Positions 1-64,000 of a stretch of DNA of 64,000 bases are shown piece after piece (within the stretch, counting starts at the first letter, position 1; each line of letters begins with the position of its first letter). Below the pieces are notes generated by a model. It saw only the letters and a program-made list of their open reading frames with translations, was not told the DNA's origin and ran no database searches. Source of the stretch: Acidimicrobiaceae bacterium (GTDB lineage: Bacteria > Actinomycetota > Acidimicrobiia > Acidimicrobiales > RAAP-2); assembly GCA_003158855.1 (NCBI GenBank), contig PMLJ01000033.1, positions 1 through 64,000 on the forward strand, read 5' to 3'. Position numbers and translations under genes: made by a program.

Positions 1-1448
1 GCTCTGGCCGTGATCGCTTCGTACGCACGGGCCAGACGTAGCATCGACAGCTCGCCCCACGGCGCTCCGACGATCTGGAGGCCGACGGGCAAGCCGTCCG
101 ACAGGCCGGCCGGGATCGAAACCCCGGGCAGGCCGGCCATGTTTACGGGCAGGGTGCATGCGTCCGAGAGGTACATCGCGACCGGATCTTCGACCCTCGC
201 GCCGAAGGGGAATGCGACGGTCGGGCTCGTCGGCGCGCAGATCGCATCGAAACCGGCTGCCCAGACGGCGTCGAAATCCTCCTTGATGAGAGTTCGCACC
301 TTCTGGGCCTTGAGGTAGTAGGCGTCGTAGTAGCCCGCCGAAAGCGCGTACGTGCCGAGCATGATCCGCCGCTTGACTTCTGGGCCGAAGCCTTCGCCGC
401 GGGTGCGCAGGTAGTCGGCGATGAACTCGCCGGAGCTGCGGTCGGCAAAGCCGTACTTGACGCCGTCATAGCGGGCCAGGTTGGAGCTGCATTCGGCCGG
501 GGCGATGATGTAGTAAGTGGCGAGGCCGTATTCCGTGTGGGGCAGTGACACTTCCTCGACCCTGGCGCCCGCGGCTTCCATGGCCGCCAGGGCCTCCCGG
601 ACCCGCGCCGCCACGCCCGGCTCCATGCCCTCGACGAAATACTCGCGCGGCAGGGCGATGCGCCGGCCACGCAGGTACGAGGCCGCTTCGTCGTCGCCGT
701 CGGGGAGCGCGAGCAGCTCGTCGGGCACGGGGATCGGAGCCGAAGTGGCGTCCCGCTCGTCGCGGCCGGAAACGGCGTGCAGCAGCAGCGAGGCGTCGCG
801 GGCATCGCGGGCGAAAGGCCCAATCTGATCGAGCGAACTCGCGAACGCGACGATGCCGTAGCGACTGACCCGGCCGTAGGTGGGTTTGAGCCCGACGACG
901 CCGCAGAGCGAGGCCGGCTGGCGGATGCTCCCTCCGGTATCCGTGCCGATCGCCAGCGGCGAGTGGAAAGCGGCCACCGCGGCCGCGGATCCGCCCGAGC
1001 TGCCGCCGGGAACGCGGTCGAGTGCCCACGGGTTCGCCGTGGGCCCGAACGATGAGTGCTCGGTGGACGAGCCCATGGCGAACTCGTCGAGGTTCGTCTT
1101 TCCCACCGGCACCGCGCCGGCCGCAATCAGGCGGTCGATGACCGTCGCGTTGTACGGGGGCCGCCAGCCTTCGAGGATCTTCGACGAGCACGTCGTCGGA
1201 ATGCCGGTCTGGCACATGTTGTCCTTGATGGCGATGGGCACACCCGCGAGGGGCCCCACGACTTCCCCGCGCGCGACGCGCTCGTCGATTGACGCCGCAG
1301 TCGCGCGCGCGCCTTCCTCGTCGACGTAGAGAAAGACGTTGAGCTCTTCGTTGCGCGCGCGGATCGCGCCCAGCGAGTTGTCGAGCTCAGCGGTCGCCGA
1401 CGACTCGCCACTCTGAACTTCGCGCGCGATGTCTTGGGCGGTCTTCAC
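1..1448 (-). CDS. gatA: Aspartyl/glutamyl-tRNA amidotransferase subunit A (partial, C-terminus beyond the left edge)
   Basis: GatA is the glutaminase/amidase subunit of GatCAB. It releases ammonia from glutamine to convert Glu-tRNA(Gln) and Asp-tRNA(Asn) to the amide forms. The minus-strand frame is open from 1448 to the window edge (about 482 codons, so nearly full length). It shows the amidase signature: a VPIAIKDN segment with the catalytic Lys, GGSSGGS with the cis-Ser, and GTDTGGSIRQPA with the nucleophilic Ser. The GTG start at 1448 overlaps the gatC stop by four bases (GTGA), which suggests translational coupling. gatB is not visible. The presence of gatCA implies indirect amidation for Gln- and/or Asn-tRNA. 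Confidence 0.95.
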   Translation of the reverse strand, partial: MKTAQDIAREVQSGESSATAELDNSLGAIRARNEELNVFLYVDEEGARATAASIDERVARGEVVGPLAGVPIAIKDNMCQTGIPTTCSSKILEGWRPPYNATVIDRLIAAGAVPVGKTNLDEFAMGSSTEHSSFGPTANPWALDRVPGGSSGGSAAAVAAFHSPLAIGTDTGGSIRQPASLCGVVGLKPTYGRVSRYGIVAFASSLDQIGPFARDARDASLLLHAVSGRDERDATSAPIPVPDELLALPDGDDEAASYLRGRRIALPREYFVEGMEPGVAARVREALAAMEAAGARVEEVSLPHTEYGLATYYIIAPAECSSNLARYDGVKYGFADRSSGEFIADYLRTRGEGFGPEVKRRIMLGTYALSAGYYDAYYLKAQKVRTLIKEDFDAVWAAGFDAICAPTSPTVAFPFGARVEDPVAMYLSDACTLPVNMAGLPGVSIPAGLSDGLPVGLQIVGAPWGELSMLRLARAYEAITAR

Positions 1449-1747
1449 GGGGCTTCTCCCATGATCCGGGGAACGGCAAAACGTCCCTCTTCGGTGTCCG
1501 GGGCCATGGCGAGCACCACGTCGCGATCGAGGCTAGGACGCACGACATCGTCGCGCACGACGTTGATCAGACCGAACGGGTGGGCGGTCGCGATGACGTC
1601 ATCCAGATTGAGCGTGCTCATGTCGTTCGCGTGCTCGAGGATCTGGCCGAGCTGAGTGGTGAACAGGTCGAGCTCCTCGTCGGTCAGGGACAGGCGGGCA
1701 AGTTTAGCGACCTTGGCCACGTCTTCTCGACGTAGGGGCGACGTCAT
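1445..1747 (-). CDS. gatC: Aspartyl/glutamyl-tRNA amidotransferase subunit C
   Basis: A protein of 100 aa, the usual GatC length. It carries the family pattern: an N-terminal LRREDVAKVAKLARLSLT helix, then a DEELDLFTTQLGQIL segment, and a C-terminal region rich in Asp and Arg ending near VPRIMGE. GatC wraps around GatA and stabilises the GatCAB amidotransferase. Its ATG overlaps the stop of the upstream esterase gene (ATGA, 1744-1747), and its own stop overlaps the gatA start, so the three genes are probably translated from one mRNA. The assignment rests on these motifs and the adjacency to gatA. Confidence 0.95.
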   Translation of the reverse strand: MTSPLRREDVAKVAKLARLSLTDEELDLFTTQLGQILEHANDMSTLNLDDVIATAHPFGLINVVRDDVVRPSLDRDVVLAMAPDTEEGRFAVPRIMGEAP

Positions 1748-2499
1748 GATTTCAAGACGGAATCGAGAAAGGACACGGTGGCCGACTCGACGAGTTCCTG
1801 GTCGTTGTCCATCGTGGCGACGTGGTACGACTCCTCGAGCCAGATTCTTTCCACCGGACCAGCGACCTTCGCGACGATGTCATCGCCGTTGTCGGACGTG
1901 ACGACGTGGTCGTCGCGACTCGAGAGCAGCAGCGACGGCGTCTTGATCTTCGACAGGCCGGCGTTGACGCCCTTCACGGCCTCGAAAAGGCTCTGCGCGC
2001 AGGCGAGCGGGGTCGCGTCGTAGGAGGCCTCCACCGAACCCTCCTTCTTGATGTCCGAACCAATCGAATCGATGGTCTCGAGGCCGGCTTCGAGGAGCGC
2101 AATCAGACCGTCGACCATCTCTTGAACGGGGGGCTTCACCAGGGGATTGATGAACACGCAGCAGGCGACGTCAGGTCGAACCTCGGCGACATGGGCTGTG
2201 AGCCCACCGCCCATCGAGAGTCCGACGACGGCGACCGATGCACAGCGCGAGCGAAGGTCGTCGTAGGCGGCCTCGGCCGCGCCCGACCAGTCGGTCCAGG
2301 TCGTGGTCATCATGTCCTCGATGGTCGTGCCGTGCCCCGGCAGGCGCGGAAGCTCCACGCTGTAGCCGGCTCCGGCGATTCGCTCGGCGAGCGAACGCAT
2401 GGAAGCGGGATTGCCGGTGAACCCGTGCAAGACCAGCACGCCCAGCGGGCCATTGTCGGCGGAATACGACTCGCAACCGGGCATAATCTCAGTAGTCAT
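1744..2499 (-). CDS. Alpha/beta-hydrolase carboxylesterase (Est30 / monoacylglycerol lipase type)
   Basis: A cytoplasmic serine esterase of 251 aa. VLVLHGFTGN near residues 22-30 forms the oxyanion region, GLSMG places the nucleophile at Ser95, RDDHVV supplies the acid near Asp196/197, and SYHVAT places the His at 226. The order and spacing fit the EstB/Est30 carboxylesterase group, which cleaves short and medium acyl esters; the natural substrate is unknown. The frame extends far upstream inside the neighbouring transporter gene. The ATG at 2499 is preferred because the family similarity starts there, with TLTV-like hydrolase core sequence following directly. It overlaps gatC and follows the exporter gene by 23 bases. 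Confidence 0.88.
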   Translation of the reverse strand: MTTEIMPGCESYSADNGPLGVLVLHGFTGNPASMRSLAERIAGAGYSVELPRLPGHGTTIEDMMTTTWTDWSGAAEAAYDDLRSRCASVAVVGLSMGGGLTAHVAEVRPDVACCVFINPLVKPPVQEMVDGLIALLEAGLETIDSIGSDIKKEGSVEASYDATPLACAQSLFEAVKGVNAGLSKIKTPSLLLSSRDDHVVTSDNGDDIVAKVAGPVERIWLEESYHVATMDNDQELVESATVSFLDSVLKS

Positions 2500-2522
2500 A
2501 GGGTTCAAGACTACCGGCAGAA

Positions 2523-4133
2523 CTAGCGCGAGCGTTGCGCGCGTTCGCGAGGGACCGATCGGATGAAGAACGCCGCGATCACTCCCACGGCCCCGACGCA
2601 GGCCCCGATCAAGAACGGCAGTTGGAAGGTCTCGAGCAGTGCGGGTCCCGGTTTCGCGTTCACGAGACCGTGGCGTCGAACGAGCGCCTGCTGCACGGTC
2701 TCCAGTATCTGAATCCCGGCGACCTCGCCCACCTGGGTAGCGAGCATCTGCGCGGCGGACATGACGCCGAACTCGCTGGTGAGAACCTCGTTGGCCATCA
2801 CGGAACTCGTCGACGGCATTGCGGTGCCCATGCCGAGCCCCGAAAGACCCAGCGCGATGGCGATGAACCACGCACCCGAGCTCGGATGGAGCATCGCGAA
2901 GAACGCGAGCGAGGTCGTGAGAAAGGCCGCCCCCGCGAAGGCGCTCACGCGCTCCCCGATTCGAATCGCGACGTAACCGGCGATCGGCGAACAGAGCGAG
3001 AACGTGATGGGGCGGGCTATCGCGAGGGCTCCGACCCGGGGAATCGAATAGCCGTATCCCTGCTCCATCAGTAGGGGAAAGAGGAAGAAGGCCCCGAAGT
3101 AGGCGAAGTTCGCCGACCCGCGAAGGATCATCGGCATGACGAAGTTGCGCCGGGCGAAGTAGCGCGCCGGAATGAGGGGGTTCTCGGCGTGGCGGATCCG
3201 GTGCACGAAGAGGGCGGTCATCGCGGCCGAGACGGCGAAGCAGCCGATCGTCAAGGAGCTGCTCCATCCGGCCGATGGCCCGATCGAAAGGCCGAGCATC
3301 AGTGTGCCCACGGCGAACGAGAGCGACCAGCTTCCTATCCAGTCCATCTTCTTGAACTGGAGCCGGGCCTCGGCCTTCTTCTGGACCTCCTCATCGTCGA
3401 AGCCGCGCCGGCGCGGCAGGAGGATGACGACCACGATCAGCGCCAGCGCGATGAGCGCCAGCTGGAACCAGAACAGCGCCCGCCACCCGAAGGCCGCGAT
3501 GATGGGCGAACCCAGCGAGACGCCAATGACCGGACCGCCCGCACCGATCAGCGACCACCACCCCATGGCCTTCACGCGTTCTTGGGGGCTGAAGACCATG
3601 TTGATCAGCGCGCCGGACGCGGTCCCGGTCGCCGCGCCCTGCACGCCGTCGAGGGTTCTGGCAAAGAGGAGCATGTCCACGTTGTGCGACAAGGCGGTCA
3701 GGATCGCCGACACCATCGCCCCCACGAGACCGAACAGGTAGAGCCGGCGGTGCCCGTAGATGTCGCCGGTCTTGCCGAGGATGGGGGCGGCGAGCCCGTA
3801 CGCGAGAAGCGGCCCGACCATCGTCCAGGTGAGCACCGTCACGCTCGTGTGGAACTGCGTCGCCACCGTTGGCAGGGCGACGATGAAGACCGTGAACGTG
3901 AAGTTGAGCGCGAACAGGCCCGCGAGCAGCGACCACAGCACCCACCACTGGTACCGGCTCGACCCCTCGGCCCTCGCCTGCACCCTCGCTCGCAGGAGCA
4001 AGATCCAGTTGAGGTCGCTTCCCGCCTCGGTACCCATGGTGCCAAAGGCAGCGCTGCCCGGGTCGGTTCGAGCGTTGAGAAGACCCTCGGCATCCTCGCG
4101 GTCGAGATGCGCCCGTGGACGCGGTTCGCTCAC
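2523..4133 (-). CDS. MFS transporter, DHA2 (14-TMS) drug:H+ antiporter family
   Basis: A membrane protein of 536 aa with a soluble N-terminal stretch of about 65 residues followed by about 14 hydrophobic segments. The MFS motif A-like loop appears as GKTGDIYGHRRLY after the second helix, and the motif C-like ALIALALIVVVILLP region lies mid-protein. DHA2 members export lipophilic cations, antibiotics or fatty-acid derivatives using proton motive force; the substrate cannot be told here. The start overlaps the SDR stop by four bases (ATGA at 4130-4133), so it is co-transcribed with a dehydrogenase and an esterase. That context would suit modification and export of a small lipophilic molecule, which is an inference. 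Confidence 0.9.
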   Translation of the reverse strand: MSEPRPRAHLDREDAEGLLNARTDPGSAAFGTMGTEAGSDLNWILLLRARVQARAEGSSRYQWWVLWSLLAGLFALNFTFTVFIVALPTVATQFHTSVTVLTWTMVGPLLAYGLAAPILGKTGDIYGHRRLYLFGLVGAMVSAILTALSHNVDMLLFARTLDGVQGAATGTASGALINMVFSPQERVKAMGWWSLIGAGGPVIGVSLGSPIIAAFGWRALFWFQLALIALALIVVVILLPRRRGFDDEEVQKKAEARLQFKKMDWIGSWSLSFAVGTLMLGLSIGPSAGWSSSLTIGCFAVSAAMTALFVHRIRHAENPLIPARYFARRNFVMPMILRGSANFAYFGAFFLFPLLMEQGYGYSIPRVGALAIARPITFSLCSPIAGYVAIRIGERVSAFAGAAFLTTSLAFFAMLHPSSGAWFIAIALGLSGLGMGTAMPSTSSVMANEVLTSEFGVMSAAQMLATQVGEVAGIQILETVQQALVRRHGLVNAKPGPALLETFQLPFLIGACVGAVGVIAAFFIRSVPRERAQRSR

Positions 4134-5008
4134 GTGAGCAGCGTGGGCAGCTGCCGGGCGAGCTCGGCGACCTCCCAGCGGTCGTTCTTCTCAAGGGTCT
4201 CGGTCATGGTCCAGTTCTGGAACCTTCGGACCGTGCCGCCCTGCACGAAGAACACCTGACCGGTGAACTCGCAGTCCTCCATGGCGAGGGTCGCGACGAG
4301 TGGCGAGATGTTCCCCGGATCCCAGACGTCGAAGACCGCGGCGTCGGCGGGCTTGACGACGTGGTCGGAAAGGCCCGGGGTCGATTTGGTCATTCGAGTC
4401 CGCGCCGCCGGGGCAATGGCGTTGGCCCGCACGCCGTAGCGCCCGAGCTCTTCGGCGATGATCACGGTGAATGCCGCGATGCCCGCCTTCGCCGCCCCGT
4501 AGTTCGATTGGCCGACATTGCCAATGAGCCCTGATGTTGACGACGTGTTGATAATCGAAGCCTTGACGGTCTTGCCAGCCTTGGCCTGCTCGCGCCAGTG
4601 GTTGGCGGCGTGGCGGGTGGGCACGAAGTGACCCTTCAAGTGCACGTGGATCACCGAGTCCCAGTCATCTTCGCTCAGATTCACGAGCACGCGGTCGCGC
4701 AGGATTCCTGCGTTGTTCACGAGCACGTGCAGGTCGCCGAAGGCGTCGAGCGCACTCTGAACCAGGCGGGCGCCGCCTTCCCACTGCGCCACGTCATCGT
4801 GGTTCGCCACCGCGTCGCCGCCCATGGCCTTAATCTCGGCGACGACCTCTTCGGCCGGTGAGGCAGACATCACGGATCCGTCGAGGGCCCCGCCCAGGTC
4901 GTTCACGACAACCTTCGCTCCTTCAGCGGCGAAGAGCAGCGCGTGTTCCCGGCCAATGCCTCGTCCCGCGCCGGTGATAATGGCCACACGACCCTCAAGT
5001 GCGCCCAC
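4130..5008 (-). CDS. Short-chain dehydrogenase/reductase (3-oxoacyl / hydroxysteroid dehydrogenase-like)
   Basis: A protein of 292 aa with a classical SDR fold: TGAGRGIG at residues 12-19 (cofactor binding), NNAG at 98-101, Ser157, Tyr170 and Lys174 as the catalytic set. The acidic residue after the second strand (VVVNDLGG) suggests NAD(H). The long C-terminal part with FDVWDPGNISPLVATL resembles SDRs linked to the HSD17B4 (peroxisomal multifunctional enzyme) group, so a 3-hydroxyacyl-CoA or steroid substrate is plausible. GTG at 5008 is chosen because a G-rich ribosome-binding site (GGGGGG) lies six bases upstream and similarity starts there; the open frame continues to 5158 without support. 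Confidence 0.88.
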   Translation of the reverse strand: MGALEGRVAIITGAGRGIGREHALLFAAEGAKVVVNDLGGALDGSVMSASPAEEVVAEIKAMGGDAVANHDDVAQWEGGARLVQSALDAFGDLHVLVNNAGILRDRVLVNLSEDDWDSVIHVHLKGHFVPTRHAANHWREQAKAGKTVKASIINTSSTSGLIGNVGQSNYGAAKAGIAAFTVIIAEELGRYGVRANAIAPAARTRMTKSTPGLSDHVVKPADAAVFDVWDPGNISPLVATLAMEDCEFTGQVFFVQGGTVRRFQNWTMTETLEKNDRWEVAELARQLPTLLT

Positions 5009-5073
5009 GGTGATCCCCCCAAGAAAGAAAGTCGTGCCTCGATTGTAACGACGATTGGAAGAGTTACGAGGGC

Positions 5074-5364
5074 CTAGCCGCGACGACGGAAGTAGGGCCG
5101 ACGCGCGTGAGCGTGATAGTGATCGGGAATGTTGCGCATGTGATCGTCGAGGGACCAATTGCCCTCACCGAGCACTCGGTCGGCCACGCGGCCCAGACTC
5201 TCTTGAAGCGTCTGCTTCACATCCTCGGGCGGCGTGGGGCTGTGAACGCGCCACACCACCATCGGCACGAGGCAGATCTCGCAGTCGGCTATCCAGCAGG
5301 TTTCGTCCTCGAAGTAGCGCGTGCTGATGATCGCCGCTTCACAGAGGTCGCAGTCCGCGCTCAT
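5074..5364 (-). CDS. Small Cys/His-rich protein, HIT-like
   Basis: A protein of 96 aa. It has CDLC near the N-terminus, then CWIADCEICLVPMVVWRVH and a C-terminal IPDHYHAHARR. The paired Cys motifs and the His-x-His pattern resemble a compact HIT/GalT-type metal site. I recognise this only as a conserved-looking small family, not as a characterised enzyme, and no catalytic HxHxHxx triad of true HIT hydrolases is complete. The ATG overlaps the stop of the upstream PASTA receptor gene (ATGA at 5361-5364), so translation is probably coupled to it. A longer frame reaching 6108 is only antisense-frame noise within the receptor gene. Confidence 0.75.
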   Translation of the reverse strand: MSADCDLCEAAIISTRYFEDETCWIADCEICLVPMVVWRVHSPTPPEDVKQTLQESLGRVADRVLGEGNWSLDDHMRNIPDHYHAHARRPYFRRRG

Positions 5365-7256
5365 TCCCTGACGTTCAAGATCACCGTCGAGTGCCACTTC
5401 ACCATGGTGCCCGCGGCCGGAACCGTTGAAACGACCGACTTCCACGCTGTCGTACCCGCCCCCGGTCCCTTCGTGGAGAAGTAGAGCTGCGCCTTGCGCA
5501 TGGCGGCGTAGACCTGAGCCTGGTTCATCCCGGCGAGGTTGGGCACCGCACGCGGGCCCTCTCCCGCGAGGGTTGTGGTTGTCGTTGAAGTCGACGTCGT
5601 GGTCGTGGTCGGCGGCGTGGTCGTGGTCGTGGTCGGCGTCGTAGTGGTCGTGGTCCCCGAGGAGGGTCCGGGTCCGGTGCTGATCACGAGGCTCAACCTC
5701 GAGCCCGCCGGCACCGCCAACGGATTGACCGTCTTGCCGAAGAGGACCTCGGCGATGACTCCCGATGCGACGCGCGTGCTCGCCATGGACGTCGCGCACG
5801 TCGCGCTGATCTGCAGCGTCTTCAACTTCGCGGTGGCCGCGGCGCAGGTTTCGCCGATCAACGACGTGGGCAACGTCTCCGATGCGGGACCCTTTGACAT
5901 GTCGACCGTGATGGCGAGTCCAGTTTTCGCACTCGTCCCTTGCGCGGGCGACTGGGAGACGATCTGGCCCTTGGGCACCGTGGTCGAATTGACCTGCGTC
6001 ACGGTGAGCACGAACCCGTCGCCCTTCAGTTTCGCGGATGCCTGAGCAAGGGTCGAGCCGACGAGTTGGGGAACGGTGTGCTTCTGGCTGAAGACGCCGA
6101 GCTTCCACGCGGTGCCGCCGCCGACTCCGGCGAGAACGATGAGGATCGCCGCGGCGACGAAGGCGATGCGTTGCTTTCGGGGCGGGCGCGACGGTGGAAG
6201 CGCGTCAAAGCCTCTTGGTGCCGATGGGCGCGTCGACGCGAAACTACGCGCAACCGAGGCTGGCTCGGTCCCGGGCCGCGGGGCCTGGGGCCTGGGGAAC
6301 TGCGGCGTCGTCGCCTGCACGGACCGCGTTCCGACGATCTGGTCCGGCGAAGGCGGTCGAAAGCCGATGGACGTCCGCGGCTCAGCAAGCGGGAACTGCG
6401 CCAAGAGCGGCATGTCGCCTTGACGCGTGCGCACGACGAGCGGAGCCGAGTCACTGACGACCGCACTGAGCCGGCTCGAGAACTGCTCCGCGGTGAGGCG
6501 CAGCCGCGAATCCGACACTGCCGCCTGGGCGAGAAGCATGTCAAGGGTGCCGAGTTCAATGCGCACGGGGAGCGGCGTGTTGATCCGCGCGCGCAGCATC
6601 GCCTCGGGAGTCGTACCGTCAAACGCGGACGAGCCCGTCGCCGCCTCAAAGAGGATGAGCGCCAGCGCGTAGACGTCCGATTCCGGTCCAGCTTTCTCGC
6701 CCACCGCCTGTTCGGGACTCATGTAGCGCGTGTCATCGAGAGTCAGTTGCTCACGATAGGGATTTCCGAGACCCGCGAGGGCGATGTCGCTCACGCGCAC
6801 CCGGCCCTCGGCGTCGAAGAGCAGCTTGCTCGGCGAGAGCTCACCATGGACGAAGGCGTTGGCGTGAACGTAACTGAGCGCGCCCGCGACGTCGCGGCCA
6901 AGGCGCGCCACGTCATCGATATCGAGCGTTCTTCCGGCGCGCAGAACATCTTCCAGCGAGCCGCCAGAAAGATACTCGGTGATCATGAAGATGGCACCCG
7001 ACTCCTGGCCGCCGTCAAAGACCCGGGCGAGGTGCGGATGGCTGAGGGTGGCGGCACGCACGATGCGATCGCGAAACGCCCGGCGGACGTCCTCGTGAGC
7101 CGCCAGGGAGGGCAGGAGGACCTTCACCGCGACCGTTCGGCTCAGTGAGAGGTCCTCGGCGCTGTAGACCTCCGCGGTCTGGCCGACGCCCAGCAACTCG
7201 ATGATGCGATAACGACCCGCGAGGTCGTGTCCGGAGGCAAAAGTTGAAGGAAGCAT
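5361..7256 (-). CDS. PASTA-domain receptor with degenerate Ser/Thr kinase domain (probable pseudokinase)
   Basis: A protein of 631 aa. Residues 14-260 form a PknB-like kinase domain, 300-360 a Pro-rich linker, 361-385 one transmembrane helix, and the outside part has PASTA-like units at about 393-457, 458-528 and 568-631, with a Thr-rich stretch at 535-563 before the last. The Gly-loop (GVGQTAEVY), Lys45 (VAVKV) and the YMSPEQ/SDVYALALILFE motifs remain. The catalytic loop reads HGELSPSK (137-144) where active kinases have HRDLKPxN, so the Asp, Lys and Asn are Glu, Ser and Lys; the DFG site reads SDIAL with Asp157 kept. PASTA domains bind muropeptides or lipid II, so an envelope-sensing or scaffold role is likely. 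ATG at 7256 is the first start before the conserved domain. Confidence 0.9.
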   Translation of the reverse strand: MLPSTFASGHDLAGRYRIIELLGVGQTAEVYSAEDLSLSRTVAVKVLLPSLAAHEDVRRAFRDRIVRAATLSHPHLARVFDGGQESGAIFMITEYLSGGSLEDVLRAGRTLDIDDVARLGRDVAGALSYVHANAFVHGELSPSKLLFDAEGRVRVSDIALAGLGNPYREQLTLDDTRYMSPEQAVGEKAGPESDVYALALILFEAATGSSAFDGTTPEAMLRARINTPLPVRIELGTLDMLLAQAAVSDSRLRLTAEQFSSRLSAVVSDSAPLVVRTRQGDMPLLAQFPLAEPRTSIGFRPPSPDQIVGTRSVQATTPQFPRPQAPRPGTEPASVARSFASTRPSAPRGFDALPPSRPPRKQRIAFVAAAILIVLAGVGGGTAWKLGVFSQKHTVPQLVGSTLAQASAKLKGDGFVLTVTQVNSTTVPKGQIVSQSPAQGTSAKTGLAITVDMSKGPASETLPTSLIGETCAAATAKLKTLQISATCATSMASTRVASGVIAEVLFGKTVNPLAVPAGSRLSLVISTGPGPSSGTTTTTTPTTTTTTPPTTTTTSTSTTTTTLAGEGPRAVPNLAGMNQAQVYAAMRKAQLYFSTKGPGAGTTAWKSVVSTVPAAGTMVKWHSTVILNVRE

Positions 7257-7284
7257 TAGCGCTACTAACCCTAGTAAGGACTGG

Positions 7285-10373
<3,089 letters not shown>

Positions 10374-10402
10374 CGGACCAGTCTGCCAGCCCGAAGCGAC
10401 TT

Positions 10403-11566
10403 CTATGCCCCGGTCGTCAAGCGGTAGACGACAGACGACAGAATGCCAATCAGGGCAGAGACCTCCTCTGAGGTGGTCTCTGGACCCATGCTGAGTCGGA
10501 GCGATCCCCTCGCGCGCTCGAGCGACATCCCCATGGCCGCGAGGACGTGGCTCGAAACCCCGGCTCCGCTCGAGCAGCTCGACGCCGCCGACACGCAGAC
10601 ACCCTCTTGATCCAGCAGGAACAGCAGTTCGTCGCTGGCGATGCCCTCGAAGGTGACGTGCACGGTGCCCGGCACCTTGCCCGCCCCCGGGGCCGTGATC
10701 TCGCACCCGGGCAGGAAGCTCAGGGCGGCGCACAGCTGAAGTTGGAAGTCGATGACCCGATCGTTCACGTCGGCGAGCTCCTCCGCGGTGATCCGCACCG
10801 CCTCGGCGAGCCCCACGCACGCCGCGACATCGACGGTGCCGCCACGGTGGCCGCGCTCCTGGCCCCCACCCGGCACCATCGCGTCGAGCGCGATGTCGCT
10901 TCGAAGAATCAGGGCGCCACTGTTGACCGGCCCACCGATCTTGTGAGCGCAGAGCGAGATCATGTCGGTCGTCGCCGTGAGCATCGGCAGGTAGAGCCAA
11001 GGGGCCGCGGCGACCGCGTCGGTGTGGGTCAGCACTCCGTTCGGCACCGCGTTCGCCAGGGCGCTCACGCCATCAAGCGGCTGACAGATCCCGGTCTCGT
11101 TGTTGACGCTCATGACGCTCACGATCGCCACGTCGGTGTCGAGCGCCTGGCGGAGCGATTCGAAATCGAGGAGTCCCTCGTGGTCGACGTCGACGTAGCG
11201 CACCGAGACGTTCTCGAAGTCGCGCGCCATCATCTCGGCGGCGTCGATCACGGCGTGGTGCTCGATGCGCGAAATCACAATCGCGCTCTTCTCGTGGGTG
11301 CGACGGTGGTGGTGGGTGACGCCCGCGATCGCCAGGTGGCACGATTCGGTGCCGCCGGCGGTGAAGATGACGCCGCCGGGCTTGGCTCCGACGAATTCGG
11401 CGACCTGATCCCGAGCCTCTTCAACTGCCCGGCGAGCCTCGCGGGCGGCGCGGTGACTTCCCGAAGGGTTGCCCACGACGCCGTGCATCCATGGTTCCAT
11501 CGCCGCCACCACTTCATCGCGGCGAGGCGCGGAAGCGGCGTGGTCGAAGTAGTACTGAGCGCTCAT
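10403..11566 (-). CDS. Cysteine desulfurase (IscS/NifS-like), sulfur donor for tRNA thiolation
   Basis: A PLP enzyme of 387 aa that takes sulfur from cysteine as a persulfide. It has the class V aminotransferase pattern: N-terminal YFDHAASAP, GGTES, VNNETG, HTDAVAAAPW, the PLP lysine in CAHKIGGPVNSGAL (Lys209), the RGGTVDVAACVGLA segment, and the active-site cysteine in SAASSCSSG (Cys331). The loop after Lys209 lacks the common GPKG spelling. The gene lies 29 bases upstream of mnmA and is the likely donor for it; no iscU or sufU is visible, so a dedicated tRNA-thiolation role is more likely than general Fe-S assembly (inference). Start ATG overlaps the upstream dehydrogenase stop. Confidence 0.93.
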   Translation of the reverse strand: MSAQYYFDHAASAPRRDEVVAAMEPWMHGVVGNPSGSHRAAREARRAVEEARDQVAEFVGAKPGGVIFTAGGTESCHLAIAGVTHHHRRTHEKSAIVISRIEHHAVIDAAEMMARDFENVSVRYVDVDHEGLLDFESLRQALDTDVAIVSVMSVNNETGICQPLDGVSALANAVPNGVLTHTDAVAAAPWLYLPMLTATTDMISLCAHKIGGPVNSGALILRSDIALDAMVPGGGQERGHRGGTVDVAACVGLAEAVRITAEELADVNDRVIDFQLQLCAALSFLPGCEITAPGAGKVPGTVHVTFEGIASDELLFLLDQEGVCVSAASSCSSGAGVSSHVLAAMGMSLERARGSLRLSMGPETTSEEVSALIGILSSVVYRLTTGA

Positions 11567-12927
11567 GCGACGTAAAAGGACTTGGCGTTGGTGAACTCGC
11601 GAACTCCGCTGAGAGAAAGCTCGCGGCCGATTCCGCTGTTCTTGGTCCCGCCAAAGGGCAGCTCGGGCATTGAGACCACGACAGCGTTGGCGAAGACCAT
11701 GCCCACCTCCAGCCTCGAGAGCGCCGCCTCGATCTCTTCATCGTCCGTAGCCCAGATTGAACCGCCCAGGCCCCACGGCGTGGCGTTGGCGAGGCCAATC
11801 GCCTCGTCGAGATCCTCGACCACGCTCACGACGGCGACCGGGCCGAAGAGCTCCTCGCAGCCCGCCTGCGAGTCGGCGGGCACGTTGGTCAGCACCGTCG
11901 CCGGGTAGTAGTAGCCAACGCCCTCGAGGGCCGCTCCACCGGTTCGAGCCACCGCGCCCTCGGCGACCGATGACGAGACCTGCGCCGCGAGAAGATCGAG
12001 TTGTGACTTGCTCACGAGCGGGCCGAGCACGGTCGAGGGGTCCATGGGATTGCCGACGGGCACCTCGGACATCGCCGCGACGAACTTCTCGGTGAACTCC
12101 TCGGCACGCTCACGCACAACGATGAAGCGCTTCGAGGCGATGCACGCTTGGCCGTTGTTCTGGACCCGCGCCGTCACCGCCATGGCGACCGTCCTCTCCA
12201 TGTCCGCCGACGAGGCGACGATGAACGGATCGGAGCCACCGAGTTCGAGCACGCACTTCTTGAGGTGCGCGCCGGCGAGCGCGCCGACGGACCGTCCGGC
12301 CTGCTCGGATCCGGTGAGCGTGACGCCGGCGATCCTGCGGTCGGCGATGATGCCGGCGATCTGGTCCACCTCGACGAACAAGTTGGTGAAGACGCCGTTC
12401 GCAAATCCGGCGCGTGTGAAGAGGTTCTCGATGTACAACGCGCATCCGGGCACGTTGGGCGCGTGCTTCAAGACGGTGACGTTGCCCGCCATGATGATTG
12501 GAGCAGCGCAGCGGATGATCTGCCACAAGGGAAAGTTCCACGGCATGATCGCAAAGATCGGGCCGATCGGCTCGTGGCGAACGCCGCTTCGCGAGCCGCT
12601 CGTCGTGATGTCTTCGCTCTCGAGCATCGCGGCGGCGTGCTCGGCGTAGTAGCGCATGGTCATCGCGCACTTGGCGGCCTCGCCCTTCGCGGCGCCGAAG
12701 GTCTTGCCCATTTCGCTCGTCATCAGCTCCGCAATGACGGGAATCTCGCCCTCGAGGAGTTCGGCGGCGCGGTTCATCAGCATCGCCCGATCCTCGACCG
12801 CGACGTCGCGCCACACGTGGTACGCCGCGTCGGCGGCGCCCAGCGCCGCATCAACCTCGAGGGGCGTGAGGCTCGGGTACTCGGCGATCACTTCTTCGGT
12901 AGCGGGGTTCACGGCGACAAAAGGCAT
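11563..12927 (-). CDS. NAD(P)-dependent aldehyde dehydrogenase, succinate-semialdehyde type
   Basis: A protein of 454 aa of the short Sad/YneI-like group of succinate-semialdehyde dehydrogenases. MPWNFPLWQ is the cofactor/substrate motif, ELGGSDPF holds the general base Glu228, and NNGQACIASKR holds the catalytic Cys262. The C-terminus has the LPFGGTKNSGIGRE motif. It would oxidise succinate semialdehyde or a similar small aldehyde to the acid. The gene is sandwiched between an exporter (4 bases upstream) and the cysteine desulfurase (4-base overlap). Those neighbours do not explain its substrate. Confidence 0.9.
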   Translation of the reverse strand: MPFVAVNPATEEVIAEYPSLTPLEVDAALGAADAAYHVWRDVAVEDRAMLMNRAAELLEGEIPVIAELMTSEMGKTFGAAKGEAAKCAMTMRYYAEHAAAMLESEDITTSGSRSGVRHEPIGPIFAIMPWNFPLWQIIRCAAPIIMAGNVTVLKHAPNVPGCALYIENLFTRAGFANGVFTNLFVEVDQIAGIIADRRIAGVTLTGSEQAGRSVGALAGAHLKKCVLELGGSDPFIVASSADMERTVAMAVTARVQNNGQACIASKRFIVVRERAEEFTEKFVAAMSEVPVGNPMDPSTVLGPLVSKSQLDLLAAQVSSSVAEGAVARTGGAALEGVGYYYPATVLTNVPADSQAGCEELFGPVAVVSVVEDLDEAIGLANATPWGLGGSIWATDDEEIEAALSRLEVGMVFANAVVVSMPELPFGGTKNSGIGRELSLSGVREFTNAKSFYVA

Positions 12928-12931
12928 TCAT

Positions 12932-14182
12932 CTAGTCTGCCAGTAAATTCACCCGCTCCGACGGGGGCAGTCCGATCTCGGTCCAGAATTCGGGCATGAA
13001 GATGCTCACCGCCAGGAGAACGAGGCCCATGACCGCCGCGGCTCCGAGCGTCACCGCCCTCACACCCCACACCGTGGCGATCGCCGACTGGATCGTCGCT
13101 CCGAGGGGATAGAGGATCGACAGCGAGAGGGTGTACAGGGCCAGGATCCGGGAGCGCTCGCCCACGGGGGCGTGCAGCTGCACCGACGTGTTGAGCCCGC
13201 TCAGCGTCCCGACGTACGCTCCACCGAGCAGCGCCAGCGCGAGAATCGAGAGCGCCAGCGTCGGGGCGAGCGCGTAGAGAGCCTCGGCGAGCGCGAGCGC
13301 CCAGATCGAACCGCGCAGCACCGTCAGCCGCGACGTTCGCTTCGCCACCTCCGGAAGCGTCACCGCGCCGATGACGGCGCCCACGCCTTGGGCGCCGACC
13401 AGCCACGCCGTGCCGACCTTCCCAGCGTGCAAGGTGTGGACGGCCATCGCCGGGACCAGCGTGATGAACGGACTCGCTATGAGCGCCACGGTGCCGACCC
13501 CGATGATCGGATTGCGGCAACCCTTCACCGACCAGGCCACCCGGGCGCCCACGACGGTCTCGGCCCAGACGCGGACCTTGGTCAGCACCTTCTCTCGGGC
13601 GGGGCTCTTCACGAACGAGAAGATGACCACCACGAAGATGAACGACGCGGCGTTGAGCGCGAAGCACCAGCCCGTCGAGCCCACTCCGATCGCGACGCCG
13701 GCGAGCGCCGGACCGATGATTCGTCCGAGGTTGAACTGCGCCGACGAGAGCGAGACCGCGGCCAGCACTTCGTCCTTGTCCACCATGTCGCGCAGCAATG
13801 ACTGCCACGCGGCCCACGACATCGAGCCGCACAGCCCCTCGACGATGGCCAGATAGCACGCGAGCTGCAAGCTCAGATGATGGGTCAACTCGGCCGTCGC
13901 CAAGAGGCTCGCGGTGACCGCCATGACGAAGTTGTTTGCCTGGATCCACCGCTGGCGGCTGAAGCGATCGGCCATCACGCCGCCGAGGGGCGAGCCGACA
14001 ATCGCCGGCATCCACGCCGCGAGCGTCAAGAGCCCCAGCCAGATGTCGTTGTGCGTCTTCTCGGCGATGTACACGCCGAGCGCCACCGACTGCATCCACG
14101 TTCCCGCTGACGAGACGAAGGATGAACTAAGCGCGAGGGCGAAGCTTCGGTGTCGGAGGGGAGCAAACGAAGCGGAAGCCAT
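12932..14182 (-). CDS. MFS transporter, EntS-like (MFS_3) exporter
   Basis: A membrane protein of 416 aa with about 12 hydrophobic segments. It starts with the FRNRSFR-like PLRHRSFALAL motif and has a motif A loop GGVMADRFSRQRWI, both typical of the MFS_3 group that includes the enterobactin exporter EntS and macrolide exporters. SWAAWQSLLRDMV with NLGRIIGPALAG is the other hallmark. The substrate is unknown. ATG at 14182 is preferred over the adjoining TTG; TAGCGT lies exactly six bases upstream (14189-14194), which predicts a leaderless mRNA. Confidence 0.9.
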   Translation of the reverse strand: MASASFAPLRHRSFALALSSSFVSSAGTWMQSVALGVYIAEKTHNDIWLGLLTLAAWMPAIVGSPLGGVMADRFSRQRWIQANNFVMAVTASLLATAELTHHLSLQLACYLAIVEGLCGSMSWAAWQSLLRDMVDKDEVLAAVSLSSAQFNLGRIIGPALAGVAIGVGSTGWCFALNAASFIFVVVIFSFVKSPAREKVLTKVRVWAETVVGARVAWSVKGCRNPIIGVGTVALIASPFITLVPAMAVHTLHAGKVGTAWLVGAQGVGAVIGAVTLPEVAKRTSRLTVLRGSIWALALAEALYALAPTLALSILALALLGGAYVGTLSGLNTSVQLHAPVGERSRILALYTLSLSILYPLGATIQSAIATVWGVRAVTLGAAAVMGLVLLAVSIFMPEFWTEIGLPPSERVNLLAD

Positions 14183-14188
14183 CAATCA

Positions 14189-14194
14189 ACGCTA
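14189..14194 (-). promoter_or_regulatory. Candidate -10 box of the EntS-like exporter gene
   Basis: TAGCGT on the minus strand is followed by TGATTG and then the ATG at 14182. A six-base spacing puts the transcription start on or next to the start codon. No ribosome-binding site is visible in the same stretch. Confidence 0.5.
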
Positions 14195-14242
14195 ACGCCA
14201 GCGCCCGGCGAGCGCGCGAGACCACGTGCGAACTTCGCGGAA

Positions 14243-14365
14243 CTACTCTTCGCGCTTCTTCTTGCGCGGACGCAGCGCAAACCACCACACCGAAATGATC
14301 GTGGCGAGCGCGCCCACGACCCCGATGGTTGACTTGACGCCTTTGCCCTTCGAATCCTCTGCCAT
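14243..14365 (-). CDS. Small membrane-anchored protein, 40 aa, unknown
   Basis: A 40-codon frame, MAEDSKGKGVKSTIGVVG at the start, then a single hydrophobic stretch (about residues 11-31) ending in WWFALRPRKKKREE. The positive tail after the helix suggests an N-out/C-in topology. It fills the space between the exporter and yceI genes. A GGAGGT sequence directly touches the ATG, too close for a normal ribosome-binding site, which is the main doubt. No family is recognised. It is too short for most gene finders and could be a real small protein. Confidence 0.5.
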   Translation of the reverse strand: MAEDSKGKGVKSTIGVVGALATIISVWWFALRPRKKKREE

Positions 14366-14433
14366 ACCTCCATCGTAACGAGCAAAACGCCGGGGGCCAA
14401 AGCCCCCGGCGTCTCGAATGCCCGAAGAACTGC

Positions 14434-14991
14434 TTAGTTGGTTGCCAGGACCTTCTGGTGGGCCTCAACGGCGAGCTCGATGACGATCTTGTTGCCGACG
14501 ACGAGGCTGCCGTTCTCAAGGGTTCCTTCGAAGTTGACGCCGAATTCACGGCGGTCAATCTCGGCGCGAGCTTCAAAACCAGTGACCGAAGCGCCAGGAG
14601 TCATGCTTGGGCCGGTACCGAGGTACTCGAGGTCGAAGTCGACCGACTTGGTGATTCCCTTGATGGTGAGATCAGCGGTCAACACGTACTTGTCGCCACC
14701 CTTGGGGGTGATCTTGGTTGACTTCAGGGTCAACGTGGGGTAGGTCTCCTCTTCGAGGAAGTCCCCACTCTTCAGGTGGCCGTCACGCATTTCGTTGTTC
14801 GTCGTGATGCTCGCGGTTTGCACGGTTGCCTCGACTGACGAATTCTCGAAGCTGTCGCCGATGGTGATCACACCGGAGAAGTCGGTGAAGTTACCGCGGA
14901 CCTTGGCGGCCACGAGGTGACGCGCGACGAAACTGGCTGTTGAGTGGACTGCGTCGACGTCGTAAACGCCGGGAGCGGGAAGGTTGCTCAT
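14434..14991 (-). CDS. YceI family lipocalin-like protein
   Basis: A protein of 185 aa of the YceI family, a lipocalin-like barrel that binds isoprenoids or other amphiphiles. The hallmarks are PGVYDVDAVHSTASFVARH at the N-terminus, VRGNFTDFSG, MRDGHLKSGDFLEEETYPTLTLKS and EIDRREFGVNFEG. No signal peptide is present, so it acts in the cytoplasm, as in other actinobacterial members. The ATG at 14991 is preceded by AAAAAGGAG at the right distance. It is divergent from a marR gene and has a strong promoter with an embedded operator, so it is almost certainly the target of that regulator. Confidence 0.93.
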   Translation of the reverse strand: MSNLPAPGVYDVDAVHSTASFVARHLVAAKVRGNFTDFSGVITIGDSFENSSVEATVQTASITTNNEMRDGHLKSGDFLEEETYPTLTLKSTKITPKGGDKYVLTADLTIKGITKSVDFDLEYLGTGPSMTPGASVTGFEARAEIDRREFGVNFEGTLENGSLVVGNKIVIELAVEAHQKVLATN

Positions 14992-15031
14992 TTTGAATCT
15001 CCTTTTTCTAGACACTTGCTGTGCGACCACC

Positions 15032-15061
15032 AGTATAGTTGCATAAACAACTATCTGTCAA
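15032..15061 (-). promoter_or_regulatory. yceI promoter with a MarR-type operator filling the spacer
   Basis: On the minus strand TTGACA (15056-15061) and TATACT (15032-15037) are separated by 18 bases, a near-consensus vegetative promoter. A perfect 7-bp inverted repeat, ATAGTTG-cataaa-CAACTAT read on the plus strand (15035-15054), fills this spacer and covers part of the -10 box. A dimeric repressor bound there would exclude RNA polymerase. The predicted start is near 15025, giving a leader with the AAGGAG site of yceI. Confidence 0.8.
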
Positions 15062-15088
15062 GCAGTAATTGCAACATAAGATTTCTGT

Positions 15089-15094
15089 TAGAAT
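15089..15094 (+). promoter_or_regulatory. Candidate -10 box of marR (leaderless)
   Basis: TAGAAT ends six bases before the marR ATG at 15101, with no ribosome-binding site between. This geometry predicts a leaderless mRNA. The yceI operator lies 35 bases upstream, so autoregulation is possible. Confidence 0.5.
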
Positions 15095-15100
15095 TAGACT

Positions 15101-15559
15101 ATGCTTATTCAACCCAGTGCCTGCCCATCGGGCGACGAGCGAGTCGTTCTTTTCGGTCTCTTGCTAGAGACCAACGCCCGCCTGTCGAAGAGCCTTGGTC
15201 TAGAACTCGAATCGACGTGCCAGCTACCCCTCGCCTGGTTCGAGGTTCTCCTTCAGTTGAGAAAGTCCAGTGACGGACGCCTCAAGATGAACGAGGTTGC
15301 CGACGCCATTGTCCACTCGACCGGGGGGACGACCCGCCTTGTTGACCGCCTCGAGGAGGCCGGCCTGGTGGAGCGTCGGGACTGCCCGAATGACCGCCGG
15401 GCCATCTACGTGGAGATCACCGAGCTCGGCAACCGGAAGCTCGATGAGGCGTTGAGCATTCACCTCGACTACCTGCAGGACAACATGGCGTCGCGGCTCA
15501 GCGACGACGAGCGTCACACGCTCGCGGCGCTGCTCACCAAACTGAACGCACCGCGCTAG
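15101..15559 (+). CDS. MarR family transcriptional regulator
   Basis: A winged-helix protein of 152 aa. The MarR core is LKMNEVADAIVHSTGGTTRLVDRLEEAGLVERR followed by the wing sequence DRRAIYVEITELGNRKLDEAL (here quoted in two parts). One Cys (residue 8) near the N-terminus and one (residue 40) exist, so an oxidation-sensing OhrR-like mode cannot be excluded, though the OhrR reactive-Cys context is not evident. It is divergent from yceI and its likely operator is the inverted repeat at 15035-15054. The 3' end overlaps the ileS stop on the other strand by four bases (CTAG). Confidence 0.92.
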   Translation: MLIQPSACPSGDERVVLFGLLLETNARLSKSLGLELESTCQLPLAWFEVLLQLRKSSDGRLKMNEVADAIVHSTGGTTRLVDRLEEAGLVERRDCPNDRRAIYVEITELGNRKLDEALSIHLDYLQDNMASRLSDDERHTLAALLTKLNAPR

Positions 15560-18500
15560 ACCTTCAGGGCCCACGCCTTCGCGTCGCGGCCATCATCGAG
15601 CTCCAGCGCGGTCCCCTCGCCCGATCCCTCGCCGACCAGCACGTGCGTGGCGAGCACCTCGCTCGCGAGCGTGGGGAATCCGTCGCTCAGGTCATCGATC
15701 CCGGTCACGTGCAGAACGATACGATCGGACACGTCAAAGCCGGAGTTCTTTCGCAGGTCCTGCACCTGGCGAACGACGTCGCGAAGATAGCCCCTGCGTC
15801 GAAGTTCATCGTTCAACGCGAGGTCGAGGGCGATCACCTCGCCGCCTTCGCGCGACACCGCGAAACCGCCCTGACTCTTCACGCGCAACTCGAGGTCCTC
15901 GCTGCCCAGTTCGAACGTTCCCGTCGACAGCACGACCTCGACCAGTCCCCCCGCTTCGAGCGTCTCGGCGGCGCTCACCGAGTCGAGCTTCAAGAGCGCG
16001 GGCTTCAGTTCCTTCACGGCCTCGCCCAGGCGCGGGCCGACGTTGCGGAAATTCGGGACCAGTTCGAACGTCAGAACCTCGGCGAGTTCGGACCCGTATT
16101 CGAGCTCGTCGACATTCAGCTCGTCCTCGACGATCCCCGCCGGCGGCATTGGTGATCCGGACGGCAAGAACACCAGAGCGCGCGCGAGCGGTTGGCGGAC
16201 CTTGACACCCGCTTCGGCACGCGCGGCGCGCCCGAGCGACGTAAGGCGCCGGGCCACATCCATGGACTCCTCGAGCTCGACGTTGCGTCGCGAGGGACTG
16301 GCGACTGGCCAGTTCGCGAGGTGCACCGATGCGGCGTCGTCGACGTCGAAGAGTTCGCTGTAGAGGCGCTCGGACACGAAAGGGCAGAACGGTGCGATGA
16401 GCAGGGTCACTCGCTGAAGGACCTCGAGCAACGTGGCCTGGGCCGCGAGCGAATCAGAGCGAGGCGCGCTCGGATCGGTGCGCCAGAACCGTCGGCGGCT
16501 GCGGCGCACGTACCAGTTGGAAAGATCGTCGATCAACTGGGTCAGCGCATCGGTCCCCCCGAGCGGCTCGTAGCCGTCGAGGGCCGTCGTCACCGCCGCT
16601 GTGACGCTCTCGAGCCTGGACAGGATCCACTGATCGATCGCGGCGCGGTTCTCCGGCGCGGGGATCTCCGGATCACCCGGATCGAACTTGTTGAGCGACG
16701 CGTAGGTCGTGAAGAAGCTGAAGGTGTTCCACAGCGTCGCGAGGGTCTCGCGCAGCGAGGCGTCGATCGCGTTCAGCCCGGCACGGGTCGACGTCCACGG
16801 CGAACCCTGGGAGAACATCCACCAACGAAGGGGGTCGGCGCCACGAGTGTTGAGAACCTCCCACGGGTCGATGACGTTGCCCACGGACTTGCTCATCTTC
16901 TTGCCGTTTTCGTCGACGATGTGGCCGAGGCACAGCACGTGCTCGTACGGCTTCTCTCCGAATACCAGCGTGTTGACGGCGAGCAGCGAATAGAACCAAC
17001 CGCGGGTTTGGTCAATCGCCTCGACCACCAGCTGCGCGGGGAACTGCATCGCTTCCTTGCTGCCCTCGACGTGGGGGAAGCCCACCTGGGCAGCGGGCAT
17101 GGCCCCCGAATCGAACCACGCGTCGATCACGGGCTCGACCCGGCGCGCGGGCTCTGCGCACGTGCGACACGGCACTATCACTTCATCGATCGCGGGACGG
17201 TGGGGATCAATCTCGCTGAGGTCCTCGCCCGTCAGCTGCGATAGCTCGGCCCTCGAACCAACGCAGGTGAAGTGGCCCTCTTCGCAGCGCCAGATCGGCA
17301 GCGGCGTGCCCCAGAAACGGTCGCGGCTGAGCGCCCAGTCCACGTTGTTCGCCAACCACTCACCGAAGCGGCCGTCGCGGATGTGCGCGGGGTGCCAGTC
17401 GATGGTGGCATTCTCGGAGAGCATCTTGTCCTTGAACTGGCTCGTCGCCACGTACCAGCTCGGCTTTCCCCAATAGATCAGGGCCGTCCCGCATCGCCAG
17501 CAGTGGGGCAGCGAGTGGAGATAGTCGAAGCGGCGCAGCAAGATACCGCGGCGTTCGAGCTCGTCGTTGATGGCGTGATTGGCGCCGCGCACGCCCTGTC
17601 CCTCCAGCCAGGGGACCTCCGAGGTGAAGGTGCCATCGGGGCCGACGGGATTCACCGTCGGAAGCGAGTTGTCACGCGCGACCTGTCGGTCGATCTCACC
17701 GAAAGCGGGTGCCTGGTGGACGAGCCCGGTTCCGTCTTCGGTCGTCACGTAGTCGGCGGCGACGACGTAGCAGGCATCGACGCCCGCGGGAAGCTCGACG
17801 TCGCCAAAGGGGCGCTCGTAGTGGACGCCCACGAGTTCGCTACCGAGGAACGTGGCGGTCGCCTTCGCGCTTTCGCCGAAGACCGACTCGACCAGCGCCT
17901 CCGCTACCACGAGGCCGTTGACGACGGCGTACGTGACCCCGGGGTTCACCGCGATGGCGACGTTGGAGAGCAGCGTCCAGGGCGTCGTCGTCCACACCGT
18001 GAGGTGAGTCGCCCCGTGAAGGCCGGGGTGCAGCTGCGCGTCGGTGATGCGCAGTTGCACGTAGCAGCTCTCGTCGCTTTCATCGGTGTAGACGCCGGGT
18101 TGGCCGAGTTCGTGGCTCGAGAGGGCGGTGCCGCATCGCGGGCAGTACGGGACGACCTTGAGGTCCTCGTACAGAAGCCCGCGGTCGAAGAGCTGCTGAA
18201 GTTGCCACCACACCGATTCGACGTACGAGGGATGGTAGGTGTAATACGCGTGCTCCATGTCTGTCCAGTAGCCGATGCGCTCGGTGAGCCGCTCGAACTC
18301 CCCGACGTACGTCAGCACCGATTCGCGACAGAGCCGCGTGAACTCCTTGATGCCGATCTGCCCTTCGATGGCCTTCTTCCCCGAGATGCCGAGCTGCTTT
18401 TCGACCTGGACTTCGACCGGAAGCCCGTGGGTGTCCCACCCGGCCCGGCGAGCGACGAAGTGGCCCTGCATGGTCTGGTAGCGACAGAAGAGGTCCTTGT

Positions 18501-18690
18501 AGACGCGCGCCCACACGTGATGAAGGCCGGGCATCCCGTTCGCGGTGGGTGGGCCTTCGTAGAAGACCCAGGGCTCGGCGCCCTCGCGCTCCTTCATCGA
18601 ACGAGCGAAGACGTCGTTGGCCTTCCAGCGCGCGAGTTCGGCCTCTTCGATGGCCACAAAATCCAGTTCAGCGCTGACGGGGCGAAACAC
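15556..18690 (-). CDS. ileS: Isoleucyl-tRNA synthetase, IleRS2-like
   Basis: A protein of 1044 aa charging tRNA(Ile). The class I signature reads GLHHVWAR (HIGH position) and the second is KMSKS. GWDTHGLPVE, GTGLVHQAPAFGE in the editing domain, and CPRCGTALSSHE are present. The GWDTHGLPVE spelling and the total length match the eukaryote-like IleRS2 group, members of which often tolerate mupirocin; that is family knowledge, not seen here. A GTG start at 18690 has AAGGAG seven bases upstream. The 5' space to the divergent gene is only 72 bases, too short for a T-box. Confidence 0.96.
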   Translation of the reverse strand: MFRPVSAELDFVAIEEAELARWKANDVFARSMKEREGAEPWVFYEGPPTANGMPGLHHVWARVYKDLFCRYQTMQGHFVARRAGWDTHGLPVEVQVEKQLGISGKKAIEGQIGIKEFTRLCRESVLTYVGEFERLTERIGYWTDMEHAYYTYHPSYVESVWWQLQQLFDRGLLYEDLKVVPYCPRCGTALSSHELGQPGVYTDESDESCYVQLRITDAQLHPGLHGATHLTVWTTTPWTLLSNVAIAVNPGVTYAVVNGLVVAEALVESVFGESAKATATFLGSELVGVHYERPFGDVELPAGVDACYVVAADYVTTEDGTGLVHQAPAFGEIDRQVARDNSLPTVNPVGPDGTFTSEVPWLEGQGVRGANHAINDELERRGILLRRFDYLHSLPHCWRCGTALIYWGKPSWYVATSQFKDKMLSENATIDWHPAHIRDGRFGEWLANNVDWALSRDRFWGTPLPIWRCEEGHFTCVGSRAELSQLTGEDLSEIDPHRPAIDEVIVPCRTCAEPARRVEPVIDAWFDSGAMPAAQVGFPHVEGSKEAMQFPAQLVVEAIDQTRGWFYSLLAVNTLVFGEKPYEHVLCLGHIVDENGKKMSKSVGNVIDPWEVLNTRGADPLRWWMFSQGSPWTSTRAGLNAIDASLRETLATLWNTFSFFTTYASLNKFDPGDPEIPAPENRAAIDQWILSRLESVTAAVTTALDGYEPLGGTDALTQLIDDLSNWYVRRSRRRFWRTDPSAPRSDSLAAQATLLEVLQRVTLLIAPFCPFVSERLYSELFDVDDAASVHLANWPVASPSRRNVELEESMDVARRLTSLGRAARAEAGVKVRQPLARALVFLPSGSPMPPAGIVEDELNVDELEYGSELAEVLTFELVPNFRNVGPRLGEAVKELKPALLKLDSVSAAETLEAGGLVEVVLSTGTFELGSEDLELRVKSQGGFAVSREGGEVIALDLALNDELRRRGYLRDVVRQVQDLRKNSGFDVSDRIVLHVTGIDDLSDGFPTLASEVLATHVLVGEGSGEGTALELDDGRDAKAWALKV

Positions 18691-18750
18691 GGTTCTCCTT
18701 CAATGAATCATTCCATCGTACTTAACAAGTGACGATGTTCGTCGCGCCCC

Positions 18751-18756
18751 TACTCT
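18751..18756 (+). promoter_or_regulatory. Candidate -10 box of the GNAT gene at 18763
   Basis: TACTCT followed by six bases and the GTG at 18763. No ribosome-binding site is visible. It lies in the short divergent region shared with ileS. Confidence 0.4.
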
Positions 18757-18762
18757 GGTTGG

Positions 18763-19236
18763 GTGCTTTCACTCACCATCACCGACGAACCATTCGATTC
18801 GAGCGGCGCGTTGAGCGTGCTGAACGCGGCGACTGACGAACTGAATCGACGCTACGGCTCAGTCGAAGACGACATGGCCACCCGCCTCGACGAGTTGGGA
18901 CCCCCACGAGGGGCCTTTCTCGTTGCGCGCAGCAACGGGCACCTCGCCGGAGGCGTGGGCGTTCGCGCGATCAGCGATCCGCAGCAGCTCCTCGGCGAAG
19001 TGAAGCGTCTCTGGGTCCGCCCCGACCTTCGCCGCGGCGGCGTCGCTGCGTTGCTGATGGGAGCGATCGAGGAGAGGGCCCGCGAACTCGGCTATCGTCA
19101 ACTCTACCTGGAAACGGGTCCCGCCCAACCTGAGGCGTTGGCCTTCTACCCCAAGCACGGTTGGACCCAGGTGGCGGACTTTCCGGCGGATGCCTTTACG
19201 CACCCCATCGCGTCGCGCTTCACCAAGATCCTCTAG
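18763..19236 (+). CDS. GNAT family N-acetyltransferase
   Basis: A protein of 157 aa with the GNAT acetyl-CoA signature VKRLWVRPDLRRGGVAALL (motif A: RRGGVA) and a YLETGPAQPEALAFYPKHGW motif B. The LxTG..QPEAxxFYxxxGW ending is common in small-molecule or toxin acetyltransferases. The substrate is unknown. The GTG at 18763 is the first start before the conserved core. Its stop shares CTAG with the convergent HAD phosphatase gene. Confidence 0.88.
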   Translation: MLSLTITDEPFDSSGALSVLNAATDELNRRYGSVEDDMATRLDELGPPRGAFLVARSNGHLAGGVGVRAISDPQQLLGEVKRLWVRPDLRRGGVAALLMGAIEERARELGYRQLYLETGPAQPEALAFYPKHGWTQVADFPADAFTHPIASRFTKIL

Positions 19237-19895
19237 ATCGCAAACCTCTCGTCGAGCCACTCGGGGCGAAGCTCTTCGAGCGAGCCCAGGACGAGTTCGG
19301 CCAAGGAGAACGCGGGCTGCCAGCGATCCTCGCTCGTGGGCACCGCCACCACGCACATCTGGCCGGCCTTCGCCGCCAACACTCCGGCGGCGGAATCCTC
19401 GAAGACGAGGCAGCTGCGCGGGTCGAACCCCAGCGACTCGGCCGCCGTGAGAAACACGCCAGGGTGGGGCTTGCCGTAGGCCTCGAATTCCGCCGAGTGC
19501 ACCGAGGCGAACCGGGAGCGAAGCCCGAAATGATCGAGACAACGAAAGATCAGCTGCAGGGGCGTGGAACTGGCGAGCGCGATGGGTCCGCGATCGCTGG
19601 TGAGGTCGAGTGCCCGAAGCGCCCCGGGAAGAATCCGTCCTTCCCGCTCAACGAGCTCACCTACCCGATCGAGGAGTCGATCCACCACCTCCTCGGCGCT
19701 CGGGCCGCTCCAGGGAAAGCGCGAGTTCCAGTAGTCGACCACTTCGGCGACGAACATGCCCTTCGTGGAGCGGTCCTCGGCTTCCGAGATCGGCACGCCG
19801 AGCCCGCCGAAGATCTCGACCTCGGCCTTGTGCCAAAGGATTTCCGAATCTATGAGCAGCCCATCCATGTCGAACAACGTCGCGCGCAGTGTCAC
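19233..19895 (-). CDS. HAD-superfamily phosphatase, HxpB/beta-phosphoglucomutase-like
   Basis: A protein of about 220 aa. FDMDGLLIDSE is HAD motif I with the nucleophilic Asp and acid/base Asp, LASSTP is motif II, YGKPHPGVFLTAA gives the motif III Lys and LVFEDSAAGVLAAKAG is motif IV. The cap of about 65 residues after motif I fits the hexitol/2-deoxyglucose-6-phosphatase and beta-phosphoglucomutase group. The GTG at 19895 (CAGAGT box six bases upstream) is chosen because similarity begins at once; an ATG at 19913 and one at 19958 are alternatives, the latter overlapping the divergent gene. The 3' end overlaps the GNAT gene by four bases. Confidence 0.87.
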   Translation of the reverse strand: MTLRATLFDMDGLLIDSEILWHKAEVEIFGGLGVPISEAEDRSTKGMFVAEVVDYWNSRFPWSGPSAEEVVDRLLDRVGELVEREGRILPGALRALDLTSDRGPIALASSTPLQLIFRCLDHFGLRSRFASVHSAEFEAYGKPHPGVFLTAAESLGFDPRSCLVFEDSAAGVLAAKAGQMCVVAVPTSEDRWQPAFSLAELVLGSLEELRPEWLDERFAI

Positions 19896-19922
19896 CCCGC
19901 AACTCTGGCACATCGCACCCGC

Positions 19923-19928
19923 TACGGT
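19923..19928 (+). promoter_or_regulatory. Candidate -10 box of the tandem GNAT gene at 19935
   Basis: TACGGT, then six bases, then the GTG at 19935. It lies within the short divergent region with the HAD gene. Confidence 0.4.
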
Positions 19929-19934
19929 TGGCCC

Positions 19935-20852
19935 GTGACGCCGGTACGAGAACTCCACGATGGTGACGACGACGAGGTGGTGGCACGCGTCGAGGAGCAG
20001 CTGGGACGAGACGCGTCGCTCAATCCCCTGGTGAATCCCGAACTCGACCGTGCGCTGCTTCGCGACTCATTTCGTCACATCGGCGACCCCGCCTGGGTCT
20101 ACGACGCGAACGAGCGCATCGCCGGACATCTCTACGGAGCGCTGCTCGCCGACAGCACCTGCATGTCGGTTTGGACGGGACCTGATGGTGCCTCGTTCGA
20201 CGACGCCGAGGTTCTTTCAGAGCTGGTTGAAGCAGCGATCGCGACATGGCGAGTGAGCGGCGCCAAGGCGCACTACGTGTGGTGCCTGGACGAACCAGCC
20301 CGCATCAAGCGCTGGACCGACCTGGGCTACGCCATGTTGTCGGTGCGCGGCGCGATGACGCTCGACCGAGAACACCCGCGGCCATTGCCCGGCGGCTACT
20401 CCATTCGACGCGGCACCTTCGCTGACCTCGATCAAGCCATCGAATTGGACGCGGTGATCGACGCGGCCCAAGGGGTCGAGGCGAAATCGATGACGCGAGT
20501 TGAGCGAGAGGCGAATCGCGAGGAACTCACGGATACGCTCGATGACCCAGAGACGCATCACTACGTCGTCGAGTGCAACAAGCGGGTCATCGCGCAGTGC
20601 GTCACGTTCCCCGCCCCGCCCCGACGAGGTTCCTTCGACGCCACCCTGCACCTCAGCGAAGTCGTGGTTGATCCGCGCCACCAACGCCGTGGCGTCGCGA
20701 ACGCCATGCTCGACGCCGCGTTCGCGGACGGCCTCGCCCACGGTTTCCGGTTCGCCGAGACCCAGTGGCGAGTTTCCAACCTGGGCGCGACGTTGTTCTG
20801 GACGTCCTACGGCTTCCGGCCCACCTACGTGCGACTTCAACGCACGCTCTAG
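19935..20852 (+). CDS. Tandem GNAT acetyltransferase
   Basis: A protein of 305 aa with two GNAT-like halves. The first (residues 1 to about 140) is degenerate. The second (about 150-305) has VVDPRHQRRGVANAMLDAAF, a clear acetyl-CoA-binding motif, and ends with TLFWTSYGFRPTYVRLQ. This two-domain layout recalls mycothiol synthase MshD, but the sequence is not close enough to claim it. The GTG at 19935 is the first start after the divergent promoter; the open frame reaches 19161 by running through the antisense of the HAD gene. Confidence 0.83.
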   Translation: MTPVRELHDGDDDEVVARVEEQLGRDASLNPLVNPELDRALLRDSFRHIGDPAWVYDANERIAGHLYGALLADSTCMSVWTGPDGASFDDAEVLSELVEAAIATWRVSGAKAHYVWCLDEPARIKRWTDLGYAMLSVRGAMTLDREHPRPLPGGYSIRRGTFADLDQAIELDAVIDAAQGVEAKSMTRVEREANREELTDTLDDPETHHYVVECNKRVIAQCVTFPAPPRRGSFDATLHLSEVVVDPRHQRRGVANAMLDAAFADGLAHGFRFAETQWRVSNLGATLFWTSYGFRPTYVRLQRTL

Positions 20853-20856
20853 CGGC

Positions 20857-21339
20857 TTAGCTGAGCGACGCCTCGATGGCACTCACGATCGCGGGGTCCT
20901 CGGGAGTGACCATGGGAGCGAAGCGCGTGACCGTACCGTCGGGTCCCACGAGGAACTTCTCGAAGTTCCACCGGATGTCGCCGGTATAGCCCTCGGCGTC
21001 GACCGACTTCGTGAGTTCGGCGTAGATGGGGTTCTGACTCTCGCCATTCACGTCGATCTTCTCGAAGAGCGGGAAGGTCACGCCGTAGGTGGTGGAGCAG
21101 AACGTCTGAATCTCCTCGGCGGTGCCGGGCTCTTGACCCATGAACTGGTTGCACGGGAAGCCGACGACGCTGAAGCCGCGATCGCCGTAGGTCTCCTGCA
21201 GCTTCTCGAGTCCCTCGTACTGGGGCGTGAGGCCGCACTTCGAGGCGACGTTGACGATGAGCACTGACTTTCCAGCGAAGGGAGCGAGTGAACTCTCTTC
21301 GCCGTCAAGGGTGCGGACTGGAATATCGAAAATTGTCAT
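20857..21339 (-). CDS. Glutathione peroxidase-family thiol peroxidase
   Basis: A protein of 160 aa with the family landmarks: VNVASKCGLTPQY with the peroxidatic Cys, VGFPCNQFMGQEPG with the resolving-region Cys and the catalytic Gln, and WNFEKFLV with the Trp-Asn pair. A Cys replaces selenocysteine. Actinobacteria lack glutathione, so a thioredoxin or mycothiol system is the likely reductant (family knowledge). The TAGGGT box at 21346-21351 lies six bases before the ATG. Confidence 0.93.
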   Translation of the reverse strand: MTIFDIPVRTLDGEESSLAPFAGKSVLIVNVASKCGLTPQYEGLEKLQETYGDRGFSVVGFPCNQFMGQEPGTAEEIQTFCSTTYGVTFPLFEKIDVNGESQNPIYAELTKSVDAEGYTGDIRWNFEKFLVGPDGTVTRFAPMVTPEDPAIVSAIEASLS

Positions 21340-21345
21340 TCCCGC

Positions 21346-21351
21346 ACCCTA
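21346..21351 (-). promoter_or_regulatory. Candidate -10 box of the peroxidase gene
   Basis: Minus-strand TAGGGT, six bases before the ATG at 21339. A leaderless transcript is predicted. It lies between the peroxidase gene and the divergent quinone reductase gene. Confidence 0.45.
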
Positions 21352-21391
21352 TCGGCGCGTCGGCGCACGATGTCGCCGTAGGCTCCTTGGC

Positions 21392-22339
21392 ATGCAAGCA
21401 GTCGTGATTACCGACGGAAATCTGGAGATTCAGGAACGCCCGACGCCCGAGCCCGGTCCCTACGACGTGGTGGTCAACGTGAACGCGGCGGGTATCAACG
21501 CCGCCGACCTTCTCCAGCGTCAGGGCTTCTACCCCGCCCCGGCGGGATGGCCCGCCGATATTCCAGGGCTTGAAATGGCCGGCGTCGTTGGCGCGGTCGG
21601 CGATCGGGTCGGCGAACCGCTGTTGGGTCGAAGGGTCTGTGCGATCGTTGGCGGTGGTGGACAAGCCACCCACTGCCTGGTGCCTGCCGAACATCTCATC
21701 TTCATCCCCGACGACGTCAGCTGGGCCGAGGCGGGCGGCTTCGCGGAAACCTTCACCACGGCGCACGACGCTCTCGTCACCCAGGGCCATCTCGAAACCG
21801 GCCAGCGCCTCCTCGTCTCGGGGGCGAACGGCGGGGTTGGAACGGCCGCGGTCCAGATAGCGCACGCCCTGGGCGCCCACGTGACGGCGGTGACGCGCAC
21901 CAACGAGCATCACGGACAGCTTCGCCTGCTCGGCGCGGACGAGACCATCACCACCGACGAGGTGGCCTCCATCGATCGAGTGAATCTGGTGCTCGAACTG
22001 GTCGGAGCCGCGAACCTGAGCCGGGCTCAGAACGTCTTGGCCCCTCACGCTCGCATCGTCGTAATCGGCGTCGGTGGGGGAAGTCGGGTCGAGATCGATC
22101 TACGATTCATTATGGCGCTTCGGGCAACGCTCACCGGATCGACGCTGCGCGCGAGGTCCCGTGAAGAGAAGGCCGACGTCGCTGCGCGCGTGAATCAGTC
22201 GTTGGTTCCAAGGTGGACCGACCGCGAGTTACGCGTTGCGGTCGCGAGGTCGTTCGATCTCGAAGATGCAACGAAGGCCTATGAGTACTTCGCCGAGTCC
22301 GGAAAGTTCGGCAAGGTCGTTCTGCACGTAGATCGGTAG
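21392..22339 (+). CDS. NADPH:quinone reductase, zinc-independent medium-chain dehydrogenase family
   Basis: A protein of 315 aa. GINAADLLQRQGFYPAP and the PGLEMAGVVGAVG segment mark the quinone oxidoreductase (Qor/TP53I3-like) branch of the MDR family; the zinc-binding cysteines of alcohol dehydrogenases are absent. LLVSGANGGVGTAAVQIAHA binds NADPH. It reduces quinones or enals in the cytoplasm. It is divergent from the peroxidase gene, so both may serve detoxification. TAGGCT lies seven bases before the ATG at 21392. Confidence 0.9.
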   Translation: MQAVVITDGNLEIQERPTPEPGPYDVVVNVNAAGINAADLLQRQGFYPAPAGWPADIPGLEMAGVVGAVGDRVGEPLLGRRVCAIVGGGGQATHCLVPAEHLIFIPDDVSWAEAGGFAETFTTAHDALVTQGHLETGQRLLVSGANGGVGTAAVQIAHALGAHVTAVTRTNEHHGQLRLLGADETITTDEVASIDRVNLVLELVGAANLSRAQNVLAPHARIVVIGVGGGSRVEIDLRFIMALRATLTGSTLRARSREEKADVAARVNQSLVPRWTDRELRVAVARSFDLEDATKAYEYFAESGKFGKVVLHVDR

Positions 22340-22346
22340 CGGCAGT

Positions 22347-22352
22347 TAGGTT
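22347..22352 (+). promoter_or_regulatory. Candidate -10 box of the DUF5522 gene
   Basis: TAGGTT followed by six bases and the GTG at 22359, only eight bases after the end of the quinone reductase gene. It may give a separate leaderless mRNA. Confidence 0.35.
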
Positions 22353-22358
22353 GAATCG

Positions 22359-22577
22359 GTGAGTTCACCCCATCTGCGACCGCATCCATCACGGTGCGAC
22401 CCATCGCGGTCGGACTACGTGGAGATTCTCAAGGCTCACGAAGATGCGGTTGCCGAAGGCGAATCCTGGTACCGCGACCCGTCATCGGGTCTCCTCGTCC
22501 TCACCGCAGTGGCCCACATCACGCGCGGAGCGTGCTGCGACAGCGGATGCCGCCACTGCCCGTACTTAGCCGACTAG
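22359..22577 (+). CDS. DUF5522 family protein
   Basis: A protein of 72 aa ending in LVLTAVAHITRGACCDSGCRHCPY, the conserved Cys-rich signature of DUF5522 (CC-x3-C-x2-CPY). The arrangement of four cysteines and one His suggests a small metal site. Function is not known. It starts with GTG and shares a CTAG tetranucleotide with the stop of the convergent transporter gene. Confidence 0.83.
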   Translation: MSSPHLRPHPSRCDPSRSDYVEILKAHEDAVAEGESWYRDPSSGLLVLTAVAHITRGACCDSGCRHCPYLAD

Positions 22578-24088
22578 GTCGCGAGCACGACCTCGTCGTG
22601 TTGGCCCAGATGGTGACGGTCGATGTTGACCAGCAGGAAGAAGTGCAGCGCGGCGAGCAGGAGCATGAGCGAGCCGAAGCGAAACGCCAAGTCAAAGCCG
22701 TGGACGTGCGCGGCGCTTACGAGCGCTGCCTGGCCTGAAGCCGTGTCGGGGCGGTGCACGACCGCGGCCATGAACGCGCCTGCGCTCGAGACGAAGATGG
22801 TGTTCTGTATCGCCGTGCCGAAGGAACCGCCAATCTGCTGAGCGGTGTTGAGTACCGCTGACGCCGCACCCGTGTCCTCGGGGTGAACGTTGAACAACGC
22901 CGACGAGGCGACCGACACGAACGATATTCCCAGTCCCAGACTTGTGAGGATCATTGCGGGCATGACGTGGGCGACGTAGCTGCTGTCGGGCTTGATGAGC
23001 GAAAGGAACAAGAGCCCGAGGGCGCCCATTGTGCAGCCCACCGTTGCCAAGATTCGCGGCCCGATCCTGGGCAGCAACTGACTCGTGGCTCCGGCGGACA
23101 GGATGATGCCAACCGAGAACGGCATGAAGAGCAGACCGGTCTTCACGGCTGAAAAACCGTGGACATCCTGGAAGTAGAACGTCATGAAGAGGAACATCCC
23201 AAAAAGACCAAGACCGATGAATATCTGCGCGAGGAATGCTCCCGCCCTGACTCGATCGGTGATCAGGCGAAGCGGAAGCAGCGGTGACTTCACGCGAGTC
23301 TCAATAAGGAAGAAGACAAGAAGTAGCGCGGCGCCCAAGGCCATGTAGGGCCAAGCGTTCGTGGAGCCCCAGCCGCTGGTTGAAGCCTGTGAGACGCCGT
23401 AGACCACGCTGACCATTCCGGCGGTTGCGCTCAATGCTCCCGGGACGTCGTAGTGCGGATGTCCTTCGACTTTGGACTCGTGAATGTTTGGAACGGCCAG
23501 CAAGAAAGCGAGGATTGCCATGGGGGTATTCACGAAGAGACACCAACGCCAAGAGAAGTACTGCGTCAAGAGACCTCCCGCGATAAGGCCAATGGCGCCG
23601 CCCACGCCTGAAAGCGCTCCGTAGACACCGAACGCCTTGGCGCGTTCCTTCGAATCGGTGAAGGTGACCGAGATCAACGACAGCGCCGCAGGCGCCAGCA
23701 ACGCGCCAAAGACGCCCTGGAGAGCCCGTGCGCCAAAGAGCATCTGTTGGTTTTGGGCGAATCCGCCCAGCAGCGAAGCACCCGCAAATCCGATAAGGCC
23801 CACGAGAAAGGCCCTCTTACGACCCATGTAGTCCCCAACGCGTCCCCCGAGGAGCAAGAAACCACCAAACGTGAGCGTGTAGGCGGTGACCGCCCACTGG
23901 TAGTTCTTGGGAGAGATGGCCAGTCCACCGAGCGCCTTGGAGAGCGAAGCGTGGGGCAGGGCGATGTTGACGATCGAGGCGTCGAGCACCACCATCAACT
24001 GGGCAATGCCGATGACAACCAGGGCGAACCAACGTCGTGGATCAGGATTTTCGGCGTGAACGACGTTGCTGATCGAAGAGTTTGACAT
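22574..24088 (-). CDS. MFS transporter, DHA2 (14-TMS) multidrug exporter
   Basis: A membrane protein of 504 aa with about 14 hydrophobic segments. The N-terminal motif D1 MVVLDASIVNIALPHA and motif A GGRVGDYMGRKRAFL are classical for EmrB/QacA-type exporters, and ALQGVFGALLAPAALSLI is motif B/C region. It likely expels lipophilic drugs with proton exchange. The ATG at 24088 has AAGGGA at a good distance. No regulator lies next to it; the alanine dehydrogenase gene upstream is in the same direction, 83 bases away. Confidence 0.92.
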   Translation of the reverse strand: MSNSSISNVVHAENPDPRRWFALVVIGIAQLMVVLDASIVNIALPHASLSKALGGLAISPKNYQWAVTAYTLTFGGFLLLGGRVGDYMGRKRAFLVGLIGFAGASLLGGFAQNQQMLFGARALQGVFGALLAPAALSLISVTFTDSKERAKAFGVYGALSGVGGAIGLIAGGLLTQYFSWRWCLFVNTPMAILAFLLAVPNIHESKVEGHPHYDVPGALSATAGMVSVVYGVSQASTSGWGSTNAWPYMALGAALLLVFFLIETRVKSPLLPLRLITDRVRAGAFLAQIFIGLGLFGMFLFMTFYFQDVHGFSAVKTGLLFMPFSVGIILSAGATSQLLPRIGPRILATVGCTMGALGLLFLSLIKPDSSYVAHVMPAMILTSLGLGISFVSVASSALFNVHPEDTGAASAVLNTAQQIGGSFGTAIQNTIFVSSAGAFMAAVVHRPDTASGQAALVSAAHVHGFDLAFRFGSLMLLLAALHFFLLVNIDRHHLGQHDEVVLAT

Positions 24089-24171
24089 GTGAATCCCTTA
24101 CTTGTGATGCGCAACGTCAACAACCCGTGGTGCAGTGGTGCACCGTTCGTCGTGGACCAGTCTTCGATACT

Positions 24172-25290
24172 CTACAGAAAGCTCCGAAGCGGCGTGTACT
24201 GCAGACTCAGCGAGTCCGCGACCGGTCCGTAGGTGACCGAGCCGTCAACGACATTCACTCCCTCGGCGAGCGAGTCGTCCGCGAGCACCGCCTCTCGCCA
24301 ACCGTGGCGAGCGAGCTCCATCACGTATGGCAAGGTGGCGTTCGAAAGCGCGTAGGTGGAGGTGTGAGGAACCGCACCCGGCATGTTCGCCACGCAGTAG
24401 AACACCGAGCCGTGCACGACGAAAGTTGGATCGGAGTGCGTGGTCGGGCGGGTGTCTTCGAAGCACCCACCTTGGTCGACCGAAATGTCCACGAGCACCG
24501 AGCCCGGTCGCATGCGTGAAACCAGATCGTTCGACACCAGTTTCGGCGCCTTGGCGCCGACAACCAGTACAGCGCCGATCACGATATCGGCGTCCAGGCA
24601 GGCCTCTTCGAGGGTGAGCGTCGAAGAGGCGATCGTCTGCACCCGTCCATCGAAGTGGATGTCGACTTGACGCAGGCGATCGAGGTTCCGATCGAGGATC
24701 TTCACGTTGGCGTGCAGGCCAGCCGCCATCGAGGCCGCGGCCAGACCCGCGACTCCAGCGCCGATGACGACGACATTCGCCGGATGAACACCGGGAACCC
24801 CGCCGATCAACGTGCCCCGTCCGCCGCCGGGACGCATTAGGTGGTACGCGCCCATCAGTGGGGCCATGCGACCCGCGACCTCGCTCATGGGCGTCAACAG
24901 CGGCAGCGAGTTGTCACGGAGCCGAACGGTCTCGTAGGCGATGGCGACGTTCTTCGCCGCGACGAGCGCGTCGGTGCACTCCTTGGACGCGGCAAGGTGA
25001 AGGTAGGTAAAGAGGACCTGATTCTTGCGCGCCGAGAGGCGCCGGTACTCGTCGGCGATCGGCTCTTTGACCTTGAGCACCAGCTCACTCTCGGCCCATA
25101 CGTCATCGACGGCGTCGACAATGGTTGCCCCGTTGGCCACGTAAACCGCGTCACTAATTGAAGACCCGACACCGGCGCCACGCTCGATGAGCACCTTGTG
25201 CCCGGCGCCGGTCAACTCACGTGCTCCAGCCGGCGTGAGCGCGACCCGGTTCTCATCCTTCTTGATTTCCTTGGGAACCCCGATGATCAT
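24172..25290 (-). CDS. ald: Alanine dehydrogenase
   Basis: A protein of 372 aa, the usual Ald length. It interconverts alanine + NAD+ with pyruvate + ammonia + NADH. MIIGVPKEIKKDENRVALTP opens the protein; Lys75 in VKVKEP and His98 in FTYLHLA match the substrate-binding and catalytic residues, VIGAGVAGLAAASMA binds NAD, and the SVLVDISVDQGGCFE motif carries the conserved Asp. It sits next to an aldehyde dehydrogenase and an Lrp regulator, and would regenerate pyruvate from the alanine formed by the transaminase at 27539 if pyruvate is its acceptor (inference). A 20-bp palindrome covers its start. Confidence 0.96.
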   Translation of the reverse strand: MIIGVPKEIKKDENRVALTPAGARELTGAGHKVLIERGAGVGSSISDAVYVANGATIVDAVDDVWAESELVLKVKEPIADEYRRLSARKNQVLFTYLHLAASKECTDALVAAKNVAIAYETVRLRDNSLPLLTPMSEVAGRMAPLMGAYHLMRPGGGRGTLIGGVPGVHPANVVVIGAGVAGLAAASMAAGLHANVKILDRNLDRLRQVDIHFDGRVQTIASSTLTLEEACLDADIVIGAVLVVGAKAPKLVSNDLVSRMRPGSVLVDISVDQGGCFEDTRPTTHSDPTFVVHGSVFYCVANMPGAVPHTSTYALSNATLPYVMELARHGWREAVLADDSLAEGVNVVDGSVTYGPVADSLSLQYTPLRSFL

Positions 25291-25301
25291 CGATGATCAT
25301 C
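25282..25301. repeat. 20-bp perfect palindrome over the ald start region
   Basis: GATGATCATC repeated as its own reverse complement occupies 25282-25301, covering the first three codons of ald and the space to its ribosome-binding site (AAAGG just upstream). It could be an operator or an mRNA hairpin hiding the start codon. It also creates two ATGs in different frames. Confidence 0.6.
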
Positions 25302-25348
25302 CTTTCAACTAGTCGGTCTCTCACTACGGTACTCATCCGACTGGTCGC

Positions 25349-25383
25349 CCGGCGGGCCTCACGGTGAAGGCTGAACCCGCCGG
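25349..25383 (-). terminator. Stem-loop between the aldehyde dehydrogenase and ald
   Basis: CCGGCGGG (25349-25356) and CCCGCCGG (25376-25383) form an 8-bp stem with a 19-base loop, 15 bases after the stop of the aldehyde dehydrogenase gene. No T-run follows, so it is a candidate pause or partial terminator only. Confidence 0.4.
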
Positions 25384-25397
25384 CGCCGGTCGAAATT

Positions 25398-26825
25398 CTA
25401 GAATTCGATGTTGTGCATGACGTGCTTGATGCGGGTGTAATCCTCGAAGCCGTAGACCGAAAGGTCCTTGCCGTAGCCCGAGCGCTTGAATCCACCGTGG
25501 GGCATCTCGGCGACGATGGGGATGTGGGTGTTCACCCACACGCAGCCGAAGTCGAGGTCACGCGTGAAGCGCATGGCCCGACCGTGATCGCTCGTCCATA
25601 CCGATGAAGCGAGGCCGTACTCGACGCCGTTGGCCCATTCGAGGGCTTCGGCATCATCGCTGAACTTCTGCACGGTGATAACGGGGCCGAAGATCTCGTT
25701 CTGGATCATCTCGTCATCCTGGTGGAGGTCGGCGACGACGGTCGGCGAGATGAAGTAGCCGGTGTCGCCCACCCGCTCGCCGCCCGCGGCCAATGTTGCG
25801 TGGCTGGGCTTGCGGCCGAGGATTCCGGTGACCCGCTCGAACTGATTGACGTTGTTCACGGGGCCAAAGAGCGCGTCGTCGTTGTCGGGCAGGCCAATGA
25901 CGGTGTTCCTGGCCTGCTCGGAGAGGGCGTCGACGAAGTCCCCGTAGGCCTTGGGACCCACGAGGACACGGGTCGCCGCGGTGCAGTCCTGGCCGGCATT
26001 GAAGAAACCGCCGATGGCGATACCCTCGGCGGCGGCGGCGATGTCCACGTCGTCAAAGACAACGACCGGGGCCTTTCCGCCGAGTTCGAGGTGCACCCGC
26101 TTCAGCGTCTTTGACGCGCTCGACGCCACTTCCATGCCCGCGCGTACCGATCCGGTCACTGACACCATCGCGGGAATCGGGTGCTCGACGAGCGCGCGGC
26201 CGGTGTCGCGGTCACCGCAGACAACGTTGAAGACACCAGCGGGAAGAACCTCCGCCATCAACTGCGCCATGAGAAGGGTCGAAGCGGGCGTTGAATCACC
26301 CGGCTTCAGCACCATCGTGTTCCCGGCGGCGATCGCGGGTGCCCACTTCCACGCCGCCATCATCATGGGGTAGTTCCACGGCGTGACCGCGCCGCAGACC
26401 CCGACGGGCTCGCGCCGAATGTAGCTCGTCATGCCTTCCATGTACTCGGTCGCCCCACGGCCCTCGAGCAAGCGGGCGGCACCCGCGAAGAACCGAATCT
26501 GATCAAGCATCGGAGGGATCTCCTCGCTCCTGGTCACCGAGATGATCTTCCCGCAGTTCTCGGCCTCCACGGCCACGAGCTCGTGCGCGTGCGCTTCGAG
26601 AATGTCGGCGATCTTCAAGAGCGCCGAACTGCGCTGCGAGGGCGTCGTCCTCTTCCACGTCTGGAACGCTTTCGCGGCGGCTTTCACCGCATCATCGATA
26701 TCCACATCATTGGACACGGGCATCTCGGCCATTGGTTGGCCAGTTCCCGGATTGATCAACTCGACGTACTTCGCGCTCTTTGGCGCAACTGACTCACCAT
26801 TGATGAAATTGGATAAACGACGCAT
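25398..26825 (-). CDS. Aldehyde dehydrogenase, gamma-aminobutyraldehyde/betaine-aldehyde type
   Basis: A protein of 475 aa. VTPWNYPMMMAAWKWAPA binds cofactor, ELGGKAPVVVFDD holds the general base Glu, and FFNAGQDCTAATR the catalytic Cys. It ends with MPHGGFKRSGYGKDLSVYG. These spellings match the PatD/PuuC-like group that oxidises 4-aminobutyraldehyde to GABA. It is divergent from an lrp gene followed by an amine transaminase and an FAD amine oxidoreductase, which fits a polyamine degradation route. The ATG at 26825 has a GGAGGGG site. Confidence 0.9.
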   Translation of the reverse strand: MRRLSNFINGESVAPKSAKYVELINPGTGQPMAEMPVSNDVDIDDAVKAAAKAFQTWKRTTPSQRSSALLKIADILEAHAHELVAVEAENCGKIISVTRSEEIPPMLDQIRFFAGAARLLEGRGATEYMEGMTSYIRREPVGVCGAVTPWNYPMMMAAWKWAPAIAAGNTMVLKPGDSTPASTLLMAQLMAEVLPAGVFNVVCGDRDTGRALVEHPIPAMVSVTGSVRAGMEVASSASKTLKRVHLELGGKAPVVVFDDVDIAAAAEGIAIGGFFNAGQDCTAATRVLVGPKAYGDFVDALSEQARNTVIGLPDNDDALFGPVNNVNQFERVTGILGRKPSHATLAAGGERVGDTGYFISPTVVADLHQDDEMIQNEIFGPVITVQKFSDDAEALEWANGVEYGLASSVWTSDHGRAMRFTRDLDFGCVWVNTHIPIVAEMPHGGFKRSGYGKDLSVYGFEDYTRIKHVMHNIEF

Positions 26826-27020
26826 AATTCCCCTCCAAGGCACGGCGTCGTTACGCCTGTGCTCTCAGCCACTCTGCCAGAGTATTCATGGCCCTTGCAA
26901 CTCAAAAATAAGAAAAAGCGCACTAATTCGAGAGAATACGCCTCATATCGTCACGAATTGACCCTATGATGTCTCTATCCGCAGCCTCGGGGCCTCTGGC
27001 ATCCGAGCGGGGAGCGACTA
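26826..27020. promoter_or_regulatory. Divergent control region between the aldehyde dehydrogenase and lrp
   Basis: A 195-base region, AT-richer than its surroundings. It contains ACTCTG-c-CAGAGT (26871-26883), a perfect 6-bp inverted repeat, 46 bases from the dehydrogenase start. Lrp/AsnC proteins usually bind such short palindromes next to their own gene. GGGGAG before the lrp ATG is a ribosome-binding site. No other gene is seen here. Confidence 0.45.
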
Positions 27021-27542
27021 ATGCCAGCAGCCAAACCACAACGACAGAGTTCAAAGAGCGCCGAGCGTTCGAACCTGGAGACGGTGTCGGCTTCGAACGG
27101 ACTCGACAAGATCGACCGTCAGATAATCGGACTCTTGCAACGTGATGGTCGACGACCATACGGCGCGATAGCCGAGGAAGTTGGTCTCTCCGAAGCTGGC
27201 GTGCGTCGTCGCGTCCAGCGTCTCCGGGATTCCGGTGTGATGCAGATTGTTGCGATCACCGATCCGCTGCAGTTGGGCTACGGCCGCGAGGCGCTCATTG
27301 GAATTCGAGTGCACGGGGACGTTCGTCTGGTGGCCGACAAGATCGCCGCCATCGAGGAGGCCAACTACGTGGTGATGACCGCGGGGAGCTTTGACATCAT
27401 CGCCGAGTTGATCGCGGTGGACGACAACGCATTAGTGCACCTGTTGAATGACTCCATCCGGAGTATTCCTGGGGTGACTGAAGTTGAAACATTTCTGTAT
27501 TTGAAACTTTCAAAGCAGACATACGCATGGGGGACCAAATGA
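27021..27542 (+). CDS. Lrp/AsnC family transcriptional regulator
   Basis: A protein of 173 aa. A helix-turn-helix (LDKIDRQIIGLLQRDGR, then YGAIAEEVGLSEAGVRRRVQRL) is followed by a RAM effector-binding domain (ALIGIRVHG, then MTAGSFDIIAELIAVDDN). The N-terminal tail of about 25 residues is longer than usual. It sits between the divergent aldehyde dehydrogenase and the transaminase, whose start it overlaps by four bases (ATGA), so it very probably regulates both sides in response to an amine or amino acid. Confidence 0.93.
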   Translation: MPAAKPQRQSSKSAERSNLETVSASNGLDKIDRQIIGLLQRDGRRPYGAIAEEVGLSEAGVRRRVQRLRDSGVMQIVAITDPLQLGYGREALIGIRVHGDVRLVADKIAAIEEANYVVMTAGSFDIIAELIAVDDNALVHLLNDSIRSIPGVTEVETFLYLKLSKQTYAWGTK

Positions 27543-28963
27543 CGCTTCACGAGATCTACACAGACGGAGTCACCGTCGGAGATGAAGCAACACCAAGTCA
27601 CAATTACTCCGAGCGAGCACGGCGCCATTTGTGGCTCCAGATGTCGCGCATGGGGGCATACGACGAGCACAACGAAATTCCAATCATGGTGCGCGGCGAA
27701 GGAACTCGAGTCTTTGACGCCAACGGCAAGGAGTACTTCGACGGGCTCTCGGGGCTCTTCACGAACATGCTTGGCCACGGCCGAACCGAAATCGCTGAAG
27801 CCGCCGCCGAGCAGATGAACACCATGGCGTTCTTCCCTCTGTGGACCTACGCCCATCCCAAAGCCATCGAACTCGCCGAGAAGATCGCGAGCTTGGCGCC
27901 GGGTGACCTCAATCGTGTCTTCTTCACCACCGGTGGAGCGGAGGCGAACGAGAGCGCCTGGAAGTTGGCACGCCAGTACCACAAGATGCGCGGCGACATG
28001 GACCGTTACAAGGTCATCAGCCGCGATGTGGCCTACCACGGCACAACGCTCGGCGCATTGACGATCACCTCGCTCGAAGGCTACCGCAAGCCGTTCGAGC
28101 CACTCGTACCGGGCGCCGTCAAGGTTCCCGCAACGAATTTCTACCGGGCCGAAAAGTTCGGCGACGACTTCGAGGCCTTCGGCCTTTGGTCGGCGCGACA
28201 GATCGAGGAGGCGATCCTTCGCGAGGGACCTGAGACGGTCGCCGCGGTCTTCCTCGAGCCGGTGCAAAATGCCGGAGGGTGCTTTACTCCCCCGCCGGGT
28301 TACTGGCAAGAGGTCCGGGCGATCTGCGACCGCTACGGCGTGCTGCTCGTCTCGGACGACGTCATCTGCGCGTTTGGCCGTCTCGGCACTTGGTTCGGTG
28401 GCCAGAAGTTCGATTACGTCCCCGACATCATCTGCTGCGCCAAGGGAATCACCGCGGGCTACGCGCCGCTAGGCGCGATGATCGTCTCGGATCGGATCGC
28501 CGAACCCTTCCAGCATGGCGACAGTTCGTTCATTCACGGCTTCACCTGGTCGGGTCACCCGGTCTCGTGCGCGGTGGCGCTCGCGAGCATCAAGATCATC
28601 GAGGACGAGCACGTTCTCGAGAACGTGCTGGACAACCAGGACTACTTCCGCCAGGAACTGCTGGCCCTGAAAGACCTGCCAATCGTTGGTGACGTTCGAG
28701 GCACCGGCTACTTCTGGGGCATCGAGCTCGTCAAGGATCAGGAGACCAAGGAAACGTGGGCCGGGGTGGACGCCGAGCGCCTGCTGCGCGGCTACGTCTC
28801 TCCAGAGATCTTCCGTCGGGGACTCATCTGTCGTTCCGACGACCGAGGCGACCCCGTTGTGCAGTTGGCTCCGCCGCTGATTTCCACGCGCGCCGACATC
28901 GACCTGATGGTCGGTGTCCTGCGCGAGGTCTTCACCGGAGCCACCAAGTTCCTCGACGAGTGA
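27539..28963 (+). CDS. Class III PLP aminotransferase (putrescine/omega-amine:pyruvate type)
   Basis: A protein of 474 aa. The PLP lysine is Lys302 in CCAKGITAGYAPLGA, with the cofactor-binding acid in VSDDVICAFGR and the TTGGAEANESAWKLAR loop at about 131. The sequence type matches SpuC-like putrescine:pyruvate transaminases and taurine/omega-amine relatives. It would pass the amino group to pyruvate, giving alanine and an aminoaldehyde for the neighbouring dehydrogenase. ATG at 27539 is preferred over 27527 because GGGGGA lies six bases upstream of it and it forms an ATGA overlap with lrp. Confidence 0.9.
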   Translation: MTLHEIYTDGVTVGDEATPSHNYSERARRHLWLQMSRMGAYDEHNEIPIMVRGEGTRVFDANGKEYFDGLSGLFTNMLGHGRTEIAEAAAEQMNTMAFFPLWTYAHPKAIELAEKIASLAPGDLNRVFFTTGGAEANESAWKLARQYHKMRGDMDRYKVISRDVAYHGTTLGALTITSLEGYRKPFEPLVPGAVKVPATNFYRAEKFGDDFEAFGLWSARQIEEAILREGPETVAAVFLEPVQNAGGCFTPPPGYWQEVRAICDRYGVLLVSDDVICAFGRLGTWFGGQKFDYVPDIICCAKGITAGYAPLGAMIVSDRIAEPFQHGDSSFIHGFTWSGHPVSCAVALASIKIIEDEHVLENVLDNQDYFRQELLALKDLPIVGDVRGTGYFWGIELVKDQETKETWAGVDAERLLRGYVSPEIFRRGLICRSDDRGDPVVQLAPPLISTRADIDLMVGVLREVFTGATKFLDE

Positions 28964-30348
28964 AGCCGCCGCTCTCACTGTGGTGGGCAACGCTCGACGA
29001 GCCGGTGACGCCCCGCGCGTCGTTGCGACACGACCTCGACGTCGACGTCGCCATCGTCGGCGGAGGCTTCACGGGACTCTGGACCGCTCGGGAGCTCAAG
29101 AGACGTGATCCCCAGCTTCGGATCGCGGTGCTCGAGAAATCAGTGTGCGGTTTTGGCGCCTCGGGGCGAAACGGCGGGTGGGCGTCAGCCCTCTTTCCGA
29201 TCAAGAACGACGCCATCGTCTCGCGCTACGGCATCGACGCCTTCACCCATCAGCGCAGAGTACTAGAAGGAGCGGTGCGAGAGCTTGGCGAGGCCATCAG
29301 CGACGACGGCATCGACGCCCGCTTCGTCCAGGGCGGTACGCTCACCTTCGCGCGCAGCGAACTCCAGGCGGCAAGGCTGCGGGACGAAGTACGCGCCTCG
29401 CGTGAGCTCGGCCTCAGCGAGGACGACGTGAGGTGGCTCGAAGTGAGCGATCTCTACGACTTCGGCTACGTGCGCGGAGCCCACGGCGCGATGTACTCGC
29501 CGCACTGCGCGAGAATCAATCCCGCGCGGCTGGTTCGGGGCCTCTGCGATGTCGACGAGAAGCTGGGCGTCGCCATCTTCGAGGATACGAGCGTCACCAG
29601 AATCGTTCCCGCACGCCGCGGTCATCGCCCGCGGGTGCTGACCATCGGCGGCACCGTGAGCGCGGACTACGTCGTGCGCGCGACGGAGGCCTTCACCCCG
29701 ACCTTCCCCGGCGAGCGTCGCACGTTGGCGCCGATCTACTCCATGATGATCGCGACCGAACCACTCTCGGCTTCGTTCTGGGACGAGGCAGGATTCCGCG
29801 ACTACGCGACGTTCACCGATGACCGCAACCTCACGATCTACGGGCAGCGAACAAGCGACAATCGAATCGCCTTCGGAGGACGCGGCGCACCGTATCACTT
29901 TGGATCCACCGTCGAGGAGCAGTTCGACCACGACTCGAAGGTCTTCAGCGCGCTCGAGACCACCCTCCGCGAGCTGTTCCCAACCCTCGAAGGATCGATC
30001 ACCCACCGGTGGGGCGGGCCGGTGGGAATGAACCGGGACCTCTCTCCCTCGGTGATGGTCGACTACGAGACCGGGCTCGCGAGCGCCGGCGGCTACACGG
30101 GCGACGGCGTGGTGCTCAGCCGGGTCTGCGCGACCGCGATCGCCGATCTCCTGACGGCGCCGTCAACCGAGACCTCGCACACAAGCCTCCCGTTCGTCCA
30201 GCACCAGGGCAAGCGTTGGGAGCTTGAGCCATTGCGCTGGCTGGGCATCAACGTGGGTATTGGCCTCGCGACGTGGGCGGACCACAGCGAGCGACGCCAT
30301 AACCGTCAGAGCCGGGCCAGCCAGTGGCTCCATCGACTCCGCGGATAG
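28960..30348 (+). CDS. FAD-dependent amine oxidoreductase, PuuB/DAO family
   Basis: A protein of 462 aa. It opens with a short SLWWATL segment and the FAD motif VAIVGGGFTGLWTARELKRR, then the family motif GFGASGRNGGWASA, which is typical of gamma-glutamylputrescine oxidoreductase (PuuB) and related amine oxidases. The C-terminal RWGGPVGMNRDLSP and GYTGDGVVLS motifs complete the DAO fold. It would oxidise an amine to an aldehyde plus ammonia. The GTG at 28960 overlaps the transaminase stop (GTGA); the open frame further upstream lies in that gene. Confidence 0.9.
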   Translation: MKPPLSLWWATLDEPVTPRASLRHDLDVDVAIVGGGFTGLWTARELKRRDPQLRIAVLEKSVCGFGASGRNGGWASALFPIKNDAIVSRYGIDAFTHQRRVLEGAVRELGEAISDDGIDARFVQGGTLTFARSELQAARLRDEVRASRELGLSEDDVRWLEVSDLYDFGYVRGAHGAMYSPHCARINPARLVRGLCDVDEKLGVAIFEDTSVTRIVPARRGHRPRVLTIGGTVSADYVVRATEAFTPTFPGERRTLAPIYSMMIATEPLSASFWDEAGFRDYATFTDDRNLTIYGQRTSDNRIAFGGRGAPYHFGSTVEEQFDHDSKVFSALETTLRELFPTLEGSITHRWGGPVGMNRDLSPSVMVDYETGLASAGGYTGDGVVLSRVCATAIADLLTAPSTETSHTSLPFVQHQGKRWELEPLRWLGINVGIGLATWADHSERRHNRQSRASQWLHRLRG

Positions 30349-30357
30349 GCCCGACGG

Positions 30358-30993
30358 CTATTTCAAGATATTGACCGCGCGCGCCGCGACCACGGCGATC
30401 GTGATGAGCGACACTATTGATTCCAAGGCGAAGAGGGTCTTGGCCTTCAGGGTGAGGGGCATGGCATCGGCAGGGGCGAAGCTCGTCCCGTTGGCGAAGG
30501 ATGTGTAGAGATAGTCGGTGAAGCGTGGTCGCCACTCCTTCGGCGCCAACTGCGGATTCTCCATCTGCGGGAACTGGATATCGGGGAAGCCCGTCTCACC
30601 ACCCGCTCGCAGATGGGGGCCACCCCGATCCACCTCCCAGAGCCAGAGCCCGTAGACAATCACGTTCGTGAGCCACACCGACACGGCCGAGTAGATCAGA
30701 TTGCGGCCCTGCGAGACGTTGGCCACGAGGAGGTGATGGACCAAGAGCGCCATCGACGCGATGTTCGCGAGCGTAATGATCCCGATCAGGGTGAGGGTCA
30801 GTCTACGCACCCAAGGCGCCTCGTTGGGATGACGGTGCCTGGTCGCCGACAGAGGTATGAGCGGCAGCGCGATCAGCACCGGCAAGAGCCACTTGGGCCC
30901 CACGACGAGCCGGTTCGGCAGGACAATATAGAGCACGACGCACACCACGAGCGCCAACGAGGCCGGCCAGCGTGGTTCCGGGCGGGGCGTCAT
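30358..30993 (-). CDS. Predicted multi-spanning membrane protein with an ion-channel-like C-terminus
   Basis: A protein of 211 aa with about five hydrophobic segments. The segment FTDYLYTSFANGTSFAPADAMP before the last helix looks like a two-TM potassium-channel pore region or a DUF1345-like loop, but no TVGYG filter is present. Function is unknown. ATG at 30993 is used; a TTG at 31002 is possible. It follows the secreted-protein gene by ten bases and is convergent with the FAD oxidase gene (nine bases apart). Confidence 0.75.
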   Translation of the reverse strand: MTPRPEPRWPASLALVVCVVLYIVLPNRLVVGPKWLLPVLIALPLIPLSATRHRHPNEAPWVRRLTLTLIGIITLANIASMALLVHHLLVANVSQGRNLIYSAVSVWLTNVIVYGLWLWEVDRGGPHLRAGGETGFPDIQFPQMENPQLAPKEWRPRFTDYLYTSFANGTSFAPADAMPLTLKAKTLFALESIVSLITIAVVAARAVNILK

Positions 30994-31003
30994 GTCACTC
31001 AAG

Positions 31004-31810
31004 TTAGCTGAGCGTCGTGCTTCCCAATGACGTCAGGTTCTGGGGCACGAGCAACGAGGCGATGGGTGTCGAGCCGAGCAGCTTCTCCAGGAATTTGGCA
31101 TCCTCGGACTTGACCTGGCCCGCCGGTGGCGCCTCGATGCGCGCGGGCTGGTTGTACGAGAGCACCGTTGCCGTGATCTCGGTCATGGACTTCTTGCTGG
31201 AGATGACGAGCGAGCTCGCGGTGACTTCGCCCTGGCTTCCGGTCGTGATGCTCCATTCGAGCGAGCCGACGCCCGGGAGTTCCCCTTTCACGGCGCCCAG
31301 CCTGGTGACCGCCACGTTGTCGCGCGAGAAGTCGTAGGTCGTGTAGTCGCCATTCTTCGTGATGGTCTTATGGCTGAAGCCGCTGATGAGCGGAATGTCC
31401 GGCTTCACGAATTCGAGCGAGTACCCGAAGAGCGAAGGCAGCGACATCTTGGTGCTGAGCCACTTCGTCCCGATCACCGACGAGAGGTTTGGGGTCGAGG
31501 CGTAGAGACGGTGGTCCACCATGCGAAGATCGAAGTCAACGCTCGAAAAGACCAGGGGGATTTGAAGCCTCGCTTCAATACGGTTGGTCTGGAAGTTGAT
31601 GTTCACGTTTGATTGCACGCTGTAGGCCTGTCCCGTTGAGACCACGACCTCGAGGTCCGCGGACTTTGGTGGATAGCCGTGCAGCGCGAAGGGATCCTTC
31701 AAAAGGCCTGATGGATACGGGTCCGTGGCGGCGAGCACAACGCCGGTGATTGTGAGTGCGCTGGCGACCACCGCGAGGACCGCGGCCCCGGTGCGCTTGG
31801 AGACTGCCAT
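31004..31810 (-). CDS. Secreted or membrane-anchored protein of unknown function
   Basis: A protein of 268 aa. An N-terminal KRTGAAVLAVVASALTITGVVLA segment (about residues 5-27) is a signal peptide or anchor without a lipobox Cys. The rest is beta-rich, polar and has no recognised catalytic motif. It loosely resembles the lipid-binding LprG/LppX or DUF2993 type of extracytoplasmic proteins in composition only. It is probably co-transcribed with the downstream membrane protein. Confidence 0.72.
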   Translation of the reverse strand: MAVSKRTGAAVLAVVASALTITGVVLAATDPYPSGLLKDPFALHGYPPKSADLEVVVSTGQAYSVQSNVNINFQTNRIEARLQIPLVFSSVDFDLRMVDHRLYASTPNLSSVIGTKWLSTKMSLPSLFGYSLEFVKPDIPLISGFSHKTITKNGDYTTYDFSRDNVAVTRLGAVKGELPGVGSLEWSITTGSQGEVTASSLVISSKKSMTEITATVLSYNQPARIEAPPAGQVKSEDAKFLEKLLGSTPIASLLVPQNLTSLGSTTLS

Positions 31811-31816
31811 GAAGCA

Positions 31817-31822
31817 ACCCTA
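31817..31822 (-). promoter_or_regulatory. Candidate -10 box of the secreted protein gene
   Basis: Minus-strand TAGGGT, six bases upstream of the ATG at 31810. A leaderless mRNA is predicted. Confidence 0.45.
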
Positions 31823-31852
31823 CCGCCCGGGGTAGACGGCGAGCCCCGCCGA

Positions 31853-32827
31853 CTAGGCCAAGGGCTCTTGCAGGAGCGCCAGGAATAGTTCGTGCGAGAT
31901 ATTGCGCCCGCACGCGATGAATCCGATGCGCGAGGTGACGTCATCCACCAGATTGGCGGTGATCGCGGCGTAGGAGGCGGCGGCCGACCCTTCGAGAACC
32001 AGCCCGTTGCTCTCGGCGACCTCTCGAACAGCGCGGCGAATCTCGATCTCCTCGACGAGTACCAGGGGGACTTCGTTACGCGCGATCAGTTCGTTCGTCA
32101 CCGCCCCGTCATCGCCGCCGCCCGCGAGACCGTCAGCGATGGTCGGACGATGGACGATTTCGGCCATGTTGGCGCCACGAAGCACGTGGTACATCGCCGA
32201 ACTCTCCTCGGGCTGCACGCCGGTGACCCTGATATCGGAACGCCCGTGGTCCTCGCGCGACATCAGCACGCCCGAGATCAATCCGCCGCCGCCCACCGAA
32301 ACAACGATGTGCTCGAGATCGGGAGCCTGCATGAGCATCTCATCGAAGACCGTGGCCTGGCCGGCGATGACGTTGGTGTCGTTGAAGGGCGAGATGTAGC
32401 GGATGTCCCGGCTCTCGGCGAGTTCGAGGGCGCGGCGTTGAGCATCGTCATAGGAGGATCCGAACTGGATCAGTTCTATGTCGTACTGGCGGAGTTTCTT
32501 CACCTTCGCCGCGGACGCGTTGGCGGGCACCACCACGGTCGCGGGCACGCCCAAGAGCGCGGCGGCGTGGGCAATGCCGAGCCCGTGGTTCCCCGCCGAC
32601 GAGGTGATGACCGCGCCGCGCGGGTCTTCACGGCGTGCCGCATCGATAGCGCTCAACGCGCCACGTATCTTGAAGGCACCGGTGATCTGAAGGCTTTCCA
32701 GTTTGGCGAGTGCGGGGCGCCCGCGAAGCGACAAGGTGACGGTCGGCGTGGGAACGAGGTAGTCGGCAATTACTCGTCGCGCAGCTTCAAGCTGCTCGGA
32801 CGTCGGGGGCGAGACGTGGCGAATCAT
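31853..32827 (-). CDS. PLP-dependent threonine dehydratase / serine racemase-like enzyme
   Basis: A protein of 324 aa, catalytic domain only, lacking the C-terminal ACT-like regulatory domain of biosynthetic IlvA. QITGAFKIRGA places the PLP Lys at 53, SSAGNHGLGIA binds the phosphate-linked substrate side, and VSVGGGGLISG is the phosphate loop. The short form fits catabolic threonine/serine dehydratase or serine/hydroxyaspartate lyases. ATG at 32827 matches the family start; a longer frame to 32875 is not needed. Confidence 0.9.
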   Translation of the reverse strand: MIRHVSPPTSEQLEAARRVIADYLVPTPTVTLSLRGRPALAKLESLQITGAFKIRGALSAIDAARREDPRGAVITSSAGNHGLGIAHAAALLGVPATVVVPANASAAKVKKLRQYDIELIQFGSSYDDAQRRALELAESRDIRYISPFNDTNVIAGQATVFDEMLMQAPDLEHIVVSVGGGGLISGVLMSREDHGRSDIRVTGVQPEESSAMYHVLRGANMAEIVHRPTIADGLAGGGDDGAVTNELIARNEVPLVLVEEIEIRRAVREVAESNGLVLEGSAAASYAAITANLVDDVTSRIGFIACGRNISHELFLALLQEPLA

Positions 32828-32889
32828 GGAAGGCAATCCTACTCGGCCCTTTTTCAGGGACTTTCGTACTGCCAAGTAAGGTCGGCCAC

Positions 32890-33459
32890 GTGCATTCGCT
32901 CTACGCGGTCATCGTTGTGGCCACTTTGGCATTCGTCGGCACGATGCTCGACAACTTCTTCGCGTTCGCGGCGCAGCTCGCTCTCACCCAGCGCGACCGC
33001 TTCAAGAGAGTGAGCGCCGCACAGGCGCTGGGCGTCGCGACGCTGGTGGTGCTCGCGGCAGGCGTCGGAACGCTGCTAGAAGAGGTTCCCACGCGCTGGA
33101 TCGGACTCCTGTGTATCGCGCCATGGGCACTCGCCATTCACGGATGGCGTCATCGTGCGGCACCGGCTCACGAGCAGTATCGCCGCGGCGCGTTCACCAC
33201 CCTGACGCTCTGCCTGGCCCTTGGAGGCGACAATCTAGCGGTCTGGATTCCGCTGCTTCGCGCCAACGGATCGCTCCACGAGGTCTTGACGATTTCGGTC
33301 TTCGCGCTGTGGGAAGCGGTATTCGTCTTCGCCGCCCAGTCGGTCGCGAGCCATCCCCGCGTGATCTCCTGGGGCACCCGATACGGACGAACGCTCATAC
33401 CATGGATCTACCTGGGACTGGGTGCTCTGATCTTGATCGAATGCGGGACTTTTTCCTAG
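32890..33459 (+). CDS. CadD-family cadmium resistance-like transporter
   Basis: A protein of 189 aa with about five to six hydrophobic segments. The motif FVGTMLDNFFAFAAQLAL near the start and LALGGDNLAVWIPLL in the middle are the duplicated, acidic DN motifs of the CadD/LysE-superfamily. Family members export Cd2+ or move other cations. Start is GTG at 32890 with TAAGGT seven bases upstream. The downstream MFS gene starts 41 bases after its stop. Confidence 0.82.
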   Translation: MHSLYAVIVVATLAFVGTMLDNFFAFAAQLALTQRDRFKRVSAAQALGVATLVVLAAGVGTLLEEVPTRWIGLLCIAPWALAIHGWRHRAAPAHEQYRRGAFTTLTLCLALGGDNLAVWIPLLRANGSLHEVLTISVFALWEAVFVFAAQSVASHPRVISWGTRYGRTLIPWIYLGLGALILIECGTFS

Positions 33460-33500
33460 GCCACCAGACCCGTACCAGGTCGGCCACTAGCGTGATCGTC

Positions 33501-34658
33501 GTGCCAAATTCCACGCCCCAGCAAACGCTTCGCCGCCTCACCATCATCGTGGCGATCCAGTGGATGGGGGCAACGTTGGGCCTTCCCCTGCTTCCGCTCT
33601 TCCTCGAGCACCGAGGGGGAACACCGCCCATCATTGGCTTGATCATGGCGTCGTTCTTCATCGCCGGCGTCGTCACGCAGTTCTTCCTCGGCCACCTGGC
33701 CGACAAGTTCGGCCGACGCCCGGTGCTGATCCTCAGCCTGGTCGCCTACGGACTCGCCTCGATGACGTACCTCTTGCCGGTCGCGGCGCCCTGGTTCGCG
33801 CTGACGCGCGTCGTGCAAGGAGCGTCGGCAGGCGCGATCGAGGTGGCGTCGATGTCCGCAGTTGCCTCGCTCTTCTCCGAAGCCCAACGCGGGCGGGCCG
33901 TGTCGCAGATCCTCGCGGCGCAGCTGTTCGGGATCGCGATCGGACCGGTGGTCGGGGTCGTCGCTTCGGTACGCGAGCTCGGCCTCGCCTTCTTCGTCAC
34001 CGGCCTCGTGAGCCTCTGCGCAGCCCTGGTCGCCTTCAACACCAATCTCGGCGACAAGGCGTACGACCGCACTCCCCTCCCCAAACTGCAATGGAACTCC
34101 CAACTGACTGGAGCACTCTTCGCCGCGAGCGCGAGCGGGCTCACGATCGGGGTCTACGAGGCGTGCTGGAGCCTTCTCATGCACTCCCACCACGCGAGCA
34201 CCCTCGAGATCAGGTTGAGTTGGACAATGTTCTCGATCCCGTGGGTGGCCCTGAGCCGCGTGGGAGGCTGGCTGGCCGACCACGCAAACCGCCGGCTCAT
34301 TGGCCTCGCGGGCCTCTTGAACGGGGCGATCTTTCTCTCGCTCTATCCTCACATCCACAACAACGTCGTGATGCTCTTCGTGGGATCGCTCGAGTCAGTG
34401 GGCGCGTCGCTCTCGGTGCCTTCAATCTCGTCACTCATGAGCCAGGGGGCGGTCAACCGCGAGCTGAGCCGCCGCCAGGGACTCTACGCCACGTCCAACA
34501 CGGCATCGCTCGCGATCGCCGCGGGCGTCTCGGGATTCCTCTTCACTATCAATTCCGCGTTGCCCTTCACGCTGATAGCCGTCGTGGCATCGCTGCTCGC
34601 GATCACGACCCTCTGGTGGTGGCGAAACGTGAACGGCAATATCAGCCAGGCCGCATAG
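33501..34658 (+). CDS. MFS transporter, 12-TMS
   Basis: A membrane protein of about 385 aa. Motif A reads GHLADKFGRRPVLI between helices 2 and 3, with a related GGWLADHANRRLIG between helices 8 and 9. ALTRVVQGASAGAIEVASMSAV is motif B/C-like. The substrate is unknown. The start is uncertain: the GTG at 33501 has TAGCGT seven bases upstream and begins just before helix 1; a GTG at 33492 or an ATG at 33441, inside the CadD gene, are alternatives. Confidence 0.88.
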   Translation: MPNSTPQQTLRRLTIIVAIQWMGATLGLPLLPLFLEHRGGTPPIIGLIMASFFIAGVVTQFFLGHLADKFGRRPVLILSLVAYGLASMTYLLPVAAPWFALTRVVQGASAGAIEVASMSAVASLFSEAQRGRAVSQILAAQLFGIAIGPVVGVVASVRELGLAFFVTGLVSLCAALVAFNTNLGDKAYDRTPLPKLQWNSQLTGALFAASASGLTIGVYEACWSLLMHSHHASTLEIRLSWTMFSIPWVALSRVGGWLADHANRRLIGLAGLLNGAIFLSLYPHIHNNVVMLFVGSLESVGASLSVPSISSLMSQGAVNRELSRRQGLYATSNTASLAIAAGVSGFLFTINSALPFTLIAVVASLLAITTLWWWRNVNGNISQAA

Positions 34659-34669
34659 GCCTCTAAAGC

Positions 34670-34699
34670 AAAAGAACGGCGCCGAAGCGCCGCTCTTTT
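34670..34699. terminator. Bidirectional rho-independent terminator
   Basis: AAAAGA-a-CGGCGC (34670-34682), loop CGAA, GCGCCG-c-TCTTTT (34687-34699). The GC stem flanked by an A-run and a T-run works in both directions and ends both the MFS gene and the convergent binding-protein gene. Confidence 0.85.
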
Positions 34700-34718
34700 G
34701 GATGTTCAAGACGTCCGG

Positions 34719-36617
34719 CTAGTGCTTCCAGACCTGGTCCCAACGCGACGAACCTCCGTCGAAGGTGAGGGAACGAGTCCTGCCGTCGGCTGCCGTGCTG
34801 ACCGCCCAGTTCTGCACGTTGGTGCGCGCCGCGAAGGCGGTGACCAGCGTGTCGAGGAACAGGTACGGAATATCCTTCGAAAACTGCGCATTGATTGCCG
34901 ACCATCCAGCCTTCTGGGCAGCCGAACCAGGCCGAGCGGCCAGTGCAGCCAGCATCGACGATTCAACCACGGGGTCTCCCAGATGGGAGAAGTTGACTGC
35001 GCCGGCGATGAACGTTCCAGCCGGCAACGCGGACATGCCCAGTCCACCGGTCGTCGGCGACGTCGTCGCAGGCAGGGAGAGGAACCACACGTAGTTGAGC
35101 GACGGGTCAACACCGCCGAACTGGTTCCATGTCGCGCAGTCGTACTCCCCGTAGATCACGTTGTTGATCAGCGTGCTCTGGACAACTGGACGCGGCGTCA
35201 CCGAGATACCCACCGCGGACAGTTGCTGCTGGAAGAACGCAAACTGCTTCTGCGCCGACGAGTCACCCGACACAATGTCGATGACGAAGCCGACCGTGGA
35301 CACGTTGTTCGCGGCCTTGTAGGCATTGACCAATGCCTTGGCCTTGCTCGGGTTGTACGCGGGGTAGCCCGGGTTCACGTAGAACGGCGAGTTCTTGCGG
35401 TAGATGCCATCGGAAATCGCGCCTACCCCGCCGTCGATGTCCTTGAAGAACGTTGTGCGGTTGATGGCCATGGCGCACGCCGTGCGGATGTTTACGTCGT
35501 TCACCACGGGCTTCAACTTGGTGTTCCACGTCAAAGTCGAAGGGTCAACTGCCCCCAGCGTGCCCTCGTAGTCGGCCAACTGCACCTGCGTGGGCGGAGC
35601 CTGGCCTTTCAGGATGTAGCTGAGAGAACCGGGAATACCCAGGGCCGAGGCGAATTGGCCCGCCCAGAGGAAGTACTGGTTCAGAGTGGCCGTGGTGTTC
35701 ATGATCAGGCAGTTGACCGAGGGGTCGCGCGGGTCATTGACGTCCGTGCGGTAGCTGATGCCCTTGATCTTCCTCAACGCCGCGATGCTCGCGCCATCCT
35801 GCTGCAGGATCATGTCCACGCTGCCCGACTGCAGGGCCGAGTTACGAGTCGGGTTATCCGGGATCGTCTTGAAATTGATGCCCGAAAGGTACGGCAACTT
35901 GCGTCCGGCCGAGTCCTTGCGCCAGTAGTGGCTGTTCTTCGTGAACTGAGACTGAACGCCGACCTGCCATGACTTCACCTTGAAAGGTCCGGTGCCGATC
36001 GGATTGCCGGTGTAGCCGGCGACCATCGAAGACGGGTGGGCCATGTAAGCGATCTGCTGCTCCGCGAGGTTCGTAGGGTACGTCGAGAACGGGATCACCA
36101 TGTTGTAGTCCACGGTGTAGTCGTCGACTTTCGTAACCGACTTGATGATGGGCTGAATCGCCAGTCCCACCGTGGGGTCGGCGGCGGCGGCGGTGTAGTT
36201 GGCCACCACGATGTCAGCGTTGAAAGGGTCACCGTTGGTGAACTTGACCCCATGGCGCAGCTTGATCGTCCAGACCGTGTAGTTCGAGTTCGGCGTCGCC
36301 GATAACGCCAGCATGGGCAGCCACGACGTGCCGTTGTACGCCATGACGAAGAGTGGATCGTAGAGCGCGTTGGCAACGCAGAATCCCGAGGCGTCCATCT
36401 TGCCCTGCGATCCGTTGAAGATGTGGTAGTTCGGCACATCAGAAATCAACCCAACGGTGAGAGTTCCGCCAAGCTTCGGCTTGCCCTTACCTATGCCGGT
36501 GGTCGCCCCCGCGACACTTGCGAGCAAACCGTCTACGACGGTGCCCGCCATTGCAACGCCACCGATGGTCGCAGCTGAATGTGTAAGGAACGATCGACGA
36601 TCGAACGTGGATGACAT
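34719..36617 (-). CDS. ABC transporter substrate-binding protein, peptide/nickel (SBP_bac_5) family, Tat-exported
   Basis: A protein of 632 aa. DRRSFLTHSAATIGG at residues 6-20 is a twin-arginine signal followed by a hydrophobic stretch; it lacks a clear lipobox. GGTLTVGL, then LRHGVKFTNGDPFNADIVVANY, is the canonical family-5 core that binds oligopeptides or similar ligands. No permease or ATPase gene is next to it, so it is an orphan receptor in this window. The ATG at 36617 has AGGA six bases upstream; a longer frame to 36701 is not supported. Downstream is the strong terminator at 34670-34699. Confidence 0.92.
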   Translation of the reverse strand: MSSTFDRRSFLTHSAATIGGVAMAGTVVDGLLASVAGATTGIGKGKPKLGGTLTVGLISDVPNYHIFNGSQGKMDASGFCVANALYDPLFVMAYNGTSWLPMLALSATPNSNYTVWTIKLRHGVKFTNGDPFNADIVVANYTAAAADPTVGLAIQPIIKSVTKVDDYTVDYNMVIPFSTYPTNLAEQQIAYMAHPSSMVAGYTGNPIGTGPFKVKSWQVGVQSQFTKNSHYWRKDSAGRKLPYLSGINFKTIPDNPTRNSALQSGSVDMILQQDGASIAALRKIKGISYRTDVNDPRDPSVNCLIMNTTATLNQYFLWAGQFASALGIPGSLSYILKGQAPPTQVQLADYEGTLGAVDPSTLTWNTKLKPVVNDVNIRTACAMAINRTTFFKDIDGGVGAISDGIYRKNSPFYVNPGYPAYNPSKAKALVNAYKAANNVSTVGFVIDIVSGDSSAQKQFAFFQQQLSAVGISVTPRPVVQSTLINNVIYGEYDCATWNQFGGVDPSLNYVWFLSLPATTSPTTGGLGMSALPAGTFIAGAVNFSHLGDPVVESSMLAALAARPGSAAQKAGWSAINAQFSKDIPYLFLDTLVTAFAARTNVQNWAVSTAADGRTRSLTFDGGSSRWDQVWKH

Positions 36618-36673
36618 CTTGATCCTGCTTTCCCCCCGAAGAAACCACCTTGTGTGGAATCTCCTCTGGGGGA

Positions 36674-36701
36674 AACATAGCAAGAAGTCGGGGGGACGCA
36701 A
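36674..36701 (-). promoter_or_regulatory. Candidate promoter of the binding-protein gene
   Basis: Minus-strand TTGCGT (36696-36701) and TATGTT (36674-36679) are 16 bases apart, giving a leader of about 50 bases before the ATG at 36617. Confidence 0.5.
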
Positions 36702-36759
36702 GAGCTACTTGATTACTTCTTCTTCACATTCAACAGGCGACGATAACTCTGCTTCTTCA

Positions 36760-36793
36760 GGGCCCAGGCGCAAAGGGGAGGACGCCTGGACCC
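36760..36793 (-). terminator. Stem-loop after the DUF5666 gene
   Basis: GGGCCCAGGCG (36760-36770) pairs with CGCCTGGACCC (36783-36793), 11 pairs with one G-T, 12-base loop, about 19 bases after the DUF5666 stop. No T-run, so its strength as a terminator is uncertain. Confidence 0.5.
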
Positions 36794-36811
36794 TGGAGAA
36801 GATGGAACGCC

Positions 36812-37543
36812 CTATCTACTTGACGTGGTCAAATGAAGGGCCGGGCCGAAACCGCCACCCTGGGGGCCAGGTCCATCGTGGTGGCGGCCGCCGGGTTGTC
36901 CCTGATGAAGGGGCACGCCGATGCCGACGCTCGTGGCGTCAAGGGTCGTGGTGCTGCCCGGGGCGAAGGTGCCCTGAGCAAATAATGAAGCGCCCACCGT
37001 TACATCGGCCAGTGCGGCACTCGCACCACTCTTCGTGTAACTGGTAGCACCGCTTACGACAACGGTCTCGCTCGTGCCGTTCGGACCAGTGACCGTGATC
37101 GTGTCACCGCTCACTACCGTGACCTTTCCCATAACACTCGGCTGTTCGATATCGATACTCTGGGCAGTCGTGGAACCCGCCGCGGTGGGAATGATCCGGA
37201 CCTGATCGCCAACGACGAGATCCGAAATCGAGGCGCTCGCGCGATCCTTGGTGACGGTCGTCGTTGCAGTGATGGCGAATGTGGTCGCTGCGCCGCTTTG
37301 ATTCCTGACGGTGATGGAAGAGCTGGTGACGGCGCTTACGACCCCACCCGCTCCTCGAACGCACATGGCGTCGTTCGTCGCCGACGCGTGCGCGCTCGCA
37401 TTGGGCGCGACCACGGATGACGTGCCCTTCACGTGGGACGCCGAGGCACTTGCCACGCCGACGCCGGTGGCGAGCGTGCCCAGGACAACTGCGGCCGAGA
37501 TGCCTGCTCGTCTTACGAGCCTCTTCTTCGTTGTGCGGTACAT
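36812..37543 (-). CDS. Secreted DUF5666-domain protein with a His/Gly-rich tail
   Basis: A protein of 243 aa. A signal peptide (KKRLVRRAGISAAVVLGTLATG, about residues 6-35, ending near ASASA) is followed by two DUF5666-like beta-barrel units, about 64-133 (GGVVSAVTSSSITVRN to VVGDQVRI) and 137-208 (VMGKVTVVSGDTITVTG to TLDATSVGIG). The last 30 residues contain GQPGGRHHDGPGPQGGGFG, a flexible, possibly metal-binding tail. Function is unknown; it acts outside the membrane. The ATG at 37543 with AGAAAGG upstream is preferred over the ATG at 37576. Confidence 0.82.
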   Translation of the reverse strand: MYRTTKKRLVRRAGISAAVVLGTLATGVGVASASASHVKGTSSVVAPNASAHASATNDAMCVRGAGGVVSAVTSSSITVRNQSGAATTFAITATTTVTKDRASASISDLVVGDQVRIIPTAAGSTTAQSIDIEQPSVMGKVTVVSGDTITVTGPNGTSETVVVSGATSYTKSGASAALADVTVGASLFAQGTFAPGSTTTLDATSVGIGVPLHQGQPGGRHHDGPGPQGGGFGPALHLTTSSR

Positions 37544-37606
37544 GGGGGAAGCCTTTCTGACTGCACCTCGAGTCATTTCGAGACGTATCCATCTTGGCGA
37601 CCCACT

Positions 37607-37635
37607 TTTTGAACGCTCTAGGGAGACGCTAAGAA
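37607..37635 (+). promoter_or_regulatory. Candidate promoter and leader of the NCS1 permease gene
   Basis: TTGAAC (37607-37612), 17 bases, TAAGAA (37630-37635). The leader of about 130 bases contains TACGAC (37714-37719) and GTCGTA (37734-37739), which can form a hairpin, then GGGAGGA before the GTG at 37776. The leader is long enough for mRNA-level control, but I recognise no riboswitch class. Confidence 0.4.
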
Positions 37636-37775
37636 CCCGCTAAATAAGAAAAATGTCACGAAGCGGACACATTGGAGCCAGTTTCGCCAGTTATTTCCGA
37701 CATACTGGGCGCGTACGACTGGCACCTCACGGGGTCGTATCAGGTGAACACCATCTATTAGGGAGGACCACTCAA

Positions 37776-39323
37776 GTGGCATCAGCATTGGATTTGCACG
37801 ACGGATCGTCGGGAGACCCGGCATTCCACGTCGAAACGCACGGCATTGACTTCATTCCAGAAAGCGAACGATGGGCAACCCCTCGCAATATCGGCGCTCT
37901 GTGGACGGGCTCGGCGATCAACGTTGAGTATTTCGTGTACGGGGCGCTGCTTATGGGCTTCGGGTTCAGCTTCTATACGGCGCTAAGCATCATAATTGTC
38001 GGGAATCTCTCGTTCTTCCTGCTAGGTATCGCGTCGCTGCAGGGGCCCGAGACCGGCACCACGGCCTTCGCGATCAGCCGCGCCGCCTTTGGATCGAGGG
38101 GCTCGAGGCTCGTCAGCTTCTTCAACTGGATCACGCAGTTGGGCTTCGAGACGGAGGGCCTCATACTCATTGTCGGAGCAGTCATCGTGCTCTGCCAGAT
38201 GGCCGGCATCCACGTGTCGTCCCCGCTGAAGGTGGTCTTCATCATCCTGGCGGCGGCCATTCAGGCTGTGATGCCGTACCTTGGCCACGCGACCATGGTG
38301 AAGGTGCTTCGCGCGCTCATCATCCCCTTCGGCGCGATCTTCGTGGTGCTCGCCATCTACGACATAAGGCACGGCAGCGCGAGCGACAAGGGTTTCCTTG
38401 GAGGATGGCAGCTCTACTCCGCCGGCCTCGCCTTCGTCTTTGCCCTCTCGGGCCTCGGTTGGACCGAGTGCGGCAACGACTACACCCGGTACGTGCCGCG
38501 TAACGCCAGGAAGGGTGCAATCGTCGGGTGGATCTTTCTCGGCACCGCGATCCCCGAAATCCTCATGATGATCCTCGGGGCGCTCACCTTCACGTTCCTC
38601 TCCAACAGTGCCGTGTGGAACGGCGCCAATCCGTTCGAGGCCTTTCGCAGCCAGCACTTCATCCCGAGTTGGATCGTCGTGCTCTTCATGCTGTTCGCGA
38701 TCGTCCAGCTCTTCGGGATCAACTCCCTCGACCTGTACTCATCGGGCGTGTCACTCCAGGCGATGGGCCTCCGATTGAAGCGCTACCAGGCGGTCGTGCT
38801 CGACAGCTTCATCGCGTGCGGGCTCACGATCTGGGCCGAGTTCCAGTCGACGTTCTCGCTCTACATGAAGGAGTTCGTGGGCGTCATCATCCTGTGGATC
38901 GCGCCATGGTTCGGGATCTACATAATGGACTGGTTGATGCGCAAGTACCGCTACAACGCGGCCGAACTGCAGCGTACCGACAAGGACGGCTTGTACTTCG
39001 TTGGATCCACCGGCATCAACTGGAACGCCATCATCGCGTTCGTCACCGGAGTCGTGACGGCAACGCTCGCCTTCTCGAAGGCGCCGCCGCCCGTTGGCTT
39101 CCCGTTCCACTGGATGACGCCGGTCTCCAACCACTTCAACGCCTTTTACTGCGCGGGAACCAAGGCGGCCAACTGCGGTCCAGCCGGCTGGTTCGGCGGC
39201 GCGGACTTCTCGGTGCCGACGGGCATCATCGTCGCGGGACTCGTTTACTTCTTGCTCGAGAAGGCAACGGGAAACGTCGCGAAGCAGGTCGAGCGCCAGA
39301 AGGAGCTTGAGCCGAACCTCTAG
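37776..39323 (+). CDS. NCS1 family permease (cytosine/purine/allantoin type)
   Basis: A membrane protein of 515 aa with about 12 hydrophobic segments. The soluble N-terminus ends in RWATPRNIGALWTGSAINVEYF, then GPETGTTAFAISRAAFGSRG is the NCS1 signature, and GLGWTECGNDYTRYVP and NSLDLYSSGVSLQAMG are other family landmarks. NCS1 carriers import nucleobases or hydantoins with H+ or Na+. The nearby cytosine deaminase and upp genes point to cytosine as the substrate (inference). The GTG at 37776 has GGGAGGA eight bases upstream. Confidence 0.93.
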   Translation: MASALDLHDGSSGDPAFHVETHGIDFIPESERWATPRNIGALWTGSAINVEYFVYGALLMGFGFSFYTALSIIIVGNLSFFLLGIASLQGPETGTTAFAISRAAFGSRGSRLVSFFNWITQLGFETEGLILIVGAVIVLCQMAGIHVSSPLKVVFIILAAAIQAVMPYLGHATMVKVLRALIIPFGAIFVVLAIYDIRHGSASDKGFLGGWQLYSAGLAFVFALSGLGWTECGNDYTRYVPRNARKGAIVGWIFLGTAIPEILMMILGALTFTFLSNSAVWNGANPFEAFRSQHFIPSWIVVLFMLFAIVQLFGINSLDLYSSGVSLQAMGLRLKRYQAVVLDSFIACGLTIWAEFQSTFSLYMKEFVGVIILWIAPWFGIYIMDWLMRKYRYNAAELQRTDKDGLYFVGSTGINWNAIIAFVTGVVTATLAFSKAPPPVGFPFHWMTPVSNHFNAFYCAGTKAANCGPAGWFGGADFSVPTGIIVAGLVYFLLEKATGNVAKQVERQKELEPNL

Positions 39324-39332
39324 GCGAGCGAA

Positions 39333-39384
39333 CAATGACCAGTCCCCTGGCGACGTTCACTCGAAGCCAGGGGGCTTGTCATTG
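39333..39384. other. Long stem-loop downstream of the NCS1 permease gene
   Basis: An 18-base arm at 39333-39350 pairs with 39367-39384 (one mismatch and one G-T pair), loop 16 bases. It starts nine bases after the permease stop. There is no T-run, so it may be a 3'-end stabiliser, a processing site or a terminator. A second palindrome (CCGTGCC-c-GGCACGG, 39394-39408) follows. Confidence 0.55.
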
Positions 39385-39449
39385 GCGACCTCGCCGTGCC
39401 CGGCACGGGCTCGATCGAGTCGCGTGCAGCATCAACCAGGTGAGGCGTC

Positions 39450-39728
39450 GTGAGCCCTCGTGGCGTGGGATCCAACTGGGCCAAGCACATCCCGGCACGT
39501 CCAGCGGAGCCTCGCACCAACGAGGCGCTCGCCGAGATGAATGTTGACAAGATCGTTGCGCAGGACGACGCCCGGTACGACTCGATTGCCGAGGCCGACG
39601 AGACGCCTCCTAGGTCAATCCCGGCCCGAAGGCGCGCTTCGTTCACTTCCCTCGAGGACACCGGCCGCAGCATCGTCACCGTCGAGGAATTCCCGCCGGC
39701 CGACATTCTTCGCGCGAGCTTCGACTAA
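39450..39728 (+). CDS. Small hypothetical protein
   Basis: A frame of 92 aa starting with GTG. It is hydrophilic and Pro-, Arg- and acidic-rich (VDKIVAQDDARYDSIAEADE, then IPARRRASFTSLEDTG) with no membrane segment or recognised domain. It may be intrinsically disordered. It follows the permease by 126 bases and shares its last bases (CTAA) with the stop of the convergent phosphoribosyltransferase gene, a pattern seen at several real gene pairs here. Its reality is uncertain. Confidence 0.5.
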   Translation: MSPRGVGSNWAKHIPARPAEPRTNEALAEMNVDKIVAQDDARYDSIAEADETPPRSIPARRRASFTSLEDTGRSIVTVEEFPPADILRASFD

Positions 39729-40333
39729 CCAACCCAATCTTCCACGAGCCCGCCCAAGCCGTCCGGTCGAAAGACAGGAATGGAACCGAGCGCCCGCACC
39801 TTCGTCGCATCCTCGCCCAGAGACTCGCACCATAGCGACCCTTCGGTCACGAGGGTTCCGATTGCGACGATGTTCGCGCCCACGCCGCGCAAAAGCCGCA
39901 GTGCCGTCCCGGTGGAAGCTCCGGTCGAGATGACGTCATCCACTATTGCGACGCGCCTTCCCTCGACGTCCTTGATGCGCGCTCGGTCAAAGAGCAGCAC
40001 CTGATCGGCGTCGGTGGTGATCGAGCGCACGTGCTCCTTGACCGCGTCCGCCAAGTGAATCTTGGGGGTCTTGTGAAGGATGACGTATTGATCGAGTCCG
40101 AGGTGCCTCGTGACCTCCACCGCAACAGGGATACCCATGGTGGCGACCGTCGCGACGATGTCGACGTCGTAGGGGCGAAGGATGTCCGCCAACTCCTCGC
40201 CGGCCTTGGACATGAACTTGACGCCCATGTCGACCGTTATGAGCAATGCGAGGGCCAGCTGGTCGCTGAGCGACACCACCGGCAGATCCACTCGCTGCGT
40301 GCCTATTTCAACTGAGTACGTCCGTTCGTCCAC
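39725..40333 (-). CDS. Type I phosphoribosyltransferase (adenine/orotate PRTase-like)
   Basis: A protein of 202 aa. The PRPP-binding motif is VAIVDDVISTGASTGTALRLL. A long N-terminal part with DLPVVSLSDQLALALLI and the segment GIPVAVEVTRHLGLDQYVILHKTPKIHL fit APRT/PyrE-like enzymes used for purine or pyrimidine salvage. The base specificity cannot be read from the sequence. It starts with GTG at 40333 and is divergent from the cytosine deaminase gene only 22 bases away, so both probably share control. Confidence 0.85.
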   Translation of the reverse strand: MDERTYSVEIGTQRVDLPVVSLSDQLALALLITVDMGVKFMSKAGEELADILRPYDVDIVATVATMGIPVAVEVTRHLGLDQYVILHKTPKIHLADAVKEHVRSITTDADQVLLFDRARIKDVEGRRVAIVDDVISTGASTGTALRLLRGVGANIVAIGTLVTEGSLWCESLGEDATKVRALGSIPVFRPDGLGGLVEDWVG

Positions 40334-40355
40334 GATGTTGGAGCATACTTATCCC

Positions 40356-40826
40356 ATGAGTTCGCCTCGGACACCACTCGACGTCCAACTTGCCCGGAGC
40401 ATGCTGGTCGCGGCCTACGACGAGGCCGTGAAGGGCCTCAACGAGGGCGGGATTCCCATTGGTGCAGCGCTGTTCTCGCGCGACGGAACCCTCCTCGGTT
40501 CAGGTCACAACCGCCGGGTCCAGGAGCACGACGCCTCGGTGCACGCTGAGACCGACGCGTTTCGCCGTGCGGGGCGACGACGCGACTACGCCGACACCGT
40601 GATGGTGACTACGCTCTCTCCGTGCTGGTACTGCTCGGGTCTCGTTCGCCAATTCAACATTGGCGCGGTCGTCATCGGTGAAACCGAGAATTTCTACGGA
40701 GGCCATGACTGGCTCGGCGAAATCGGCGTGGAGATCGTCATCCTCAACGACCGCGCGTGCACGCAACTCCTGTCGACGTTCATCGAGGGGCACCCCGAGT
40801 TGTGGCACGAGGACATCGGGCTCTAA
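40356..40826 (+). CDS. Cytosine deaminase, yeast Fcy1-like
   Basis: A protein of 156 aa in the cytidine/deoxycytidylate deaminase superfamily. GGIPIGAALF precedes HAE (His63-Glu65), and TLSPCWYC holds the zinc-binding Cys90 and Cys93. The C-terminal ENFYGGHDWL and FIEGHPELWHEDIGL match the end of yeast cytosine deaminase much better than CodA, which is an unrelated amidohydrolase. It converts cytosine to uracil, which the neighbouring upp product turns into UMP. CATACT lies six bases before the ATG. The stop shares CTAA with upp. Confidence 0.87.
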   Translation: MSSPRTPLDVQLARSMLVAAYDEAVKGLNEGGIPIGAALFSRDGTLLGSGHNRRVQEHDASVHAETDAFRRAGRRRDYADTVMVTTLSPCWYCSGLVRQFNIGAVVIGETENFYGGHDWLGEIGVEIVILNDRACTQLLSTFIEGHPELWHEDIGL

Positions 40827-41458
40827 CGGACCGGCGGTCCAAACAGGCGGTCGCCGGCGTCACCCAGACCCGGCGTGATGTAGCCAATAGCGGTGAGCTC
40901 GGCGTCGAGGGCGGCAGCGACGATCTGGACATCGGGGTGATGCTCCCTGACGAAATCGACGCCCGGCTGCGCGGCGATGAGGCACAGCACCGTTATCTCT
41001 CCCGCGCCGCGGGCGCGCAGCATGTCGAGCACGCAGACGAGTGATCCACCCGTTGCGAGCATCGGATCACACAGTACGACCGCAGCTCCGTCGAGCTCGT
41101 CCGGCAAGCCGTCCAGGTAGACGTCGGGCTTCAGGGTCTCCTCGTTGCGGCGAAGCCCCACGAGGCAGACGCGATGACGGGGAAGGACCTCCTGCACCGC
41201 GGGCGTCATGCCGAGGCCGGCGCGAAGGATGGGCACGATCACGAACTGCTTCTCGATTCGAACCGCCGGAGCGCCCTTCAGAACGGGCGTGTCCACCGTC
41301 GTCGCGGTGACCGGCATGTCGCGAAACGCCTCGTAGGCGACGAACCTGGAGATCTCACCGGCCAGGCGGAGAAAGTCCGCGTTCGACGTGGCGGCATCTC
41401 GGAGTTGACGAACCTTGTCCGCCACAATCGGGTGATTGACGATGTGAGGTGAAGGCAC
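40823..41458 (-). CDS. upp: Uracil phosphoribosyltransferase
   Basis: A protein of 211 aa, standard Upp length, making UMP from uracil and PRPP. The motifs PILRAGLGM, VGLRRNEETLKP and the PRPP loop LCDPMLATGGSL are diagnostic. The C-terminus has the uracil-binding ITPGLGDAGDRLFG. A GTG start at 41458 is preceded at six bases by TAGTCT. Together with the deaminase it completes cytosine to UMP salvage. Confidence 0.96.
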   Translation of the reverse strand: MPSPHIVNHPIVADKVRQLRDAATSNADFLRLAGEISRFVAYEAFRDMPVTATTVDTPVLKGAPAVRIEKQFVIVPILRAGLGMTPAVQEVLPRHRVCLVGLRRNEETLKPDVYLDGLPDELDGAAVVLCDPMLATGGSLVCVLDMLRARGAGEITVLCLIAAQPGVDFVREHHPDVQIVAAALDAELTAIGYITPGLGDAGDRLFGPPVR

Positions 41459-41464
41459 GAGGCC

Positions 41465-41470
41465 AGACTA
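41465..41470 (-). promoter_or_regulatory. Candidate -10 box of upp
   Basis: Minus-strand TAGTCT, six bases before the GTG at 41458. A leaderless mRNA is predicted. Confidence 0.45.
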
Positions 41471-41536
41471 CGCCGTCGCTCGTTTCAACGCCGATAGTCG
41501 GGCGACGACTCCCGAAACGCGATTTCGCTTGACCGG

Positions 41537-41542
41537 TACGAT
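41537..41542 (+). promoter_or_regulatory. Candidate -10 box of the ABC exporter operon
   Basis: TACGAT, six bases before the ATG at 41549, with no ribosome-binding site between. Confidence 0.4.
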
Positions 41543-41548
41543 TCATCA

Positions 41549-43390
41549 ATGGCTGCTTCGCTCGATACCGGTAGTACAGACGGTCAAGAGCAGGTTCTGG
41601 CCAACCCCCTGGGTGGCATCCGCTCCAATTACCCGGGGCCTCACGCCGAGATCTCTCGCGACCGGAATCTCGCTTGGTGGCGACGGATCCTCCCGATCAT
41701 CGCGTCGCACCGCCTGACCTTCGTCACCTCGATTGTCCTCTCGTTCGTGAGCCTCGTCTTCCAGACACTGGTACCCAACATGTTGAACGGGGCCATTGAC
41801 AACGCCCTCATCAGGCATTCGGGCGCCCTGAATAGCGACGTGGTGCATATCTTGATCGTCGGCGTGATAGCGGGGGTCACCGGCATCATCTCGCGCCAGT
41901 ACGTTTACTACACGGCCTACAACGTGGAGGCGGACCTGCGCTCGCTGATCTACGAGCACCTCACCTGGCTCTCGTTCAGCTTCTACGACCGGGTGCAGTC
42001 CGGCCAGCTCATCAGCCGCGCGAACAGCGACATCCGCAGCGTGCAGATGTACTCGACCTTCGCGCCGCTCATCATCGTGCAGTGCTCCATCGGCGTCCTG
42101 GCCTTCGGTTTCATGCTCCACATCAACGCCCCGCTGGCCTGCATCGCGATGACCATCATGCCGATCCTCTACTTCGTCGGCATCCGCATGCGCCGCGTGC
42201 TCTTCCCAATTTCGTGGATCACCCAGGCCCGCCTCGCCGACGTCGCGACGATCGTCGACGAGAACATCAACGGCGTGCGGGTGGTGAAGTCCTTCGCCCA
42301 GGAAGAGGCCGAGGTGAACCGACTCGCCGACGCCGCCGAACGCGTGGCCTGGGCCTATATCAAGGACGCTCAGATCCGAGGCTTGTGGTCGCCCTGGGTC
42401 CAGAACCTCCCCCAGGTCGGACTCGCTCTCGTGCTCTTCTTCGGCGGATGGATGGTGCTCGACGGACACCTCGGCATCGGGGCCATCCTCAGCTTCAACA
42501 TCTATCTCCTAATGCTCCAGGCGCCCTTCATGATGCTGGGTCAGCTCGTCATGATGGGACAACGCGCGAAGGCGAGCGCCGAGCGCATCTTCGAGGTCCT
42601 CGACGAGAGTCCCGACATCGTCGAGCGGCCCGGCGCGTTCGACCTCGTGGACGTGAAGGGCGCCATCGACTTCAATCACGTGCGCTTCGAGTACGCCAAT
42701 GGGGCCGAGATCCTCACCGACTTCGACGCCCACATCGAGCCCGGCGAAACGGTCGCGATCGTGGGGCGAACCGGCTCGGGCAAGTCAACCGTGGCGCGAC
42801 TGGTGACACGCTTCTACGACGTCGCGGGCGGATCGGTCTGCATCGACGGCAACGACGTGCGCGACGTCACGCTGCCCTCGCTTCGGGCCAACGTCGGCGT
42901 CGTGCTCGACGAGCCCTTCTTGTTCTCGATCTCGATCCGCGACAACATCGCCTACGGACAGCCCGACGCGCCGATCAACGACGTCGAGGCGGCGGCGAAG
43001 GCGGCGAACGCCCACGAGTTCATCGTGCGCTTGCCCCAGGGCTACGACACGGTCGTCGGCGAGCGCGGCTACACCCTCTCGGGTGGGCAACGCCAGCGCA
43101 TCGCCATCGCCCGGACGCTCCTCGTGAACCCCCCGATCCTGATCCTCGACGACGCCACGAGCGCCATCGACGTTCACGTCGAGGCGGGCATCTACGAGGC
43201 GCTCGGGCAACTGCTTCGCCAACGCACCACTATCGTCATCGCGCATCGCATCTCCACCATCGCACTCGCGAGCCGGGTGATCCTGCTCGACGGGGGCCGC
43301 GTGGTCGCCTCCGGCACCCACGAGCACCTGCTCGCCACCACACCGCTGTACGCCGAGGTGCTCGCCCAGACAACGTCGGGGGACGAGTAA
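41549..43390 (+). CDS. ABC exporter half-transporter, degenerate-site subunit
   Basis: A protein of 613 aa: six-helix membrane domain (about 45-330) fused to an ATPase domain (about 370-600). Walker A is GRTGSGKST (406-414) and the signature is LSGGQ (510-514). Walker B reads LILDDATSAID, so Asp535 replaces the catalytic Glu, and the Q-loop reads VVLDEPFLF, with Asp454 where Gln is normal; the switch His566 is kept. These are marks of the subunit that gives the degenerate site of a heterodimeric exporter such as TM287/288 or BmrCD. Its stop overlaps the next subunit's ATG by one base (TAATG). Confidence 0.93.
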   Translation: MAASLDTGSTDGQEQVLANPLGGIRSNYPGPHAEISRDRNLAWWRRILPIIASHRLTFVTSIVLSFVSLVFQTLVPNMLNGAIDNALIRHSGALNSDVVHILIVGVIAGVTGIISRQYVYYTAYNVEADLRSLIYEHLTWLSFSFYDRVQSGQLISRANSDIRSVQMYSTFAPLIIVQCSIGVLAFGFMLHINAPLACIAMTIMPILYFVGIRMRRVLFPISWITQARLADVATIVDENINGVRVVKSFAQEEAEVNRLADAAERVAWAYIKDAQIRGLWSPWVQNLPQVGLALVLFFGGWMVLDGHLGIGAILSFNIYLLMLQAPFMMLGQLVMMGQRAKASAERIFEVLDESPDIVERPGAFDLVDVKGAIDFNHVRFEYANGAEILTDFDAHIEPGETVAIVGRTGSGKSTVARLVTRFYDVAGGSVCIDGNDVRDVTLPSLRANVGVVLDEPFLFSISIRDNIAYGQPDAPINDVEAAAKAANAHEFIVRLPQGYDTVVGERGYTLSGGQRQRIAIARTLLVNPPILILDDATSAIDVHVEAGIYEALGQLLRQRTTIVIAHRISTIALASRVILLDGGRVVASGTHEHLLATTPLYAEVLAQTTSGDE

Positions 43391-45324
43391 TGGCGTGGGG
43401 CGGATGGGGCGGCGGCGGCGCGATGTTCGGGTCCTCGACGAACACCGGCCTTCCCTTCGGGGGCATCCCCAGCGAGTTGATGGAGGAGGCGACCAAGCTG
43501 CTCGCCACCGAACCCCACCACGAAGCCTCCGCGATCAAGTTCCAGCAGCGTCCGAGCGAGAAGGAGCGCCAGCGGCTCACGCTGCCCCGGATGCTTCGCG
43601 CCTACCCGGGCTACGTGGGCGTCGGTTCACTGCTCGTCATCGTCATCAGCTTCGTGATGCAGGCGGGTCCGAAGCTCACCGAGTACGCGATCAACAACGG
43701 TATGAGCGTGGGCCATCGTTCGCTGACGGTTGTGACGGTCTGCGGTCTGCTGTATCTCGTAATAGCCCTCGCGAGCTCCCTGCTGCAGCGCGCCCAGGTC
43801 GACGTGACCGGAAAGCTCGCTTCGAGGGTGATGCACGACCTTCGCATCCGCGTCTTCGTCCACTTCCAGCGGCTCAGCCTCGACTTCTTCACCGAGGAGA
43901 AGGCCGGCGTGCTGATGAGTCGCATGACGAGCGACGTCGAGAACCTCCAGCAGCTGATCCAGGACGGCATCAGCTCGTTCGCGCTGCAGGGCCTCACGAT
44001 GATCGTGATCACCGTCGTGCTCTTCACAACGAACGTCGCGCTCGCGACGTGGACCATCGTGCTGATCGTGCCGCTGCTCTTCGCGTTCTCCATCTGGTTC
44101 CACCACGCGTCGGAGAAGGGCTACCTGCTCAGCCGCGACCGAATCGCCAATGTGCTCGCCGACCTCTCCGAGTCGCTCTACGGCATTCGCGTCGTGACCG
44201 CCAACAACCGCCAGAGGCGCAACATCCGCAACCACCGCCACGTGGTGGGCGCCTACCGCGACGCGAACCACTACACCGGGCGGGTGAATGCCGTCTACGG
44301 CCCCTCGACCAACATGATCGGCATCCTCGGCACGGGTCTCCTGCTCGGCATCGGCGGGCACATGGTGATCGAGCACAAGTTGAGCGTCGGGGCGCTCATC
44401 GCGTTCTTCTTGTACCTCAACCGCTTCTTCGCGCCGATCCAGCTGCTCGTCCAGCAGTACAACTCGCTTCAGCAGGGACGGTCCTCGGTGATCCGGCTTC
44501 GAGAACTCCTCCAGACACCGCCGAGCGTCGACGAGGACGAGCACGCGACCACGCTGCCAACCATTGAAGGCCGGATCACCTTTGAGAACGTCAGCTTCGG
44601 GTACAACGAGGACAACCTCGTGCTGCACGACGTGAACCTCGAGATCGCCCCGGGCGAGTCGGTTGCGTTCGTCGGACCGACCGGCGCCGGCAAGTCAACC
44701 ATGGCCAAACTGGCGAACCGTTTCTACGACCCGACGTCGGGTCGAGTGCTGCTCGACGGCATCGATATCCGAACGGTCACCATACATTCGCTACGATCCC
44801 AGTTGGGTGTCGTGCCCCAGGAAGCCTTCCTCTTCGCGGGTTCGATCCGAACCAACCTGAGTTTTGGCCGCACCAGCATCACGGACCAGGAAATCGAGGA
44901 GGCGATCGACGTCGTGGGGCTTCGCGACCTCGTCGAACGCCTGCCCGACGGTCTTGACACCATCGTCCATGAGCGAGGCCAGACCTTGTCCGCCGGCGAA
45001 CGCCAACTGCTCGCGCTCGCCCGGGCCTTCCTCGCCCGTCCGCGCGTGTTGATCCTGGACGAGGCGACTTCGTCGCTCGACCTCCAGAGCGAGACCGTCA
45101 TCGAGCGGGCCCTCGACCGTCTCCTCGAGGGTCGCTCGGCCATCCTGATCGCCCACCGATTGACGACAGCCCAACGGGCCGACCGCATCGTCGTCATCGA
45201 CAAGGGAGGCATCGTCGAAGTGGGTACTCCTCGAGAGCTTCTCGCGAGGGGCGGGGCGTACGCCGCGATGTACGAGGCGTGGCTGGCTTCCGGTGGGCGC
45301 GACTCGACGCGTGACGATGAGTAG
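43390..45324 (+). CDS. ABC exporter half-transporter, catalytic-site subunit
   Basis: A protein of 644 aa with a Gly-rich N-terminal tail (GGWGGGGAMFG), a six-helix membrane domain and an ATPase domain. Walker A is GPTGAGKST, the Q-loop is VVPQEAFLF and Walker B is VLILDEATSSLD with the catalytic Glu, but its signature is LSAGE rather than LSGGQ. Its Walker site would pair with the partner's intact LSGGQ to form the working ATP site, and its LSAGE with the partner's altered Walker B to form the degenerate one. The pair probably exports lipids or drugs. An apparent frame of 1080 aa reaching 42082 is noise antiphase to the partner gene. Confidence 0.94.
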   Translation: MAWGGWGGGGAMFGSSTNTGLPFGGIPSELMEEATKLLATEPHHEASAIKFQQRPSEKERQRLTLPRMLRAYPGYVGVGSLLVIVISFVMQAGPKLTEYAINNGMSVGHRSLTVVTVCGLLYLVIALASSLLQRAQVDVTGKLASRVMHDLRIRVFVHFQRLSLDFFTEEKAGVLMSRMTSDVENLQQLIQDGISSFALQGLTMIVITVVLFTTNVALATWTIVLIVPLLFAFSIWFHHASEKGYLLSRDRIANVLADLSESLYGIRVVTANNRQRRNIRNHRHVVGAYRDANHYTGRVNAVYGPSTNMIGILGTGLLLGIGGHMVIEHKLSVGALIAFFLYLNRFFAPIQLLVQQYNSLQQGRSSVIRLRELLQTPPSVDEDEHATTLPTIEGRITFENVSFGYNEDNLVLHDVNLEIAPGESVAFVGPTGAGKSTMAKLANRFYDPTSGRVLLDGIDIRTVTIHSLRSQLGVVPQEAFLFAGSIRTNLSFGRTSITDQEIEEAIDVVGLRDLVERLPDGLDTIVHERGQTLSAGERQLLALARAFLARPRVLILDEATSSLDLQSETVIERALDRLLEGRSAILIAHRLTTAQRADRIVVIDKGGIVEVGTPRELLARGGAYAAMYEAWLASGGRDSTRDDE

Positions 45325-45479
45325 TGCCGCGACTGCGGATCGAGAGCCAGGGAGCCCCTGATCGGTGGAGTGCTCAAGGGCACTTGCGCCCGACCATTCA
45401 AAGCGAATCCCACCCCCTCAAGGGGAGCGAGATTCTGAGATCCGCGTCGATCCAGGGGCCTCGTTGGCCGAGGCACGAC

Positions 45480-45578
45480 TCATTGTTCGCCAGCGGCGGA
45501 GTCCATTGGCGCGAAGAATACGTCCTCCATGCTCGGCGGCCGCCACGTGAGCGATCGCGTCTCCAGCCCCTCGAGGGT
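45480..45578 (-). pseudogene. Remnant of a DrrA/CcmA-type ABC ATPase C-terminus
   Basis: On the minus strand, just after the LLM gene stop but in another frame, the sequence reads LEGLETRSLTWRPPSMEDVF and a short tail before a stop. The RSLxxRxPSxEDVF pattern is the typical end of drug- and haem-exporter type ABC ATPases. No Walker motif or start lies nearby, so only about 31 codons of a lost gene remain. The rest of the gap (45325-45479) shows no gene; it holds a small palindrome (CCCCT-ca-AGGGG near 45412-45423). Confidence 0.5.
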
Positions 45579-45579
45579 T

Positions 45580-46626
45580 CTAGATAAGTTCCTTCACGGT
45601 CGCAATGAGCGACGCCGCGCTCTGGCCGGCTTGGGGCATCGGGTGAACCTGGAGGTGGGTCACGCCCGCCTCCTTGAAGGCGGCGATGCGCTCTTTGACG
45701 TAACTCTCGGGTCCGCAGAGCGTGGTGAGCTCGAGGAACTCCGCCGGGACTGCAGTCTCGGCCTCCTTTTTCTTGCCCGAGAGGTAGAGGTCCTGAATGA
45801 CCTCGGCTTCCTTCTCGTAGCCGTAGCGGATAGCCAGTTCATTGTAGAAGTTCTTGCCCTTCGCGCCCATTCCGCCGACGTAGAGCGCCACCATCGAACG
45901 CTGCATCTCGCGCAGCGCAACGACGTCCTCTCCTTCGCCAATCGCGAGCAACCCGCCTGCCGTGATCATCATCTCGCCGAGGCTTGAGTCACGCTTGGCC
46001 CTGCCCGCGCGAAGCGGAGCACCCCACACGTCATTGGCACGCTCGGGGATGAAGAGGATCGGTATCCAGCCGTCGGCGATCTCGGCCGTGAGCTCCACGT
46101 TCTTCTCGCCAAGTGACGCGATCCAGATCGGAATCTCGCTGCGCACGGGGTGCGCGATGATCTTGAGCGGCTTACCAAGACCGGTCCCCTGCTCGGGCGG
46201 CAAGGGAAGGGTGAAGTTCTTGCCCGAATGCACGAGGGGCGCCTCGCGTTTCCACACGTCGCGACAGATCTCGACGATCTCGCGGGTGCGCCCGAGCGGA
46301 TTCGTGTAGGGAACGCCGTGGAAGCCCTCGATCACCTGGGGGCCGGACGCGCCGAGTCCCAGATTGAAGCGGCCGTCTGAGAGCGCGTCGATGCCGGCCG
46401 AGGTCATGGCTATGAGCGTCGGAGTTCGCGTGTAGATCGGCAGGATCGCCGCGCCGATCTCCACCTTCTGCGTCAGCGCCGCGAGGTAGCCCATCAGCGA
46501 AGGGCTGTCGAAGCCGTAGGCTTCGGCGACCCAGACCAGATCAAGACCGGCTTTTTCCATTTCCACCACTTGATCAGCGGCTTGTTTGAAGCCTCCGGAG
46601 TAGCTGAGCATCGTAGAGATCTTCAT
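45580..46626 (-). CDS. LLM-class flavin oxidoreductase, probably F420-dependent
   Basis: A protein of 348 aa of the luciferase-like monooxygenase fold (TIM barrel). MKISTMLSYSGGFKQAADQV, ILPIYTRTPTLIAMTSAGID and GLGASGPQVIEGFHGVPY are characteristic of actinobacterial F420-dependent oxidoreductases. The substrate is unknown. AAAGG before the ATG is the ribosome-binding site. It is divergent from the glutamate dehydrogenase gene across 102 bases. Confidence 0.9.
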   Translation of the reverse strand: MKISTMLSYSGGFKQAADQVVEMEKAGLDLVWVAEAYGFDSPSLMGYLAALTQKVEIGAAILPIYTRTPTLIAMTSAGIDALSDGRFNLGLGASGPQVIEGFHGVPYTNPLGRTREIVEICRDVWKREAPLVHSGKNFTLPLPPEQGTGLGKPLKIIAHPVRSEIPIWIASLGEKNVELTAEIADGWIPILFIPERANDVWGAPLRAGRAKRDSSLGEMMITAGGLLAIGEGEDVVALREMQRSMVALYVGGMGAKGKNFYNELAIRYGYEKEAEVIQDLYLSGKKKEAETAVPAEFLELTTLCGPESYVKERIAAFKEAGVTHLQVHPMPQAGQSAASLIATVKELI

Positions 46627-46728
46627 GGGAGCCTTTCGAGGTGGTGCGTTGCAAAAACAGTATCTGAAGCGTCCGGGACTGGCGCGTGATCGGGTCGATA
46701 CTGTCGTACGCTGGTCAATGGGAGCAAC

Positions 46729-48036
46729 GTGCCCCCACCTAGTTCAAAGGCTGGTGACAACGTGGTCACGCGTCCGAACGAGGCTCCGAGTCGCGATTTC
46801 AACCCGTGGCTGCGAGTGACCTCTCTAATTGAAAACGCCGGAAAGATCCTCGGCCTCAACGAGGGGATGATCAAGCGAATCGTCACCCCCGAGCGAGTGC
46901 TCGAAGTCGCGGTGCCGGTGCGAATGGACTCCGGCCAGATTGAGATGTTCGCCGGTTGGCGGATCCAGCACGACACATCGCGCGGCCCCGGCAAGGGCGG
47001 CATCAGGTTCCACCAAAGCGTCAACGCCGACGAGATCGCCGCCCTGAGCGCGGACATGTCGATCAAGTGCGCCGTCGTCAACATCCCGTACGGCGGAGCA
47101 AAGGGTGGCGTCAAGGTCGACCCCTCGACGTTGTCGCGCGCCGAGCTCGAGCGGCTCACGCGGCGCTACGCCTTCTCGATTGCGCCAATGATCGGACCCG
47201 ACCGCGACATACCCGCGCCCGACATCAACACCGACACCCAGGTGATGAGTTGGATCATGGACACGGTCTCGATGCTTCGCGGACAAAACACGCCCGGCGT
47301 CGTCACCGGCAAGCCCCTCGCCATCGGCGGCACGCTCGGCCACGCTGGTGCGACATCGCTCGGCGTCACCATCTGCACCGCCGCGCTGCTCCAGCGCCTC
47401 GGCCGTCAGTCGAACGAGCAACGCGTGGTCGTCCAGGGCTACGGCAAGGTCGGCGCGCCGCTCGTAAAGCTCTTGAGCGACCGCGGCATGAAAGTGGTCG
47501 GCATCGCCGACGTGAAGGGCGCCATCCACGTGCCCGAGGGCATCAACCACCTGGCGCTCGCCAAGCACTTCGCCGAAGCCGGCACGGTCGTTGGCTACCC
47601 CGGAAGCGACATCGTCCCCGCTGACCTCTTTTTCACCATCCCCTGCGACATCGCCATCCCCGCCGCGTTGGGCGGCGTCATCACCGAGAGGGTCGCGACT
47701 GAGATGGCCGCGTCGATCATGGTCGAAGCGGCCAACGGCCCGACGACCGGCGAAGGGGCCGCCGTGCTCGCCAGCCGGAATATTCCCGTCATCCCGGACG
47801 TGCTCGCGAACGCGGGCGGCGTCGTGGCGTCGTATTTCGAATGGGCCCAGGACATGCAGGGATTCATGTGGGAGACCGAACTCTTCCAGCAGCGTCTCGA
47901 GAAGTTCATGCACGAAGCCTTCAACCACATCTGGACCAGGCACGGGGATCTGAACCTTACGCTGCGCGACACGGCGATCGTCGCCGGAGTCGAGAGGATC
48001 GCGGAAGCCACCGAGCTGCGCGGACTGTTCCCCTGA
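46729..48036 (+). CDS. Glutamate dehydrogenase (Glu/Leu/Phe/Val dehydrogenase family)
   Basis: A protein of 435 aa. GPGKGGIRFHQSV and MSIKCAVVNIPYGGAKGGV hold the conserved lysines of substrate binding and catalysis; VVVQGYGKVGAPLVKLL is the dinucleotide fold and VEAANGPTTGEG binds the substrate end. The length and DINTDTQVMSWIMD motif fit an NAD-preferring catabolic hexameric GDH. It interconverts glutamate with 2-oxoglutarate and ammonia. The GTG at 46729 is the only upstream start, with GGGAG four bases ahead. Confidence 0.93.
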   Translation: MPPPSSKAGDNVVTRPNEAPSRDFNPWLRVTSLIENAGKILGLNEGMIKRIVTPERVLEVAVPVRMDSGQIEMFAGWRIQHDTSRGPGKGGIRFHQSVNADEIAALSADMSIKCAVVNIPYGGAKGGVKVDPSTLSRAELERLTRRYAFSIAPMIGPDRDIPAPDINTDTQVMSWIMDTVSMLRGQNTPGVVTGKPLAIGGTLGHAGATSLGVTICTAALLQRLGRQSNEQRVVVQGYGKVGAPLVKLLSDRGMKVVGIADVKGAIHVPEGINHLALAKHFAEAGTVVGYPGSDIVPADLFFTIPCDIAIPAALGGVITERVATEMAASIMVEAANGPTTGEGAAVLASRNIPVIPDVLANAGGVVASYFEWAQDMQGFMWETELFQQRLEKFMHEAFNHIWTRHGDLNLTLRDTAIVAGVERIAEATELRGLFP

Positions 48037-48095
48037 TTACTCCAAACTGACACCGGCCGGCCTTCACAACGTTGCGGCGTGTGACGGCCCGTCGG

Positions 48096-48486
48096 TCAAA
48101 CGAGCCGGACGGCGTCGATCACGACGGCCTCGATGTCCTTGATCTTCACGGGTCGACGCGCAACGGACTGTTCTCGCGGATCGAGAAGTCCGCGTGCTTG
48201 GCGACCTCGATGGAGCCCAACTCGTCGTCGCACTTGATCAGATACGCCGAGCCCATCATCATCGCGTTCACCGCCTGCAAGGGGCGGCTTCGATGAAGCC
48301 CGGCACGATGACGCCGTTGACGTAGCGATCGCGTCGTGAACATCTATCGCGCAGCGTCCGGACAACCTCGCCGTAGGTCCCCACGTGAAGGATCCGCTCG
48401 TCGAGCACCGCGACCGCCTCGGCACCGGGGCAGTTGCTGTCCAGAGTGTCAATCTCACGGGCCCGGCAGACGGCGATGGGCAACAA
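48096..48486 (-). pseudogene. Decayed amidohydrolase (YtcJ-like) gene
   Basis: Minus-strand pieces of one family lie in different frames. Near 48486 comes AREIDTLDSNCPGAEAVAVL, then ILHVGTYGEVV and VNGVIVPGFIEA, the start of a YtcJ-like amidohydrolase. From about 48285 a second frame gives AVNAMMMGSAYLIKCDDELG, SIEVAKHADFSI and LRVDP, and a third gives KIKDIEAVVIDAVRL, the family's C-terminus. The central catalytic part, about 400 residues including all metal ligands, is gone. This is a gene deleted in its middle with added frameshifts, and it fills the gap before tetR. Confidence 0.78.
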
Positions 48487-48566
48487 TTCCCCTCTAAATT
48501 TTAATGCTGAACGTAGCCATCGCCAATGATCGGTCCCGGGGGTCGCGGTCAGGGAATACTAGTGGG

Positions 48567-49196
48567 ATGACCAACGTCTCCTCAGAGCGGCGCGGTGAAC
48601 TCAAGAGGCCGTCACAGGCGCGCTCGATCGCAACCTTCACGAGCATTCTGGATGCTTCGACCGACATCATCGTCGAGCGCGGGGTCCAGGGTCTCAACAC
48701 CAACGTCGTCGCCGAGCGCGCCAGGGTCAATATCGGAACCGTGTACCACTACTTCCCCGACAAGACGGCAATCCTGATCGAACTCTTTCGAATTGATCAA
48801 GCGCGGCGCATGGCCCATCTCATGGAGAAGCTTCGCGAGGTCTCCGACACACCGGACCTGGACGCGTGGGCGCAGGACGTGTTCAATCTCGCCATTGAAC
48901 TGAGGACTGAGCATCCCGCGACCGCACATCTACGCAGGGCTTTTCGAGCGGTACCTGAGCTCGTGGAACTGGACCGCAAGGAGACCGAGGAGTACCTCGG
49001 GTTCTTCGCGAAGCAGTTGACGTCCCGGTTCCCTAGCATCTCGGCGAATCGAGCCCGGGCGGCCGCGCTGATCCTCATCGAGTTGACCGCCATGATCCTT
49101 GACATCGGCGAGGAGTCCGAACGAGAGTCCGAGGAATTCCTCTCCGAGGGCTTCACCGCCCTCAAGAGCTACATCCGCACCCTTGAGCTCTCATGA
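48567..49196 (+). CDS. TetR family transcriptional regulator
   Basis: A protein of 209 aa. The DNA-binding domain has SILDASTDIIVERGVQGLNT and NVVAERARVNIGTVYHYFPD, a textbook TetR helix-turn-helix ending. The C-terminal ligand domain is unassigned. ATG at 48567 is preferred (AATACT box six bases upstream); the frame continues to 48504. No obvious target gene is adjacent, but the decayed amidohydrolase next to it may have been its former target (inference). Confidence 0.9.
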   Translation: MTNVSSERRGELKRPSQARSIATFTSILDASTDIIVERGVQGLNTNVVAERARVNIGTVYHYFPDKTAILIELFRIDQARRMAHLMEKLREVSDTPDLDAWAQDVFNLAIELRTEHPATAHLRRAFRAVPELVELDRKETEEYLGFFAKQLTSRFPSISANRARAAALILIELTAMILDIGEESERESEEFLSEGFTALKSYIRTLELS

Positions 49197-49370
49197 AGCA
49201 ATAGCCACGACGGCGACCACGACGAGCAGGGTCACCGAGCCGTCGTTAGTCTCCAGATGACTGGAAGCCGCACGCCCGCTGCCGGCACCACTATGGATCG
49301 ACAACGTGTCCGAATTATGAAGAGCGCCCGACACCGCCTGGATGTTGCCAAGAGCGTTCATGATGTTCAT
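49191..49370 (-). CDS. Candidate small protein, 59 aa, with a C-terminal membrane segment
   Basis: A frame of 60 codons on the minus strand with a strong AGAGGGAA ribosome-binding site before ATG 49370. It starts MNIMNALGNIQAVSGALHNS, is Ser- and His-rich in the middle, and ends TLLVVVAVVAIAS, a hydrophobic tail that could anchor it. It overlaps the end of tetR by six bases in convergent fashion. No family is recognised. Confidence 0.5.
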   Translation of the reverse strand: MNIMNALGNIQAVSGALHNSDTLSIHSGAGSGRAASSHLETNDGSVTLLVVVAVVAIAS

Positions 49371-49418
49371 TTCCCTCTTCTTTGGCGGCGACCACGAGAG
49401 TTGTGCGAACCTGAGTAG

Positions 49419-49553
49419 GTGAGCACTCCACAGCCAACGCGGTCAGAACTCGAAGAGCTGATCGCCACCCTGCGCGAGGAGGTGGCGCGGCTCAAAGAAG
49501 AGATCCGCCGCCTGCGCCGCGATAACCACGAGGTCCCGCCCCACTATCTGTAG
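49419..49553 (+). CDS. Candidate small coiled-coil protein, 44 aa
   Basis: A GTG-started frame of 44 aa. Residues 9-37 (ELEELIATLREEVARLKEEI, then RRLRRDN) form a clear heptad pattern with Leu/Ile/Val at a/d positions and alternating charges, followed by EVPPHYL. A random frame rarely gives such a pattern. The ribosome-binding site is weak (GAGTAG). Function is unknown; such short coiled coils may bind a partner or form a dimer. Confidence 0.5.
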   Translation: MSTPQPTRSELEELIATLREEVARLKEEIRRLRRDNHEVPPHYL

Positions 49554-49633
49554 GAGACCTTCGCTGGCGGCGAATTGGTGGAAAACTTGGCTATTACGAT
49601 GGACGGTGTTCGCAACGTCGAGGTGAGAAACCC

Positions 49634-50416
49634 ATGCCACAGTTAATGCCGGCCGCCTTCATTGGCCACGGAAACCCCATGAATGCCCTCGAGCACAACC
49701 GCTACACCGACGCATGGAACGCCTTTGGCGCGTCGATGCCCAAGCCCAAGGCCGTGCTCGTGGTGTCGGCCCACTGGTACGTGAACATCACCGCCGTCAC
49801 CGCCATGCGCATGCCTCGGACCATCCATGACTTCTACGGCTTCCCGCAGCAGCTCTTCGACGTGGAGTACCCGGCGCCGGGAGACCCGGAGACTGCGCAG
49901 CGGATCGTCGACGTCGTGAGGCCGACGTACGTCGGACTCGACGAGGACAGTTGGGGCCTCGACCACGGGACGTGGTCAGTGCTGGTGCACATGTTCCCGA
50001 AGGCCGACGTTCCGGTCCTGCAGCTCTCCATCAACGCGGAACTCCCTTTCGACTATCACTTCAACCTGGGCACCCAGTTGCACGCTCTACGCGACGAGGG
50101 CGTGCTGATCATCGGCAGTGGCAACGTCGTGCACAACCTTCGCCTCGTTGACTGGAACCAGCCGGGTGAGGGCACCGACTGGGCCCACCGGTTCGATGAC
50201 GACGTTCGATCGATCATGACGAGCGATGCGTCCCAGCTCGGCGCGGCGGGCGCGCACGCGGACTACCAACTGGCGGTGCCCACGCCGGATCATTTCTTGC
50301 CTCTCGCCTATATCGCGGGCCTCTCGGCAAAGGCCGGCATGCCGACGCGAACGCTCGTCGACGGCTACGAGATGGGATCGCTCTCCATGACCGCCTACGA
50401 GATTCCCGCGACCTGA
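49634..50416 (+). CDS. ygiD: 4,5-DOPA dioxygenase extradiol-like protein
   Basis: A protein of 260 aa of the class III extradiol (LigB-like) family. FIGHGNPMNAL, VVSAHWYVN, DHGTWSVLVHMFP and GSGNVVHNLR carry the metal-binding His residues in the usual order. In E. coli the homologue YgiD opens the ring of DOPA. The physiological substrate here is not known. It has a short spacing to the preceding small ORF and is convergent with the membrane-protein gene (one base apart). Confidence 0.9.
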   Translation: MPQLMPAAFIGHGNPMNALEHNRYTDAWNAFGASMPKPKAVLVVSAHWYVNITAVTAMRMPRTIHDFYGFPQQLFDVEYPAPGDPETAQRIVDVVRPTYVGLDEDSWGLDHGTWSVLVHMFPKADVPVLQLSINAELPFDYHFNLGTQLHALRDEGVLIIGSGNVVHNLRLVDWNQPGEGTDWAHRFDDDVRSIMTSDASQLGAAGAHADYQLAVPTPDHFLPLAYIAGLSAKAGMPTRTLVDGYEMGSLSMTAYEIPAT

Positions 50417-50417
50417 G

Positions 50418-50660
50418 TTACTTTCGCGCCGCTCGCTGAGCCCGGAAAACCGATACGCCCAGGGCGACGATCGCCAGGAGCGGCAGCGCCGCCACGGCGA
50501 TCGCGTTCAACTGCCACACGATGCGAAGCACCGTCACCGCTGCGACGATGACGAGGGCAGCTACGAAGAGCTCCGGCGTGTCACCCACGAGAAAGTCCCA
50601 CCAGAACATCCCGAAACCCTTCAGCAGTCGAAGGGCGAGCGGCGGCTGGTTCTTCTCCAT
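50418..50660 (-). CDS. Small two-helix membrane protein
   Basis: A protein of 80 aa. Two hydrophobic segments (FVAALVIVAAVTVLRIVWQL and AIAVAALPLLAIVALGVSVF) follow a short cytoplasmic N-terminus with LKGFGMFWWDFLVGDTPE. The ATG overlaps the stop of the upstream COG4280-like gene by one base (TGATG), so the two are likely made together and may work as a pair. No known function. Confidence 0.75.
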   Translation of the reverse strand: MEKNQPPLALRLLKGFGMFWWDFLVGDTPELFVAALVIVAAVTVLRIVWQLNAIAVAALPLLAIVALGVSVFRAQRAARK

Positions 50661-51421
50661 CACGCGACATTCGCCGGGTCGCCGGCGCCCTCGCGGCGCA
50701 GCACCAAGACCAGCGTCCAGGTGGCGAGCGCGTACAACGCGACGAACACCAGCAGCGTGACGTCGGCCCCGGGCCATGAAACCTTCAGCCCCTCGCCGGT
50801 CCAGAAAGTACCGTAGCTCACGAGCAGGACTCCGACGCTCATCTTCATCGCGTTCTCGGGAACCTTCGAGAGTTGCTTGGCCACAATCGCGCCGACGACA
50901 CCAATGATTACCACAGCGCTCGCCGCGGACACCGAGGCGAGACCGAGACGATGGTCCGACGTGCCCAGCGTGATGACCAGGATCACCACCTCGAGACCCT
51001 CCAGGAAGACGCCTTTGTACGCCACGACGAAGGAGATTCGATCGCGCCTGGGGCCCGTCGCGAGCTCGGACAGTTCCTCGACCGTCTCATGGTAGATCGC
51101 GTCCTCATCGTGCATGGCCTTCAAGCCGCTCGAGCGCAGGATCGCCTTTCGAAGCCACTGCATCCCGAAGATCATGAGAATCGCGCCGATGACGAGATGC
51201 AGGGCATCGGTCGGCACGCGCACCAACGTCGACCCGAAGCCCGCGACCAGGACGGCGAGTGTCGCCAGCGCCGCGCCCACGCCCTCGAGCGCAGAGCGCC
51301 ATCCCCTCGTTTGGCCGACCGCCAGGACAATGGTGAGCGCCTCGACCATCTCGACCGCCGAAGCCAGGAACACCGCGACGACGAGCACGAGCGCTCCCGA
51401 TGAGACTGTTGTGGCGATCAC
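50660..51421 (-). CDS. COG4280-like multi-spanning membrane protein, possible cation transporter
   Basis: A protein of 253 aa with about seven hydrophobic segments. ASAVEMVEALTIVLAVGQTR near the start and KGVFLEGLEVVILVITLG in the second half each hold an ExxE-type acidic pair inside a helix, and the two halves look like an inverted repeat, recalling FTR1-type iron permeases and LysE/TerC-like carriers. A metal or cation function is plausible but unproved. GTG at 51421 has GAGGGAAC upstream. Confidence 0.78.
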   Translation of the reverse strand: MIATTVSSGALVLVVAVFLASAVEMVEALTIVLAVGQTRGWRSALEGVGAALATLAVLVAGFGSTLVRVPTDALHLVIGAILMIFGMQWLRKAILRSSGLKAMHDEDAIYHETVEELSELATGPRRDRISFVVAYKGVFLEGLEVVILVITLGTSDHRLGLASVSAASAVVIIGVVGAIVAKQLSKVPENAMKMSVGVLLVSYGTFWTGEGLKVSWPGADVTLLVFVALYALATWTLVLVLRREGAGDPANVA

Positions 51422-51452
51422 GTTCCCTCACAACTCCTCACGGCGCACCCGA

Positions 51453-51468
51453 ACCCGGTGGTCCGGGT
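51453..51468 (-). terminator. Short stem-loop after hisIE
   Basis: ACCCGG-tggt-CCGGGT (51453-51468) forms a 6-bp stem 37 bases past the hisIE stop. No T-run follows. It may mark the end of the his operon. Confidence 0.35.
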
Positions 51469-51505
51469 CATCCTTCAACCTGCACTCTAAGTGTTGGGGT
51501 GTGGC

Positions 51506-52051
51506 TCAGCGATCTCGACGGCGCAGTTCGTCCTCCACCGCGGCCGGATCGAGCCCGCGACTGCGCAACAGCAGCAACGTGTGAAACCACAGGTCTGCCG
51601 CTTCGCTGACCACCCGCTCATCGTCCTCACTCAAGGCCGCCACCACCACCTCCACCGCTTCTTCGCCAACCTTTCGAGAGATGAGCGGCGTGCCCTCACG
51701 CAGCATCGTCGCGACGTAAGACTTCTCGTCGCCCTGCTCCTGTCGCTGGAGGATCCGGCGCCAGAGCCACGGGGTGAAGCACGAGGTCGCGCCGTCGTGG
51801 CACGTTGGCCCGTCGGCGTTGGCGCGAACGAGCACCGCGTCCTCGTCGCAGTCGAGGATCACCTCGACGACACGTAGCGTGTTGCCCGAGCTCTCACCCT
51901 TTCGCCAGAGCTTCTGGCGCGACCGCGAGAAGAAGTGCACGAGACCGGTGGAGCGGGTAAGGCTGAGCGCCTCCTCGTCCATCCAGCCGAGCATGAGGAC
52001 GCGTCCGGTCGCGTCGTCTTGGATAATGGCGGCACGGAGTTCCTCGCTCAC
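51506..52051 (-). CDS. hisIE: Bifunctional phosphoribosyl-AMP cyclohydrolase / phosphoribosyl-ATP pyrophosphatase
   Basis: A protein of 181 aa catalysing steps 2 and 3 of histidine synthesis. The HisI part (1-115) has RSRQKLWRKGESSGN and the zinc/metal cluster CDEDAVLV and GPTCHDGATSCF. The HisE part (about 120-181) has SRKVGEEAVEVVVAALSED and ADLWFHTLLLL. The GTG at 52051 is preceded by AAGGAG and overlaps the hisF stop by four bases. It is the last gene of the operon. Confidence 0.95.
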   Translation of the reverse strand: MSEELRAAIIQDDATGRVLMLGWMDEEALSLTRSTGLVHFFSRSRQKLWRKGESSGNTLRVVEVILDCDEDAVLVRANADGPTCHDGATSCFTPWLWRRILQRQEQGDEKSYVATMLREGTPLISRKVGEEAVEVVVAALSEDDERVVSEAADLWFHTLLLLRSRGLDPAAVEDELRRRDR

Positions 52052-52800
52052 GCTCGCTCCTTTATTGGTCGTAGTTGGATCCCCAAGCTTTCGATCTCGC
52101 GGCGAAGTCCGGGCAGTCCCGCCGGATTCTCGTGAACAATCGATGCGATTAGCGCGGCGTCGGTGACCCGCAGGGCCTCGGCGATGTGCTGGGCCGAACC
52201 CGCGCCCCCCGATGCGATCACCGGGATGGAGACCGCTTTTCGAACCGCCGTCGTCAGCTCCAGATCGAAACCCGTGCGCTTGCCGTCTTGGCGAATGGAA
52301 GTCAGCAAGATCTCTCCCGCTCCACGCTCGCACGCCTCGACGGCCCAAGCGAGGGTCGGAGTGGTCGTCGCCACCCGTCCGCCGTGCGTGTGGACCACTC
52401 CTTCGCCGGCGTCGATTGCGACGACCACCGCTTGGCTGCCGTACCGATCGGCGATGGCGGTAATGAGCCAAGGATTGGAGAGCGCGGCGGAGTTGAGCGA
52501 AACCCGGTCCGCGCCCGACTCGATGATGCGGGTGGCGTCGGCGACACTACGGACCCCGCCGCCGACGGTGAAGGGAATCTCGAGGACGTCAGCCACCTGG
52601 GCGACGACCGAGGTCATGGTCTCGGTGTCGCCGGGCGTCGCGTTGATGTCGAGGAAGACCAGCTCGTCGGCGCCGCCATCGCTGTAGAACGTCGCGAGCT
52701 CGACCGGGTCGCCGACGTCGCGCAGCCCCACGAAGCTCACGCCCTTCACCACTCGTCCGTTCGCCACGTCGAGACAGGGGATCAAACGAGGGAGAGGCAT
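52048..52800 (-). CDS. hisF: Imidazole glycerol phosphate synthase, cyclase subunit
   Basis: A TIM-barrel protein of 250 aa. IPCLDVANGRVVKGV carries the catalytic Asp11, LDINATPG, VGGGVRSVADA, VVAIDAGEG with the second catalytic Asp, and IASGGAGSAQHI bind the phosphate ends. With HisH it closes the imidazole ring. It overlaps hisH by 19 bases, close coupling typical of these two subunits. Confidence 0.97.
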   Translation of the reverse strand: MPLPRLIPCLDVANGRVVKGVSFVGLRDVGDPVELATFYSDGGADELVFLDINATPGDTETMTSVVAQVADVLEIPFTVGGGVRSVADATRIIESGADRVSLNSAALSNPWLITAIADRYGSQAVVVAIDAGEGVVHTHGGRVATTTPTLAWAVEACERGAGEILLTSIRQDGKRTGFDLELTTAVRKAVSIPVIASGGAGSAQHIAEALRVTDAALIASIVHENPAGLPGLRREIESLGIQLRPIKERA

Positions 52801-53336
52801 TTTTCCAAGAAATCAAGCCCGGCGTCGCCGCTCTTTTCCGGGTGGAACTGAACACCGAGGAACGAGCCGCGCTGCACGGCGACGGTGATGCCCTCCGAGG
52901 TGGCGATTGCGTCGGGCGACTGGGCGGCGAACGAGTGGGCGAAGTAGTAGGTGTCGCCCCACGGCTCGACCATGGCCCAGCCCAGTCGCGGGACCCTTCC
53001 CGACGTGAGACGCACCGCTTCACCGCTCAACAGCCCCAGACCTTCAACCCCACCGTCCTCTTCGCTCGCCTCCAACGCCAGTTGCATTCCGAGGCAGATC
53101 CCGAGGGTCGGGCCGTCGGCGTCGAAGCGGTCGCGAAGCGCGGCTGCGGCACTGGTCTCGTTGAGGTGGGCCATGGCGCTCCTCGCGGAGCCGACGCCCG
53201 GGAGCACGACGTAGGACGCGTGGGTGATCTTGGCGGGATCGGCGGTGACTTCACTGGTCCGGCCCAGGTGCGTCAGCGCCGCCCGCACCGAACGGGTGTT
53301 GCCCGCGCCGTAGTCGACGACGATCACGTCGGTCAT
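52782..53336 (-). CDS. hisH: Imidazole glycerol phosphate synthase, glutamine amidotransferase subunit
   Basis: A protein of 184 aa. VVDYGAGNTRSV is the start, GICLGMQLAL holds the catalytic Cys, and VQFHPEKSG the His and Glu of the triad. It supplies ammonia from glutamine to HisF. The ATG overlaps the end of the hisC-hisB fusion by four bases. Confidence 0.96.
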   Translation of the reverse strand: MTDVIVVDYGAGNTRSVRAALTHLGRTSEVTADPAKITHASYVVLPGVGSARSAMAHLNETSAAAALRDRFDADGPTLGICLGMQLALEASEEDGGVEGLGLLSGEAVRLTSGRVPRLGWAMVEPWGDTYYFAHSFAAQSPDAIATSEGITVAVQRGSFLGVQFHPEKSGDAGLDFLEKCLSLV

Positions 53337-54853
53337 AGTGAACCCTTGGTGGAACGCACGAGCGAGCCATCACGGGTCATCGCCTGGGCGAGGGCGCGCC
53401 CGACCGCCTTGAACGACGCCTCGGCGACGTGGTGGGCGTTCTTGCCCGTGGCGGTCACGTGCAGCGTGATCCGCGCTGTCTGGGCGAGTGATTCGAACGC
53501 GTGGGCGGCCATGCCTGGATCGGGCGAGATCGAGATATTGGCCGTGGCGCGACCCGACAGGTCCACCACCGCGTGCGCAAGCGCTTCATCCATGGGAACT
53601 CGCGCCTCGCCGTAACGGGTGAGGCCGCGGCGGTCGCCGAGCGCCATGTCGAGCGCCTCGCCGAATGTGCGCATCATGTCCTCGACGGTGTGGTGGTCGC
53701 CGGTCTCGAGGTCTCCGACACCTTCGAGTCGAAGGTCCATGCCTCCGTGAAAGGCCAACTGGGTGAGCATGTGGTCGTAGAAGCCCTCGCCGGTGTGGAC
53801 GTAGACGCGCCCCTCGCCGGGAACCCGCAATCGAACGGTGAGAAGGGTTTCGGCGGTGGCGCGACGGTGGCGCAGCGACGGCGTCGGCATGGCTTCGCCC
53901 TTCAGCTCGGCACGCAGCGCGTCGAGCAGCACGTCGTCGTCCAACTCGTCTCGGACACTGATGCGCAGACCGCCTGAAAACGCCCGCACGATCACTCCGT
54001 GGGGCATCAATCGGTCGACGATGTCCTGGGGGTTGTCCATCGGGATGTAGAGGAAGTTCGTGTACGAGCGCAGCGGCACCAGCCCCAGCGCGCTGAGCTC
54101 GGCCGACAAGCGCTCACGCTCGGCGATCTGGCCCGAGACGTCGACCGGCGTGGCGAGCGCGGCGAGCGCGAGTGACGCCGAGAGCGACGATACCGAGAGC
54201 GGGGCCTGGCGCGACGTGATGACCGCCGTCAGCTCGGGAGTGGCGATGGCGTAGCCAACGCGCGCCCCGGCCAGGCCGTAGGCCTTGGAGAACGTGCGCA
54301 GCACGATCGCCCCGTCGACCACCCGGTCGAGAGCGTCGACGCCCGCGTACTGGGCGTAGGCCTCATCGATGATGAGCTGTCCCGGCACGTCGGGAATGTC
54401 GGGCAACTCGCCGGTGGGGTTGTTCGGGCGGCACACGAACACGAGGTCCGCCTTCTCGGGATCGTCGATGACGGTCGCCCCAGCCATCAGCGCCGCGTAG
54501 CGGTACATCGAATACGACGTCGTCGGCACCGTCGCGACCGTGCCGCCCTCGGCGAAGATGCGAGCGAGCAGCACGATGAACTCGTCGCTGCCGGCCCCGA
54601 GCGAGATCTGGTCGAGTCCGACGCCGTGGTGGGAGGCGATGGCTCGGCGAAGGGGCTCGTAGCGACCACGGTCGTATTCGTTGATGTCCGCGAGCGCTCT
54701 CGCGAGTGCGGCGGGCCGGGCGCTCGCGGGCGGCGTCGGCGGGACGTTGCCGTCGAATCGGATGATGGAACGAGCATCGATTCCGACCTGCGCGGCGATG
54801 ACTTCATTCGAGGGTGGCCACTGGTAGGCGTCGAGGGCGACTGGCTTGTTCAT
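53333..54853 (-). CDS. hisCB: Fused histidinol-phosphate aminotransferase / imidazoleglycerol-phosphate dehydratase
   Basis: One uninterrupted frame of 506 aa joins two enzymes. Residues 1 to about 320 are HisC: FDGNVPPTPP, SLGAGSDEFI, CRPNNPTGELP, and the PLP lysine Lys190 in RTFSKAYGLAGARVGY. Residues about 326-506 are HisB: GFYDHMLTQLAFHGG (357-371), DHHTVEDMM (386-394) and KNAHHVAEASFKA (471-483) hold the manganese ligands. The two activities are steps 7 and 6 of the pathway, so the substrate of one is the product of the other. A Met at 322 could allow separate HisB translation, but no stop lies between. It overlaps hisD and hisH by four bases each. Confidence 0.96.
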   Translation of the reverse strand: MNKPVALDAYQWPPSNEVIAAQVGIDARSIIRFDGNVPPTPPASARPAALARALADINEYDRGRYEPLRRAIASHHGVGLDQISLGAGSDEFIVLLARIFAEGGTVATVPTTSYSMYRYAALMAGATVIDDPEKADLVFVCRPNNPTGELPDIPDVPGQLIIDEAYAQYAGVDALDRVVDGAIVLRTFSKAYGLAGARVGYAIATPELTAVITSRQAPLSVSSLSASLALAALATPVDVSGQIAERERLSAELSALGLVPLRSYTNFLYIPMDNPQDIVDRLMPHGVIVRAFSGGLRISVRDELDDDVLLDALRAELKGEAMPTPSLRHRRATAETLLTVRLRVPGEGRVYVHTGEGFYDHMLTQLAFHGGMDLRLEGVGDLETGDHHTVEDMMRTFGEALDMALGDRRGLTRYGEARVPMDEALAHAVVDLSGRATANISISPDPGMAAHAFESLAQTARITLHVTATGKNAHHVAEASFKAVGRALAQAMTRDGSLVRSTKGSL

Positions 54854-55908
54854 CGACGGGCCGTCGCCTTGTGCGCGGGCATTCCCTCAAGTTCGGCCAA
54901 GGCCTCGATGACCGGAGCCAGCCTCTCAAGGCCCTCCTTCGTCACGCGCTGCACGGTGACCGTCTTCATGAACGCCTCGAGCCCGAGACCTCCCGTCGAC
55001 TTCGACCATCCTCCCGTCGGCAGCACGTGATTGGCGCCAGTCGCGTAGTCGCCGGCGGGAACGGGCGAATAGGGACCGACGAACACAGCGCCGGCGTTGC
55101 GGATGCGTCCCGCGAGGGACTCCGCGCGAACGCCGAGCAGCGCCACGTGCTCGGCGGCGTAGCCCTCGATCGCGGCGAGCGCCGCATCGAGGTCCTCGCC
55201 CACCCGCACTACGAAAGCGCGCGAATCGGGTCCGTGCTCCATCTGGGCGGCCAGTTCCTGCTGAATGATCTTCTCGTCGAATCCCTCGTCGGCGACCACG
55301 ACGACCTCGCTGGGGCCAGCGGGCAAGTCAATGGCGACGTCACGACTCACCAGCAGCTTCGCAGTGTTCACGGCTCCTCCTCCGGGGCCAAAGATCTTGT
55401 CAACCGGCGCGATCGACTCGGTGCCGTAGGCCATCGCGGCGATGGCCTGCGCCCCGCCAATGGCCCACACCTCGTCAATACCGAGCAGCGCCGCCGCGGC
55501 GGCGACCGCCGGCGCTCCGCTCGGCGGCGTGCAGACGACGATTCGCTCGACGCCGGCGACCTGGGCCGGAACTGCGCCCATGATGAGCGACGAGACGAGG
55601 CCCTTCGGCACGTAAATGCCCACCGATCGAAGCGGGGTCCAGCGCCGCTCGAGCGTGACGCCGGGCGAAACTTCGAGCATCAGGTCGCTCGGACGCTGGG
55701 CGGCGTGCCAGACACGCACCGACTCCGCCGCGGCGAGTATCGCCGCGGTCGGAATGTCCCCGTACGCGACCGCCCTCTCGGGCTTGGCGGAGGTGGTCGC
55801 GTCAAAGAGCTGCGACCACTCGACGAGGGCGGCGTCGCCACGATCACGGACGTCCTGGACGACCTCTTCAATTGAGATCTTCCGGTCGGTCTGCACAGGT
55901 TTGCTCAT
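54850..55908 (-). CDS. hisD: Histidinol dehydrogenase, compact form
   Basis: A protein of 352 aa, against about 430 in most bacteria. All key residues are seen: Gln222 and His225 (QMEHGPDS), Glu253-His254 (AAEHVALL), Asp287 (GDYATGANH) and His346 (PAHKAT), plus KIFGPG and LPAGPSEVVV. The N-terminal tail is shorter by about 40 residues and a segment of about 35 is missing before the Glu-His pair, where the E. coli protein has LPRAETARQAL and following residues. It oxidises histidinol to histidine with NAD+. Overlaps with hisG and hisCB are four bases each. Confidence 0.95.
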   Translation of the reverse strand: MSKPVQTDRKISIEEVVQDVRDRGDAALVEWSQLFDATTSAKPERAVAYGDIPTAAILAAAESVRVWHAAQRPSDLMLEVSPGVTLERRWTPLRSVGIYVPKGLVSSLIMGAVPAQVAGVERIVVCTPPSGAPAVAAAAALLGIDEVWAIGGAQAIAAMAYGTESIAPVDKIFGPGGGAVNTAKLLVSRDVAIDLPAGPSEVVVVADEGFDEKIIQQELAAQMEHGPDSRAFVVRVGEDLDAALAAIEGYAAEHVALLGVRAESLAGRIRNAGAVFVGPYSPVPAGDYATGANHVLPTGGWSKSTGGLGLEAFMKTVTVQRVTKEGLERLAPVIEALAELEGMPAHKATARR

Positions 55909-56762
55909 GGCACCATCCGTTCAACGGGCAGCGTGAGAATCGATCTCGCGCCGCAGGCCTTCAGTTTCGGCAACAGCGACCAGATATCGGCCGAGGGAAC
56001 GAGCGCGTGCACCGCCACCAGGCCCGAGGTCGCGAGGTCCATCACGGTAGGCGAGCCCGAGGTCGGCAGCAGCCCGAGAACGTCGCCCAGGCGATCCTTC
56101 GCCACGTTGCAGAGCAGGTAACGGTTCGCGCGCGCGTTGATGACTGACCCGAGCACTGTAGTGAGCGTGCTTCGAGCCTCCAAGTCGGTGGAGCCCTTCT
56201 TGCCTACGAGCACCGCCTCTGATTCGAAGAGAACGCCGAGCGAGCGAAGGCCATTCGTTCGTAGCGTCGAACCCGTCGATACGAGGTCGATGATCGCGTC
56301 GGCGAGTCCCAGGCGTGGGGAAATCTCCACGGAGCCCGCTACCCGCACGAGCTCCGCCGTTATCCCGCGCGCGGCGAGCATCTTGGCTGCGGTGCGCGGG
56401 TGCGAGGTGGCGATGCGTCGCCCCTCGAGGTCTTCGATGCTCGTCGCACTGTCCTCCATGGATACCGCCGCCTGCAGCGAACAGGTTCCGAAGCCGAGGC
56501 GAAGGAGGACTTCGACGTCGCTCTCGCGCTCGGAGACCAGGTCCAGTCCCGTGATGCCGCAGTCAACGACTCCGTCCTCCACGTACTCGGGCACGTCGTC
56601 GGCGCGCACGAAGAGCAGATCAATATCCGCGTTGCGACAGTGCGCCTGGAGGACCCGCTCGCCTGGTTCCTGGGGGGCGACCCCGCTCGCTTCAAGCAGC
56701 AGCCACGACGGCTCGCGCAGGCGACCCTTCGACGGCAGTGCCATGGTTAGACGACGACTCAT
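55905..56762 (-). CDS. hisG: ATP phosphoribosyltransferase, long form
   Basis: A protein of 285 aa. ALPSKGRL, DCGITGLDLV, IATSHPRTA and the PRPP loop DLVSTGSTLRTNGL identify HisG; the C-terminal part of about 75 residues is the regulatory domain that binds histidine in the long, HisZ-independent form. It catalyses the committed step. It follows the TrpR-like regulator with a four-base overlap. Confidence 0.96.
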   Translation of the reverse strand: MSRRLTMALPSKGRLREPSWLLLEASGVAPQEPGERVLQAHCRNADIDLLFVRADDVPEYVEDGVVDCGITGLDLVSERESDVEVLLRLGFGTCSLQAAVSMEDSATSIEDLEGRRIATSHPRTAAKMLAARGITAELVRVAGSVEISPRLGLADAIIDLVSTGSTLRTNGLRSLGVLFESEAVLVGKKGSTDLEARSTLTTVLGSVINARANRYLLCNVAKDRLGDVLGLLPTSGSPTVMDLATSGLVAVHALVPSADIWSLLPKLKACGARSILTLPVERMVP

Positions 56763-57073
56763 TTGCGACCTCGCTTCAGAACGACCTTGTAGCCACCTTC
56801 GCCGTAGCGGAGCCAGTGGGCGACCCGCGTCACCGTGGCAGTTGACGCGCCGGTGCGCCGGGAAATCTCCTGGTAGGGGACCGCCTCATCGACGAGGCGC
56901 GCGACCTGGAGCCGCTGGCCCATGGCGTCGAGCTCGGTCGTCGTGCACAGGTCGCGCAGGAACGCGACGACTGTCTTAGGATCACGTAGGCGAACGAAGG
57001 CGTCGACGAGCTCGTCGAACCGCTCGGACGTTTCGGGGCGCGCTTGCGCTTCTTGTACTTTGCCACTGGTCAT
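56759..57073 (-). CDS. TrpR-superfamily regulator (YerC/YecD-like), probable histidine-pathway repressor
   Basis: A helix-turn-helix protein of 104 aa. FLRDLCTTTELDAMGQRLQV then PYQEISRRTGASTATVTRV is the TrpR/YerC DNA-binding pattern. It is the first gene of the his operon, overlapping hisG by four bases, and is divergent from hisA across only 30 bases. YerC-type proteins next to his genes have been proposed as HisR repressors (family knowledge); the gene order supports that here. TAGCAT lies six bases before its ATG. Confidence 0.9.
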   Translation of the reverse strand: MTSGKVQEAQARPETSERFDELVDAFVRLRDPKTVVAFLRDLCTTTELDAMGQRLQVARLVDEAVPYQEISRRTGASTATVTRVAHWLRYGEGGYKVVLKRGRK

Positions 57074-57103
57074 GCCCTCATGCTAACGTGCTACTACGCT
57101 GCT
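57074..57103. promoter_or_regulatory. Shared 30-bp control region of the his operon and hisA
   Basis: The 30 bases between the regulator ATG and the hisA ATG contain three copies of TAGCA on the minus strand (near 57081-57104) and the TAGCAT -10 box of the regulator gene (57080-57085). Any repressor bound here would affect both directions. There is no room for leaders, so the regulator mRNA is probably leaderless. Confidence 0.5.
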
Positions 57104-57796
57104 ATGCAAATCATCCCCGCCCTCGACCTCCTCGGAGACTACGCCGTCCGCCTGGAGCAAGGCGACTACGACCGCGTCCTCTTTCGCCAGCCCATCGAGG
57201 AGTTCATGGGACGGATTGTCGCCACCCGTCCTGAGCTGATTCACATCGTGGACCTCGAGGGGGCGCGCGATGGCGCACTGCGCAGCGAGGTGGTTCGGCG
57301 TTGCGTTGCGCTCGCGGATTCGATCCCCCTGCAGGTGTCGGGGGGAATCCGCTCGATCGAGAGCGCCCGGCTCGCACTCGACGCCGGAGCGTCGCGGGTC
57401 ATCGTCGCCACGGCGGTGTGGAGCGAGCCAACGGCGCTCGCCGACTACGTGAAGGCGCTCGGCGAGCAGCTCGTCGTCGCTTTGGATGTGCGTAATGGAC
57501 AGCTTGCCGTGCGCGGCTGGTTGTCCTCGACCGGCCTCAGCGTGGACGAGGCGCTCGAGCGATGCATGGTCAACGGGGTCACCCGCCTTCACGTCACCGC
57601 GATCGAACGCGACGGAACCATGAAGGGTCCCGACCTCGCCCTCTACGAGAGGGTGTGCGCGAGCGGGCTCGCAGTCGTCGCCGCGGGCGGGGTTCGCGAC
57701 GACCGCGACGTGGTCGCGCTCGAGCGGGTCGGTTGCGAGGCGGCGGTGATGGGGCTCGGGTACCTGTCCCGGTTGGGCCTCTCGCTCGACCCGTGA
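57104..57796 (+). CDS. hisA: Phosphoribosylformimino-AICAR ribotide isomerase
   Basis: A TIM-barrel protein of 230 aa. MQIIPALDLLGDYAVRLEQG carries the catalytic Asp8, then VDLEGARDG, VSGGIRSIESA, ALDVRNGQLAVRGW and VTAIERDGTMKGPD. It catalyses step 4. HisA is usually inside the operon between hisH and hisF; here it is separate and divergent. Whether it also does the TrpF reaction, as PriA does in other actinobacteria, cannot be told. The ATG at 57104 matches the family start. Confidence 0.93.
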   Translation: MQIIPALDLLGDYAVRLEQGDYDRVLFRQPIEEFMGRIVATRPELIHIVDLEGARDGALRSEVVRRCVALADSIPLQVSGGIRSIESARLALDAGASRVIVATAVWSEPTALADYVKALGEQLVVALDVRNGQLAVRGWLSSTGLSVDEALERCMVNGVTRLHVTAIERDGTMKGPDLALYERVCASGLAVVAAGGVRDDRDVVALERVGCEAAVMGLGYLSRLGLSLDP

Positions 57797-57894
57797 TTCA
57801 AGTGAATACTCCCTTATTAAAGGGACCTTTTCCTCTACGAGCCTTTGCTGACACTGCGCAAGAATGGACGAGTGGCAATTGAAAGGAACTACGT

Positions 57895-58440
57895 ATGAGG
57901 CGTAAGACATTGGACCTTCTACTCAACTGGGTTGGGCTGTTACTGACGGTGATGCTTCTCGTCGCCGGAACCGGGTTGGTGGTGGGCTACTCCTTTACGA
58001 GTTCCCAAGTGAAGTCACAGCTTCTTGAACAGAAGGTCTTCTTCCCCACGTCGACCCAGTCCGACTACCGCGATCTCGTGAAGGCCAACCAGACCAAGCT
58101 GGCGGGCGAGCAAGTTCTCACCGGATCGCAGGCTCAGATCTTCGCCAACGACATCATTGGTGTCGACACCACCGCAATTGCCGGCGGAAAGACCTACGCT
58201 CAACTCAGCGCAGCTTCGTTGGCCGACCCCTCGAACACCGCTTTGGCTAACCAGGTGAACCTCGTCTTCCGTGGCGACACCCTGCGTGGACTGCTCTTGA
58301 ACGCCTACGCCTTCGGGTTCATCGGCGTCATTGCTCTCTACGCGGCCATTGCTTCGTTCGCACTCGCGATACTGATGCTCATTCTGACTCTCCTCGGTGT
58401 GCGTCACTACCGCCAAGGCGATCCGTCAGACGTTGTTTAA
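57895..58440 (+). CDS. Membrane protein of unknown function with a large external domain
   Basis: A protein of 181 aa. One hydrophobic helix near the N-terminus (LNWVGLLLTVMLLVAGTGLV), an outside domain of about 90 residues beginning SSQVKSQLLEQKVFFP, and two helices at the C-terminus (about 135-172). Similar proteins are common in actinobacteria and some have been mislabelled LigA-type dioxygenases; there is no support for that name. AAAGGAA precedes the ATG and a perfect terminator follows. Confidence 0.82.
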   Translation: MRRKTLDLLLNWVGLLLTVMLLVAGTGLVVGYSFTSSQVKSQLLEQKVFFPTSTQSDYRDLVKANQTKLAGEQVLTGSQAQIFANDIIGVDTTAIAGGKTYAQLSAASLADPSNTALANQVNLVFRGDTLRGLLLNAYAFGFIGVIALYAAIASFALAILMLILTLLGVRHYRQGDPSDVV

Positions 58441-58458
58441 CATCGTCTGACTTTCCCC

Positions 58459-58492
58459 AAAAAAGCCCGGGCCCCCCCGCCCGGGCTTTTTT
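58459..58492. terminator. Perfect rho-independent terminator
   Basis: AAAAAAGCCCGGGC (58459-58472), loop CCCCCC, GCCCGGGCTTTTTT (58479-58492). A 14-bp perfect stem with a T-run, 18 bases after the membrane-protein stop. The leading A-run makes it usable on both strands. Confidence 0.95.
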
Positions 58493-58585
58493 GCCGTCCC
58501 TGGACGTTTGCCGCCGCAGTAACGAGGCCTTGGCAATGAACTCCATCCTGAAAATGCTCTTGGACCCACGTCGAGGACACGTGGC

Positions 58586-58591
58586 TAGCCT
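58586..58591 (+). promoter_or_regulatory. Candidate -10 box of the pirin gene
   Basis: TAGCCT, six bases before the ATG at 58598; a leaderless mRNA is predicted. Confidence 0.45.
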
Positions 58592-58597
58592 CGATTC

Positions 58598-59473
58598 ATG
58601 ACCCGGCTCGAAGTCACCACCAGTCGTGCGGCGACGGTTGGCGCCATGTCCGTTCGCCGGGCGCTCCCTCGAAAGGGGCATCGCACGGTCGGAGCGTGGT
58701 GCTTCGCCGACCACATGGGACCGGCGCAGGTGACCAAGGAACACGGTCTCGACATCGGACCCCATCCCCACATGGGGCTGCAGACCGTGACGTATCTGAT
58801 CAACGGCGAAGCCCTTCACCACGACAGCTTGGGCACTGAGCAGCTGATCACTCCCGGCCAGTTGAACCTCATGACCGCCGGCGATGGCGTCTCGCACTCC
58901 GAGGAGGCAACGAGGCAGTACGAGGGAACCCTGCAGGGCATCCAGCTCTGGATTGCCCAGCCCGACGCGACTCGTCATCTCGCTCCCGCTTTCGAGCACC
59001 ATGGCGACCTGCCCCGCATCGAGTTGAATGACACGAGCGCCACCGTCCTGGTGGGCGAGTTCTGCGGGGTCACGAGCCCCGCCCGCCACGACTCCGAACT
59101 GATGGGAACCGAGCTCAAGGTCAGCCGGCGTGCGAACTTCCCGCTTCGAACCGACTTCGAGTACGCGGCGATCGTTCTCGAAGGATCGCTGATGCTGAAC
59201 GGGATCTTCCTCGAGCCTGGACGCCTTGGCTACCTCGCTCCAGGGAGTGATCAGATCGAATTCGATGCTCTCGAACCCTCGAGGGTGATGCTTCTCGGGG
59301 GCGTTCCCTTTGAGAGTGAGATTCAGATGTGGTGGAACTTCGTCGCGCGCAGCCGCAGCGAGATCGACCAGGCATTCAGTTCGTGGCGCGACGACGATGG
59401 CCGCTTCGGCACGGTTGCGAGCAACTTGAACCGGGTCGACGCTCCCGCTCCGTTTTGGCGAGCACCCGAGTAG
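58598..59473 (+). CDS. Pirin family protein
   Basis: A bicupin of 291 aa. PHPHMGLQTVTYLI, ALHHDSLG and GDGVSHSEE hold the four metal ligands of the N-terminal cupin; the C-terminal cupin has VLEGSLMLNG and GRLGYLAPG. Pirins act as quercetinase-like dioxygenases or regulators; the role here is open. It is isolated by a terminator upstream and is convergent with the HxlR gene. Confidence 0.9.
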   Translation: MTRLEVTTSRAATVGAMSVRRALPRKGHRTVGAWCFADHMGPAQVTKEHGLDIGPHPHMGLQTVTYLINGEALHHDSLGTEQLITPGQLNLMTAGDGVSHSEEATRQYEGTLQGIQLWIAQPDATRHLAPAFEHHGDLPRIELNDTSATVLVGEFCGVTSPARHDSELMGTELKVSRRANFPLRTDFEYAAIVLEGSLMLNGIFLEPGRLGYLAPGSDQIEFDALEPSRVMLLGGVPFESEIQMWWNFVARSRSEIDQAFSSWRDDDGRFGTVASNLNRVDAPAPFWRAPE

Positions 59474-59527
59474 ACCGGTGGTTCCAATCGCCTCAACGAA
59501 GGTGTTGTCGAGTTCTCCCTGGGAGGC

Positions 59528-59911
59528 TCACCGGGCATCTGGCAGATTCTTGGCCGCCCACGCGCTCAGTTCAAACATCGCGGGCATCAAGGCCCGGCCG
59601 GACTCTGACAGTGCGTAGGACACCGAAACCGGGGGTCCCGACTCGACGGACCGCACTATGAGGCCGGCCCCCTGCAGTTCAGCGAGCCGGTCGCTCAACA
59701 CCGAGTCGCTGATTCCCTCGACGCGTCTCTTCAGGTCGGCGAATCCCGACTCCCCGTTCGCCAGCGTTCCGAGAATTACCCCACTCCACCGCTTGCCCAA
59801 GAATCCGAAGGCCCGGACCAGTGCCGCGTCGCAGTGGCGCAGCGACTCCTCGCACCCGGCCGGACCGGACAGCGTCCTGGTCCCAGCGGCGGTCTTGGGC
59901 GGCGGATTCAC
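59528..59911 (-). CDS. HxlR family transcriptional regulator
   Basis: A winged-helix protein of 127 aa. CDAALVRAFGFLGKRWSGVI and LKRRVEGISDSVLSDRLAEL are HxlR hallmarks, with a Cys-containing N-terminal helix (CEESLRHC) of the type that senses electrophiles or quinones. It is divergent from azoR and probably regulates it. GTG 59911 with GGGAAC upstream is the best start; the frame reaches 60286 by chance. Confidence 0.9.
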   Translation of the reverse strand: MNPPPKTAAGTRTLSGPAGCEESLRHCDAALVRAFGFLGKRWSGVILGTLANGESGFADLKRRVEGISDSVLSDRLAELQGAGLIVRSVESGPPVSVSYALSESGRALMPAMFELSAWAAKNLPDAR

Positions 59912-59944
59912 GTTCCCAACAGTAGTTCTGTGTCGACAGACCAA

Positions 59945-59976
59945 GTAACTCTGTTTTTCGAAGTTACATGTATAAT
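59945..59976 (+). promoter_or_regulatory. azoR promoter with a probable HxlR operator
   Basis: GTAACT (59945-59950) and AGTTAC (59962-59967) form a perfect inverted repeat with an 11-base spacer, directly upstream of TATAAT (59971-59976), the -10 box of azoR. No good -35 is visible, so the repeat sits where it would be. The leader then has GAGGAG before the ATG at 60012. Confidence 0.65.
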
Positions 59977-60011
59977 ACGAGTAATAGTCGATCAACCCTG
60001 AGGAGTTACCC

Positions 60012-60662
60012 ATGTCCCTTTTCCGCCTCGATGCCAGCATTCGCCCCGAAGGCTCGGCGAGCCGCGCCATTGGCGACATTGTCGAGAAGACGTGGCGCGA
60101 ATCCCAGCCTGACGCGACCATCACCCGACGGCACATCGGTCTGAATCCCCTGCCGTCAACCGCATGGGCCAACGCCGTATTCGCCAGCCACACCCCAGAG
60201 AGCGACCGTACGCCCGACCAGCGCGAAGCCGTGGCGCTCGCCGCGACCATCGTCGACGAGCTCCTTGACGCCGAGGCAATCCTCATCGCCGCTCCGCTCT
60301 ACAACTTCGGCATCTCCCAGCACTTGAAGGCGTGGGTTGACCTCGCGCTCACCGAGCCTCGCCTGGCGAGCGGCGCCGGCCAGCCTCTCGCCGGGAAGCC
60401 CGCCGTGCTCGTTGTGGTTCGCGGCGGCGCCTACGGACCCGGCACCCCTCGAGAGGGCTGGGATCACTCGACGGGTTGGATCCGGCGCATCCTCGAAGAC
60501 GTGTGGGGACTTGACCTTCGCATCGTCGAGCGCGAGTTCACGCTCGTGGGCCAGAATCCAGCATTGGACGAATTCACCGAGCTCGCAGCGGTCATGCGTC
60601 GTGACGCGGAGCACCTCGCCAACCACCACGGGCGCCACCTCGCATTGGCCGGAACGAAGTAA
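60012..60662 (+). CDS. azoR: FMN-dependent NADH azoreductase / NAD(P)H quinone reductase
   Basis: A flavodoxin-like protein of 216 aa. LDASIRPEGSASR is the FMN phosphate loop and AAPLYNFGISQHLKAWVD the FMN-contact motif, then RGGAYGPGTPREGWDHSTGW. AzoR enzymes reduce azo dyes and quinones and usually protect against thiol or quinone stress. The divergent HxlR gene is the likely regulator. A GGGGCTCGAGCCCC palindrome immediately follows its stop. Confidence 0.93.
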   Translation: MSLFRLDASIRPEGSASRAIGDIVEKTWRESQPDATITRRHIGLNPLPSTAWANAVFASHTPESDRTPDQREAVALAATIVDELLDAEAILIAAPLYNFGISQHLKAWVDLALTEPRLASGAGQPLAGKPAVLVVVRGGAYGPGTPREGWDHSTGWIRRILEDVWGLDLRIVEREFTLVGQNPALDEFTELAAVMRRDAEHLANHHGRHLALAGTK

Positions 60663-60676
60663 GGGGCTCGAGCCCC
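60663..60676 (+). terminator. Stem-loop after azoR
   Basis: GGGGCTCGAGCCCC, a perfect 14-base palindrome directly after the stop codon. No T-run follows, so it may end or protect the transcript. Confidence 0.4.
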
Positions 60677-60790
60677 GAAAGCAAGGCGAGTGAGCGACGC
60701 GGCGGTTCCAACGCCGAAGTGGAGCGGGCCCGACGATCCAGCGGCGCCCCTCTTGGCGCTGCAGCACGGGCGAACTCCAACGAGGAGGAC

Positions 60791-60892
60791 ATGGCGGTCA
60801 ACGGGTCGCACGTGTGGGCCACGATCCACGGCGGTAGCTCGATCACCGAGCTGAACGCTGGCGACGGAGCGTTGGTGCGCGTCATCACGTAG
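60791..60892 (+). pseudogene. Fragment of a YVTN/NHL-type beta-propeller protein
   Basis: A 33-codon frame reads MAVNGSHVWATIHGG, then SSITELNAGDGALVRVIT. The (V)DGTHVWV...SVTELNASDGxLVR repeat is typical of secreted beta-propeller proteins in actinobacteria. Only one blade remains, without signal sequence or other blades, although GAGGAGG lies just before the ATG. The rest of the gap 60677-60923 shows no gene. Confidence 0.55.
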
Positions 60893-60923
60893 CCCGTGCT
60901 CGTGCGGGAACGTCGTGACGGCG

Positions 60924-62549
60924 TCAGATCCTCTCCGGCACCATCTCGATCGCGCCGCACGGGCATTCCTTCACGCAGATTCCGCAGCCCTTGCAGAAGT
61001 CGTAATCGAATTGGTAGCGCTGCGACGGTCCCAGCTTTATGACCGCGTTGTCGGGACAGACGCCGAAGCAGTTGTCGCATTCGAAGCAGTTCCCGCACGA
61101 GAGGCAGCGGCGGGCCTCGAAGAGTGCGTTGCCCTCGTTGAGCCCCCCGATCACCTCTTCAAAGTTGGTCTGGCGGCGTATCTTCTCGAGTTCTGGACGC
61201 TTCGTGCGTGGAGCGTCCGCGTAGTACCAGGTGTTGAGTCGATCGAACGTGGCGAGTTCGTGGCGCTCCTTTGGCACTGACGTGCGGCCCATGACGAAGT
61301 CGTCGATTCCGTGCGCGGCCTTCTTGCCGTGCCCGACCGCGACGGTCGCCGTGCGATCAGCCGGCACGGCGTCGCCACCGGCGAAGATTCCACTCGCACC
61401 GGCCATCATCGACTCCATCACCTCGACGACGCCATCTTCGACCTTCACGTCGCTGGCCCGATCGAGCAGCGAGAGGTCCGTGTCCTGACCCAGTGCCAGC
61501 ACCAGCGAATCGGCGTCGAGCTCCTCGAATTCGCCCGTGGGTTCTGGGAAGCCCTCGTCGTTGAGCCGCATGATCTCGAGCACCATGCGGTCGCCATCGA
61601 ACTTGTTGACCGTCGAGAGCCAGCGCACCGTGACCCCTTCGCCCAAGGCCTGCTCGAGCTCTTCGCCGCTCGCGCCCATGCGCTCGCGATTTCGCCGGTA
61701 GACCACGACCGCGTCGGTCGCCCCGAGACGCCGCGCGGTGCGCGCAGCGTCGAAGGCAGTGTCACCGCCCCCGTAGATCACCACGCGCCGTCCGAGCAGC
61801 GGTGGATCCTCGTCGGCGACCTGGTGCAGGAAGGAGACGGCGTCGATGACGCGCGACGAGTCACCGGCGGGAATATTGACCCGCTTGCCGAGCTGCGCCC
61901 CCACGGCGAGGAACACCGCATCGAAGCCGCCTTCGCTGCGTTCCTGTTCGATGTCGTGCACGACGTGGCCGAGTTCGACGTCCACGCCCATCGCGACGAT
62001 ACGCGCGATCTCCGCGTCGAGTACGTCGCGTGGCAGGCGATACGAGGGGATGCCGTAACGCATCATGCCGCCGAGCCGCCGAGCCGAATCCACGAGTCGA
62101 ACGTGGTGCCCGAGTCGGCGCAGGTGGTACGTGGCGCTGAGCCCGGCGGGACCGGCGCCGACGACGAGGATCCGCTTTCCGGTGTCCGGTCCGGCGTCGG
62201 GTAGCACCCAACCCTTCTCGATGGCCAGGTCCCCGAGGAACCTCTCGACGGCGTTGATGCCGACGGCCTCGTCGACCTGGACGCGGTTGCACGCCGTCTC
62301 GCAGGGATGGAAGCAGACCCTGCCCATGATGGCGGGAATGGGATTCTCCTCGACCAGTTTGCGCCACGCCCCTTCGTAGTTGCCCGACTCCGCCTCGTAG
62401 AGCCAGCCCTGGATGTTCTCGCCGGCGGGACACGCGTTGTTGCACGGCGGCATGCGGTCCACGTAGACCGGCCGCTCCACCCGCCACGAGCCCGTGTGGT
62501 TGGCGCGACTGGTGCCGACGTCCAGGGTGATTGCAAAGGGAATCTCCAT
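60924..62549 (-). CDS. GltD-like NAD(P)H oxidoreductase fused to a 2x[4Fe-4S] ferredoxin domain
   Basis: A protein of 541 aa. The N-terminus has cysteines in CNNACPAGENIQ and CFHPCETACNR, for an Fe-S cluster as in the glutamate synthase small subunit. Two nucleotide folds follow (VVGAGPAGLSATYHL for FAD, VIYGGGDTAFDAARTA for NAD(P)H). The C-terminal 70 residues have CLSCGNCFECDNCFGVCP and CKGCGICVKECPCG, two [4Fe-4S] clusters of PorD type. With porB and porA downstream of one promoter it should pass electrons between the 2-oxoacid oxidoreductase and NAD(P)H. The ATG overlaps the porB stop (TAATG). Confidence 0.9.
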   Translation of the reverse strand: MEIPFAITLDVGTSRANHTGSWRVERPVYVDRMPPCNNACPAGENIQGWLYEAESGNYEGAWRKLVEENPIPAIMGRVCFHPCETACNRVQVDEAVGINAVERFLGDLAIEKGWVLPDAGPDTGKRILVVGAGPAGLSATYHLRRLGHHVRLVDSARRLGGMMRYGIPSYRLPRDVLDAEIARIVAMGVDVELGHVVHDIEQERSEGGFDAVFLAVGAQLGKRVNIPAGDSSRVIDAVSFLHQVADEDPPLLGRRVVIYGGGDTAFDAARTARRLGATDAVVVYRRNRERMGASGEELEQALGEGVTVRWLSTVNKFDGDRMVLEIMRLNDEGFPEPTGEFEELDADSLVLALGQDTDLSLLDRASDVKVEDGVVEVMESMMAGASGIFAGGDAVPADRTATVAVGHGKKAAHGIDDFVMGRTSVPKERHELATFDRLNTWYYADAPRTKRPELEKIRRQTNFEEVIGGLNEGNALFEARRCLSCGNCFECDNCFGVCPDNAVIKLGPSQRYQFDYDFCKGCGICVKECPCGAIEMVPERI

Positions 62550-63568
62550 TACTGCGCCATCTCCTTCGAATCGGCTTGCTCGTCAACGAGCCCGTAGCGG
62601 GCGATATTCTGATCGGCCATCGCCTGAATGCGCGCCACGACGTCGGGGCGCGGGTGCTTGCCGAAGAGATGTGCGTAGCGCCGCTGTATCGACAGGTAGT
62701 CCTCGACGGGAACCTGGCGGCGAATCTTCGACACCGAGGTCACCACGCCGCCCTCCGCCTCGAAGACGGGAAAGAGCCCGGACTCCTTCGCGAGACGCGC
62801 GACATGAATTGTCTCGTTCGACGCCGATCCCCAGCCGAGGGGGCACGGGACGAGCACGTGGAGATAGCGCGCCCCGTGGATCTCCATGGCGCGCTCGACC
62901 TTGCGCTCCAGGTCGTGCAAATCGGCGACCGTCGCCGTCGCGACGTACGGAATGTCGTGCGCCATGGCGATTCGGGGAAGATCTTTCCCCTGACCGAAGG
63001 TGTTCCCGGGTTCGGGGCCGACGGCCTCGGTGGTGGCGGTGCGCGCGGCGGGTGGAGTCGCCGCCGAGCGTTGCACGCCGGTATTCATGTAACCCTCGTT
63101 GTCGTAGCAGATGAAGAGGACGTCGTCGTTTCGTTCGAACATCCCCGAAAGGCATCCGAACCCGATGTCAACCGTCCCGCCATCGCCCGCCTGGGCGACG
63201 ACGCGGACATCCTTCTTGCCCTTCACGCGAAGGGCCGCGGCGACGCCGGTCGCGACCGCGGGAGCGTTTCCGAAGAGCGAGTGCAGCCATGGGATCCGCC
63301 ACGAGGTTTCGGGGTAAGGAGTCGAGAACACTTCGAGGCATCCGGTGGCGTTCACCGCGACGATCTGTCCGTTCGTTGCCCGCATGGCGGCGTCGAGCGC
63401 GTAGCGCGCGCCCAGCGCCTCGCCGCAGCCCTGACAGGCCCGGTGCCCGGAGTCGATCGAGTTGGCCCGGTCCAGGTTCGACTGAACCGTGCGTTCGCCA
63501 TCGCTGAGCAAGCGGTTCCCGACCGCGAAGCTTCCGATTTGGTAGAAGTGAACGGGTTGGGTGGTCAT
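62549..63568 (-). CDS. porB: 2-oxoacid:ferredoxin oxidoreductase (pyruvate-type), beta subunit
   Basis: A TPP-binding subunit of 339 aa. CQGCGEALG (Cys45, Cys48) and NATGCLEVF (Cys77) hold a [4Fe-4S] cluster with a later Cys in VPCPLGWGS. AQAGDGGTVDIGF with YDNEGYMN binds TPP and Mg. It decarboxylates pyruvate (or another 2-oxoacid) to acyl-CoA, passing electrons to ferredoxin. It is coupled to porA and to the GltD-like gene by four- and one-base overlaps. Confidence 0.93.
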   Translation of the reverse strand: MTTQPVHFYQIGSFAVGNRLLSDGERTVQSNLDRANSIDSGHRACQGCGEALGARYALDAAMRATNGQIVAVNATGCLEVFSTPYPETSWRIPWLHSLFGNAPAVATGVAAALRVKGKKDVRVVAQAGDGGTVDIGFGCLSGMFERNDDVLFICYDNEGYMNTGVQRSAATPPAARTATTEAVGPEPGNTFGQGKDLPRIAMAHDIPYVATATVADLHDLERKVERAMEIHGARYLHVLVPCPLGWGSASNETIHVARLAKESGLFPVFEAEGGVVTSVSKIRRQVPVEDYLSIQRRYAHLFGKHPRPDVVARIQAMADQNIARYGLVDEQADSKEMAQ

Positions 63569-64000
63569 GCCTGCTCCTTCACGGGCGCAGTGACCGCGGC
63601 GCCACGGTCGCGCAGAAGGTTCTCCGCCGAGGGGCCAGAACGCCGCGTCTCGCTCATGCGGGTCCGCTCACGTTCGACCGCGCCGTGATCGAGGTCAAGG
63701 AACGTCAAGGCCTCAAGCTCGCCTCGTCCAGCCGTTCCGATCAGCTCTTCCAAGGAGCGGCGCGTGATCGACCTTCCCCCGAGCCCGGCGACGACCGTGC
63801 GTAGCCTGGTCTCGACGCCCTGCATCGCCATGGCGACGTCGGTTGACAGCACGCCGCCGAATCCGATGCTGAAGGCCTTCTCCACGACCACGACCTGGCG
63901 GGCCTCGCAGAGTACCTCACGCACGGCTTCTGCCGGGAACGGACGGAACGACGTGATGCCGACGACGCCCACGCTCTCACCCGCTTCCCTTCGAATGTCC
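63565..64000 (-). CDS. porA: 2-oxoacid:ferredoxin oxidoreductase, alpha subunit (partial, N-terminus beyond the right edge)
   Basis: The frame is open to the window end; about 144 C-terminal codons are seen. GVVGITSFRPFPAEAVREVL and VVVVEKAFSIGFGGVLSTDV, then VVAGLGGRSITRRSLEEL, are the C-terminal domain of PorA. The stop overlaps the porB ATG by four bases. A short frame starting at 63972 is an artefact of the window edge. Confidence 0.88.
   Translation of the reverse strand, partial: DIRREAGESVGVVGITSFRPFPAEAVREVLCEARQVVVVEKAFSIGFGGVLSTDVAMAMQGVETRLRTVVAGLGGRSITRRSLEELIGTAGRGELEALTFLDLDHGAVERERTRMSETRRSGPSAENLLRDRGAAVTAPVKEQA

Follow-up and report, generated by a model that had tools for sequence, protein, structure and literature searches.

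The window analysed here, a stretch of 64,000 nucleotides of the Acidimicrobiaceae contig PMLJ01000033.1, encodes a PASTA receptor that is very probably a conserved but catalytically dead kinase, and by sequence the gene is the genus-wide pseudokinase form of a second PASTA kinase that lies next to ligA across much of the order. Kinases of the PASTA type rank among the main regulators of the cell wall in Gram-positive bacteria. A dead PASTA receptor kept under selection in genomes that also have a live one would provide a test case for PASTA signalling by dimer contacts alone, and the repeated loss at one locus a natural experiment. How the binding of a ligand outside the cell is converted into control of the kinase inside is debated, according to the accessible part of PMC3601408.

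The 631-aa protein comprises, in this order, the kinase fold, a linker, a transmembrane segment and two PASTA domains, with Pfam scores of 100.6 bits for Pkinase and 83.2 bits for PASTA (two stretches). The upstream neighbour, which from its sequence we take to be ligA, adjoins the gene in 25/25 genus relatives. A search of 4900-7600 gave no sigma-70-like promoter, and the window has no match to Rfam at gathering thresholds.

Features of the ligA-linked PASTA locus, with positions in the window and the basis of each assignment.
Feature	Position	Strand	Basis
PASTA receptor pseudokinase	5361..7256	-	translation: 631 aa + stop, ATG at 7256
Kinase-fold (pseudokinase) domain, about residues 13-268	6453..7220	-	Pfam residues 16-225; AlphaFold2 model
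VAVK, beta3 Lys45 present	7122..7133	-	sequence; Lys in 20/26 genus sequences
alphaC Glu position = Arg64	7065..7067	-	sequence/alignment
HGELSPSK in place of HRDxKPxN, residues 137-144	6825..6848	-	sequence
SDIAL, residues 156-160: DFG Asp157 present, Phe and Gly gone	6777..6791	-	sequence
LDDTRYMSPEQA: Asp-Asp instead of P+1 Gly-Thr, SPE present	6705..6740	-	sequence
Juxtamembrane linear motif PRTSIGFRPPSPDQ, residues 293-306	6339..6380	-	conserved; rest of linker aligns poorly
Transmembrane segment, residues 364-384	6105..6167	-	sequence, by eye
PASTA domain 1	5892..6077	-	Pfam
PASTA domain 2, membrane-distal	5370..5546	-	PASTA match over cut-off
96-aa protein, predicted HIT fold, CxxC + HYHAHAR	5074..5364	-	ATG start overlaps pseudokinase stop (ATGA)
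ligA, NAD-dependent DNA ligase, upstream neighbour	7285..9318	-	conserved; anchors orthology

A sequence-only reading of this DNA had described HGELSPSK at the catalytic loop of an otherwise recognisable kinase domain, and translation of the gene reproduced both this loop and the motifs said to be retained (the Gly-loop, VAVK at residues 42-45, SDIAL and MSPEQ at 179-183). To the losses listed there we add those of the alphaC Glu and of the Gly-Thr of GTxxY, the latter replaced at residues 174-175. Using search patterns placed outside the HRD loop, we found Arg-Asp in 66/66 other bacterial kinases (among the best 80 of 458 search matches kept), and thus its loss in the window protein is not due to chance. 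In the definition given in the accessible text of PMC12599244, one or several of the beta3 Lys, the HRD Asp and the DFG Asp are missing from a bacterial pseudokinase; here the HRD Asp is replaced by Glu139.

When the conservation of the motif was checked in relatives, as the same reading had proposed, the catalytic loss proved to be shared by all 26 sequences of the genus set, i.e. the window protein and those of 25/26 relatives, the assembly G093 being without the gene and the loci L097, L101 and L106 being left out. The HRD Arg, the HRDxK Lys and the Mg-binding Asn (Asn144 position) are gone in 26/26 and the HRD Asp in 25/26, with its position occupied by A9 S6 G5 E4 Q1 D1; Asp stands there in L047 (LGDLSPGS) and also in the named loci L098 and L104 (HADLSPDK). 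The beta3 Lys is lost in 6/26 and the DFG Asp in 2/26, while the P+1 Gly-Thr, the alphaC Glu and the DFG Phe and Gly are missing from most of the genus sequences. A strain-specific mutation or a sequencing error is ruled out, the loss being genus-wide. Because Arg-Asp is kept in related ligA-linked-type kinases, in 63/70 sequences from the rest of the family and 58/60 from the order, the ancestor of the genus pseudokinase was an active kinase. The family set covered 73 genomes outside the genus, of which 69 gave the 70 kinases counted; G045 contributed two (L193 and L210, perhaps through contamination), G042 and G087 gave PknB alone, and G074 and G082 stand outside the count. Of the 99 genomes in the order set, 68 gave a match at E 1e-40 and the other 31 stand outside the count; the 60 exclude the PknB-type loci L242, L270, L273 and L279, three duplicates, G134 and G155, as well as L249 (HRDVKPAN), which did not match the window protein at E 1e-40. 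The partial sequences L197 and L208 are absent from the kinase tree and included in the family and order tally. In L192, whose HRD is intact, VASQ stands at the beta3 Lys position, which may be an error.

Apart from these losses the domain has remained under strong purifying selection. Its dN/dS, estimated by NG86, was 0.034-0.127 in six pairs, and 0.037-0.120 in three further genus pairs versus 0.026-0.152 in eleven active pairs, values that are rough in absolute terms as several pairs have dS > 1; the strength of purifying selection on the dead domain is thus estimated to be similar to that on its active relatives. A pseudogene is ruled out by the open frame together with dN/dS. At 71 positions conserved to at least 95% in the 66 active kinases, average retention in the genus is 0.32 for 13 catalytic positions versus 0.76 for 55 others. 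The pseudokinase status proposed by the sequence-only reading is in this way upheld at the sequence level by genus-wide loss, purifying selection and an active ancestor. The dead domain also carries a new conserved loop.

Loss of the HRD Asp was found in three further lineages, and in related lineages the ligA-linked locus has probably given rise to pseudokinases more than once. The kinase tree tentatively places g10 near the genus (86), on long branches. In a concatenated quick tree of four neighbour genes, which gives 3 Arg-Asp state changes and 4 Asp changes within the family, a single origin of all family losses (a clade of the genus, g10 and g19) was rejected at p-AU 0.0104. A ligA-only tree of the whole set of 125 gives 3 Arg-Asp and 5 Asp changes without settling that grouping, and its five Asp changes may include a regain in L047.

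The structure prediction called for by the earlier reading was run on residues 1-285 alone, and AlphaFold2 returned a complete kinase fold (pLDDT 90.6, pTM 0.89), nearest to PknA and PknB, from an alignment that is rich in active kinases and may favour the canonical fold. A helix at 217-226 in the model was taken as the G-helix. R15, L38 and D81, kept in 26/26 genus sequences, align with PknB dimer residues that we take to be R10, L33 and D76. The equivalents of L38 and D81 are the dimer Leu and Asp of the pseudokinase MviN, as described in the accessible part of PMC12599244. The conservation of these residues is a weak sign of dimerisation, because 24/58 non-catalytic conserved positions are fully kept as well and 3/3 dimer residues would be kept by chance at about 0.07.

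The best sequence and fold matches of the window protein are StkP, PknB and PknA, and it shares with PknB/StkP-type kinases (NF033483) the kinase-TM-PASTA layout, the N-lobe dimer residues and PASTA repeats after one TM (two domains over cut-off, the TM by eye). It differs from them in having lost the alphaC Glu and the canonical catalytic and P+1 loops, with HGELSPSK and SDIAL where NF033483 members have HRDxKPxN and DFG; its score of 266.6 bits lies below the 450-bit cut-off of that family, and it has two PASTA domains versus four in the separate PknB of its genome. Like MviN (ActPs3), it is an actinobacterial membrane-linked pseudokinase with the dimer Leu and Asp conserved, but it has PASTA domains instead of the MviN membrane domain and arose from the ligA-linked PASTA kinase; a cell-wall role, known for MviN, is proposed for the window protein. 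As far as the accessible text of PMC12599244 describes them, the other actinobacterial pseudokinases also have different motif patterns. In ActPs3 all three catalytic motifs are degraded, whereas Lys45 and Asp157 are present here; ActPs1 has all three residues substituted and lacks the G-helix in about 60%, in contrast to Lys45, Asp157 and helix 217-226; ActPs2 has beta3 Arg, Asn for the HRD Asp and a deleted DFG, in contrast to VAVK, Glu139 and Asp157. DYD lacks the alphaC Glu as the window protein does, but combines a beta3 Arg with a preserved HRD, DFG or both, whereas here the beta3 Lys is kept and HRD lost. The word PASTA occurs once in PMC12599244, within the reference list.

The view that the window holds no second kinase was confirmed, and three more PF00069 hits over cut-off lie elsewhere in the genome, among them a canonical PknB that carries four PASTA domains. 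With this further kinase at hand, and a PknB match in 31/31 genus genomes, the suggestion that the receptor is a partner for another kinase becomes plausible. The PknB catalytic loop reads HRDVKPGN in 30/30 genus loci read, and the genes preceding PknB in the window genome encode an FhaA homologue (FhaA_N + FHA), a second FHA protein, a PP2C and a PBP. Both activation-loop threonines are missing from PknB in the window subclade. Among 26 genomes with both genes read, the first Thr is lost in 19/19 with the window-type pseudokinase and kept in 7/7 with the other type, a pattern in keeping with PknB as the partner but also with one event on one branch. Throughout the genus it is lost in 44/51 genomes plus G093, and outside the genus in 0/63 loops (64 loci, L386 unread), in 0/7 of another set and not in L354. 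A Ser two residues beyond this Thr position, present in 46/51 genus PknB, could take over its function. Loss of the second Thr as a feature specific to pseudokinase genomes was rejected, as this residue is missing from 23/63 PknB-type loops outside the genus; active g7 and g14 genomes lack it too, as do 7 from the order in which the ligA-linked kinase is active.

That the kinase shape is under selection with the chemistry lost suggests that the receptor signals by binding a partner, not by phosphorylating. The extracellular PASTA domains would read cell-wall material, and the inner domain, no longer moving phosphate, would work through protein contacts, most likely by pairing back to back through the N-lobe with the active, canonical PknB, which the dead receptor would tune allosterically; the conserved juxtamembrane motif may dock a further cytosolic protein. 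We give this whole statement, i.e. a non-catalytic PASTA receptor with N-lobe dimer contacts and allosteric tuning of PknB, about even chances, and regard the PknB-partner mechanism itself as tentative, a little below that. It is unlikely, at perhaps one chance in a handful, that in the window subclade the dead receptor replaces activation-loop phosphorylation as the PknB switch through an N-lobe heterodimer.

A possible but rather doubtful alternative is an MviN-like homodimeric scaffold that leaves PknB unregulated, its cytosolic tail recruiting an adaptor such as FhaA through the GFRxPS motif or through a Thr that PknB has phosphorylated there. MviN provides the precedent in the accessible part of PMC12599244, the juxtamembrane motif is conserved in the pseudokinases and some active relatives, and the two FHA proteins are encoded ahead of PknB together with PP2C and PBP; however, a strict pattern matches the motif in 20/25 genus relatives, and the ELT Thr of active relatives is absent from the window protein (QIV), for which reason the ELT phosphosite was rejected as a general docking signal. 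An improbable reading is that of a nucleotide sensor or altered enzyme, in which ATP held by Lys45 and Asp157 would switch the shape or serve another chemistry, as in SelO and SidJ (precedents in the accessible text of PMC12599244). The window protein has the Gly-loop, both residues and the VAVK Ala, and Asp157 is kept in 24/26 and the Lys in 20/26 genus sequences, but conserved orthologues carry VAIH with AGLGL (L052, L053) or VAVR (L054, L059), half of the genus sequences have another residue for the VAIK Ala (frequency 0.50), Asn144 is gone in 26/26 and the alphaC Glu in 20/26. Since the Lys is lost in 6/26 and the Asp in 2/26, nucleotide binding is no shared requirement in the genus.

Were the inner domain an inert relict and the extracellular part a decoy competing for muropeptides, the two kept PASTA domains would be accounted for, and overexpressed PASTA alone alters mycobacterial growth in the accessible part of PMC4632501; we hold this to be very improbable, as dN/dS is lower in the pseudokinase domain than in the extracellular part in 6/6 pairs and 34/277 positions are invariant across the genus. 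Scarcely credible is a weakly active atypical kinase with another base: the HRD-Asp position is acidic (Glu, sometimes Asp) in the window protein and some relatives, but this position drifts as listed above and the Mg-binding Asn is missing throughout.

The 96-aa neighbour (P0002), which the sequence-only reading had coupled to the receptor as a possible functional pair, was rejected as a dedicated pseudokinase partner, because its gene lies behind active kinases of the family as well. In tblastn this gene adjoins the kinase locus in 20/25 genus relatives, 51/70 other family loci and 2/60 order loci, counts that are lowered by short flanks and contig ends, with true absence possible in the order. 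P0002 has no Pfam family at E up to 0.1 and no NCBIfam hit, and differs from HINT-type HIT proteins also in its length and two CxxC pairs. It is predicted to have the HIT fold, as its model (pLDDT 80.8 from a 12-row alignment; best Foldseek E 0.010) aligns with HINT1 at a VIA-align Z of up to 11.1 over 91 residues (rmsd 2.9), and the histidines of its HxHxHxx triad (H82, H84 and H86) are invariant in 12 sequences.

Features discussed in this part
Feature	Coordinates	Strand	Remarks
PASTA receptor pseudokinase	5361-7256	-	open frame, 631 codons, ATG at 7256
HIT-like protein P0002	5074-5364	-	96 aa
Putative HisC-HisB fusion	53333-54853	-	single frame, 506 aa

Judged by comparative sequence data, the receptor is conserved, under selection, catalytically stripped and descended from an active PASTA kinase. 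Its gene starts 28 bases beyond the ligA stop codon and overlaps the next gene in ATGA; Pfam places Pkinase at residues 16-225 and PASTA in two stretches. Translation bears out the sequence-only reading of HGELSPSK at residues 137-144, and reveals two losses which that reading lacked: Arg64 at the alphaC Glu position and Asp-Asp for the P+1 Gly-Thr. Among proteins of solved structure, StkP and PknB are closest in sequence. The domain is predicted to adopt a complete kinase fold (pLDDT 90.6, pTM 0.89; 43 aligned rows as input, with active kinases abundant among them), with PknA, Stk1 and PknB as top Foldseek entries.

The window lies on contig C6, and its assembly totals 2.7 Mb (completeness 96.48%, contamination 2.49%). 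Among the best 80 of 458 pattern-scan matches, the nearest named relative is the MAG "Acidimicrobiaceae bacterium isolate palsa_657" (protein 97% identical). Four PF00069 matches exceed the cut-off in the genome. Besides the window gene these are a canonical four-PASTA PknB that reads HRDVKPGN and follows genes for FhaA, a second FHA protein, PP2C and a PBP; a kinase with HRDVKPSN; and a weaker fourth match.

To define orthologs by position, neighbour genes were matched by tblastn with the window genes as reference. The genus and a large part of the family share one gene order (cysteine desulfurase - mnmA - ligA - kinase - HIT - SDR), and the ligA-kinase neighbourhood was found across much of the order. 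The kinase adjoins ligA in 25/25 genus relatives, 49/70 other family loci and 42/60 order loci, misses including contig ends and short flanks. Within the 100-genome set the ligA-linked gene is present in 25 of 26 genus relatives, the assembly of G093 being the only one without it.

Catalytic residues were counted in 26 genus sequences, the window sequence included. The HRD-Arg position holds G25 A1, the HRD-Asp position A9 S6 G5 E4 Q1 D1, the Lys of HRDxK S20 A2 R2 H1 T1 and the Asn of HRDxKPxN K20 S2 L2 T2; beta3 Lys is K20 H4 R2, alphaC Glu Q7 R6 E6 H4 N2 V1 and DFG Asp D24 G2. The replacement loop is itself conserved in the genus (H24 G25 L26 S20 P26 K20) around a drifting position 139, which argues for new constraint rather than decay. 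Arg-Asp is retained in 63/70 ligA-type kinases from other genera of the family, in 58/60 order sequences and in 66/66 background bacterial kinases, the latter drawn from the best 80 of 458 matches with scan patterns that exclude the HRD loop.

Exceptions outside the genus fall into several groups. All five g10 sequences lack Arg-Asp (HGA[VIM]KP[AG]N or HGAVTPAN) and have beta3 Arg; these sequences (L082, L178, L184, L189, L199), apparently independent pseudokinases at the ligA locus, have also lost the DFG Gly and retain alphaC Glu and Asn. In g7, G006 reads HSAITPTN and nests among sampled members that are otherwise active. Both order exceptions (HGGIAPSN, HSGIAPSN) belong to f51, a family separate from that of the window; these distant independent pseudokinases (L271 in G149, L280 in G190) share H[SG]GIAPSN, DFAL and FGP[TS]FY. 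The g19 sequence (L060, G019), sister to g10, lacks Arg-Asp but keeps the Asp (HGDLKPSN). Its Lys, Glu and DFG are unchanged, and it is possibly an intermediate step in which only the HRD-Arg was lost. In addition, an active-looking ligA-type kinase (L192, G073) carries VASQ at the beta3 Lys, either an error or a fresh loss.

Since the majority of ligA-linked kinases in family and order appear active, with inactive groups placed among them, the ancestor was taken as active. In the kinase tree the genus and g10 lie near each other on long branches, and the ligA-only tree does not settle how the two are placed. The concatenated neighbour-gene tree (41 rows) groups g10 and g19 with g7/g14 (96/94), apart from the genus. 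On the neighbour-gene-tree reading, the HRD-Asp would have been lost at least four times at the ligA locus (genus, g10, G006, f51), an apparent repeated origin of a pseudokinase at one locus. A clade of genus, g10 and g19 was rejected with a quick neighbour-gene tree of 82 rows (p-AU 0.0104).

NG86 dN/dS was computed pairwise: over six pairs the pseudokinase domain gives 0.034-0.127, and the value of the extracellular part (0.074-0.316) is higher in 6/6. Three further genus pairs gave 0.037-0.120, two g10 pairs 0.015-0.043 and eleven active pairs 0.026-0.152. Conservation of 95% or more among 66 active kinases (61 ligA-type, 5 PknB) defined 71 reference positions; mean retention in the genus is 0.32 at 13 catalytic versus 0.76 at 55 other positions (Mann-Whitney p 7.6e-5, among related sequences). 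All three N-lobe dimer positions are kept in 26/26; 24 of 58 non-catalytic positions are also fully kept, so this conservation would be weak evidence alone. The juxtamembrane linker, otherwise poorly alignable, contains a short motif, PR.SIGFR.PS, which the search pattern matched in 20/25 genus relatives. GFRAPSxDELTQ-like forms occur in g19, g11, g14, g7, g6, g10 and g18, in active and inactive kinases alike, and the search patterns used did not find the motif in g4, g8 and g15. We infer that it predates, and has outlasted, the catalytic loss.

In the possible mechanism, the PASTA domains would sense a ligand, the pseudokinase domain would dimerise through its N-lobe and PknB would be the partner. 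Mycobacterial PknD and PknB are activated allosterically through N-lobe dimerisation, according to PMC3601408. The MviN pseudokinase domain, according to review PMC12599244, retains a back-to-back dimer without ATP binding and is a precedent for such dimers. The review names the bacterial pseudokinase families ActPs1-3, GLW, CP1, DYD and DLHK and uses "PASTA" once, in a reference title; among the open-access papers listed in targeted searches, no title or abstract opening describes a PASTA pseudokinase. Bacterial pseudokinases are a known kind, and this one is unusual in its retained full PASTA receptor architecture and its apparent repeated origin at the ligA locus.

PknB was matched in 31/31 genus genomes (one merely a fragment), with HRDVKPGN in 30/30 loci read. 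The two threonines of its activation-loop motif LTQTG correspond to T171 and T173 of M. tuberculosis PknB, whose activation-loop Thr are described in PMC3052367. Within the genus, 51/51 genomes read lack the second Thr and 44/51 the first, one or both being lost in all 51 (L283-L312, L389-L409), and 46/51 have Ser two residues further on; outside it, 63/63 loops read keep the first and 40/63 the second. Both genes were read in 26 genomes: all 19 that have the window-type pseudokinase lack the first Thr of PknB, and all 7 of the other type (G009, G028, G056, G072, G078, G088, G097) retain it. We take this as a hint, short of proof, of rewired PknB control upon death of the second receptor. Because the 19 genomes share one side of a branch (71/99), the match can be a single coincidence; the second Thr is also lost elsewhere, alongside active ligA-linked kinases. 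The genus PknB matches L294, L295, L304, L305 and L312 each have one TAG within the aligned span.

P0002 has no Pfam match; its predicted HIT fold (pLDDT 80.8, 12-row alignment) resembles HINT1 (Z 11.1; best Foldseek E 0.010), and H82-x-H84-x-H86 and five Cys are invariant in 12 sequences. Such genes come after active and inactive kinases alike, and P0002 is therefore uninformative on the catalytic loss. The initial motif observation is confirmed and its interpretation supported in part: pseudokinase status is upheld, and a special pairing with the HIT-like protein is not supported. Elsewhere in the window, a frame with an IGPD domain C-terminal to an aminotransferase class I/II domain looks like a HisC-HisB fusion of histidine biosynthesis.
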